A stretch of DNA of 37,095 nucleotides, taken from contig SFCB01000105.1 of assembly GCA_004367505.1 (NCBI GenBank), positions 1-37,095 of the forward strand, written 5' to 3'. A program made the translations under genes and the position numbers. The notes beneath the pieces were generated by a model, which was given only the letters and a program-made list of their open reading frames with translations, did no database searches and had not been told where the DNA came from. Position 1 is the stretch's first letter, and each line of letters begins with the position of its first letter. This DNA is from Chloroflexi bacterium OHK40 (GTDB lineage: Bacteria; Chloroflexota; Chloroflexia; Chloroflexales; Chloroflexaceae). Positions 1 to 37,095 of the stretch are shown here, one piece after another.

Positions 1-708
1 CTGCTCCAGCTCCACCCGGCCCCAGAGGAAACCCGCTACACGCCGCGAGAGCACCTGGGTGGCATTGGCCCGCCGCACACGGATGCCATCGATGGCATCG
101 GACAGCCGCACCAGCGGGGTGCCGGGTAGCAGCCCGCGAGCCCAGAGCAGCTGCAGGGTACAGCTATCCTCGCCCGCCTCCTCGTCGATGCGGGTGATCA
201 CAAACCAGCTCCCGACCGCAACCGTCGTCAGCCGGGTGTCGTCAACTGGTGGAGCACCCTGGCCGGGGATGGGGTTCCCGTGCGGGCAGGTCGTTGCCTC
301 ACCCACCAGGGCCGCGATGCGCAGCTCCATCGCGGGCGAGATGATGGGCTCCAGGATGCTCGCCTCGCGGTGCACTTCATGCCAGGGCACCTGCAGCGTG
401 TCGTAGAGAAAGCGCTCCAGCATGCGGTGACGCCGGATGATCTGCTCGGCAATCGCGGCGCCCGTCGGGGTGAGGTGGATGGCATTGCTGGCGGTACGGG
501 TGATCAGCCCCTTCTGCTCCAGCCGCTGCACCACACTCGTCACCGTCGGTGGGCGGACCTTCATCCAGCGACCGAGCTGCGCCGCGATCACCGGCTCGCG
601 CCGGGCCGCCAGGTAGGCGATGATCTCCAGATAGGAGCGTTCGACGGGCGTCGGCGCTGCGCTCGTAGTCGGGGCCTGAAGGGGTGGGAGGGTGCTACCG
701 TCTTGCAT
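1..708 (-). CDS. DtxR/IdeR-type metal-dependent repressor (C-terminus cut by window edge)
   Basis: Predicted cytoplasmic metal-responsive DNA-binding regulator; 236 codons are visible with no stop before base 1. Seen: a winged helix (about residues 22-82) with recognition segment RPPTVTSVVQRLEQKGLI; a dimerisation and metal-binding domain (about 85-155) with RRHRMLE, EVHREASILEP and the family signature CPHGNPIPG; then an SH3/FeoA-like C-terminal part. The ATG at 708 has AAGGA at 718-722. Compared with DtxR, ancillary-site residues H94, E98 and H113 are kept, but the primary-site Met, Cys and His positions appear to be S25, S117 and P121. Its own promoter carries the putative iron box at 855-868, so autoregulation is likely. 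Family assignment is firm; the sensed metal (Fe or Mn) is inferred from the neighbourhood. Confidence 0.88.
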   Translation of the reverse strand, partial: MQDGSTLPPLQAPTTSAAPTPVERSYLEIIAYLAARREPVIAAQLGRWMKVRPPTVTSVVQRLEQKGLITRTASNAIHLTPTGAAIAEQIIRRHRMLERFLYDTLQVPWHEVHREASILEPIISPAMELRIAALVGEATTCPHGNPIPGQGAPPVDDTRLTTVAVGSWFVITRIDEEAGEDSCTLQLLWARGLLPGTPLVRLSDAIDGIRVRRANATQVLSRRVAGFLWGRVELEQ

Positions 709-854
709 GTGCGGCCATCCTTAGGCGTACGCCGGTCTTTCTGGCATAGCAATGCCGGGCCTGGCGCTCGGGGCGCCGGCTATCGTGCTGCAATCGGTTC
801 ACAACGGACCTGGAGCGAGATGTTGCAGGGCTTACGGTGTGCAAATTCGCGGCA

Positions 855-885
855 TTAGGGTATCCTAATATCGCGAGTTTGTCAA
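855..885 (-). promoter_or_regulatory. Promoter with DtxR/IdeR-like iron box (module A)
   Basis: Read on the minus strand, TTGACA (880-885) is followed by the dyad TTAGGATACCCTAA (868-855), which covers the expected -10. The outer arms TTAGG and CCTAA are perfect inverted repeats, as in known IdeR/DtxR operators. The dyad starts 18 bases into the promoter counted from the first T of the -35, the same geometry as at 13315, 14442 and (shifted by one) 20368. It drives the DtxR-like gene with a leader of about 145 nt. Binding by that protein is inferred. Confidence 0.7.
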
Positions 886-1168
886 GCTAGAAGTTGGTAA
901 ACACGTGACCGGCTGCGGGGCAGGCCCTTCGCGTGCGCGGGGGGGGTGCTGGTGCCATACCCTGGACGCCCGCCGGCGCGGGCGTGACCCACGCGCGCCC
1001 AGGTGTCGTTCCCGCGCACGCGGGAACCCAGCGCCCCCGCGTGCGCGGGGCAGGCCGGCATGCGCAAGTGTGTGCAACTTGGTATCGCCCCAGCCCCCCG
1101 CGTGCGCGGGGCAGGCCCTTCGCGTGCGCGGGGCAGGCCCTTCGCGTGCGCGCGCGCAGACGGATGGG
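886..1168. repeat. Intergenic GC-rich inverted and direct repeats
   Basis: No gene is supported here. A near-perfect palindrome GTTCCCGCGCACGCGGGAAC lies at 1008-1027. Copies of a CGCGTGCGCGGGGCAGGCC-type unit follow at about 1037-1060 and, in tandem, about 1098-1160. All frames are open because the DNA is GC-rich and repetitive. The same palindrome family recurs at 14031-14317, so this is a dispersed, REP-like element rather than coding sequence. Confidence 0.75.
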
Positions 1169-1549
1169 CTACTGCATCAGCGTCCAGAGGTCGAAGGCCA
1201 GCGAGCCAGCAACAAGCAAAAAGATCGCGCCGGAGAGCGGCAGAATATCGAAGCGGCGCGGGTGCTGCACGCGCCAGAAGTAGCGCAAACTGGAGACGAG
1301 CAGCCCGATCGCCAGCAGGTCAAAGAGCACAACGATCGCCAGCGACAGCCCGCTCCACAGGCCGATGAGCGGCAGTACGACCGGCAAAATCACGTATTGC
1401 AGCGTACAGCGCAGGCCTGAGATCACAAGTGCCAGGCCCAGAGCACGCTGCTCGGGCTCGCTCGGATTTGCCGTGTCGGGGTCGATGGGCTGCGGCGTCA
1501 CGCGCAGCACGCGCAGCATCACGCGGTCGAGGCTGCTTGCGAGATCCAT
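1169..1549 (-). CDS. Small membrane protein of unknown function
   Basis: A 126-residue protein with a charged N-terminus (about 1-40) and three predicted membrane helices (about 36-60, 63-85 and 100-122). The segment RCTLQYVILPVVLPLIGLWS, with a Cys in the first helix, looks conserved but I cannot name the family. It lies 30 bases downstream of the PanE-like gene on the same strand and is probably the last gene of the operon that starts with the FecCD-like permease. A clear Shine-Dalgarno sequence is not visible (GAAAG about 12 bases before the ATG). Function is unknown; a role with the permease is only positional inference. Confidence 0.65.
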   Translation of the reverse strand: MDLASSLDRVMLRVLRVTPQPIDPDTANPSEPEQRALGLALVISGLRCTLQYVILPVVLPLIGLWSGLSLAIVVLFDLLAIGLLVSSLRYFWRVQHPRRFDILPLSGAIFLLVAGSLAFDLWTLMQ

Positions 1550-1579
1550 GCCATGCTACTTTCCAGGTCAGGGGCGCAT

Positions 1580-2608
1580 TCACCCTGCGCAACAATTATC
1601 GCACAGATCGCAGCCAGGTCGTGGAATGCTCATCGTCTCTGGCTGGGCGTGGACAAAGCGGTCAATCGCTGGCAGCGAGCGAAACCAGCTTCCCAGCGTT
1701 GTCAGGACCGGTGCCGGCACCTTCTGCTCGCGGGCGGTCGCCAGCATATCGCCGTGCAGTTCGCGCAGCTCCGGGAGCGTGTGGGCCAGGCAGCCGCCCA
1801 GGGCACAGCGGGTAAGAGGCCGACGGAGCATGCGTTGTAGTCGCCGTCGCACCAGGGCTGGTTCGTCGCAGTATGCCTGGACCAGCGGAAGCTGACGCAC
1901 GTCGATCCGTTGTGCCGCGCAGACTGCCAGCCCCTCGTGAATGGCCCGCAGCACCTCACTGAGGATGGAATCGCTCATCGCCAGATGACCGACGCTCCCC
2001 GCTTTCAATACACCGCCCGCCAGCCCTACGCGGATCACCGCTCTGGCGGCGAGCAGGGCTGGCATCGAGGTGCGCAGATCGACGGTCAGCCCCGCCGCCC
2101 GTAGCGCACTGGCCACCGGCAGCAGGGAGGGTGAGGCCCCGCCGTCTGCCGTGCCGATCGAGGTCGATTCCGGCAGCAACCAGCCGAAGACCCCCCTGCG
2201 ATCACGTCCGCCGCCGATCGCGGGATAGCCCAGCAAGCAACGCTCGGGCGGCAGCAGCTCGCGCCACGTACGCCAGTCACCCCACTGTTGCTGGAGGAAC
2301 AACACGGGGCATGAGATGGGGCAGGAGGTCAACTGGGCACGTAGTGTGTGACGCTGCGGGCGTTGGACGCAGATCAGCACCAGTTCAGGATCGGGCACGT
2401 CGGCGAGCTGAGCGACCACCTGCGGGCGAAACGTGGCTTGAACCAGCGCGCGCTTCCGGCGCTGGTCAACCACACTGAGCTCCAGACCGTGGCGCAGGGC
2501 GGTGCGCCGCCGCGCCCGTGCCACAACCCATACCTCGTGCCCTGCCTCGGCCAGCTTCCAGGCGTAGATCGTCCCAACGACGCCCGATCCGATCACGACG
2601 ATCCGCAT
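1580..2608 (-). CDS. PanE/ApbA-like NAD(P)-dependent dehydrogenase with Cys-rich tail
   Basis: A 342-residue protein with the N-terminal Rossmann motif GSGVVGTIYAWKLAEAGHEV of the ketopantoate reductase (PanE/ApbA) family and a helical C-terminal half of about the family length. At the position where ketopantoate reductases carry the catalytic Lys and the following Asn, the segment reads AARAVIRVGLAGGVLKAGSV, so the usual Lys-x3-Asn arrangement is not evident. The protein ends in CDLCDNCCAG, an unusual four-Cys tail that could bind metal. Its ATG follows the FecCD-like gene's TAA by one base, implying coupled translation and a metal-related job. The substrate is unknown, and pantothenate synthesis is unlikely. 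Confidence 0.78.
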   Translation of the reverse strand: MRIVVIGSGVVGTIYAWKLAEAGHEVWVVARARRRTALRHGLELSVVDQRRKRALVQATFRPQVVAQLADVPDPELVLICVQRPQRHTLRAQLTSCPISCPVLFLQQQWGDWRTWRELLPPERCLLGYPAIGGGRDRRGVFGWLLPESTSIGTADGGASPSLLPVASALRAAGLTVDLRTSMPALLAARAVIRVGLAGGVLKAGSVGHLAMSDSILSEVLRAIHEGLAVCAAQRIDVRQLPLVQAYCDEPALVRRRLQRMLRRPLTRCALGGCLAHTLPELRELHGDMLATAREQKVPAPVLTTLGSWFRSLPAIDRFVHAQPETMSIPRPGCDLCDNCCAG

Positions 2609-2609
2609 G

Positions 2610-3596
2610 TTAGTACTCCCTGCTCACCGGTCGAAGCCGTGCAATGATGAAGGAGCCCAGGCTAGCAACGACGAGCAGCGCGCCCACGGGAAGCTCGCTG
2701 ATCAACCCGAGCGAGGGCAGCGTGGCGGTCAGCCCGCGCGCGGCAAGGTCGGCGCCGGATAGCATGGTTGCGCCGAGGAGCCCCGCAAGGAGTAGCCGAT
2801 CACGTTCCTTCTCGCTCAATGTGGTGGCCCAGCGCCCCGCGCACAGGCCGATGAGGCCGAGCGCGCCGGCGCACACCGTCGCGGCTGCTGCGCTGAGCGC
2901 CGCGCCGAGTAGCGGGAGCCAGCGTCGCTCCGGCCAGACCAGGCTCGCCGCTACGGTAGCCGTCGCCAGCACCGTCAGGGGCAAGGCCGCCCGCCAGTTC
3001 GCCCAGTCGCGCTGCTCCAGGCTACCCAGGCACCAGCGCACCCAGGTGGCGACGCGCACCTCGCCGATCAGGAGCGCGAAAGCCAGCAGGGGTGCCCCAA
3101 GCGCGAGCAGCAGGCCGATCGCCTGGGCGCGTCCGGGCCGTGTGGGCCAGCGCTGGGCCGCGAGCATGAGCAGCGCAGCTCCCACGCCACAGCCCGCACC
3201 AACCGCGAGATGGAGTGCCCACCAGGGGCGCGCCGGCTCGCTTGCCAGCAGGCCCACCGCGCCGAAGGCGCCCAGGGCCATCACCCCGCTCCAACCGGGA
3301 TCACGGGCCGCCTGCCGGCTTACCCGCCCGAGCAGCACCGCGCCCATTCCCACCAGCGCGCCCGCCACAAGCGCCAGGAGGAGCCGGGGCAGGCGCAGGT
3401 TGCGCACGATTGCCGCCGCTGCTGGATCCGCCCCCGGCATCACGATGGCCTGCGCCATCCTGGCCGGCGTCAACGGTACTGTCCCGAGCATCAGGCTCAG
3501 AACGGCCAGTACGAGCAGGACGCCCACACAGAGCCAGGCGGCCCCTGTCGCGGAGCGCCCCGATACGCGGTATTCCGTGTTGAGCGTGCGAGCCAC
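2610..3596 (-). CDS. Divergent FecCD-family ABC permease
   Basis: A 328-residue integral membrane protein with about 8-10 hydrophobic helices, the size of FecCD/BtuC permeases that move siderophores, heme or B12. The family segment RNLRLPRLLLALVAGALVGM is clear (about 65-84). The normally conserved GxxxQ and NPLAdPgxxG region has become LLGRVSRQAARDPGWSGV, and the C-terminal GLIGLCAGRWATTLSEKERD replaces the usual GLIVPHxxR segment. It is therefore a divergent paralog that may not be a standard importer. Start is GTG with AGGAG six bases upstream. No ATPase or binding protein adjoins it; its partners could be HmuV or the binding proteins at 14.6-17.8 kb (inference). Confidence 0.75.
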   Translation of the reverse strand: MARTLNTEYRVSGRSATGAAWLCVGVLLVLAVLSLMLGTVPLTPARMAQAIVMPGADPAAAAIVRNLRLPRLLLALVAGALVGMGAVLLGRVSRQAARDPGWSGVMALGAFGAVGLLASEPARPWWALHLAVGAGCGVGAALLMLAAQRWPTRPGRAQAIGLLLALGAPLLAFALLIGEVRVATWVRWCLGSLEQRDWANWRAALPLTVLATATVAASLVWPERRWLPLLGAALSAAAATVCAGALGLIGLCAGRWATTLSEKERDRLLLAGLLGATMLSGADLAARGLTATLPSLGLISELPVGALLVVASLGSFIIARLRPVSREY

Positions 3597-3801
3597 AGTC
3601 AGCTCCTCTCATCGTTGTGCCGCCTGTGTCGCGCCTGATGGCGAGCCTGGCAGGGCCCAGCAATCGATCAGCCGCAACAGCCAGCACGAGGGCGATCGGC
3701 TGTGCCGCAAGAGCCGGTCTCACCTCTCACAGCTCCAGAGCCTGGTATGGTCACCGGCGAGATGACGCCGTGCAATCCGGGCTGGCCGCGTCCATCTGGC
3801 A

Positions 3802-4161
3802 TTACCCGTGGGGCTGAAACGGTTTGCCGTGGGGCTCCTCTACCAGTTCGGGGCGACTGGTGTCGAGGACGATCTCGTGTAGCTCCAGTTTGCTCGGCGC
3901 GCTGAAGGTCGCTCTGGGCAGGCTGCCCGAGCGGGCGTGGCCTTCGCGGAAGGCATCGGAGTGCACCCAGGCTTCAAAGTGCGCCCGGCTCTCCCAGATG
4001 GTGAGCACGATGTAGGGATCGCCGGGGTTGACCGGCCGCAGGAGTTGGTTGCTCACAAAGCCGGGCATCCTGTCCACCAGGCCGGCCCGGTTGCGGAAGT
4101 GCTCCTCAAAGAGCGCGGCGTACTCCGGGTTGACGAAAATGCGATTCGCGGTGGTGATCAC
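3802..4161 (-). CDS. IsdG/HmoA-type heme-degrading monooxygenase
   Basis: A 119-residue protein with one antibiotic-biosynthesis-monooxygenase (ABM) fold. The residues used by IsdG-type heme oxygenases are in place: N6 (ANRIF), W56 (LTIWES) and H75 (FREGHAR), with the family segment MPGFVSNQLLRP before W56. The expected role is cytoplasmic opening of heme to release iron. A C-terminal tail of about 35 residues exceeds the core domain. Its GTG start overlaps the fbpC TGA (GTGA), so it is translated with the ferric transporter. Together with hmuTUV upstream on the same strand it completes a heme import and degradation path. Some ABM proteins are not heme enzymes, but the N-W-H triad and context favour one. 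Confidence 0.82.
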   Translation of the reverse strand: MITTANRIFVNPEYAALFEEHFRNRAGLVDRMPGFVSNQLLRPVNPGDPYIVLTIWESRAHFEAWVHSDAFREGHARSGSLPRATFSAPSKLELHEIVLDTSRPELVEEPHGKPFQPHG

Positions 4162-5195
4162 GACTCCTCCTCAGGGTAGGCGACAAGCGGCTCACACAGG
4201 GTTGGCTGCACATACGCGCCCGGCTCAATCGGTGTGCCCGGGCGACAACGAGCGACGATGGTGGTTCCGTCGGCGAGCGCGAGCCGCACGATCTGGTCGT
4301 GGCCGAGGAAGCGCCGGCTGGTCACGCGCCACGGGGCCGTCTCATCCGGTCTGAGCGCGAGCGCTTCTGGCCGTATCAGCAGTTGTACCGGGCCGTGCAT
4401 GGGCGCCGTGAGCCGCACCCGTCCGAGCCGGCACTCGGCGCAATCGCCGCAGGCCATCCCGGGCAGCAGGTTGGCCTGGCCGACAAAGGTAGCCACCTGG
4501 GGATCGGCGGGGCGCGCGTAGAGCTGTGCAGGTGCCGCCACCTGCCGGATGCGCCCGGCGAACATCACCGCCACGGTGTCGGCCAGGCTCAGGGCCTCCT
4601 CCTGGTCGTGGGTGACGAGCAGGGTCGTCGTGCCGGTACGGCGGAGGATGTCGATCACCTCCTCGCGAAGCTGGAGGCGCAAGGTGGCGTCGAGGTTGGC
4701 AAATGGCTCGTCGAGCAGCACCACCGCCGGCTCGGGGGCCAGGGCGCGAGCCAGAGCCACCCGCTGCTGCTGTCCACCAGAGAGCTGGTGTGGGTAGCGC
4801 TCCTCCAGCCCGGCCATGCCCACCAGGTCGAGCAGGGCGGCCACCCGCGCGCGGCGTGCGGCCTGCTTCTGGCGATTGAGGGCGAAGCCGATGTTGCCGC
4901 CGATGGTCAGATGTGGAAACAGGGCGCCATCCTGAAAGACCAGCCCGACTCCGCGTTCCTCCGGCGGCACCTGGCGCCCCGGCCCCGCCACCTGCCGGCC
5001 AGCAATCGCAATCGTTCCGCTGTCTGGGCGCTCCAGCCCGGCAATCAGGCGCAGCGTCGTCGTCTTGCCGCAGCCGCTTGGCCCCAGCAGGGCCAGCACC
5101 TGGCCTCGCGCAAGCTCCAGGGAGACCTCATCCACCGCGCGGGTGCCGGGCTGGTAGCTCTTGCTCACCGCGTCGAGGACCACGGCAACACTCAT
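4158..5195 (-). CDS. fbpC: Ferric iron ABC transporter ATP-binding protein
   Basis: A 345-residue ATPase of the FbpC/PotA group. Walker A GPSGCGKTTT (about 37-46), Q-loop VFQDGALFPHLT, signature [15 protein letters not shown], Walker B VVLLDEPFANLD and switch VTHDQEEA are all present. A TOBE-like C-terminal domain (about 240-345) contains CGDCAECRLG, four Cys in a short loop that may bind metal or a cluster; this is not a usual feature of the family. The gene overlaps fbpB upstream (ATGA) and the heme monooxygenase downstream (GTGA). It energises Fe3+ import through FbpB. Confidence 0.92.
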   Translation of the reverse strand: MSVAVVLDAVSKSYQPGTRAVDEVSLELARGQVLALLGPSGCGKTTTLRLIAGLERPDSGTIAIAGRQVAGPGRQVPPEERGVGLVFQDGALFPHLTIGGNIGFALNRQKQAARRARVAALLDLVGMAGLEERYPHQLSGGQQQRVALARALAPEPAVVLLDEPFANLDATLRLQLREEVIDILRRTGTTTLLVTHDQEEALSLADTVAVMFAGRIRQVAAPAQLYARPADPQVATFVGQANLLPGMACGDCAECRLGRVRLTAPMHGPVQLLIRPEALALRPDETAPWRVTSRRFLGHDQIVRLALADGTTIVARCRPGTPIEPGAYVQPTLCEPLVAYPEEES

Positions 5196-6799
5196 GGGGT
5201 CCCCCGGGGCTCCAGGCCGCTCATAACGAGGGCAACCGGAATCACACCGGCGCCAACGATGATCAGCGCCGGGATGGCCGCTGCCTGCCAGAACGACTCA
5301 GCGGCGAGCATATAGGTCCAGATCGCCAGGGTGTCCATGCCAAACGGGCGCAGCAGCAGCGTGACTGGCAACTCCTTCATCACATCCACAAAGACCAGCA
5401 CCGCCCCTACCATGAGCCCGCTTCGAACCAGCGGCGCGTGAATGCGACAAAGCACCCGCAACGGGCGTGCGCCGAGCACCCGCGCCGACTCCACTAGCTG
5501 GGGCGTCACACGGTCCAGGCTCGCCTCTACGCTGGCATACGTGATGGCGAGAAAGCGCGCCAGGTAGCCGTAGAGCAGCCCGGCGAGCGAGCCGGTGAGC
5601 AGCAGCCCCCCGGCGACACCACTCTCGATCAGGCGGTGGTCGAGCCCGGCGAGCAGCGTCAGGGTCCCGGCGCCCACGACTGCCCCCGGCACCGCATAGC
5701 CGAGGGTGGCCAGCCGGGTGGCGCTCCGCCCGATCCGCCCCGGCTCCACCCGCACGCTCGACGCCAGCAGCAGGGCCACCAGGCTCGCCAGCAGCGCCGC
5801 TCCACCCGCCAGGCCCACCGTGGTGCGGATGTAGCGCCAACCCACGCCCTCGGCCGTCGGCAGGGTCGGCAGGAGCGACTCCCGCACCACCCAGACGACG
5901 AGTTGGACCACAGGCAGCCCGAAGGCAACGGCGAAGACGGTAGCGCAGGCCAGGGTTGCCGTGGCCGCGCGCCAGCCGCGCAACGGAGTTGGCGCCAGGC
6001 GCGGCGCGGTGCCACCACGCTGGGTGAAGCGGGCATGGCCGCGCAAAATACGCTCCAACACGATTAGCAGCAGGGCGGCCAGCAACAGCAGCGTGGCGAG
6101 CTCAGTGGCTGCCGCCCGGTCCATCATCCCCTCCCAGATCCGGAACACGCCCTCGCTGAGGGTGGGCACGTTGAAGAAGCGCACCGTGGCAAAGTCGGTA
6201 AGCGTTTCCAGCATCGCCAGCGTTGCCCCGGCCACCAGAGCCGGCCGGGCCAGCGGCAGCGCCACCCGTGTGAAGGCTTCCCGGCGGCTCAGGCCCAGCG
6301 CGCGCGCCGTGTCGAGCCCGGCGGCGGCCTGTTCGGCGAAGGCGGCCCGCGCCAGGAGGTACACATAAGGGTACCAGACCAGCGAAAGGACCACGATCGC
6401 TCCACCTAGCGAGCGGATCTCGGGGAACCAGACCTCGGGGCCAAACCAGGCGCGCAGGGCCGTCTGCGTCGGGCCGGCGTAGTCGAACGTGGCCATAAAG
6501 ACGAAGCCCAGCACGTAGCTCGGCACGGCCAGTGGCAGTACCAGCAGCCAGGCGAACAGGCGGCGACCCGGAAAGTAGTATGCGCTGATGAGCCAGGCCA
6601 GGCTGGTGCCGATCAGCAGTGTGCAGATCCCGACACCCGCCGTGAGGAGCGCCGTGCTCGCCAGCATTCCGAGCAGCTGCGTCTCCCAGAGCAGCGCCCA
6701 GACCTCGGTTGAAGGCGTGAGCAGCTGGGCCGCGACGACCAGCAGCGGTGCGACGATCAGCAGGGCCAGGCTGAGTGGGACGAGTGTGCGCAGCGACAT
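5192..6799 (-). CDS. fbpB: Ferric iron ABC transporter permease (fused two-domain)
   Basis: A 535-residue membrane protein with about 12 helices in two repeats, each with a binding-protein-dependent permease EAA loop: ARALGLSRREAFTRVALPLARP in the first half and SARVLGARPLRVLCRIHAPL in the second. This is the FbpB/ThiP layout, in which one chain forms the whole channel for Fe3+ delivered by FbpA. It starts at ATG 6799 with only a weak AGG-type ribosome site and lies 84 bases after fbpA; a strong hairpin occupies that gap. It overlaps fbpC by four bases. The fbp type is preferred over thiP because the binding protein next door is of the iron class. Confidence 0.92.
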   Translation of the reverse strand: MSLRTLVPLSLALLIVAPLLVVAAQLLTPSTEVWALLWETQLLGMLASTALLTAGVGICTLLIGTSLAWLISAYYFPGRRLFAWLLVLPLAVPSYVLGFVFMATFDYAGPTQTALRAWFGPEVWFPEIRSLGGAIVVLSLVWYPYVYLLARAAFAEQAAAGLDTARALGLSRREAFTRVALPLARPALVAGATLAMLETLTDFATVRFFNVPTLSEGVFRIWEGMMDRAAATELATLLLLAALLLIVLERILRGHARFTQRGGTAPRLAPTPLRGWRAATATLACATVFAVAFGLPVVQLVVWVVRESLLPTLPTAEGVGWRYIRTTVGLAGGAALLASLVALLLASSVRVEPGRIGRSATRLATLGYAVPGAVVGAGTLTLLAGLDHRLIESGVAGGLLLTGSLAGLLYGYLARFLAITYASVEASLDRVTPQLVESARVLGARPLRVLCRIHAPLVRSGLMVGAVLVFVDVMKELPVTLLLRPFGMDTLAIWTYMLAAESFWQAAAIPALIIVGAGVIPVALVMSGLEPRGTP

Positions 6800-6835
6800 G
6801 AGCGAGCCTGCATGGAACGAGACGTGAAACCATGG

Positions 6836-6872
6836 TCCGCCCGGACAGCGCGGATCGTGCTGTCCGGACGGA
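6836..6872 (-). other. Hairpin between fbpA and fbpB
   Basis: CCGGACAGC (6841-6849) and GCTGTCCGG (6859-6867) form a perfect 9-bp stem with a 9-base loop. TCCG (6836-6839) and CGGA (6869-6872) extend it across one mismatch. No T-run follows. In an operon such a hairpin can stabilise the upstream binding-protein mRNA or attenuate transcription, giving more binding protein than permease. Confidence 0.7.
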
Positions 6873-6883
6873 AGATCGGGCGC

Positions 6884-7930
6884 CTATTTGTAGCCGGTCC
6901 TGGCCAACAGGCGGATCGCCTGGGGCTGGAAGCGGCCCAGTTCGCTCTTCGGCTGCGGGTCGATGATGAAGGTGCCGAAGCTGGCCGTAACCGGGTTAAC
7001 CGGGGCCGCCGGATTTGCCGGGTACTCATAGTTGCCACCCGGCAGCGTAGAGGCGTCGGCGCCCTGCCCGGTGGTTGCCAGCCACTCCAACAGCCGCACC
7101 GCATTGTCGCGATTGCGCGCGCTGGCCGTAATGCCCATACCGGAGAGGTTCACCACGGTGCCGGCCTCGGTCTGGTTGGGGAAGAAGACCCGCACCGGCA
7201 GGTTGGGGTTGCGCGCCAGCTGCTGGGCCACGTAGTAGTGGTTGACGATACCTACGTCGCAGCCACCGGCGGCGACCGTCTCCACAATTCGCGAGTCGCT
7301 ATCGATGAACTGTGGCCGGTTCGCCACCCAGGGCCGCAGGATGGCCTCCTCAACCACCTTCTCGCCGTGGAGCGCGATAAAGCTAGAGATCAGCGCCTGG
7401 GTGTAGATATGGCTAGCCGGGCGGAAGCAGAGCCGGTTGCGCCACTTGCGGTCGCCGAGGGCGGCATAGGTCGAAAGCTCGCTCGGCCGCACCTTGTTGG
7501 GGTTGTAAACGATCACCCGGGCACGCTGGGTGAGGCCGAACCAGCGGTTCTGCGGGTCGCGCAGGTTGGCCGGAATAGCCTGGCGCAGAACCGCCGAGTC
7601 AACCGGCTGGAGCAAGCCCTCCTGCGCGGCGATCCACAGGCTACCGGCATCGATCGTGAACAGCACGTCGGCGGGCGTCTGGCGACCTTCGGCGCGCAGG
7701 CGCTCCAGCAACGACTGGGTGCTGCCCTGCGAGAGGCGCACCTCGATGCCGGTTTCCTGGGTGAAGCGCTGGAAGACTGGCTCCATGGCCCCGTAGTGGC
7801 GTGCCGAGTAGATGTTGACCACCTGGGGCACGGATTGGGCCTGCGCGGGGTTTACCCAGAGGGCCAGCGTGGCGACGAGGAACAGCACCGAGAGCATCCT
7901 GAGCAGCGAGCGGTTGGAGATGCGCGACAT
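6884..7930 (-). CDS. fbpA: Ferric iron ABC transporter substrate-binding protein
   Basis: A 348-residue extracytoplasmic binding protein of the FbpA/FutA class. The ATG at 7930 is chosen because AGGAGG lies eight bases upstream; an in-frame TTG at 7951 would place that ribosome site inside the gene. A Sec signal (about 1-31, ending NPAQA-QS) has no lipobox Cys, unlike the other binding proteins in this window. The mature start VVNIYSARHYGAMEPVFQRF is typical, with Tyr at about 41 and 46, and the adjacent tyrosines of GIVNHYYVAQQ (about 232-233) match the Fe3+-ligand Tyr pair of the family. Operon order is fbpA-fbpB-fbpC-heme monooxygenase. No iron box was seen in the 168 bases upstream, so it may depend on the hmu promoter. 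Confidence 0.92.
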   Translation of the reverse strand: MSRISNRSLLRMLSVLFLVATLALWVNPAQAQSVPQVVNIYSARHYGAMEPVFQRFTQETGIEVRLSQGSTQSLLERLRAEGRQTPADVLFTIDAGSLWIAAQEGLLQPVDSAVLRQAIPANLRDPQNRWFGLTQRARVIVYNPNKVRPSELSTYAALGDRKWRNRLCFRPASHIYTQALISSFIALHGEKVVEEAILRPWVANRPQFIDSDSRIVETVAAGGCDVGIVNHYYVAQQLARNPNLPVRVFFPNQTEAGTVVNLSGMGITASARNRDNAVRLLEWLATTGQGADASTLPGGNYEYPANPAAPVNPVTASFGTFIIDPQPKSELGRFQPQAIRLLARTGYK

Positions 7931-8098
7931 GAAACGTTCCCTCCTCAACAAGCCTCATGAACCAGACCAACAGACGAACAACGGCTAGCGGCTCAATGGA
8001 ACAGGGCACAGGCAGCAGAGTCCGTTCCTCTCACCCCCTTCCTCTATCCAGTGGGTTCAGGAACAGACAGCGCGTCCGAGCCATTGCAGCGTCGACCA

Positions 8099-8494
8099 CT
8101 AATTCCAGCGCAGCTGTTCCGCACCGGCTGGGAACGGCACCAGACACGGCCCCTCAAGCGCGCTCCGGGCCTTACGGCACAGCCCGAGCAGCAGTGGCAG
8201 ATCGGCTGGCCGCACCGTGATCACCAGTTGATCAAACTGGATCACCAGCCGTTCGTGGATCGCCAGGTAGGCGATGGCCCGTGTGGGGCTCAGGATCGCC
8301 AGGGCGACATCCTCAGCAGGTAGTGGACGATCACCGGCGGTGAGCAGCCCGGTGAATATGGCGAACTCACTCCGGGCAAAGACCAGACCAGGTGTGCCGA
8401 GCACAAGGTGCACCGTGCCGTCGATCAGTTCGTGGATCTGCCAGCCACGAGCACAACTGGCCAGCAGGCGGCGCGGGGGAAGTAGGCGGCTCAT
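8099..8494 (-). CDS. Hypothetical protein P2, paralog of P1
   Basis: A 131-residue soluble protein of no family I recognise. The ATG at 8494 is chosen because TGAGGA, overlapping the stop of the ccmD-like gene, lies about six bases upstream. The core aligns end to end with P1 (9799-10179): GWQIHELIDGTVHL against NWHILHLGDGRVQL, LVFARSEF against VAFGREAF, and LLGLCRKARSAL against FTALCREAAAKL. No signal peptide, membrane helix or CxxC is present. Both paralogs flank ccmC-ccmD in one transcription unit, pointing to a role in heme handling or cytochrome maturation (inference). Confidence 0.72.
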   Translation of the reverse strand: MSRLLPPRRLLASCARGWQIHELIDGTVHLVLGTPGLVFARSEFAIFTGLLTAGDRPLPAEDVALAILSPTRAIAYLAIHERLVIQFDQLVITVRPADLPLLLGLCRKARSALEGPCLVPFPAGAEQLRWN

Positions 8495-8501
8495 CGCGTC
8501 C

Positions 8502-8816
8502 TCAGCGGCTGTGGGGGGCATCAACAAACCGCTCGACGGGATGCAGCAGGTGGACCACATCCCCGCAGCCGCACCCGGTTGCCATCAGCCAGGCAAGGAG
8601 CCGGGCGGGGTGATCGGCTGTTGTCGTGGCGGCTTCCATAGCCTCGGGTTCCGCCGGCGGATGGGGCATAGGCGGATCGCCCGGCGGCATCCGCTCAAGC
8701 TCCTGCCGCACAGCGCGCAGCCGCGCGCCGACCCGGCCCAGGTAGATCGCAATCGTTGCCCAGACGGCCAGGGCCGTGGCCAGGGAGACGTAGATCGCCG
8801 TTGCGCCTTCCGTCAT
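8502..8816 (-). CDS. ccmD: CcmD-like small membrane protein with a C-terminal extension
   Basis: A 104-residue protein with one N-terminal membrane helix (about 6-28, YVSLATALAVWATIAIYLG) followed by a basic, amphipathic segment RVGARLRAVRQELERM, the CcmD pattern. CcmD stabilises CcmC and the heme-loaded chaperone complex at the membrane. The start overlaps the ccmC stop (ATGA), the usual gene order. About 55 further residues, Pro-rich with GCGCGD and several His, go beyond the normal CcmD length of about 50-70 residues and might bind heme or metal. Assignment rests on order and topology because CcmD sequences are poorly conserved. Confidence 0.65.
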   Translation of the reverse strand: MTEGATAIYVSLATALAVWATIAIYLGRVGARLRAVRQELERMPPGDPPMPHPPAEPEAMEAATTTADHPARLLAWLMATGCGCGDVVHLLHPVERFVDAPHSR

Positions 8817-9781
8817 GCAAGGGCTACCTTTCGTCGTGCTAGCTGCGTCTCCAGCCCGAGTACCCGGGCGCGCAACAGGAACATCCAGACAAACAGGGCC
8901 GTGAAGCCAACGTTGGCTGCCAGAAAGACCCAGAGGGTGCGCTGGTTTGCAAGCAGCCCCGTGCCGGGGGCTTCGATATTGAGCCGTGCCGTGCCACTTG
9001 CCGGGTCCACCTGCTCCAGAGCCAGGGTGAAGCGTTGCTCGGGGATGGTCGGGCGGTCGGCGTAGCTCCCTGTCGCCAGGTCGAAGCTCGGCGCCAGCAC
9101 ATCCTCGCGGGCGAGACCGGGAGCCGAGACGCGCACCTCGGCCGTCACCAGGTTGCCCTGCTGCCTGAGCGCCAGCAACTGCACCTTGTGGTCGCCCAGG
9201 AGCCCCACCTGGCCCACCTGCAGGGAGATCCCATCGCAGTCGCTCCCCTGGATGAAGGCGCAGTTGGGGTGCAACGTACTCTCGGCCATCCGTGGGGCCA
9301 CAAACATGAGAAATGGCATCGTCACAAAGGCGAACAGTGAATAGACCGCCGCGAGCGTCCGGCGGCGCTCAGGTTCATCGACCGCCGAGCGCAGGGCGAA
9401 CAGGGCGGCGTAGATCAAGAGCAGGATGAAGATCGTCACCTGGCGCGGGTCCCAGTTCCAGGCTACCCCCCAGGCCACCTGCGAGAAGAACATGCCGGTG
9501 AGCGTTGCAAGGAGCGTAAAGAGCAGCCCGCACTCAGCGGCGGCGGTGGCTTTGTCATCGTCTAGTGTACGGCGGCGCCAGAGATACAGCCCGCTGAAGA
9601 CGGCCGAGACGGTAAACGCGACAACGGCAACCCAGGCGGTTGGTACGTGCAGGATCACAATCCGCCCCGCGTCGCCGAGGCCCTGGTAGGAGGGGATGAC
9701 CACGAAGGTCGCGATCGTTACTCCGGCCATCCAGAGCCCGATCAGCAGTTTGCTGAGCGATGCAACACGCTGCGCCATCAT
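8813..9781 (-). CDS. ccmC: CcmC-type heme-handling membrane protein
   Basis: A 322-residue protein of the CcmC/CcsA heme-handling superfamily with six predicted helices. The WWD-type motif is WGVAWNWDPRQV (about 104-115). The two outside histidines expected as heme ligands are H45 (ILHVPTAW) and H171 (STLHPN). An extra extracytoplasmic segment of about 90 residues (about 172-265) between the last two helices carries C174 and C182 and makes the protein about 75 residues longer than E. coli CcmC. CcmC normally presents heme to CcmE for cytochrome c assembly, but no ccmA, ccmB, ccmE or ccmF lies in this window. Tandem ATGs at 9781 and 9778 follow GGAAAGG. Confidence 0.85.
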   Translation of the reverse strand: MMAQRVASLSKLLIGLWMAGVTIATFVVIPSYQGLGDAGRIVILHVPTAWVAVVAFTVSAVFSGLYLWRRRTLDDDKATAAAECGLLFTLLATLTGMFFSQVAWGVAWNWDPRQVTIFILLLIYAALFALRSAVDEPERRRTLAAVYSLFAFVTMPFLMFVAPRMAESTLHPNCAFIQGSDCDGISLQVGQVGLLGDHKVQLLALRQQGNLVTAEVRVSAPGLAREDVLAPSFDLATGSYADRPTIPEQRFTLALEQVDPASGTARLNIEAPGTGLLANQRTLWVFLAANVGFTALFVWMFLLRARVLGLETQLARRKVALA

Positions 9782-9798
9782 TCAACCTTTCCAGGCAT

Positions 9799-10179
9799 TC
9801 AATTCAAGCGACCATCGGAAGCCGGCGGAGAGGCCGAGGCACACAGCTTTGCCGCAGCCTCACGGCACAGCGCCGTAAAGGCGAGGAGCTCGTGGGGCAG
9901 AAAGCGCAGGATCGTCCCATCGAAGGTGAGGAGCAACGCACCATGCTGCGCATCAAACCAGATGCTGCGCTCCACGCCGGCATGGGCAATGCAGCCGGCC
10001 GTGGTTGGCCCCTTCAGCACCGCCTCGGCTAGCCCGTGCAGAAGCTGGAAGGCCTCGCGCCCGAAGGCCACCGCAAAGGGGCCGAAGTCGAGTTGAACCC
10101 GTCCATCGCCCAGGTGCAGAATGTGCCAGTTGCGGCCATTGCGCGCCAGGATTTTGTAGGGGGCCAGACGATAGGTCAT
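9799..10179 (-). CDS. Hypothetical protein P1, paralog of P2
   Basis: A 126-residue soluble protein with no recognised domain. The ATG at 10179 has AAGGA seven bases upstream. The pattern is W-x-I/L-x-x-L-x-DG-x-V-x-L-x-x-G, then an F-x-R-x-x-F segment, a variable middle, and a C-terminal LCR-x-A helix; all of it is shared with P2 at 8099-8494. Predicted fold is mixed beta then helix, without signal or membrane segments. The stop is 17 bases before ccmC. It may be co-expressed with the hmu genes upstream, although a tandem repeat and hairpin lie between. Confidence 0.72.
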   Translation of the reverse strand: MTYRLAPYKILARNGRNWHILHLGDGRVQLDFGPFAVAFGREAFQLLHGLAEAVLKGPTTAGCIAHAGVERSIWFDAQHGALLLTFDGTILRFLPHELLAFTALCREAAAKLCASASPPASDGRLN

Positions 10180-10201
10180 TGGCGATCCTTCATGTATCAC
10201 C

Positions 10202-10280
10202 GTAGACGCCCCCGGCGTAGAGCCGCCCCCGGTGTAGAGCCGCCCCCGGTGTAGAGCCGCCCCCGGTGTAGAGCCGCCCC
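10202..10280. repeat. 17-bp tandem repeat after hmuU
   Basis: Three full units of GTAGAGCCGCCCCCGGT start at 10217, 10234 and 10251, bordered by a 15-base variant at 10202 and a partial unit at 10268-10280. The units are near-identical, implying recent slippage and possible copy-number variation. It separates the hmu genes from P1-ccmC. Confidence 0.85.
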
Positions 10281-10286
10281 ACTGGG
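10273..10286 (-). terminator. Possible hairpin downstream of hmuU
   Basis: Read on the minus strand, CGCCCC-AG/T-GGGGCG forms a short GC-only stem with a tiny loop just past the hmuU stop. There is no T-run, so intrinsic termination would be weak and partial read-through into P1-ccmC remains possible. Confidence 0.35.
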
Positions 10287-10292
10287 GCGTCT

Positions 10293-11351
10293 CTACGCCT
10301 GGGAACGAAGGATGAGGGCAAGGAAGAAGGGTCCGCCGGCGAAGGCGGTGATCAGGCCCACCGGGATTTCAGCGGGGGCCGCAAGCGTACGTGCCAGCAG
10401 GTCGGCGATCAGCAGCAGGCTCGCGCCGCCAAGGGCGCTTGCCGGTAGCAAACGGCGATGGTCGGGTCCGGCTACAAGGCGAACCATGTGCGGCACGATC
10501 AGGCCGACGAAGCCGATCGGTCCGGTCAGCGCCACTGCCGCCCCGGTGGCCAGGGCGGCCAGCAGTACGGCGACGCGCTTCACGCGCTCGACATCGACGC
10601 CCAGGTGGCGAGCCTCGCGCTCACCAAGAGCGAGCAGGTTCAGCCGCCGGCCGAGCCAGGGGGCGAGCAGCAGCGCTACGAGCATGAGCGGCGCTGCGGC
10701 AAGCAGGGTCTCCCAGAGCGCGCCACCGAGGCCGCCCATGGTCCAGAAGACGATCGAACGTAGCTCGGCGTCGTCGGCGAGGTAGGTGAGCAGGCCGGTG
10801 CTGGCGCCTGCCAGCGCGTTCAGGGCCAGGCCCACCAGTAAGAGCGTTGCCACGTCGGTGTGCCCGTGGCGCCTGGCGAGCCGGTAGACCAGCACTGTCG
10901 TCACGGTGCCGGCGAGGAACGCCGCCACTGGCAGTGTGAACGGGCCGAGCGGCGCGACGCCGAGCACAAGTATGGCCACGGCGCCGAGCGCGGCGCCGCT
11001 GCTCACCCCGATCAGGCCCGGATCGGCCAGGGGATTACGGAACACGCCCTGGAGCAGCGCCCCACTCACAGCCAGTGCCGCGCCAACCAGCGCCCCAAGC
11101 AGCACTCGTGGCAGTCGGATGCTCCAGAGCACCGCCTCCTGCTGCTGGCTCGGCGTGATGCCAGTCTCCACACCGAGCCTGCCGAGGAGTGTCGCGCCGA
11201 CGATCTCGGGTGGTACCGGCACCGAGCCGACGCCGACACCGAGGAGCAACGCGAGGAGGAGCAATCCGCCGAGGGCCGGGAGCAGTGCGGCCCGACCAGG
11301 ATGCACGTGCCGGGGCGCGCGCTGCGGCTGTGCGGTGGTCGAGGCGCTCAT
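10293..11351 (-). CDS. hmuU: Heme ABC transporter permease (FecCD family)
   Basis: A 352-residue permease with about ten membrane helices and intact family motifs: RLPRVLLGALVGAALAVSGA, then LLQGVFRNPLADPGLIGVSS, and GPIGFVGLIVPHMVRLVAGP towards the C-terminus. In the dimer it forms the channel for heme handed over by HmuT. The start overlaps the hmuT stop (ATGA). Unlike the divergent FecCD protein at 2610-3596 this copy is fully canonical. Heme specificity is inferred from HmuT and HmuV. Confidence 0.92.
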   Translation of the reverse strand: MSASTTAQPQRAPRHVHPGRAALLPALGGLLLLALLLGVGVGSVPVPPEIVGATLLGRLGVETGITPSQQQEAVLWSIRLPRVLLGALVGAALAVSGALLQGVFRNPLADPGLIGVSSGAALGAVAILVLGVAPLGPFTLPVAAFLAGTVTTVLVYRLARRHGHTDVATLLLVGLALNALAGASTGLLTYLADDAELRSIVFWTMGGLGGALWETLLAAAPLMLVALLLAPWLGRRLNLLALGEREARHLGVDVERVKRVAVLLAALATGAAVALTGPIGFVGLIVPHMVRLVAGPDHRRLLPASALGGASLLLIADLLARTLAAPAEIPVGLITAFAGGPFFLALILRSQA

Positions 11352-12418
11352 GGCGTGTTCCCCCGGGCCGTAGCCTGCGCGAAGGCCGCCACAAGGTCGG
11401 AAAGGGCCTGGCCGGTGCGTGGCCCCATCCCGAGCAGGTAGAGATCGTCGAGCGCAACCACGCGCCGGGCCTGTCCCGCAGGCGTGTCGGCGAGGCCAGG
11501 GATCTTCAGCAGGCCATCAACGCCACCCACCGACTCGAGGCCTTTCTCCAGCACCAGGATCACCTCGGGCTGGGCCGCGATCACACTCTCTGGGCTCAGC
11601 GGCTTGAAGTCGGCGATCCCGGCTTCAGCGGCGGCGTTCACCCCGCCGGCGGCGGTAATCATCACATCGGCGGGGGTGTTGCTGCCAGCCACCTGTTGCA
11701 CATCCGTGCCGCGCAGGTAGAGGAACACAACCCGTGGGTGGGCGTTCGTTCCGCTTGCCTGCGTGAGGGCCCGGTCGATCTCGGTTTCGACGCGGGCCGC
11801 CAGCTGCTCGCCCCGCGCCGGCACGCCCAGCGCCTGAGCGACGAAGCGGATCTTCCGGGCCGGCGCATCGAGTGTCGGCGGATCAGCGGCGAGCGCTACA
11901 GGTACACCGGCACTGCGAACCTGCTCCAGTGCCTCGGGCGGGCCGGCGGTCTCATCACCGATCACCAGGGTCGGCGTAAGCGAGAGGATACCCTCGGCGT
12001 TGAGACGGCGCTGGTAGCCAATGTTGGGCAACGCGCGAGTCCGCTCCGGCGGGTAGGTTGCGCTGCTATCTACGCCCACCACCTGCTCGCCCATCCCGAG
12101 CGCAAAGATAATCTCGGTGATGTCGCCCGAGAGGCTCACGATACGCTCCGTGGAGGTGACTGTCACCACGTTGCCGGCGTAGTCTGTCACTATCGCCGGG
12201 AGCTGTGGAGACGCCACGGCGGATGCGCTGGTCGGCGCGGCAACGGCGGAAACGGGCGCAATGGTTGCGCGGGGGGCGGCGCTCGGCGTCGGGGAGCCCG
12301 CAGACGGCGTCGTCGTGCAGGCGCCACAGAGCAGCGCCGCGCACCCCAGGCTGAACAGCTGCCGCCAGCGGGCGCTGGCAGCCCGTGGATGCGGCAGCTT
12401 ATGGTGCCACAGCGGCAT
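11348..12418 (-). CDS. hmuT: Heme ABC transporter substrate-binding lipoprotein
   Basis: A 356-residue class III (BtuF-like) binding protein. A hydrophobic signal ends in a lipobox-like LLCGAC (C34), followed by a Thr/Ser/Ala/Pro linker to about 73. The mature domain begins IVTDYAGNVVTV. Typical HmuT features are RIVSLSGDITEIIFALGMGEQVVGVD, the LNAEGILSLTPTLVIGDE strand and the C-terminal DLYLLGMGPRTGQAL. It binds heme outside the membrane and passes it to HmuU. The start overlaps the hmuV 3' end by 20 bases. Cobalamin or siderophore specificity is less likely because HmuV next door has the heme-type signature. Confidence 0.88.
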   Translation of the reverse strand: MPLWHHKLPHPRAASARWRQLFSLGCAALLCGACTTTPSAGSPTPSAAPRATIAPVSAVAAPTSASAVASPQLPAIVTDYAGNVVTVTSTERIVSLSGDITEIIFALGMGEQVVGVDSSATYPPERTRALPNIGYQRRLNAEGILSLTPTLVIGDETAGPPEALEQVRSAGVPVALAADPPTLDAPARKIRFVAQALGVPARGEQLAARVETEIDRALTQASGTNAHPRVVFLYLRGTDVQQVAGSNTPADVMITAAGGVNAAAEAGIADFKPLSPESVIAAQPEVILVLEKGLESVGGVDGLLKIPGLADTPAGQARRVVALDDLYLLGMGPRTGQALSDLVAAFAQATARGNTP

Positions 12419-13223
12419 GAGTCACCTCACGGAACTTCACAGAGTCGGACGGAAGGGCAAGCACCAGCGGCGCGTCATAGTGGGGGTGGCGCTGCACGCT
12501 CACTGCCACGCCATACACCGCGCTCAGACGCTTGGCATCAAGCACCGCCCACGGCGAGCCAAGGGCAAGCAGGTGCCCCTGGTGCAACAGCGCGATCCGG
12601 TCGGCGTAAAGCGCGGCCAGATTCAGGTCGTGGAGCACAGCGATAACGGCGCCACCTCTGGCTGAGACCGCCTTTGCTATCTGCAAGGCCGCGTGCTGGT
12701 GGCGTAGGTCGAGGGCAGCAGTGGGCTCATCCAGCAGAAGCAGCGGTGCCTGCTGGGCCAGCACACGTGCCAGGCTTGCGCGGGCCTGCTCACCGCCGGA
12801 GAGGGTTGGGAACACCCGCTCGGCGAAATGCAGCATCTCGGTGCGGGCCAGCGCATCACGGGCGATCGCTTCATCGGCGGCGCTCTCCGCGCGACCACGG
12901 AGGTGCGGGTGGCGGCCCATCAAGGCGACCTCTAGCGTCGTGAAGGGAAAGGCGATGCTCACCTGCTGCCGCAGAACCGCCCTGCGCAGCGCCTGCCCAT
13001 GAGCGTCCAGGCTGCCAAGCAGATGCCCGTCGAGGCGCACCATACCGCTCGTTGGAGTGAGGTCACCGGCAAGCAGGCCGAGCAGCGTACTCTTGCCCGC
13101 ACCGTTGGGGCCCACCACAGCCAGAAACTCTCCCGCCTCGACACTGAACGTAACCTCGTGGATCAGGCTGCGGCCAGCCAGCTGATAGCTCAGATCATGC
13201 GCGGCAAGTAGTGGTGTTGGCAT
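12399..13223 (-). CDS. hmuV: Heme ABC transporter ATP-binding protein
   Basis: A 274-residue ATPase when started at ATG 13223; an in-frame TTG at 13241 adds six residues, and neither has a strong ribosome site. Walker A GPNGAGKSTLLGLLAG, the HmuV-type stretch LRRAVLRQQVSIAFPFTTLEVALMGRHPH, signature LSGGEQARASLARVLA, Walker B LLLLDEPTAALD and switch VLHDLNLA are all present. It powers heme import by HmuU. It is the first gene behind the iron-box promoter at 13315-13345, so repression by iron is likely. Confidence 0.9.
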   Translation of the reverse strand: MPTPLLAAHDLSYQLAGRSLIHEVTFSVEAGEFLAVVGPNGAGKSTLLGLLAGDLTPTSGMVRLDGHLLGSLDAHGQALRRAVLRQQVSIAFPFTTLEVALMGRHPHLRGRAESAADEAIARDALARTEMLHFAERVFPTLSGGEQARASLARVLAQQAPLLLLDEPTAALDLRHQHAALQIAKAVSARGGAVIAVLHDLNLAALYADRIALLHQGHLLALGSPWAVLDAKRLSAVYGVAVSVQRHPHYDAPLVLALPSDSVKFREVTHAAVAP

Positions 13224-13314
13224 GGTCCGTGTCACCGGCAACGAAACATCTACCCGGGCCGATGATGGCCCGAGATCGTCTCAGCTAGTTCTATGAACTT
13301 GCTAATCTTTAAAG

Positions 13315-13345
13315 TTAGTATGTACTAATAACGAGTGTTTGTCAA
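13315..13345 (-). promoter_or_regulatory. Promoter with iron box driving hmuVTU (module B)
   Basis: On the minus strand TTGACA (13345-13340) is followed 17 bases later by the dyad TTAGTACATACTAA (13328-13315), which overlays a CATACT -10. Arms TTAGTA and TACTAA are perfectly complementary. An additional CTAATCTTTAAAGTTAG stretch (13302-13318) adjoins it and may extend the operator. It lies about 90 bases before hmuV. Control by the DtxR-like protein is inferred from identity of layout with the other modules. Confidence 0.7.
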
Positions 13346-13427
13346 GGTGGAGGTTTGAAAACTATGAGCGCACTCGTAACCTGCCTGTAACTCATTACCG
13401 TACCCTGAGGTTGCTCGCGTCACAGAG

Positions 13428-13533
13428 CGTGGCGAGCCACGGCCAGTATGCAGGTGCGCCAACCCGTGCAGCTGGCCACTGAAGCACAGATAAGGAACTC
13501 AACGGGGAGCGTCCGTTAGCGGGCGCTCCCCGT
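13428..13533 (+). promoter_or_regulatory. Structured leader upstream of mgsA
   Basis: Three inverted repeats occur in order: CGTGGC/GCCACG (13428-13441, tiny loop), GGCCAG/CTGGCC (13441-13446 with 13472-13477), and a 10-bp perfect stem ACGGGGAGCG/CGCTCCCCGT (13502-13511 with 13524-13533) ending eight bases before the AGGAG of mgsA. No T-run follows the last stem. A weak promoter TTGAAA-N16-TAACCT lies at 13355-13382. I do not recognise a known riboswitch; there is no B12 box or RFN element. Confidence 0.5.
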
Positions 13534-13555
13534 GCTATACCAGGAGAATCGAGCA

Positions 13556-13963
13556 ATGTCCCGAACAATTGCGCTGATCGCCCATGACGGCAAGAAGGCC
13601 GACATGGTTGCCTTTGCTACCTACAACCGCGAACAGCTGCGGCACTACCGCCTGATTGCAACCGCGAGCACGGGGAAGCTGCTGATCAGCAAAGTAGGCC
13701 TGGAGGTGACCTGCCTGGCGAGCGGGCCATACGGCGGCGATGCCCAGATCGGTGCCCAGGTGGTTGAGGGGGGCGTCGAGGCAGTGATCTTCCTCGTCGA
13801 CCCGCTGGACAAGCACCCCCACGATCCCGACATCCAGAGCCTGATGCGGCTCTGTAATGTGCACAACGTACCGCTAGCAACCAATGTCGCTACCGCCGAC
13901 TGCATCATTTCCGCTATCGCCATGCGTACGCAGCTGGACCAGACGACGCTCGAACATCGGTAG
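13556..13963 (+). CDS. mgsA: Methylglyoxal synthase
   Basis: A 135-residue cytoplasmic enzyme that converts dihydroxyacetone phosphate to methylglyoxal and phosphate, the glycolytic bypass used when sugar phosphates build up or phosphate is short. The ATG at 13556 has AGGAG nine bases upstream. Family motifs are ALIAHDGKKADMVAFA, the phosphate-binding ATASTGKLL (usually TGTTG), the catalytic-Asp region SGPYGGDAQIGAQV, DPLDKHPHDPDIQSLMRLC with the key His-x-x-Asp, and VPLATNVATAD. Length is close to the family norm. It is divergent from the hmu genes and has no operon partner. Confidence 0.95.
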   Translation: MSRTIALIAHDGKKADMVAFATYNREQLRHYRLIATASTGKLLISKVGLEVTCLASGPYGGDAQIGAQVVEGGVEAVIFLVDPLDKHPHDPDIQSLMRLCNVHNVPLATNVATADCIISAIAMRTQLDQTTLEHR

Positions 13964-14440
13964 CGCCAGAGCCACCCAAACGGGCTCGGTGCAAGCGAGG
14001 GCATGCCTCCGCAAAAGCGGGAGGCGCTGGGTTCCCGCGTGCGCGGGAACGACACTCCTGGCGTATTGGTGTCACCCCCGCGCAGGCGGGGGTCCAGGGC
14101 GGGACGCCTGCGGGCCTGCCTCCGCGTGCGCTGGGTTCCCGCGTGCGCGGAAACGACACCCCCGGCGCATTGGTGTCACCCCCGCGCAGGCGGGGGTCCA
14201 GGGCTCCGACGTGGTGCGCCCGGCGGTCCAGATCGTCACCCCCGCGCAGGCGGGGGGCCAGGGCGGGACGCCTGCGGGCCTGCCTCCGCGTGCGCTGGGT
14301 TCCCGCGTGCGCGGGAACGACACCCCCGGCGCATTGGTGTCACCCCCGCGCAGGCGGGCTTCGCCTCCCAACGCCGCGCGCTTCAGCGCCACGGCATCCG
14401 GGGTGCAGGCACATCCGCTGCGCCGTTTTACAACCATTTT
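13964..14440. repeat. Cluster of alternating palindromic repeats between mgsA and the iron operon
   Basis: No gene is supported. Two units alternate. Unit a, TTCCCGCGTGCGCGGGAA, occurs at 14032, 14136 (one base changed) and 14300. Unit b, TCACCCCCGCGCAGGCGGG, occurs at 14072, 14176, 14236 and 14340. A longer block containing both, from GGCGGGACGCCTGC to the next unit b, is duplicated (about 14097-14190 and 14262-14355). Reading frames through these units give recurrent peptides such as VTPAQAG on one strand and FPRTREP on the other, which are translation artefacts. The family recurs at 1008-1027. Confidence 0.85.
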
Positions 14441-14441
14441 C

Positions 14442-14473
14442 TTGACAAACCATCGATATTAGTATAATCTAAT
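14442..14473 (+). promoter_or_regulatory. Promoter with iron box driving the siderophore/COG4280 operon (module C)
   Basis: TTGACA (14442-14447) is followed by TTAGTATAATCTAA (14459-14472), a TTAG-N6-CTAA dyad containing a consensus TATAAT; TAATCT at 14465 gives the optimal 17-base spacing. Dyad position relative to the -35 is the same as in modules A and B. The leader to the TTG start at 14648 is about 170 nt. A repressor bound here would cover the -10. Confidence 0.75.
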
Positions 14474-14647
14474 CCCGGATATTGCTAGGTAATAACTTCC
14501 GCTGCCACGTCGGCAGGCGCAGCTAACGCCCGTCCAGCGGGTTGTGGCTTTGCCTTGCCTTGCGCTGCTCCAAGCATAACGAGCAGCGGATCGGGCAAGA
14601 ACGAGGACCAGAAACCGGAGAACCGCACAGCGAAAGGACGGCACTCC

Positions 14648-15772
14648 TTGGTAACCCGTACCACCACCCTCACCGACCATACCCTCGATACCCTGGCTCG
14701 CCGCGCGCCCGCCACCGACGATCTGCTGGAACTCGCCGCATGGCTCCACGCTAACGGGCATCGCCATCTCAGCGCCATCGAGCGCGTCGAACTGGCCGAG
14801 CGGCTGATCAGCCGCCGCCGCTTCCTGATCGGCGCGGGGGCGCTACTGCTGGCCGGCTGCGGCGCGCCGGGTGCCAGCGCGCCGACGGCGACCGTGGCGG
14901 CGACACGCACGATCACCGACCACGCCGGGCGGAGCATTACCATTCCGGTTGACCCGCAACGGGTCGTGGCCGGCTACACCACGGACATCGATGTGGCGCT
15001 GGTGCTCGGCCTGCCACTGATCGGGGGGCCGGGTGCCCGCGGCCTCGCGACACAACCGTTTGTGCCCTACCAGCCGCAGGAACAACTCGCCAGCCTCACC
15101 CGCATCACGACCTTTCCTGAGGCGAACCTGGAGCAGATCGCGGCGTTACAGCCGGATCTGATCATCGACAGTGTGGGCGACTACATCGAGGGGCGTTACG
15201 CGCTACTCTCCCAGATCGCGCCAACCTTCGATGTGTCTGGCCCGGCTGGTGACGGGTGGCGCGCCTACCTGCGCGCCGTTGCCGAGCCGCTTGGCCGCGC
15301 GGCGCAGGCCGAGCAGTTCATCGCCGAGTACGAGGCTCGCGCCGCCGACCTGCGCGCCCGCCTCGCCGAGCGCCTGCCCAACGCGACCTTCGCCCTGATC
15401 GGCGCATACGAACCCGGCACCGTCTGGGTCTCCGACGTGCAGATGCATCCAGTCAAGGTACTGGCCGATGACCTCGGCCTGCGCCCGGCAGCAATTATGC
15501 CCGCGACCAGCGCGGATCGTCCGAACCTCTCGCTGGAGCGGCTCGATCTGCTCGACGAAGTGAACCTGCTCTTCCTACGGGTTGAGCCCCTGGAAAGCGG
15601 CGCGGGGCGCGACCGCAGCATCCACGACCCGCTCAAGGCCTCGCCGCTCTGGCAACGCCTACCAGCTGTACAGAATGGCGGCCTTATCGAGTACGACGCC
15701 GAGCTGTTCTACTCCTCGCCGCTCACCGCCATGGCCCTGCTCGATGTCGTCGAGCAGGCGCTGCTGAGCTAA
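14648..15772 (+). CDS. Siderophore-type iron-binding lipoprotein with Tat-like signal
   Basis: A 374-residue class III binding protein of the FecB/FhuD group. The TTG at 14648 is chosen because AAAGGA lies nine bases upstream and no ATG with a ribosome site is in frame. Residues 1-55 form an unusually long cytoplasmic lead, followed by a Tat-like motif SRRRFLIG (55-62) and lipobox LLAGC (C71), suggesting export in a folded state and lipid anchoring. The mature domain begins RTITDHAGRSITIPVDPQRVV, with ANLEQIAALQPDLIID and a C-terminal PLWQRLPAVQNGGLIEYD, all typical. It is first in an operon with a Suc_Fer protein, another binding protein and COG4280. No permease or ATPase gene is adjacent. 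Confidence 0.88.
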   Translation: MVTRTTTLTDHTLDTLARRAPATDDLLELAAWLHANGHRHLSAIERVELAERLISRRRFLIGAGALLLAGCGAPGASAPTATVAATRTITDHAGRSITIPVDPQRVVAGYTTDIDVALVLGLPLIGGPGARGLATQPFVPYQPQEQLASLTRITTFPEANLEQIAALQPDLIIDSVGDYIEGRYALLSQIAPTFDVSGPAGDGWRAYLRAVAEPLGRAAQAEQFIAEYEARAADLRARLAERLPNATFALIGAYEPGTVWVSDVQMHPVKVLADDLGLRPAAIMPATSADRPNLSLERLDLLDEVNLLFLRVEPLESGAGRDRSIHDPLKASPLWQRLPAVQNGGLIEYDAELFYSSPLTAMALLDVVEQALLS

Positions 15773-15787
15773 CCAGATCGGAGATCG

Positions 15788-16816
15788 ATGACGACCACCA
15801 CGGAGTCACGCTTCTGCTCGGTCTGCGCGCGGCAGGCCGGGCTGAGCCCCGCCGGCTACGGCGGCGCGGCCTACGACAGGATCATCGCCGCCGAGCTGCC
15901 GCTGCCCTGGCCGGTGGGCATGTTCGCCGACCCGCAGCGCATGCCGCCCGAGGTGATCGCCGTGATGCAGCACATCCGCGACGAGTACCAGCGTACCCAT
16001 CGTGTGACGATCCGCCCCCTCGCTATCGCCCCCGACCGCGACTCTTCCGTGGCAGGGATGCGCCGGGTGATCGCATGGCACCGCCCTGCCGGGCCATTCG
16101 CGCAGTTCGATCGGACGGAATACCTCGTACCGGAGGATCGGCTCGGCCCGCTCTTCTACGCGCTGGCGCTAGCACCGGAGCGGCTGGACGACTTCGCCAC
16201 CTACGGGCAGGAGCACGGCGAAGTGCGCGATCTGCTGGTCTGCACCCACGGGAGCGTGGACGCTGCCTGCTCGAAGTTCGGCTACCCAACCTACGCGCAG
16301 CTACGCCGCATCGCAGCCGACAGCGGCGGGCGACTGCGGGCCTGGCGCACCACCCACTTCGGTGGCCACGTGTTTGCGCCAACGCTGATCGACCTGCCGC
16401 ACGGCAGCTACTGGGCCTATATCGAACCCGACACAGCCGATTGGCTGGTGAGTCGCAGCGGTGACATTACCCGGCTGTCACTGCACTACCGCGGTTGGGC
16501 CGGCCTGCCCGCGCCGTTCCTGCAGGTGCTTGAGCGCGAGCTCTTTATGCGCTACGGCTGGAAATGGCTCCACTACGCGAAGGCGGGCCGGGTGCTCGCG
16601 CAAGACGAGACCGCCGAGCCGGACGAGCATGGCCATGCCGAGTTGGCCTGGGCCGAGGTGCAGCTCGACTACCGCGCGCCCGATGGCGGAGCCGGGAGCG
16701 TAACGGCCCGCGTCGAGCTGATCAAACGGATCGAGGTGATCCACACCAGTGGCGACGACGAGACCTACGCCTACCCACAGTATGCCGTGGCGTGGATGCG
16801 CGCGGAGCCCCAATGA
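15788..16816 (+). CDS. Suc_Fer-like thioredoxin-fold 2Fe-2S protein
   Basis: A 342-residue protein of the sucrase/ferredoxin-like (Suc_Fer, Apd1-type) family. Cluster ligand candidates are C152 and C161 in VCTHGSVDAAC, and H190 and H194 in HFGGHVFAPTL; Apd1-type proteins hold a 2Fe-2S cluster with two Cys and two His in this arrangement. A further N-terminal FCSVC (C10, C13) is seen. No signal peptide, so cytoplasmic. It starts 15 bases after the siderophore-binding gene with GGAG upstream. A role in reducing imported ferric siderophore is a reasonable inference from context, as proposed for other 2Fe-2S ferric reductases such as FhuF, but is not shown by sequence. Confidence 0.82.
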   Translation: MTTTTESRFCSVCARQAGLSPAGYGGAAYDRIIAAELPLPWPVGMFADPQRMPPEVIAVMQHIRDEYQRTHRVTIRPLAIAPDRDSSVAGMRRVIAWHRPAGPFAQFDRTEYLVPEDRLGPLFYALALAPERLDDFATYGQEHGEVRDLLVCTHGSVDAACSKFGYPTYAQLRRIAADSGGRLRAWRTTHFGGHVFAPTLIDLPHGSYWAYIEPDTADWLVSRSGDITRLSLHYRGWAGLPAPFLQVLERELFMRYGWKWLHYAKAGRVLAQDETAEPDEHGHAELAWAEVQLDYRAPDGGAGSVTARVELIKRIEVIHTSGDDETYAYPQYAVAWMRAEPQ

Positions 16817-16861
16817 ACGGCGCGCTCTTGTTCCGCCTGCCGCACAATTCGAAGAATAGCG

Positions 16862-17827
16862 ATGAATATGCTCCTACGCCGATGCTGGGCCTGTCCGGGG
16901 CTGTTGCTGCTCATCCTACTCGCCGCCTGTGCCGCGCCGTCGCAACCAGCCATGCCGCTGATGGAGGTTGGGACCACCGTTGAGCACCGGCTGATCCGCC
17001 ACATCTTCGGCGAAACACAGGTGCCGCTCGACCCGCAGCGGGTGCTGGCGCTCGGCGAGGAGAGCCTGCTGGCCGATCTGCTCGACGCCGGGGTGCGCCC
17101 GGTGGCCTCCAACGTGAATGTGCCCGAGCACGTTCCGCTGCTCAGCGCCGATGAGCTGAACGGGATCGCGCTGTTCGCTTCGGCGGGCGAGACCTCGCTC
17201 GAAGCGCTGAGCGCCTACCAGCCCGACCTGATCATCGGCACGCGCTTCTTTGTCGAGCAGTTCGGCTACCGGCGGCTCAGCGCGATCGCTCCGACCGTAG
17301 CCCTGGGAGGCCTGACGCCAGCCGCGCAGTATGTCGAGACGCTCACGGTGCTTGGCCGCGCCGAGGCGGCGCAGCGCGAGGTAAACGCGCTCCGCGCCGA
17401 GATCCAGGCTGTGGCCGCGCGGATCGCTGCGGCAGAGCAGCAGGTCTCGGTCGTCACCGTCTACCCCGGCGCGAGCGTAGCGCTGTGGGTCGATGGGCCG
17501 ACTCCCATCCCCCTGCTGCTACGGGAGCTCGGCGTGCAGCTACGCCCCGATCCGGCGACAACCGAGGGGCTCTCCATTCGCAACGGACGAGCCTTCATCA
17601 GCCTGGAGCGATTGCCGCTGCTCGACGGCGCGACGATCATCCTGCTCCAATCGTCGGCGGTGGAAGGCGAGGAGAGCGCACTCGCCGAAGTGCGGGCCAA
17701 CCCGCTCTGGCAGCAACTCCCTGCCGTGCAGGCCGGGCGCGTCATCACCCTCGACCGGCTGGGCTACCCGGGGCTGCGTGGCCAGCGGGCGCTCCTGGCC
17801 GATCTGCGACGTGCGTTGGAGGCGTGA
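16862..17827 (+). CDS. Second siderophore-type iron-binding lipoprotein
   Basis: A 321-residue class III binding protein. The signal is short, with basic RR, a hydrophobic run and lipobox LLAAC (C23). The mature part carries VPLDPQRVLALGEESLLADLL, the strand SLEALSAYQPDLIIGTRFFV and C-terminal PLWQQLPAVQAGRVITLD, matching FecB/FhuD-type proteins. It is clearly distinct in sequence from the binding protein two genes upstream, so the operon has two non-identical receptors. The ribosome site is weak; MNM offers ATG at 16862 or 16868. It ends three bases before the COG4280 membrane protein, implying tight coupling. The ligand is unknown. Confidence 0.86.
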   Translation: MNMLLRRCWACPGLLLLILLAACAAPSQPAMPLMEVGTTVEHRLIRHIFGETQVPLDPQRVLALGEESLLADLLDAGVRPVASNVNVPEHVPLLSADELNGIALFASAGETSLEALSAYQPDLIIGTRFFVEQFGYRRLSAIAPTVALGGLTPAAQYVETLTVLGRAEAAQREVNALRAEIQAVAARIAAAEQQVSVVTVYPGASVALWVDGPTPIPLLLRELGVQLRPDPATTEGLSIRNGRAFISLERLPLLDGATIILLQSSAVEGEESALAEVRANPLWQQLPAVQAGRVITLDRLGYPGLRGQRALLADLRRALEA

Positions 17828-17830
17828 TCA

Positions 17831-18556
17831 ATGAACACGGGTGCCTTTGTCGGCGCGTTTACCGGCTCCTTGATTGAACTGGTCGAGATTCTGGCCGTCG
17901 CTCTGGTGGTGGGCCGGGTGGCCGGCTGGCGCAACGCCTGGATCGGCACGGGCAGCGCCGCTGCGCTGGTGATCGTCGGCGCGCTCATCGTGGGCACCGG
18001 ACTGACGCGCATCCCCGCGCGCTGGCTCGAACTCCTGGCTGGGCTGATTTTGCTTGGCTTCGGCCAGTGGTGGGTGCGCGGCGTGGTGAAATACTACGCC
18101 GGGCGCTTGTCGCCCCACGAGGAAGAGGAGGTGCGCCTGGAGCGAGAGCTTGCCGCTTCGGGCAGGCGTGCGGGCTGGAACTGGGTTGCCATTGCCACCG
18201 CCTTTAAGAGCTCCCTCCTGGAGAGCTTCGAGATCGCGCTGGTGGTGGTCACGCTCGGCGCGGCCAACGCGGCCTGGAATGAGGCGATCGGCGGCGCGCT
18301 GGTGGCGACGATCGGGTTGCTCGTGGTGGCCTTCCTGTTGCGCGCGCCACTCAGCCGCGTGCCCGTCAAGCCGATGAAATTCGTCGCAGCGATGCTGCTG
18401 ATGGGCTTCGGTAGCTATTGGCTGGGCGAGGGTCTGGGCATCCACTGGACCGGTGCGGTCTGGGCCATCCTTTATTTGACAGCGCTATGGGGCGTGGGGA
18501 TGGCCCTGGCCATACGGGTGCTGCGGGTGTCGTCGCAAGGTTCGATGAGATGGTAG
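17831..18556 (+). CDS. COG4280-type membrane protein with duplicated ExxE motif
   Basis: A 241-residue protein with seven or so membrane helices and a central charged loop (about 88-115). It matches what I know of COG4280, an uncharacterised family, including the C-terminal PMKFVAAMLLMGFGSYWLGE. An internal duplication is visible: GSLIELVEILAVAL (12-25) and SSLLESFEIALVVV (127-140), each with Glu-x-x-Glu (E16/E19, E131/E134). The iron permease FTR1 likewise has REGLE-type ExxE motifs in two helices. Its position three bases after an iron-binding lipoprotein suggests it is the membrane component of an iron uptake route; that function is inference. Confidence 0.78.
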   Translation: MNTGAFVGAFTGSLIELVEILAVALVVGRVAGWRNAWIGTGSAAALVIVGALIVGTGLTRIPARWLELLAGLILLGFGQWWVRGVVKYYAGRLSPHEEEEVRLERELAASGRRAGWNWVAIATAFKSSLLESFEIALVVVTLGAANAAWNEAIGGALVATIGLLVVAFLLRAPLSRVPVKPMKFVAAMLLMGFGSYWLGEGLGIHWTGAVWAILYLTALWGVGMALAIRVLRVSSQGSMRW

Positions 18557-18786
18557 GGGAACATCGATCACAAACCCTACACTGCCCCATGCTCAACTAC
18601 TCTGCCGACGAGGTGCTTGACCTCCAGACTCCGGACACCGAACCCTTGACGCTCTGCATCTTAGTGCCCAAGCGTATGCGTAGTGATTTCTGCGGTGAGA
18701 TAGCGCCTGCCATGCAGCTCGCTGGGCAGGCCTTTGGCTGCTCGGCAGAGAGCCCACGGCTGCGAGGCTGTATCTATCGGAAGCTT

Positions 18787-19077
18787 TCATAATCGGCGCC
18801 AACGCCACCAGAGGAGTACGAGCAGCAGCGGCGCGGCAAGACAACCCACAGTCGCGCCCCATGCGCCCGCCACCAGTGAGCCAAGCATGGCGCCCAACAC
18901 CAGGCTGAAGAAGAGCAGTCCGGACATTGCGTAGCCCTGGAGTAGGGCGCGCCCTTCCTCGCGGGCATCCTCCGCTACCTCTTTGCCCTGAACGAGGTGT
19001 GCCGTCTGCGGCGCGATCGGGGGCGCCTGCGTAGGCAGGCATCGTTTGGGAGAGATGCGTGGCGGTTCGAGCATCAT
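18787..19077 (-). CDS. Small two-helix membrane protein, hypothetical
   Basis: A 96-residue protein when started at the ATG pair 19077/19074; a further in-frame start at 19122 adds 15 residues and no strong ribosome site is seen for either. A polar N-terminal third (to about 45) with VQGKEVAEDAREEGRALLQG is followed by two helices (about 50-68 and 70-88) rich in Gly, the second ending WWRWRRL. Family unknown. It lies 180 bases downstream of the orphan metal-binding lipoprotein on the same strand and might be co-transcribed. The composition argues for a real gene but there is no homology evidence. Confidence 0.5.
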   Translation of the reverse strand: MMLEPPRISPKRCLPTQAPPIAPQTAHLVQGKEVAEDAREEGRALLQGYAMSGLLFFSLVLGAMLGSLVAGAWGATVGCLAAPLLLVLLWWRWRRL

Positions 19078-19255
19078 CGTGTCTCGCGGCTGGTCTATCG
19101 GATGTGATGATGCGGGTGGCATTCTGCTGCTCCGGTCGCCCCACAGCGTTGGTCGGGATCACGTGCAAGTTGGCCACCAAAGACTGCCAGTGCGCGCAAT
19201 AGGACGAGGGAAGCACCGGCCTTCCTGAGGCTGTCCGGGTCGCCTGATGATGCCA

Positions 19256-20245
19256 TCACGCACCAAGCGCCATCACGATTGTATCGATGTTGTGGCGCAT
19301 CATCTTAAGATAGGTGTCGGCATCACCGCCCGGTTCGCCCAGCGCGTCGGCGTACAGCTCGCCGCCGATCCGCACCTCCTGACCGCCCTCCCGGGCGGCC
19401 GCGATGACCGCCTCGATCGTACGCGGTGAGATTGTGCTCTCGATAAAGATCGCCGGTACCTGACGTTCGAGCACAAGATCAGCCAGCACCTGGATATCGG
19501 CGACGCTGGCCTCGCTCTCAGTACTGATGCCCTGCACGGCCTCGACCTGCAGACCGTAGGCACGCCCATAGTAGTTGAAAGCGTCGTGGGCGGTAATCAG
19601 CACGCGCCGCTCCTGCGGAATGCGCTGCACCTGCTCCAGCGTGTACTCGTGCAACGTCTCGATCTCGGTAGCATAGCGAGCCGCGTTTGCCTCATACACA
19701 CTGGCATGAGCCGGGTCCATCTCCATCAACGTGTCGCGAATGGTATAGATTACCCGCGTCCAAAGACGCATGTCATTCCAGATGTGTGGGTCGTAAGGCA
19801 ACCCGGCCTCAGGTTCCCAGTTCAGCAGGGTCAGGGGATCGAGCGTATCGCCCACGGCGACAACCTTCACTGTGCCGCTTGCACCGATCTGCTCTAGCAC
19901 GCGGTCCATCTGGGCTTCGAGGCGCAGGCCGTTGTAGAAAATCAGATCGGCGTTCTGGAAGGTCTGAAGGTCGCTCTCGGTGGCGACATAGGTATGCGGG
20001 TCGACCCCGGGGCCGAGCAGGTTGGTGAGTTGCACCTTGTCCTGGGCGATAACGGTGACCGCATCGGCAATCTGGCCGGTGGTAGCGACGACATTGAGTG
20101 GCTCGTCAAGCGGGGCGGCAGCGACCTGTGGAGTGGCGTTAGCGGCGGCGGGCGCCTGGGTGGGCGCGGCAGCAGGTGTCTGCTGGCCGCAGGCGACGAG
20201 CAACAGGGCGGCGCAAAGCAAAGCAGCGAGCGTTTGTAGGCGCAT
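19256..20245 (-). CDS. Cluster A-I metal (Mn/Fe-type) binding lipoprotein, orphan
   Basis: A 329-residue binding protein of the TroA/PsaA/ZnuA type. ATG 20245 lies eight bases after AGGAGG; GTG at 20248 is an alternative. Lipobox LLVAC gives C19, then an Ala/Pro linker. The four metal ligands are visible: H84 (GVDPHTY), H154 (YDPHIWN), E243 (GISTESEAS) and D310 (DADTY). His-His-Glu-Asp is the set typical of Mn/Fe receptors, whereas Zn receptors usually have a third His and often a His-rich loop, absent here. No cognate ATPase or permease is nearby. Module D lies about 140 bases upstream. Confidence 0.88.
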   Translation of the reverse strand: MRLQTLAALLCAALLLVACGQQTPAAAPTQAPAAANATPQVAAAPLDEPLNVVATTGQIADAVTVIAQDKVQLTNLLGPGVDPHTYVATESDLQTFQNADLIFYNGLRLEAQMDRVLEQIGASGTVKVVAVGDTLDPLTLLNWEPEAGLPYDPHIWNDMRLWTRVIYTIRDTLMEMDPAHASVYEANAARYATEIETLHEYTLEQVQRIPQERRVLITAHDAFNYYGRAYGLQVEAVQGISTESEASVADIQVLADLVLERQVPAIFIESTISPRTIEAVIAAAREGGQEVRIGGELYADALGEPGGDADTYLKMMRHNIDTIVMALGA

Positions 20246-20367
20246 CACATGTTCCTCCTCTCTCCGTGATCAGCCGGCTATCCGTTGGGAAGGATCGTAG
20301 CGCGTTCGGGGGCGTCAGCACCGGCAGGCGCTGCGTCCCGGCCAGAGTGTGGAACGTCTCCTGATGC

Positions 20368-20431
20368 TTGACAAAATCGTATTTTTGGATAACCTAAAAC
20401 ATAGATTAGCATTTACTCAAAAAGCTGTCAA
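20368..20431. promoter_or_regulatory. Divergent promoter pair sharing an iron box (module D)
   Basis: Plus strand: TTGACA (20368-20373) then the imperfect dyad TTTGGATAACCTAA (20384-20397), arms CCTAA and TTTGG, at nearly the same offset as in modules A-C. Minus strand: TTGACA (20431-20426), 17-base spacer, TAATCT (20408-20403), with the same dyad just downstream over the start region. One bound repressor could silence both the Mn/Fe-type binding protein (-) and whatever the plus promoter once served, now an ABC remnant and MFS gene. Confidence 0.65.
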
Positions 20432-20591
20432 GCGTGCATGTTCTCCCGGGAGCGGACAGCTGGCACACAGCGCTGTTGTGGGAAGCGAGAAAACTGCAAA
20501 TGGGTGATCACAACCGTTTCCGGATTTGATTAGCACTGCCTGACATCGACACTGCGCCAAAGGAAGACCGCATGGCACACAAGCTACAACG

Positions 20592-21071
20592 ACGCCGGTT
20601 CAAAGCGACGCCGAGATCGCGGCGGCGCGGACGGTGCGCTGCCACGCCTTCATCCTGGCCATGCCCGACGGCTACCAGACTGTGGTGGGCGAAGGTGGTG
20701 CGACGCTCTCAGGCGGCGAGAAACAGCGGATCAGTATCGCCCGCGCGCTGCTCAAGAATGCGCCGATCGTCATGCTCGACGAGGCGACGGCCAGCGTGGA
20801 CCCGGAGAACGAGTGGGAGCTCCAGCAGGTCTTCGACGCCCTGGCCGCCGACGAGACCGTGATAATGATCGCCCACCGGCTCCAGACTCTCCAGCGGGCC
20901 GATCAGATCCTGGTGATCGACGGCGGACGCCTGGTGCAGCAGGGTACCCACGCCGAGCTGATCGGCCAGGAGGGCCTCTACTGGCGCTTCTGGCAGGAAC
21001 GCGAGCAGGCGAAACACTGGAAGCTCGGCGCCGCTCTGTCGACCATCAATCAGGAGCGCCATCACGCCTGA
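20592..21071 (+). pseudogene. C-terminal remnant of a siderophore-type ABC transporter ATPase
   Basis: The frame holds only the second half of a nucleotide-binding domain: SDAEIAAARTVRCHAFI, VGEGGATLSGGEKQRISIAR (D-loop side and signature), Walker B IVMLDEATASVDPENEWE and switch IMIAHRL, followed by the C-terminal GLYWRFWQEREQAKHWKLG typical of exporter-fold siderophore ABC proteins (YbtQ/IrtB type). Membrane domain, Walker A and Q-loop are missing; similarity begins abruptly near 20600 and no good start exists (a GTG at 20634 lacks a ribosome site). It is therefore a deletion remnant, likely non-functional, lying directly behind the plus promoter of module D. Confidence 0.8.
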
Positions 21072-21095
21072 GGTATGCAAGGACAGGATGGTCCA

Positions 21096-22304
21096 ATGAA
21101 ACCGACCGCCGTCATTATCGCTGGCCTCTTCACCGTCTATACGGGCCTGGGCGTGCTCAACCCGCTGCTTGCGCCGCTGGTGCGCGAGCTCGGGCTCAGC
21201 GAGACCCAGGGCGGCCTGATCATTACCGTCGCAGCGCTGATGTTCGCTGTCGGCAGCCCCTTCTGGGGCATCCGCAGCGAGCGCTGGGGGCGCAAGCCGG
21301 TGCTGTTGATCAGTTTGTTCGGCTTCAGCCTGGGCTTTGGCGCATTTGCCATCGCCGCACAGCTCGGCCTGCAGAACGGGATCGCGCCCGGAGCGGTCTT
21401 TATGGCGCTACTGCTGGCACGCGCACTGGCAGGCTTCTTAATGAGTGGCGCACCGGTGGCAGCGCAGGCGTTTGTTGCCGACACGACCAGTGGTCAGGAG
21501 CGGACAGCAGGTATCGCGCTGCTCGGGGCAGCCAACGGCCTCGGCTTCGTCGCCGGGCCGGCCCTCGGCGCGGCCCTCGCCGGCTTCGGCCTGCTCGCCC
21601 CACTCTACACCGCTGCGGCGATCCCGCTGATCGCTGCGGTACTGGTCGCCCTATGGCTTCCCCGTGTTACACCGCAGCCGCGCGATGGGTCACAGCCGCA
21701 GCTCCGACCGACCGACGCCCGGATCTGGCCCTGGCTGCTAGTGGGGTTCACGATCATTGTCGCTCTGGTCGGGGTACAGATCACGGTGGGCTTTCTGTTT
21801 CAAGACCGGCTGCAACTGACCCCGCAAGGGGCGGCGCAGGCGCTCGGCGTGGCGCTAGTGACAGTCGGCATCACCAACCTGGTCGCGCACCTTGGCATCA
21901 TCCGCCCCTTCAAAGTGCCACCACTACTGCTGCTGCGCGTGGGTGTGCCACTCGCGATTCTCGGCTTCGCCATACTGATCGTCGCCGCCACATTGCCGCT
22001 GCTCATCTTATCGTTCGTGATCGCTGGGCTTGGGCTCGGGCTTGCCTTGCCCGGCTACACGGCTGCGGCGACGCTGGAGGTCACGAGCCAGGAGCAGGGC
22101 GCTGTCGCCGGGCTCACCGTTGCAGCCCAGGGTTTCGGTGCGATGGTCGGGCCGCTGCTAGCGACCAGCCTCTACCAGCTACGCCCAGAGTCCCCCTATC
22201 TGCTCACCTGCGCGCTGCTTGCGCTGGTCGCCGCCGCCGTGTGGCTCCACCCGCGCCTGCGGCGGGTGGCGGCGCTCGCCGCGCCCTCGCGAACGGCAGA
22301 CTGA
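21096..22304 (+). CDS. MFS transporter
   Basis: A 402-residue major facilitator with 12 predicted helices. ATG 21096 has AGGA seven bases upstream; ATG 21075 is an alternative. The family motif A loop between helices 2 and 3 reads GIRSERWGRKPVLL, and helix 5 has the exporter-type LGAANGLGFVAGPALGAAL (motif C-like), favouring efflux. It starts 24 bases after the ABC remnant and may be driven from module D. MFS exporters next to siderophore ABC genes often export siderophores; here the substrate cannot be read from sequence, and drug or metabolite efflux is equally possible. Confidence 0.85.
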   Translation: MKPTAVIIAGLFTVYTGLGVLNPLLAPLVRELGLSETQGGLIITVAALMFAVGSPFWGIRSERWGRKPVLLISLFGFSLGFGAFAIAAQLGLQNGIAPGAVFMALLLARALAGFLMSGAPVAAQAFVADTTSGQERTAGIALLGAANGLGFVAGPALGAALAGFGLLAPLYTAAAIPLIAAVLVALWLPRVTPQPRDGSQPQLRPTDARIWPWLLVGFTIIVALVGVQITVGFLFQDRLQLTPQGAAQALGVALVTVGITNLVAHLGIIRPFKVPPLLLLRVGVPLAILGFAILIVAATLPLLILSFVIAGLGLGLALPGYTAAATLEVTSQEQGAVAGLTVAAQGFGAMVGPLLATSLYQLRPESPYLLTCALLALVAAAVWLHPRLRRVAALAAPSRTAD

Positions 22305-22344
22305 CCGCCCATCACTCACTGCCGTCCATCGGGGCTCGTGGCGC

Positions 22345-22953
22345 TCACGCGGAGCGCGGACGATAGGCCTGGGTGAGCCGCTCAACGTATTTGGCGATGA
22401 TGTCGACCTCCAGATTCACCAGCGCGCCCGCATTCTGGCGGCCCATAATCACCGCATCCCGGGTGTAGGCAATCATCGCGATCGTAAAGGTTGTATCGTC
22501 GATCTCGGCCACCGTCAGACTCACCCCGTCCACCGCAATGTAGCCCTTCTCGACGATGTAGGGCATGAGTTGCGCTGGCGGGCGGATCCGAATGCGCCGG
22601 GAGTCGCCCTCGAGGACCACCGCGACGATCTCACCGACGCCGTCAATATGCCCCTGAACGTAATGGCCACCCATTCGCCCGCCGAAGGTGAGCGAGCGCT
22701 CCAGATTGACGGGGTCGCCAGCGCTGAGCCGGCCCAGGTTGGTGCGGCGCAGCGTCTCGGGGCTCAGGCCCACGGTGAAGCTGTCGTCGGCGAGGGCGGT
22801 AACGGTGAGACAGGTGCCATTGACCGCGATACTGTCGCCGAGCTTTGCGCCCTCGCGGGCGATACGGCTGCCGATCGTCAGGAAGTTGTCGCGCTCCTGG
22901 TCGCCGGCGATAGCCAGCACGTGGCCCATCTCCTCTACAATCCCGGTGAACAT
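22345..22953 (-). CDS. ribE: Riboflavin synthase, alpha subunit
   Basis: A 202-residue enzyme that dismutates two 6,7-dimethyl-8-ribityllumazines to riboflavin in the cytoplasm. It has two homologous lumazine-binding repeats: MFTGIVEEMGHV with GDSIAVNGTCLTV in the first, and GGHYVQGHIDGVG with KGYIAVDGVSLTV in the second. GGAGGA precedes the ATG. Its start overlaps the stop of the upstream small ORF (TAATG), suggesting read-through from the dpp-type operon. No FMN riboswitch was seen upstream and no other riboflavin gene lies in the window. Confidence 0.95.
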   Translation of the reverse strand: MFTGIVEEMGHVLAIAGDQERDNFLTIGSRIAREGAKLGDSIAVNGTCLTVTALADDSFTVGLSPETLRRTNLGRLSAGDPVNLERSLTFGGRMGGHYVQGHIDGVGEIVAVVLEGDSRRIRIRPPAQLMPYIVEKGYIAVDGVSLTVAEIDDTTFTIAMIAYTRDAVIMGRQNAGALVNLEVDIIAKYVERLTQAYRPRSA

Positions 22954-23273
22954 TATGCTCCTCCATGGGTAGCCGGGCCGCTAGTGTACGCAGCCGGGTC
23001 GCGATCGCGCGATAAGGCGACCTGCCTTCCTCTGGCGACGGGCGCATGCGGGCGGGACGCCCGCGCTCCCAGGCCGAGCTGCACCCCCGGAGGGGAGCGC
23101 GCAGCGCCATCAACGTGGCTGTGCGCGCGGCGATCACCTGGGCATAGCGCTGGTCGATCCGCTGCGTACCTATCGGCTTCGAGCGCGTCCTTGAGCAGCT
23201 GGTCGTCGAAGCAGGGGCCGACGCGGCCCCCCGGCGTGTAGGCCGCCGCGGCGGCGATGGCGATTCTGGCCAC
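22953..23273 (-). CDS. Unidentified short ORF, probably a decayed gene, between dppC-like gene and ribE
   Basis: A 106-codon frame opens with GTG 23273 behind GGAGGA, 19 bases after the dppC-like stop, and ends in TAATG shared with the ribE start. The first 35 residues (VARIAIAAAAAYTPGGRVGP then CFDDQLLKDALEA) look protein-like, but the rest is Arg/Pro/Gly-rich and runs through a palindromic repeat (GCGGGCG-GGA-CGCCCGC, 23048-23064). Another frame has a protein-like stretch QRIDQRYAQVIAARTATLMA between, so a frameshift plus repeat insertion is plausible. Family not recognised. It accounts for the stretch between ribE and the permease gene. Confidence 0.4.
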   Translation of the reverse strand: MARIAIAAAAAYTPGGRVGPCFDDQLLKDALEADRYAADRPALCPGDRRAHSHVDGAARSPPGVQLGLGARASRPHAPVARGRQVALSRDRDPAAYTSGPATHGGA

Positions 23274-23292
23274 GTGCTCCTCCGCTCACACT

Positions 23293-24177
23293 TCAATCTG
23301 TCGGTCCACCTACGTCGGTGCGGTCGCGCAGGGCGTTGCCGAGCAGGTTGACGCATAACACCGTCAGGGCGATCGCCAGCCCGGGAGCCAGCATCAGCAG
23401 CGGCGCGCGCTGGAAGTAGCTGCGCGACTCACTGATCATCTTACCCCATTCGGGCGTTGGTGGCGCCAACCCGAGCCCGATGAACGAAAGCGCCGATAGG
23501 TTCAGGATCACGGCGCCGACATTGATCGTCGCGACTACCAGCGCCGGCCCGAGGATGTGCGGCAGGATGTGGTGGCGTAGTAGCCGCCAGGGCCCCACGC
23601 CGATCGCCCGCGCTCCCTCAATATGCGGCGCAGCCAGGGCCTGGGCCACCTGGGCGCGGTACATGCGGGCGTACCAGGTCCAGCTGGTCAGGATCAGCGC
23701 GATCAGCAGGTTGGTGAACGATGGCCCGAGCAGTGCGGTGAGTGCCAGTGCGAGCAGTACCGCCGGCACAGCTTGAAACGTTGTCGTGACCGTGCCGATC
23801 GCCCGATCGAGCCAGGCCGGGCCGGTGGCGGCGAGCATGCCGAGCCCAAAGCCGATCGCCGTGGTGCCAAGGCAGACAACGAATGCGCCCAGGAGCGACC
23901 AGCGCCCGCCGTGAAGTAGCCGGGCCAGCAGGTCGCGTCCGAACTGGTCGGTGCCGAGCGGGTGTTCGAGCGATGGGGCGGCCAGGCGGGCCAGAATGTC
24001 CTGCTTTAGCGGGTCGTGGGGCCAGAGCTGCGCTCCGAGCAGCACCGCGAGCAGGATCGCGCCAAGCCCGGCGAGCGCGAGCCGCCCCGGCAGACTCAAG
24101 CCCCGGCGTGGTGGCGCGGGTGGCGCTGCGGCTCGCTCGCCCCCGGCGCTATACGGTGTAGCGGATACGCGGATCAA
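23293..24177 (-). CDS. DppC/NikC-type ABC transporter permease
   Basis: A 294-residue inner-membrane permease of the peptide/nickel class. A polar N-terminus is followed by the DppC-type start HPLGTDQFGRDLLARLLHGGRWSL, five or six helices and the coupling loop IEGARAIGVGPWRLLRHHIL, with the C-terminal NLSALSFIGLGLAPPTPEWG signature. The annotated TTG start overlaps the dppB-like gene by 29 bases; the true start is uncertain. It would pair with the neighbouring DppB-like protein and receive substrate from the family 5 binding protein. No DppD/DppF-type ATPase genes follow. Confidence 0.88.
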   Translation of the reverse strand: MIRVSATPYSAGGERAAAPPAPPRRGLSLPGRLALAGLGAILLAVLLGAQLWPHDPLKQDILARLAAPSLEHPLGTDQFGRDLLARLLHGGRWSLLGAFVVCLGTTAIGFGLGMLAATGPAWLDRAIGTVTTTFQAVPAVLLALALTALLGPSFTNLLIALILTSWTWYARMYRAQVAQALAAPHIEGARAIGVGPWRLLRHHILPHILGPALVVATINVGAVILNLSALSFIGLGLAPPTPEWGKMISESRSYFQRAPLLMLAPGLAIALTVLCVNLLGNALRDRTDVGGPTD

Positions 24178-25090
24178 GCAGCACCATTCCCAGGTCGCCC
24201 AGCCAGTTACAGAGCAGGTAGATCACGGCGGCGGCGAGCACGCAGAGCGTCAGCACGGGCAGATCGCGCACCAGGGCGGCTTCCACCGCCAGCCGGCCCA
24301 CGCCCGGGTAGGCGAAGACCGTCTCGACGACCACCGTGCCGGTAAGAAGGTAGGCCAGCTCCAGGGCCACAGCGGTGAGTATGCCCACCATGGCATTTGG
24401 TAGGGCGTGGAAGAGCAGCGCGCCGCGCCATGAGTGGCCTTTGCCTCTGGCGGTGGTGATGTAGGCCTGGCCGAGCGCGTCCAGGGTGGAGGCACGCACC
24501 AGCCGGGCGATCACTGCGATGTTCGGCAAGGCCAGCACCACCGCTGGCAGGATTACGCCTGCAGGAGTAGGGCTGCCCAGTGCCGGCAGCCAGCGCAGCG
24601 TAGCCGCGAAGACCAGCAGCAGCACCAGCGCCACCCAGAAGCCCGGCGCGGCGGTGCCGACGACAGCAACCATCTGGAGCAGCCCATCAAGCAGGCCGCC
24701 GCGTCGGGCGGCGGCAATCACCCCCAGCGGTACGGCAACGACGAGGGTCAGGGCGAGGGCCACGCCGGCGAGCAGGAGCGTAGCCGGGAGGCGCTCGGCA
24801 TACAGCTCCCAGGCCGGGCGCGCCGAGCGGTAGCTCTGCCCGAAGTCGCCTCTGAGCGCCCCACCGAGCCAGGCCAGGTAGCGCAGTGCCAGGGGATCGT
24901 CGAGCCGCAGTTCGGCCCGCTTCGCCGCCACCTCAGCGGGCGTTGGCGGCTCGCCCCCCGCCGCCGCGAGCAGGAGTCGGGCCGGGTCGCCGGGGGCCAG
25001 AGCCAGCAGGGCGAAGGCCAGCAGGCTGACCAGCCAGAGGATGAGCAGGCTCTGCAGAGCTCGCCCCAGTAGCAAGCGGCCGGCGGTCAC
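24149..25090 (-). CDS. DppB/NikB-type ABC transporter permease
   Basis: A 313-residue permease with six helices. It has the N-terminal LLGRALQSLLILWLVSLLAF, the periplasmic DDPLALRYLAWLGGALRGDFGQS segment characteristic of DppB/OppB, the coupling loop YITTARGKGHSWRGALLFHA and the C-terminal TGTVVVETVFAYPGVGRLAV signature. The GTG start overlaps the stop of the binding protein gene (GTGA). Substrate class (peptide, nickel, metallophore or heme) cannot be decided from the permease; the neighbouring COG0523 GTPase and L28 remnant make a metal or metallophore attractive. Confidence 0.9.
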   Translation of the reverse strand: MTAGRLLLGRALQSLLILWLVSLLAFALLALAPGDPARLLLAAAGGEPPTPAEVAAKRAELRLDDPLALRYLAWLGGALRGDFGQSYRSARPAWELYAERLPATLLLAGVALALTLVVAVPLGVIAAARRGGLLDGLLQMVAVVGTAAPGFWVALVLLLVFAATLRWLPALGSPTPAGVILPAVVLALPNIAVIARLVRASTLDALGQAYITTARGKGHSWRGALLFHALPNAMVGILTAVALELAYLLTGTVVVETVFAYPGVGRLAVEAALVRDLPVLTLCVLAAAVIYLLCNWLGDLGMVLLDPRIRYTV

Positions 25091-26658
25091 TGGCTCAGCC
25101 CGAGCTCAGGTGTGACGAGGTACAGGTCGTTCGGGTTGGGCGTGAAGCCAACCACATGGCCCTGGCGAAAGGCGGTGATCAGCGGTGGCGTGGCCAGGTA
25201 GATGTTCGGCGTGTCGGTCCGGACAACCTCCTGCACCTGGCGGGCTAGCTCGGCGCGGGCCGCCGGATCATCTTCGGCGCGCAACTGCGCCACCAGCGCC
25301 TCAATCGGCGCGCTCCAGTAGCCGCCATAGTTGAACGCGCCACCCTCGGTCAGCGTGAGCGCCGGCATGTAGAGTGGATCGCTCTGGACGCCCACCGAGA
25401 ACATGGTCGCCTGGAAGTCGCCGCCCTCGGCCATCTCGACCACGTCGGCCACCTCCTCGACCGCCACGGCGAAACCTACCTCGCCCAGCATGGCCTGAAT
25501 GACGACGGCCATCTGGGTTATTTCGGGCCGACCGGGGTAGCTGTAGAGCAGCACCTCCAGGCGCTGGCCGTCCTTTACGCGCACGCCGTCGGCGCCTGGT
25601 ACCCAGCCGGCCTCATCGAGCAGCGCCCGGGCCTGCTCCGGGTCGTAGCGCTGAGCCTGAACCAGTGGCAGGCCGAGGCTGGCCGGGTAGAGACTGACCG
25701 CCACTTCACCCTGGCCATCGAGGGTGGCCAGCAGCAGTGCCTCACGGTCGATCGCCAGGCTGGCCGCCTCGCGCACCGCGCGCTCGTCGAAGGGGGCGCG
25801 GGTGTGATTCAGGATGATATGGTGCAACCGTGTGCCGGGCAGGCTCACCTGCGCGATCTCCAGCGGCAGGCCCCGGGCGATCTCGGGGGCAACGTTGGTG
25901 AGCATATCGAGATCGCCGCTCTGGAGTGCCAGGGCGCGGGCGTTGGCATCCGGCAGGCGCAGCACCCGGATGCGCTCTAGCCCGGCTGCGCCGCCCCAGT
26001 AGTCGGCGAAGCGCTCCAGCACGAACTCCTGATCGACCACAAGGCTCACCGGGCGATACGGGCCGGTCATGGGGCTGATACTATTGACCGGCGCCTTGTG
26101 GATGACGAAGTTCCAGTTGGCCAGGCTGTAGCGGAAGTTGCCGAGCGGCTCGGGGGTGATGAAGGCGAGGTGCAGCTCGTCGCGAACCAGGATCCGGGTA
26201 TCAGTGGGGACAAAGCTGCCGGCGTTGGGCAGGCCAGCCCAGCTGCTGGCGAAGGAGTTGGCGACGGCTCGAGCGGTCAGCGGCGTACCATCGTGGAAGG
26301 TCACGCCGGGGCGCAACGTAACCTCCCAGGTGGTTGGATCGGCGCGCTCGACGCTCTCGGCGAGCCAGGGCACGAGCTCCTGCTCGGGCGTGAGCCGCAT
26401 GAGTGTCTCACCGGCGCCGTAGGTGATCATGTTGAAGCCGTTCTGACCCTCGGAGGCGATAAGGCTGGCGGGGATGCTCAGCCCAGTGCCGATACGCAGC
26501 TCGCCCGATCCGGCACTCGGCGCGGCGCTCGGTTGGTTCGTCGGGACGGCAGCTGTCGGGCTATCGCCGGGGGCAGCAGGCGATGAAGGTGCGGCGGGAG
26601 CGCCACAGGCACTCAAGAGCAGTGCGGCGCACAGAGCGAATACTAGCGAAGCGCGCAT
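25087..26658 (-). CDS. Family 5 (DppA/NikA-type) extracytoplasmic binding lipoprotein
   Basis: A 523-residue protein. ATG 26658 is selected because AAGGA lies about six bases upstream and it directly precedes a signal with lipobox LLLSAC; the longer frame to 26874 overlaps the upstream gene. After an Ala/Pro/Ser linker the mature domain shows family 5 motifs: MRLTPEQELVPWLAESVE, WEVTLRPGVTFHDGTPLTARAV, LAIDREALLLATLDGQG and ARALLDEAGWVPG. Members bind oligopeptides, nickel chelates, opine metallophores or heme. Here the ligand may be a metal chelate, because the operon includes an FAD oxidoreductase and lies next to zinc-type genes (inference). Confidence 0.88.
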   Translation of the reverse strand: MRASLVFALCAALLLSACGAPAAPSSPAAPGDSPTAAVPTNQPSAAPSAGSGELRIGTGLSIPASLIASEGQNGFNMITYGAGETLMRLTPEQELVPWLAESVERADPTTWEVTLRPGVTFHDGTPLTARAVANSFASSWAGLPNAGSFVPTDTRILVRDELHLAFITPEPLGNFRYSLANWNFVIHKAPVNSISPMTGPYRPVSLVVDQEFVLERFADYWGGAAGLERIRVLRLPDANARALALQSGDLDMLTNVAPEIARGLPLEIAQVSLPGTRLHHIILNHTRAPFDERAVREAASLAIDREALLLATLDGQGEVAVSLYPASLGLPLVQAQRYDPEQARALLDEAGWVPGADGVRVKDGQRLEVLLYSYPGRPEITQMAVVIQAMLGEVGFAVAVEEVADVVEMAEGGDFQATMFSVGVQSDPLYMPALTLTEGGAFNYGGYWSAPIEALVAQLRAEDDPAARAELARQVQEVVRTDTPNIYLATPPLITAFRQGHVVGFTPNPNDLYLVTPELGLSQ

Positions 26659-26717
26659 AGGTTCCTTCCACTCCTGGCAGGCACACATTCCAGCTGGTAT
26701 GCACTCGTCACGGTCGA

Positions 26718-27893
26718 TCACAGCGCCAGCGCCAGCGCTGCCAGGCGCTCGCCGGCATGGCGGGCGCCAGCGATGTTGCGGGCCGGCGGCCCCAGTTCCA
26801 GCTCGGCCAGCCCACCGGTCACATAGAGGCCTGGCGCCCAGCAGAGACGGCGGTCGATGAGCGGGTAGCCGCACGGGGCCAGTGCTAATCCCTCGGCGGC
26901 GATCGCATCGTCGAGCCAGGTGCCGCCAGGCCGGGCCGGATCAAAGCCGGTCGCCAGCACGATGTGCGCGGCGGTGAGGTTCCCCTCGTCGAGCTGAAGG
27001 GATACCGCGCCGTCAGCGCGCCGGGTGGTGGCCAGCACCTCGCCGCGCTGCGTGCGCAGCAGCCCCCAGCGTTCGGCGCGGCGCAGGCTCCGGGCCACAT
27101 CCTCGGGCACGCTGCCGGGGTTGCGGGCCGCTCGGATCATCGCCCGCCGGCGCTCGGGGCGCGGCTCCGCGTGGAAGCCGCTCAGACATTTGGGGCCGAG
27201 CCAGCAGGGCCCGCTGTCGAAGGGCTCGACCCGCAGGTCGTGGCGGAGCAGCAGCGTGACACCTCCCGGCACCCTGCGGGCGAGAGCCATTGCCAGCTGA
27301 GCAGCGCTGATTCCACCGCCGATCACGACCGTCGGGCCGCCAGGCGCTGGCTGCTCATTGCTGGCCTCGTCCCCGTACAGATGGGCGATCGGCCCGCCGG
27401 CAGCGCGCAGCGCCGTGGCCCAGGCCGGCCAGCGCGGCTGCTCGCCCGCGCTGAGCGCCAGCAGCACCCGCCGGGTGGCGATCGCGCCCTGGCTCGTCTC
27501 AACGCACCAGCCGTGTCTGGCTCGCCGTAAACCTGTGGCCCGGCCACGCAGATGGAGCTGGTCGAGGCCGTAGGTGGCGATCAGCTCGGCACAGTGGGCC
27601 TGGAACAGCGCCAGCGCCGGCCGGCGGTAAGGGCCGCGAAACTGGCCCGTCAGGGAGCCGCGCCGTCTGGCGAAGATCCACAGATCGTGCGGATCGGGCG
27701 CGAGGTGGTGCACCACGGTCGAGCGCAGAAAGGCCATGCCGGTGCGCGTGGTGCAGCGCTCCCAGTGCGCCAGCAGCGCGGCGTGCGGGTCGAGGATTCG
27801 CAGCCGCGCGGGGTTCGCTCCGCCGCGCGCAAGCAGTGTCAGGGCGAGGTGGGTGCCGTGCAGGCCCCCGCCGACGATCAGCCAGTCAAGCAT
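26718..27893 (-). CDS. FAD/NAD(P)-binding oxidoreductase (flavin monooxygenase-like)
   Basis: A 391-residue protein with two dinucleotide-binding motifs: N-terminal LIVGGGLHGTHLALTLL (FAD) and central TVVIGGGISAAQLAMALARR (NAD(P)H). It also has the ATG-F segment IVLATGFDPARPGG typical of flavin and N-hydroxylating monooxygenases. The ATG at 27893 overlaps the stop of the L28 remnant (ATGCTTGA), so its translation is coupled to it. It ends 59 bases before the family 5 binding protein. A metallophore-modifying or redox role fits the neighbourhood but is inference; the sequence does not fix a substrate. Confidence 0.82.
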   Translation of the reverse strand: MLDWLIVGGGLHGTHLALTLLARGGANPARLRILDPHAALLAHWERCTTRTGMAFLRSTVVHHLAPDPHDLWIFARRRGSLTGQFRGPYRRPALALFQAHCAELIATYGLDQLHLRGRATGLRRARHGWCVETSQGAIATRRVLLALSAGEQPRWPAWATALRAAGGPIAHLYGDEASNEQPAPGGPTVVIGGGISAAQLAMALARRVPGGVTLLLRHDLRVEPFDSGPCWLGPKCLSGFHAEPRPERRRAMIRAARNPGSVPEDVARSLRRAERWGLLRTQRGEVLATTRRADGAVSLQLDEGNLTAAHIVLATGFDPARPGGTWLDDAIAAEGLALAPCGYPLIDRRLCWAPGLYVTGGLAELELGPPARNIAGARHAGERLAALALAL

Positions 27894-27990
27894 GATGCTG
27901 CCCCCCGCGACGCCTGGTGCGCCGCTTTGAGAACGAAACGTTCTGGCTGTATGACGGCTGGCGGCCGGTCAAAGTACAGCGCTTTGTCAT
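27886..27990 (-). CDS. Truncated ribosomal protein L28-like peptide (34 residues)
   Basis: ATG 27990 lies seven bases after a strong GGAGG. The product MTKRCTLTGRQPSYSQNVSF continues SKRRTRRR and matches the L28 N-terminus (C-x-x-TG-x-x-P, then N-x-VS-x-S-x-R-x-T-x-R-R). It stops at residue 34, while L28 is about 60-80 residues. The stop overlaps the oxidoreductase start. Zinc-independent L28 paralogs are known members of Zur regulons, so this is either a decayed paralog kept as a coupling leader peptide or a new small protein. Without the C-terminal half it is unlikely to work as a full L28. Confidence 0.7.
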   Translation of the reverse strand: MTKRCTLTGRQPSYSQNVSFSKRRTRRRGGQHHA

Positions 27991-28012
27991 GGTGTCCCTC
28001 CTTCGCCTGTAC

Positions 28013-28023
28013 CTCATAATGAG
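28013..28023. promoter_or_regulatory. Perfect 11-bp palindrome upstream of the L28 remnant
   Basis: CTCATAATGAG is a perfect inverted repeat about 23 bases before the L28-like start codon. It contains ATAAT and CATTAT elements that could serve as a -10. It may be an operator for the downstream operon, but it does not match the TGATA-N5-TATCA dyad at 29960. Confidence 0.35.
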
Positions 28024-28113
28024 TGAGCGACAGCAACTCTGGAGCGCCTGGAGGTGCGCCCCGCAGTCAGGTCGGCGGGAGGCCCCCACTCCCGGCGCGC
28101 CTGCGCCGTCTGG

Positions 28114-28728
28114 TCAACCGGGGTCCACGTCCGTCGCGATGCCATCGGCCAGGGCGCGCCACCCGGGAATGAGCCGATCTGCGGGGAGAGCCAGGCGCTG
28201 GCGGCTCCACTGGCGCAGGCACGCTTCGCGATACGCGGCTCCCTCGCTGCGCGGCAGCGCCTCCTCGTAGGCAACGATCCAGGCGATCAGGTCGCTGAGT
28301 AGCGCCGCAGTGCGCGCACGATCGGCCTCGCGCGGGCGGTGTAGGGGTGGTAACCCCTGCTGTTGCCAGATCGACGGCGGCAGCGCAGACGTTTCCAGTA
28401 GGTACGGCTCAAAGCGGAAACGCTCGAGGAAGAGCCCGCCACACGACTCGCGCCCGATGAAGACCCCGAAGCTCCAGAGGACGATCTGCGTCTCCGGTGC
28501 CGGCGTGTAGGTGTAGAGCGTGCTGCCCGCCACATCCGCCGGTGGGCGCGTGCGCGTGAAGCCGTGTGCGATCAAGAGGTTGCCCGCAGGCCGGCGCACA
28601 TCGCAGCCCCAGTACCAGCACTGCTGCGTAAGCAGCCGGGTGCCGCGCCCGACCAGCGCCTCGGGGAAGCGCCAGGCGAGCGTCACGCCAGGGCGGGCGG
28701 CAGCCCGCTGCGCGGCCGCCTTAGCCAT
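28114..28728 (-). CDS. Conserved hypothetical protein coupled to the G3E GTPase
   Basis: A 204-residue soluble protein when started at ATG 28728, which overlaps the GTPase stop by eight bases (ATGGCTAA); an in-frame ATG at 28749 is possible. Distinct segments are [49 protein letters not shown] and RFRFEPYLL, with an acidic, Trp-rich helical C-terminus. I recall similar proteins beside COG0523 GTPases in zinc-regulated loci but cannot name a family. No signal or membrane helix. The tight overlap argues for a shared function with the metallochaperone. Confidence 0.7.
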
Positions 28729-29956
28729 GGGTCTGGTCCGCGAGCTCATCGTCGGTCGGAAGCATCCAGTCGCCGAAGGGATCGGCGAAGGTTGCCCAGC
28801 CAGCCGGGCCGAGGGCCAACTCCGCGTCGGTGAGCAGGCAGGCGTCGAGGCGGGCCCGCAGCGGGGCCTCGTCCAGCTCCTGGCCGATGAGCACCAGTTC
28901 CTGGCGCCGGTCGCCGTAGGGTTCCTGCCAGAGCACGGCGATCTGCGCGCGCTCCTCCGCAGGCCATTGCTCCTCCGGCATCGCCGCCGCCCAGTACATC
29001 CCCGGCTCGACGCGGCAGGCCCCGCCAGCTTGCGACCAGACCCCGTTCAGCTCCATGCGCGTCGCCAGCCAGAAGAGCCCCTTCGAGCGCAGCACGCCTG
29101 GCCACTCCTCGTGGATCAGCGCCCAGAAGCGCTCGGGGTGGAAAGGTCGCCGCGCCCGGTAGACGAAGCTGCCGATCCCGTACTCCTCGGTCTCCGGAGT
29201 GTGTTCGCCGCGTAGTTCCTTGAGCCAGCCGGGAGCCTCGGCAGCGCGCGCGAAGTCAAAGCGGCCCGTGTTCAGGATGGCGTCGAGCGGTACGCGGCCG
29301 AAGCGTGCCCGCAGGATCCGCGCCTCGGGGTTGAGCCGGCGCAGCAGCGCCTCGAGACGGTCGAGATCGTCCGGCTCCACCAGGTCGGTCTTGTTCAGCA
29401 CGAGCACATCGGCGAACTCAACCTGCTCGACCAGCAGGTCAACCACGCCGCGCTCGTCGTCGTCGCTGGCGGCCTGGCCCCGGTCGCGCAGCTCGTCGGA
29501 GGAGCGGAAATCCCGGGGAAAATTGAAGGCATCGACGACCGTCATCATGGTATCGAGGCGGGCGAGCGCGCTCAGGCTGACGCCATCATCGTCGGCGAAG
29601 GTGAAGGTCTCGGCGACGGGCAGCGGCTCCGAGATCCCGGTGGACTCGATCAGCAGGTAGTCGAAACGGCCCTCGCGGGCGAGCCGGGCCACCTCGACGA
29701 GTAAGTCCTCGCGCAGGGTACAGCAGATACAGCCATTCGTCAGCTCGACCAGCCGCTCCTCGGTGCGGCTAAGCGCGGCGGCGCCGCCGCGCACGAGCTG
29801 GGCGTCCATGTTGACTTCGCTCATGTCGTTGACGATGACCGCTACGCGCAGGCTGTCGCGGTTAGCCAGGACGTGGTTGAGCAGGGTGGTCTTGCCGGCG
29901 CCGAGGAAACCCGAAAGTACCGTGACCGGTAGGCGAGGGATGGGCGCTGTGTTCAT
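28721..29956 (-). CDS. G3E GTPase, COG0523 YciC/ZigA-type zinc metallochaperone
   Basis: A 411-residue GTPase. Walker A is [15 protein letters not shown] (about 16-30); the metal-binding GCICC (C76, C78, C79) with TLREDLL is typical of COG0523; ESTGISEP and the guanine-specificity NKTD are present. A C-terminal CobW-type domain contains [21 protein letters not shown], as in the YciC/ZigA/ZagA subgroup, which acts under zinc limitation. The ATG at 29956 has no ribosome site, and a Zur-like dyad lies four bases upstream, so transcripts may be leaderless. It overlaps the hypothetical gene downstream. Confidence 0.9.
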
Positions 29957-29959
29957 ACA

Positions 29960-29974
29960 TGATACAATCTATCA
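29960..29974 (-). promoter_or_regulatory. Zur-like dyad at the G3E GTPase start
   Basis: TGATACAATCTATCA has perfect 5-base arms (TGATA/TATCA) around a 5-base centre, the size and outer arms of several bacterial Zur boxes. On the minus strand a TAGATT -10 candidate is contained in it, ending about nine bases before the ATG, consistent with a leaderless transcript repressed by bound Zur. No zur gene is present in the window. Confidence 0.5.
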
Positions 29975-29989
29975 ATTACAGTGAGCATA

Positions 29990-30220
29990 GAACCGGAAAG
30001 CCGATGGCGCAAGCTGGTGTGCTGTACTCAGATGATAGAGTGTCTCAATGAAACTGTCAAGACGGCTGGTTCTCGCCGCTGCGCGAACCGCCAGAGACCG
30101 ACCTGACCAGGTCCGCCGAGGCGTCGGATTGATGCCAGCTTGGGGAGCGCCCCTTCTCCCTGGGAGAACGGCTGCGAGTGCCCGGGTCAAACTCAGCGCC
30201 ACGACCTGAGGGGCGCGCCA
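29990..30220. other. Intergenic stretch between divergent GTPase and formamidase genes
   Basis: No convincing gene on either strand. One perfect short hairpin, TTCTCCC-T-GGGAGAA (30154-30168), is seen. The short frames here are Arg/Pro-rich and lack ribosome sites. Confidence 0.6.
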
Positions 30221-30249
30221 TTGACCGCTTCCCGGAGCGGGGGTAAGAT
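30221..30249 (+). promoter_or_regulatory. Putative promoter of the acetamidase/formamidase gene
   Basis: TTGACC (30221-30226), 17-base spacer, TAAGAT (30244-30249), about 98 bases before the start codon. No metal-box dyad overlaps it. Confidence 0.5.
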
Positions 30250-30347
30250 ACAGGCATACCTATCGGGAATCTCTATGCACCGGTGCCCGCCGGCGGCTGC
30301 CGCCCAGCCGAGGTGCCGGCGCGCAACCAGCGGAGCGGAGGTGTGCC

Positions 30348-31655
30348 ATGGCAGTTACCCACCCGGTCAGCGAGCGCCTGGAGATCGCGCGCTACACCCG
30401 TGGCCAGATCGGCCCGAGCCAGCCGATGCAGGGGCCGGTCGCCGATGGCGGGCTGATCGTCGCCGAGACCGCCCCCGGCTGCTGGGGGCCAATGATCACG
30501 CCCCACTTCCGGGGCGGCCACGAAGTTACCGCCCCGGTCGCCGTCGAGGGGGCCGAGGTCGGTGATGGCCTGGTGATCCGGATCGAGCGGGTCGAGGTCA
30601 CCTCCCTGGCGACCGCATCCGGTACTGATGGCGCCATCCCAACCGCCTGCAAGGGCGACCCCTACGTGGCGCACCTCTGCCCCGGCTGCGGCACGCCCTG
30701 GCCCGAAACCTACGTCGAAGGCACCGGGCAGCAGGCGATCCGGTGCAAGAACTGCGGCGCGCCCGCCGGCTCCTTCTCCATGCCACACGGCTACACAATG
30801 GCCTTCGACCACGGTGCTGGCGTTGGCGTGACCCTCGATGCGGCCGGGGCCGCCCGGGCCGCAGCCGATCCGCGTGGCAACTCCGCCCTGCCGGCCAACT
30901 CGGAGCAGTACTCCATCCTCACCTTCGCGCCCTCTGACCTGATCATGGTGGCGGCGCGCATGCGCCCCTTCCTCGGCAACATTGGCACTACCCCGGCGGT
31001 GGACATGCCCGACTCGCACAATGCCGGCGACTTCGGACAGTTCCTCGTGGGAGCGCCCCACGAATACGGTCTGACAGCCGAGGATCTGGAGCGGCGCACC
31101 GATGGCCATATGGATATCGACGCGGTGCGTGAGGGGGCGATCCTGATCTGCCCGGTCAAGGTAGCGGGTGGCGGGGTCTATCTCGGCGATATGCACGCGA
31201 TGCAGGGTGACGGCGAGATCGCCGGGCACACCACCGATGTCTCAGGCCGGGCGACGTTGCGCGTGAGCGTGCTCAAGGGCCTGGGCAACGACGGCCCCAT
31301 TCTGTTGATGCGCCCCGACGATCTGCCGCCCCTGGCCCAGCCACTCAGCGCCGACGAGCGGGCCGCCGCCGAGCGCCTGGCCCGCGCATGGGGCATGGCA
31401 GGCATCGAGGAGAGCGGGCCGATCAGCTTTGTCGGCAGCGGGCCGAACCTGAACGCGGCCACCGACAACGGCCTGCAGCGGGCCGCCGCAATGCTCGGCA
31501 TGAGCGTGGACGAGGTAAAGAACCGGGCCACGATCACCGGTGGGATCGAGATCGGCCGCCATCCGGGGGTGGTGACGGTGACCCTGCTTGCCCCCATGGC
31601 CACCCTCGACCGGATCGGCCTCGGGGCCCTGGTGCGCGAGCAGTACGGCCTGTAA
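30348..31655 (+). CDS. Acetamidase/formamidase family hydrolase with zinc-ribbon insert
   Basis: A 435-residue cytoplasmic enzyme of the FmdA/AmdA family, which hydrolyses formamide or short amides to ammonia and acid. Family features include MITPHFRGGHEVTAPVAVEG, LGNIGTTPAVDMPDSHNAGD, GVYLGDMHAMQGDGEIAG and the C-terminal VVTVTLLAPMATLDRIGLGA. An insert of about 35 residues carries CPGCG (C111, C114) and CKNCG (C133, C136), a four-Cys zinc ribbon not typical of the short formamidases. GGAGGT precedes the ATG. It is monocistronic, with a strong hairpin after the stop. Substrate is not certain; some family members act on other amides. Confidence 0.88.
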   Translation: MAVTHPVSERLEIARYTRGQIGPSQPMQGPVADGGLIVAETAPGCWGPMITPHFRGGHEVTAPVAVEGAEVGDGLVIRIERVEVTSLATASGTDGAIPTACKGDPYVAHLCPGCGTPWPETYVEGTGQQAIRCKNCGAPAGSFSMPHGYTMAFDHGAGVGVTLDAAGAARAAADPRGNSALPANSEQYSILTFAPSDLIMVAARMRPFLGNIGTTPAVDMPDSHNAGDFGQFLVGAPHEYGLTAEDLERRTDGHMDIDAVREGAILICPVKVAGGGVYLGDMHAMQGDGEIAGHTTDVSGRATLRVSVLKGLGNDGPILLMRPDDLPPLAQPLSADERAAAERLARAWGMAGIEESGPISFVGSGPNLNAATDNGLQRAAAMLGMSVDEVKNRATITGGIEIGRHPGVVTVTLLAPMATLDRIGLGALVREQYGL

Positions 31656-31677
31656 GCCAGGATTCGAGACGGTGTTC

Positions 31678-31712
31678 CCGTCTGGTGCCGCGCGGCGTGC
31701 GGCACCAGACGG
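31678..31712. terminator. Strong hairpin after the formamidase gene
   Basis: CCGTCTGGTGCCGC (31678-31691) and GCGGCACCAGACGG (31699-31712) make a perfect 14-bp stem with a 7-base loop, 22 bases past the stop. There is no T-run. It lies between convergent genes and could serve both directions. Confidence 0.65.
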
Positions 31713-31827
31713 CCATGTCCCTGTGCCACCACCCTGTACCCTTGCGGAACGCCGCAGGCCCGGGCGGGGTGGGCCAAACGCCCGCCCCGCTGGCAACGGC
31801 TTCGGGTTCGCAGGTGAGCAAGGCACA

Positions 31828-31852
31828 GGGTAGCGTTCCCGGGGCGCTACCC
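31828..31852 (-). terminator. Hairpin overlapping the pstB stop codon
   Basis: GGGTAGCG (31828-31835) and CGCTACCC (31845-31852) pair perfectly around a 9-base loop; the pstB TAG lies inside the right arm. Probable 3' end structure of the pst operon, without a T-run. Confidence 0.5.
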
Positions 31853-32632
31853 AAAACGGCCGCTAATGTACGCCTCAGTGCGCGCATCCCGTGGATGACT
31901 GAAAATCTGAGATGTCGGCCCGTACTCGATGAGCTGCCCGGCGCGGTCGTGGTCCATCAGAAAGAAGGCGGTGTAGTCAGCGACGCGCCCGGCCTGCTGC
32001 ATGTTGTGGGTCACGATCACGATAGTGTAGTGCTGGCGCAGTTCACTCATCAACTGCTCGATCTTGAGCGTGGCGATTGGGTCCAGGGCTGAGCAGGGCT
32101 CATCCATCAGGATCACCTCTGGCTCCACCGCCAACGCCCGCGCGATGCACAGCCGCTGTTGTTGCCCACCCGAGAGAGCCAGCCCGCTCTGCTGGAGCTT
32201 GTCCTTTACTTCGTCCCAGAGCGCTGCGCCCCGCAGAGCCGCTTCGACCCGCGCGTCCAGGCTGGCCTTTGTGCCACGCCAGCCGTTGATCCGCAGTCCG
32301 TAGGCGACGTTCTCGTAGATGCTTTTGGGGAAGGGGTTGGGCTTCTGGAATACCATGCCGATCCGTCGCCGAACCTGCACTGCGTCGACCTCGGGGGCAT
32401 AGAGGTTAGCGCCATAGAAAAGCACCTCTCCATCGACTCGCGCCCCAGGCACCAGGTCGTTCATCCGGTTGAGCGAGCGGAGTACCGTGCTCTTGCCACA
32501 GCCGGAAGGGCCAATCAGAGCTGTAATCGTCCGGGGCTCGATACTGAGGTTCACGCCCTTCACGGCACAGAAGCTCCCGTAGTTAATCTGCAGATTGCGT
32601 GTCTCAATCACGCAGGCCGGTTCTCCGTTCAT
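31847..32632 (-). CDS. pstB: Phosphate ABC transporter ATP-binding protein
   Basis: A 261-residue ATPase. N-terminal [20 protein letters not shown], Walker [21 protein letters not shown], the PstB-type [20 protein letters not shown], signature [16 protein letters not shown], Walker [17 protein letters not shown] and C-terminal [19 protein letters not shown] are all present. It drives high-affinity phosphate import by PstCA. The ATG overlaps the pstA stop (ATGA). Length is typical. No phoU follows within the window; the operon ends here at convergent hairpins. Confidence 0.96.
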
Positions 32633-33957
32633 GAACTGCTCCTCTTCACGCGCATATGGTTACGCAGGATGATCGCCGAGGCGTTGGTGATGAGCAGCAG
32701 CAGCAGCAGCACGATGATCGCCGCCGCCGCGATGGCACGAAACTCCTCCTGGGGCCGGCTGGTCCAGTTGTAAATCTGGATCGGCAGCACGGTGAAGCGG
32801 GAAAAGGGGCCACTCGGGTCGGTGAGGATAAAGGTAGAGGCCCCCACCACAATCAGCGGGGCCGTTTCGCCGATGGCTCGTGAAACGGCCAGGATGGCCC
32901 CGGTGAGGATGCCAGGCAGCGCACTCGGCAGCACTACGCGCCAGATCGTCTGCCAGCGTGTCGCGCCAAGGCCAAAGCTGGCCTGCCGCAGCGAGCTTGG
33001 GACGGCACGCAGGGCCTCCTGGGTTGAAATGATCACCACGGGCAGCACCAGCAGGGCCATGGTCAAAGAGGCGGCCAGAATGGTGCGCCCATTGGCGGTG
33101 GCGGCGCTGGCCATTCCGAACATGCGCCCGCTGGTCAGGCTTTCCAGGGCACGCACGAAGATGGCCAGCCCGAGCATGCCATAGATGATCGATGGTACGC
33201 CGGCCAGGTTGTAGATGTTGACTTGAATCAGCGTCGCGGCGCGGCTGAGCAGATGGTTGAGCCAGCGTCCCAGGCGGCTGCGGTCGTCGAAGGGGCAGAC
33301 ACTGGTGTACTCCTCCAGATAAAGCGCGGCCCCGATCCCTAGTGGAAAGGCGATCAGCATCGTGAGCAACAGCATCCAGCAGCTACCCAGGATGGCCGTA
33401 CGGATACCAGCCTCCAGGGCCTGGCTCGACATAGCCGTACCGAGGAACTGAGCACTTAGCCAGCTCCGGAATCGCAGTTCAGCCCGCGGGTGCTGGGCCT
33501 TGAGCTCGGTGGTGATCGCCTCACGCCGGAAGAGCCAATCGCTCAGCGGATAGACGCCCACTATCTCCGGCTGAATGATCTCTGTTGCTACAATCGTCCG
33601 CAGGTCGGCAGCATCGCGCATGGCCAGAGGTCGCTCGCGATCCAGCGCTCGAAGCACTCGCGTGCGCACATTGGCCTCCAGCAAGGCCAGCAGTTCGGTA
33701 CGGCTCAACGCTTCCAGCGCGCGCCCACCCGTTAGCTGCGCCAATTCGACCTTGCTCTGCACTGCTACGGCCCCGAAGGCGTCGTTGACGATACTGAAGC
33801 CAAGCAGCAAGAGGATGACGACGCCGGCCAGGGTGCAGCTCAGGGTGATCCGGCGCCAGATGCCCCCGACAAGCCGCCGCATGCGAATAATGCGCATCAT
33901 TGCCGCCCCCTCTGGCAGGACGCTGGCGGCCGGTAGCTGCGATAGGTTGCTGTCCAT
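32629..33957 (-). CDS. pstA: Phosphate ABC transporter permease with long extracytoplasmic insert
   Basis: A 442-residue permease. ATG 33957 shares a base with the pstC stop (TAATG); a longer in-frame start at 33993 would overlap pstC. Helix 1 (about 40-62) is followed by about 120 extracytoplasmic residues (to about 185) before the usual five-helix permease core, so the protein is about 150 residues longer than E. coli PstA. PstA proteins with an N-terminal DUF3333-like region are known and this insert may be of that kind. The core has [16 protein letters not shown], the coupling loop [20 protein letters not shown] and [12 protein letters not shown]. Confidence 0.9.
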
Positions 33958-34922
33958 TAGTCGTAGACCTCCCGGACGTGCCGTACCACCCAACGGCTGA
34001 GTATATTGAGCAGCAAGGTCATGCCGAACAAGAGCAGGCCAATCGCAAACAGGCTTTGATAGTCGATGGTGCCGTAGCTGAGATCGCCGCCCGAGATGCG
34101 GGCGATATGGCCGGTCATCGTCTCGGCTGGCTCGAAGGGATTAAGGCTCAGGTTGGGGCTGGCGCCGGCCGCCAGCGCAACGACCATCGTCTCTCCCATG
34201 GCGCGCGCCATGGCCACCATGCAGGCAGCAATCACGCCGGAGGAGGCCGCCGGGAAGACGACCTTGATCGCCGTTTCCCAGCGGGTAGCGCCAAGGCCGA
34301 AGCTGGCATTGCGCAGCCCGTCGGGTACCGCGCTCAGCGCATCCTCGCTTAGGGTGGCAACCAGCGGCGTGATCAGAATGCCCACGACGATTCCCGCCGA
34401 GAGCATGTTGTAGATCTGGACCGTCTCGGCGCCGAGGACTCTACGCAGCAACGGGGTGACAAAGGTCAGTGCGAAGTACCCGTAGACGACCGTCGGGATG
34501 CCGGCGAGGAGCTCTAGAGTGGGCTTGAGCACGCCGCGAATGCGCGCCGAGGCGTACTCGCTCAGGTAGAGGGCCGCGCCAAGGCCAAGTGGTAGCGCTA
34601 CGAGCATCGCGATCAGGCTGGTCAGGATCGTGGCGTTGACTAGCGGCAGTACGCCGAAGTGGCCGGCGCCAGGGCGCCAGGTGGTGCCGGTGAGGAACTG
34701 GCCAACTGAGACGCCAGCCTCGGTGAAGAAGCTCAGGGCCTCACGGCTCAGCACGATCACAATGCTGAATGTCGTAGCGATCGAGACACAGGCGCAGAGA
34801 AAGAGCAGGATCTGGATGAACGTCTCGCCGGGGCGGATGCGCCGGCGCAGGCCAGATGCGCGGCGCTCCTGGAGTGGCTCCGACGCGACAGGGGCGTTGA
34901 CGCTGTGTTCAAGCTCCAGCAT
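33957..34922 (-). CDS. pstC: Phosphate ABC transporter permease
   Basis: A 321-residue permease with six helices. Motifs are [60 protein letters not shown], the coupling loop [20 protein letters not shown] and [14 protein letters not shown]. It forms the phosphate channel with PstA. It begins 12 bases after the pstS stop with GAGGG upstream of the ATG. Length is normal for the family. Confidence 0.95.
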
Positions 34923-34934
34923 AGATGGCCCTCG

Positions 34935-36053
34935 CTATTGGGAATCGAGCCATGCCTGGCGGGCTTCCTCGAGCGCCTCAGGGCTGGCGGCGAAGTAGCC
35001 AACCTCGCCGATCTCGTCGTTGACGAAGGTGAGGTAGTAGTTGATGAAGGCGGCCACCTGGGGCTTTTCACGCATGACGTTGGCATCCGAGTAGATGAAG
35101 AGCGGGCGGGCCAGCGGGTACGCGCCATCCTCAGCGGTTGCTGGGGTGGGCGTAACACCATCAACGGACAAGACCCTGAGCGTGGACCTGTTCGCGTGGT
35201 AGTACGCGAATCCGAGGTAGCCAATGGCGTAGGGTGAGCCCTGCACACCCTGCACCAGCACGCTATCGTTTTCGGAGAACTGGGCACCGGAGTTCTGCAG
35301 GCCGGTGGCATCGTCGTCGAGCACCTCCTCGACGAAATAGTCGTAGGTGCCGCTGTCGGAACCAGGGCTGAAGAGCTGGATCGGCTCGTCCGGATAGCTC
35401 GGGTCGATCACGTTCCAGGTTTTTGCCGCACCACTGAAGATCTGGGCGAGCTGGGCTCGGCTCAGATCGTTCACAAAGGTGTTCTCCGTGCTGACTACCA
35501 CCGCCAGTGCATCGGTGCCGACGCGAAACTCGATCGGCGTGCGGCCAATCGCCCGACAGGCCTGCACCTCTTCCTCATCGATGGGACGCGAGGCGTTGGC
35601 GATATCGGTTTCACCGGTGACGCAAAAGCGCTCGAACCCGCCGCCAGTGCCAACACTGTCGATGGTGATCTGCCCGCTGTAGCCATCCTCGGCGAACACT
35701 TCGGCCATCCGCTCGGTGAGCGGGAAGACGGTGGAAGAGCCAGCGACAATGATGTCGCCCGTAACGGTTGTCGGATCGATCATGGGGAGGGTCGCTCCTT
35801 GCGCAGGGATCACCGCGATCGGGGCCGTGGGTACTGCCGTGGGTGCGGTGCTGGTCGTGGTGGTTGGGGCAGACCCACAGGCGCTTGCGAGGGCGAGCAC
35901 GAGCACCCAGCACCAGGAAGCGGAGAAGCGCGCGCAGATGGCATTCTGACGTGCTCCTGCCCTCCACAGAGGGCTCACCCGCTGCGAGCAATGCGCTCGA
36001 ACCAGGGCTGCGCTAGTGGCACGTGTCATCAGGCTCCAGAAACCGGGTCGCAT
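34935..36053 (-). CDS. pstS: Phosphate-binding lipoprotein
   Basis: A 372-residue binding protein. ATG 36053 lies five bases after AAGGAGG; the frame extends to 36143 but the upstream part overlaps the VTC gene. An unusually long basic lead (about 1-45) precedes the hydrophobic run and lipobox LASAC (C about 57). The mature domain shows PstS phosphate-loop motifs: IIVAGSSTVFPLTERMAEVF, DSVGTGGGFERFC, DIANASRPID and FSPGSDSGTYDYF. It captures phosphate and delivers it to PstCA. The gene is 37 bases after the VTC gene, so both are probably co-transcribed. Confidence 0.94.
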   Translation of the reverse strand: MRPGFWSLMTRATSAALVRAHCSQRVSPLWRAGARQNAICARFSASWCWVLVLALASACGSAPTTTTSTAPTAVPTAPIAVIPAQGATLPMIDPTTVTGDIIVAGSSTVFPLTERMAEVFAEDGYSGQITIDSVGTGGGFERFCVTGETDIANASRPIDEEEVQACRAIGRTPIEFRVGTDALAVVVSTENTFVNDLSRAQLAQIFSGAAKTWNVIDPSYPDEPIQLFSPGSDSGTYDYFVEEVLDDDATGLQNSGAQFSENDSVLVQGVQGSPYAIGYLGFAYYHANRSTLRVLSVDGVTPTPATAEDGAYPLARPLFIYSDANVMREKPQVAAFINYYLTFVNDEIGEVGYFAASPEALEEARQAWLDSQ

Positions 36054-36090
36054 ACGAGCCTCCTTGGCTATAGGCGATGTTGAAGCCCGT

Positions 36091-36897
36091 TTATGAGGCC
36101 AGGCGCAGGGTGGGCCGCTCTCCCAGCGCAGGCAGCCGAACAAAGTAGTGACTCACGACTCGGCGGAAGGGATTGCTGCGCAACTCGGGTACGAGCAGGG
36201 CCATGCCAACGCAGTATTTGCTCCCTGAGGCGGGCCGCACACCGAGGTGCCACAGGAACTGGTCGGCATCGCTCCGCCCGCGCTCCGACTTGATCTCCAC
36301 CAGCACGTAGCCGGGGTCCATGCGGGCGATGGAGTCGCCAAGCGCGAATTCGAGGTTGAAGTCACAGGTGACGCGCTCCGTGGCGATCTGTGAGGCGAAG
36401 GTGACACGCTCGTAGTGGGTGCGCAGCGTGGGGACGAGTGGCCGGCAAAAGTGCATCCGGTAGGATTGCTGGAGCTGGCGCTGAACGAAGGCCTGCGCGT
36501 CGGGGTTGACTTCACCGGCGGCGGCCTCGGTGTAGCTGATCTTGTGCTTCACGGTCTCACCGCGCCCGCTCTTGAGCTTCAGCTCAAAAACACAGAGACC
36601 GCTATTCTCGTAAATCCGGCTCCGGCACTTGAAGCGTTTGCGACGCTCCTGAACATGCCCCCAGTAGTTGCTCAGATCGGGCGTGTCGAAGTACTGGGTG
36701 TTGTAGGTGAAGGCACGGCGGCCGTCGATCTCCAGGACCTGGTGGGTTGCCCGTAGGGCCGTGGTGAACTCCAGGTAGGCATCCCAGGGCACGAAGTACT
36801 TATTGTCGGCGCGGGTCTGAAGGGCTGCGGCCTGGTTGATTGCCTCCAGGGAGATTGGTGCGAACGGGGCCGTGATCAAAGTCGTATCGACACGCAA
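36091..36897 (-). CDS. VTC-domain protein, probable polyphosphate polymerase
   Basis: A 268-residue soluble protein with a complete VTC (tunnel-fold) domain. The TTG start at 36897 has AAAGGAGG seven bases upstream. Substrate-site features are the basic TRADNKYFVPW (28-38), YNTQYFDTPDLSNYWGH (65-81), the Arg/Lys-rich RRKRFKCRSRIY (85-96), FELKLKSGRGETVKHK (104-119) and the late Glu in YVLVEIKSERG. In eukaryotes the VTC4 catalytic domain makes polyphosphate from ATP; bacterial versions are less studied. No SPX domain or membrane helix. It leads the pstSCAB operon, which suggests import and storage of phosphate are co-regulated. Confidence 0.87.
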   Translation of the reverse strand: MRVDTTLITAPFAPISLEAINQAAALQTRADNKYFVPWDAYLEFTTALRATHQVLEIDGRRAFTYNTQYFDTPDLSNYWGHVQERRKRFKCRSRIYENSGLCVFELKLKSGRGETVKHKISYTEAAAGEVNPDAQAFVQRQLQQSYRMHFCRPLVPTLRTHYERVTFASQIATERVTCDFNLEFALGDSIARMDPGYVLVEIKSERGRSDADQFLWHLGVRPASGSKYCVGMALLVPELRSNPFRRVVSHYFVRLPALGERPTLRLAS

Positions 36898-37013
36898 CGG
36901 GGTTCCTCCTTTCGTCGCTGGCCGGCCACCGATTGCCGGCCCTTGTCCTACCAGTGGTGGCGCGTGGATCGCCTGGGTGCTGGCGCGGGAACCGGATCCG
37001 ATTGCGCCGCCTC

Positions 37014-37095
37014 GATGGCGGTTGCGGCGCCCGGATGGCGGTTGCGGCGCCCGGATGGCGGTTGCGGCGCCCGGATGGCGGTTGCGGCGCCCGGA
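37014..37095. repeat. 20-bp tandem repeat running off the window end
   Basis: Four perfect copies of GATGGCGGTTGCGGCGCCCG begin at 37014, 37034, 37054 and 37074, and the array continues at the last bases. The unit is not a multiple of three, so it is not an in-frame protein repeat. It lies about 120 bases upstream of the VTC-pst operon. The stretch 36898-37013 holds no other gene. Confidence 0.9.

Follow-up and report, generated by a model that had tools for sequence, protein, structure and literature searches.

A probable iron-regulated uptake operon of a Chloroflexota bacterium: known parts in an unusual combination

The window analyzed here, the whole stretch of 37,095 nucleotides, is one contig (C137) of the 6.93 Mb genome of Chloroflexi bacterium OHK40, and it contains four same-strand open reading frames with intergenic gaps of 15, 45, and 3 bp, preceded by a promoter with an operator over its -10 region (Table 1). 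The tight spacing reported in a preliminary description of this DNA, made from the letters alone, is present, and Pfam assigns the products as that description had it: two FecB/FhuD-type lipoproteins (SBP1 and SBP2), an Apd1-type Suc_Fer protein, and a membrane protein (seven helices in its model), here called the OFeT protein. SBP1 likely starts at the TTG codon at 14648, with AAAGGA before it, in a frame that is open from 14555; it carries a twin-arginine-like (Tat-like) signal, RRRFLIGAGALLLAGC, together with a lipobox, and the lipoboxes of SBP1 and SBP2 are those that would be expected of membrane-anchored receptors. Pfam searches of the four genes (14442-18556) found no FecCD permease or ATPase and no EfeO or EfeB partner. 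The earlier statement that the four genes are devoid of a FecCD permease and ATPase is right, but a divergent heme/siderophore-type SBP-FecCD-ATPase set, HmuTUV (10293-13241), lies 1.1 kb from the operon behind the same promoter site.

Table 1. Features of the operon and of the neighboring island (positions in the window)
Feature	Position	Strand	Evidence or remark
DtxR/IdeR/MntR-family metal-dependent repressor	1..708	-	PF02742 2.9e-25, PF01325 3.8e-6
Operator TTAGGATACCCTAA behind TTGACAAAC, upstream of repressor gene	855..868	-	one mismatch
HmuU-type FecCD permease	10293..11351	-	PF01032 5e-100
HmuT-type class III SBP	11348..12418	-	PF01497 1.9e-35
HmuV-type ABC ATPase	12399..13241	-	NF010068 heme ABC ATPase 302 bits, cut-off 261
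Operator TTAGTACATACTAA, HmuTUV promoter	13315..13328	-	perfect palindrome
Promoter: TTGACA (14442-14447) and operator TTAGTATAATCTAA (14459-14472) over the -10 region	14442..14472	+	sequence
SBP1, class III siderophore-type binding lipoprotein	14648..15772	+	PF01497 Peripla_BP_2 1.7e-22; both BtuF-type docking Glu
Suc_Fer, Apd1/Aim32-type thioredoxin-like ferredoxin	15788..16816	+	PF06999 Suc_Fer-like 8e-21; ligand motif
SBP2, second class III siderophore-type binding lipoprotein	16862..17827	+	PF01497 1.6e-16; lipobox LLAAC; both docking Glu
OFeT_1/COG4280 permease, FTR1 homologue	17831..18556	+	PF16955 3e-15; invariant Glu; hhalign to FTR1
ZnuA-like SBP	19256..20248		downstream of operator-like site 20406..20419 (-)
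Operator-like site behind TTGACA, upstream of ZnuA-like SBP	20406..20419	-	one mismatch

The layout TTGACAAAC-N10-TTAGTAnnnnCTAA is found again upstream of other iron operons, and the HmuTUV promoter reads TTGACAAAC-N10-TTAGTACATACTAA. A pattern search of the genome's contigs gave seven strand-hits of TTAGTAnnnnCTAA at five places, against 0.18 expected, while the control, the operator pattern read backwards, gave one match. Each of the five places is followed by genes for iron or siderophore uptake, namely HmuTUV, the present operon, a FecCD-SBP gene (C84), a tandem Peripla_BP_2 protein (C25), and FbpA-FbpB (C108), so that the iron-box promoter proposed in the preliminary description is real. 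In two relatives, an SBP-FecCD pair and an EfeO-FbpA fusion accompanied by FTR1 genes stand behind the same promoter module, which recurs, with one mismatch, upstream of the relatives' OFeT gene. The site at 14459 is shorter than a classical DtxR box (19 bp, with TTAG and CTAA separated by 11 bases), and that reading of it was rejected.

The palindromic operator is common to the iron genes and, with one mismatch, to the gene of a DtxR/IdeR/MntR-family protein, which the NCBIfam MntR/DtxR models score under their cut-offs. We infer that this DtxR-family protein is the repressor acting on the operator sites; the operon would then be under iron-dependent repression, and the repressor gene may be autoregulated. 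The repressor gene lies at the left edge of the window and extends past it into contig C245, the first 99 bases of the window being an exact match, inside this gene, to the C245 end. Because of this overlap, the gene set of C245, which comprises a FecB-type SBP, a nitroreductase/DUF2470 protein, EfeO (imelysin), and FTR1, most likely continues the island. The EfeO-FTR1 pair (C245, L178) abuts the repressor gene and has the FecB-type SBP ahead of it on the same strand, with no FecCD; its presence rules out that OFeT simply replaces FTR1 in this genome.

The OFeT protein scores 56.9 bits against Pfam OFeT_1 (PF16955), for which the curated cut-off is 26.9. The two matching Glu-x-x-Glu helices described earlier, GSLIELVEILAVAL and SSLLESFEIALVVV, are present (E16/E19, 17876-17887; E131/E134, 18221-18232) and belong to the two halves of an internal repeat, which align ExxE on ExxE (hhalign 97%, E 4e-11). 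None of the four Glu varies across 64 homologues, and they make up four of the only sixteen invariant columns; the alignment covers Chloroflexota, Pseudomonadota, Actinomycetota, Bacillota, Acidobacteriota, and others at 27-37% identity, one close relative apart. The AlphaFold2 model (pLDDT 89) has seven long helices, of which the first and the fourth carry the ExxE motifs. An FTR1-domain profile, built from the FTR1 domains of relatives (13 rows), matched the OFeT protein at 87% in local and 94.6% in global hhalign mode (E 1.5e-8, 238 columns), with the two ExxE pairs aligned to the two REGxE motifs, whereas the controls, a FecCD profile and the FTR1 profile in reverse, gave about 0-1%. Motif, repeat, helices, and profile match thus all bear out the FTR1 likeness that had been noted from the letters. 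The Arg of REGLE, invariant in the 13 FTR1 rows, is replaced by Ile15 and Leu130 in the OFeT protein, and Pfam FTR1 (PF03239) does not match it at E 0.1; because the Arg is absent and PF03239 is not reached, we place the protein in the OFeT_1 family, as a homologue of FTR1 and not as FTR1 proper.

A sequence search found no solved structure of an FTR1/OFeT relative, a fold search of the PDB with the OFeT model returned nothing significant (best VIT1, Foldseek E 0.25), and VIA-align Z scores were under 8, the usual range for helical bundles. No OFeT relatives were found in viral contigs. The preliminary description knew of no assigned role for COG4280, but there is one: in Pfam the label of OFeT_1 is "ferrous iron uptake permease," and Ftr1p and EfeU also go by the OFeT family name (PMC9174327). 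The FTR1 idea is therefore correct, but the assignment is not new, since Pfam already has OFeT_1 as an iron permease. Literature searches found no experimental papers on OFeT_1/COG4280. The iron link of the locus and the FTR1 homology of its permease are firm; iron transport by the OFeT protein is a prediction, as are the ion and the direction of its movement.

The function of Suc_Fer/Apd1-type proteins is poorly understood, and the Aim32/Apd1 motif is CX8CXnHX3H (PMC8482512). The window protein has the whole ligand set, C152-X8-C161 and H190-X3-H194, and is thus predicted to hold a [2Fe-2S] cluster; the second His of HX3H is Asp in about half of its Chloroflexota relatives. In other Chloroflexota, Suc_Fer lies within complete SBP-FecCD-ATPase operons (L177, L189, L191, and L192), a context that suggests that it reduces imported ferric chelates.

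About one in four of the sampled Chloroflexota genomes encodes an OFeT_1/COG4280 protein, and the family is also present in many further phyla. The OFeT proteins of two same-family genomes (81-86% identity) form, with that of the window, a separate clade with 100/100 support on a long branch of 3.7. Peripla_BP_2 genes are close by in all three members of this clade, in differing order, but near none of the wider OFeT genes (0/88 loci, some overlapping), a count made with a profile from the window's SBPs, which divergent SBPs could escape, and on flanks many of which are short. Among the loci examined, siderophore-type SBPs alongside OFeT are thus confined to the three-genome clade, and the linkage of COG4280 to FecB-type receptors that the preliminary description proposed to look for is found in the window's own clade and not beyond it. 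Wider OFeT loci have ChrB_N-domain proteins (17/86), RpiR regulators (15/86), and FbpABC-type iron transporters (7/86, counted by permease) nearby, so that ChrB-like or RpiR linkage is at least as frequent as linkage to iron genes. One genome of the same family without OFeT, G359, has the array SBP1-SucFer-SBP-SBP2-EfeO-FTR1 (L176), in an order matching the window; no FecCD was found in this array, and the assembly breaks its SBP2 into two frames.

Docking of class III SBPs to FecCD relies on two Glu, as established by mutations in FecB, FhuD2, and FeuA (PMC3741162). These residues, E72/E202 of E. coli BtuF in our alignment and Glu74/Glu202 in PMC3741162, are invariant in 12/12 SBPs aligned with BtuF, including SBP1 and SBP2. 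The SBP next to FTR1 retains them as well, and common descent could suffice to explain their conservation. Their retention nevertheless leads us to favor an ABC permease, and a co-regulated FecCD/ATPase pair is encoded next door. HmuTUV has an SBP of its own. Because the operon and the G359 array are both without FecCD, service by a permease in trans has to be assumed.

Based on these observations, the locus is probably an iron-acquisition operon in which a DtxR-family regulator would repress the four genes when iron is plentiful. SBP1 and SBP2 would act as membrane-anchored receptors that bind ferric chelates, either siderophores or heme-like compounds, and pass them on to a FecCD-type ABC permease that is co-regulated but encoded outside the operon (HmuUV or another FecCD set of the genome). 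After import, the cytosolic Suc_Fer protein, through its [2Fe-2S] cluster, would reduce the ferric complex so that the iron is released, while OFeT_1, as an ATP-independent, FTR1-homologous permease, would let unchelated iron through, with the two ExxE motifs lining the path. The identity of the chelates and of the permease that serves the receptors is likewise predicted from the gene set.

The preliminary description had proposed instead that SBP1 and SBP2 hand ferric iron or its chelate straight to OFeT, in the manner of EfeO and EfeU and with no ATPase, for Suc_Fer to reduce it inside. A precedent exists in B. subtilis, where EfeO and EfeU form a minimal ferric uptake complex (PMC9174327), and the recurrence of FecB-type SBPs with FTR1 or OFeT in operons without FecCD keeps this proposal alive: in G359, an FTR1 permease takes the same end of the array; the EfeO-FTR1 pair of the genome itself follows a FecB-type SBP; and all three clade members have Peripla_BP_2 genes near OFeT, albeit in varying order. 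Since the relative has SBP-SucFer-SBP-EfeO-FTR1 in the same order, coupling of the receptors to an FTR1-type permease is conceivable. We nonetheless consider direct hand-over unlikely, because the FecCD-docking Glu pair is kept in both receptors, a co-regulated FecCD/ATPase set adjoins the operon, Suc_Fer occurs in FecCD operons, and none of the 88 wider OFeT loci has a recognizable SBP; in addition, the known substrate of FTR1-type permeases is free iron and not chelates, and SBP2 of the G359 array is broken in the assembly. The broader proposal, that Chloroflexota possess an ATPase-free, class III SBP-dependent ferric uptake with OFeT and EfeO-FTR1 as alternative permeases and an Apd1-type ferredoxin reducing inside, is in our judgment less likely still.

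Two further explanations would separate OFeT from the receptors. The four genes may form one transcription unit by position only, as members of an iron island, with OFeT functionally uncoupled from the rest. The island is indeed dense in metal genes (FecCD, FbpBC-like, HmuTUV, and ZnuA-like), and the order of SBP and OFeT genes varies among the three clade members; the short gaps on one strand under a single operator and the SBP-SucFer-SBP2 order kept in G359, however, make such an uncoupled clustering doubtful. A further view is more doubtful again: OFeT_1 could carry a divalent metal other than iron, as a LysE-superfamily-like protein, or act as an exporter, and be expressed at low iron to correct mismetallation while only sharing the regulon. 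The protein's weak matches to GDT1 (0.0055) and CadD (0.005), the ChrB_N and RpiR neighbors of its wider relatives, the operator-like site ahead of the ZnuA-like SBP, and the words "iron-lead" in the family name are consistent with such a role, but the FTR1 profile matches with both motifs in register, exact operator sites are found only with iron genes, and FbpABC neighbors occur at 7 of the 86 wider loci.

Through the shared operator and the repressor gene, the locus ties one OFeT clade to an iron regulon, and it offers a test case for cooperation between siderophore-type binding proteins and FTR1-type permeases. Suc_Fer/Apd1-type proteins gain a recurrent bacterial context, that of siderophore uptake operons.

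Compared with known systems, the operon appears to be an iron-regulated uptake operon whose parts are known but unusually combined. The OFeT protein resembles FTR1/EfeU (PF03239; EfeUOB, FtrABCD, and P19-cFtr1) in the seven long helices of its model, in the placement of ExxE in helix 1 and the fourth, and in the internal repeat, but differs in having no Arg before ExxE and no PF03239 match, and its operon partners are siderophore-type SBPs and Suc_Fer instead of EfeO/EfeB or a multicopper oxidase. It shares with OFeT_1 (PF16955/COG4280) the four invariant Glu and a score above the gathering cut-off, although it sits in a long, separate, three-genome branch with siderophore-type SBPs. Like FecBCDE, FhuBCD, and HmuTUV, the operon encodes class III SBPs with intact docking Glu, and Suc_Fer is found in such operons of Chloroflexota; unlike them, it has no FecCD permease or ATPase of its own. 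Finally, the window Suc_Fer shares CX8C...HX3H with the bis-histidinyl [2Fe-2S] Suc_Fer proteins Apd1 and Aim32, from which it differs in being bacterial and in lying within an iron operon.

The neighbourhood survey covered 86 loci of OFeT_1, the PF16955/COG4280 membrane protein, and at 17 of these a ChrB_N-domain protein (PF20229) is encoded within three genes, usually adjacent, in a linkage that spans Chloroflexota, Bacillota, Actinomycetota and Pseudomonadota. An iron role by itself does not account for this company. An RpiR-family regulator (HTH_6 + SIS) lies nearby at 15 of the 86, usually as the neighbouring gene and chiefly in Pseudomonadota.

Features and example loci with their coordinates
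Feature	Position	Remark
ChrB_N (PF20229) with OFeT_1	L117:9102-9722	1 of the 17 loci
RpiR-family regulator with OFeT_1	L076:12545-13444	1 of the 15 loci
GC-rich repeats	window 13960-14400	type GTTCCCGCGTGCGCGGGAACGACAC / TCACCCCCGCGCAGGCGGGGGTCC
Stretch resembling these repeats	window ~865-1080	
Tandem Peripla_BP_2 ORF	L214:1422-3404	contig C25
FecCD-SBP joined ORF	L206:98-1897	contig C84
EfeO-like/SBP_bac_6 fusion ORF	L179:2102-4303	genome G403

Window positions 1-99 are identical to L178 12530-12628 on contig C245 of the same genome, and because this exact 99-bp overlap is between contig ends (within the DtxR-family gene), the EfeO-FTR1 locus of C245 most likely lies next to the window in the genome. 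Inside the window, densely packed GC-rich repeats separate methylglyoxal synthase from the iron-uptake operon.

Elsewhere in this genome, one ORF, preceded by an iron operator, holds both of its Peripla_BP_2 domains in tandem; in another, the FecCD start runs in frame into an SBP after ~70 residues, a junction that looks like a deletion or misassembly. The fusion ORF of a different genome appears to join an EfeO/imelysin-like region, judged by eye and giving no Pfam M75 match, to an FbpA-type SBP_bac_6 domain; two iron operators stand in front of it, and two FTR1 genes follow.
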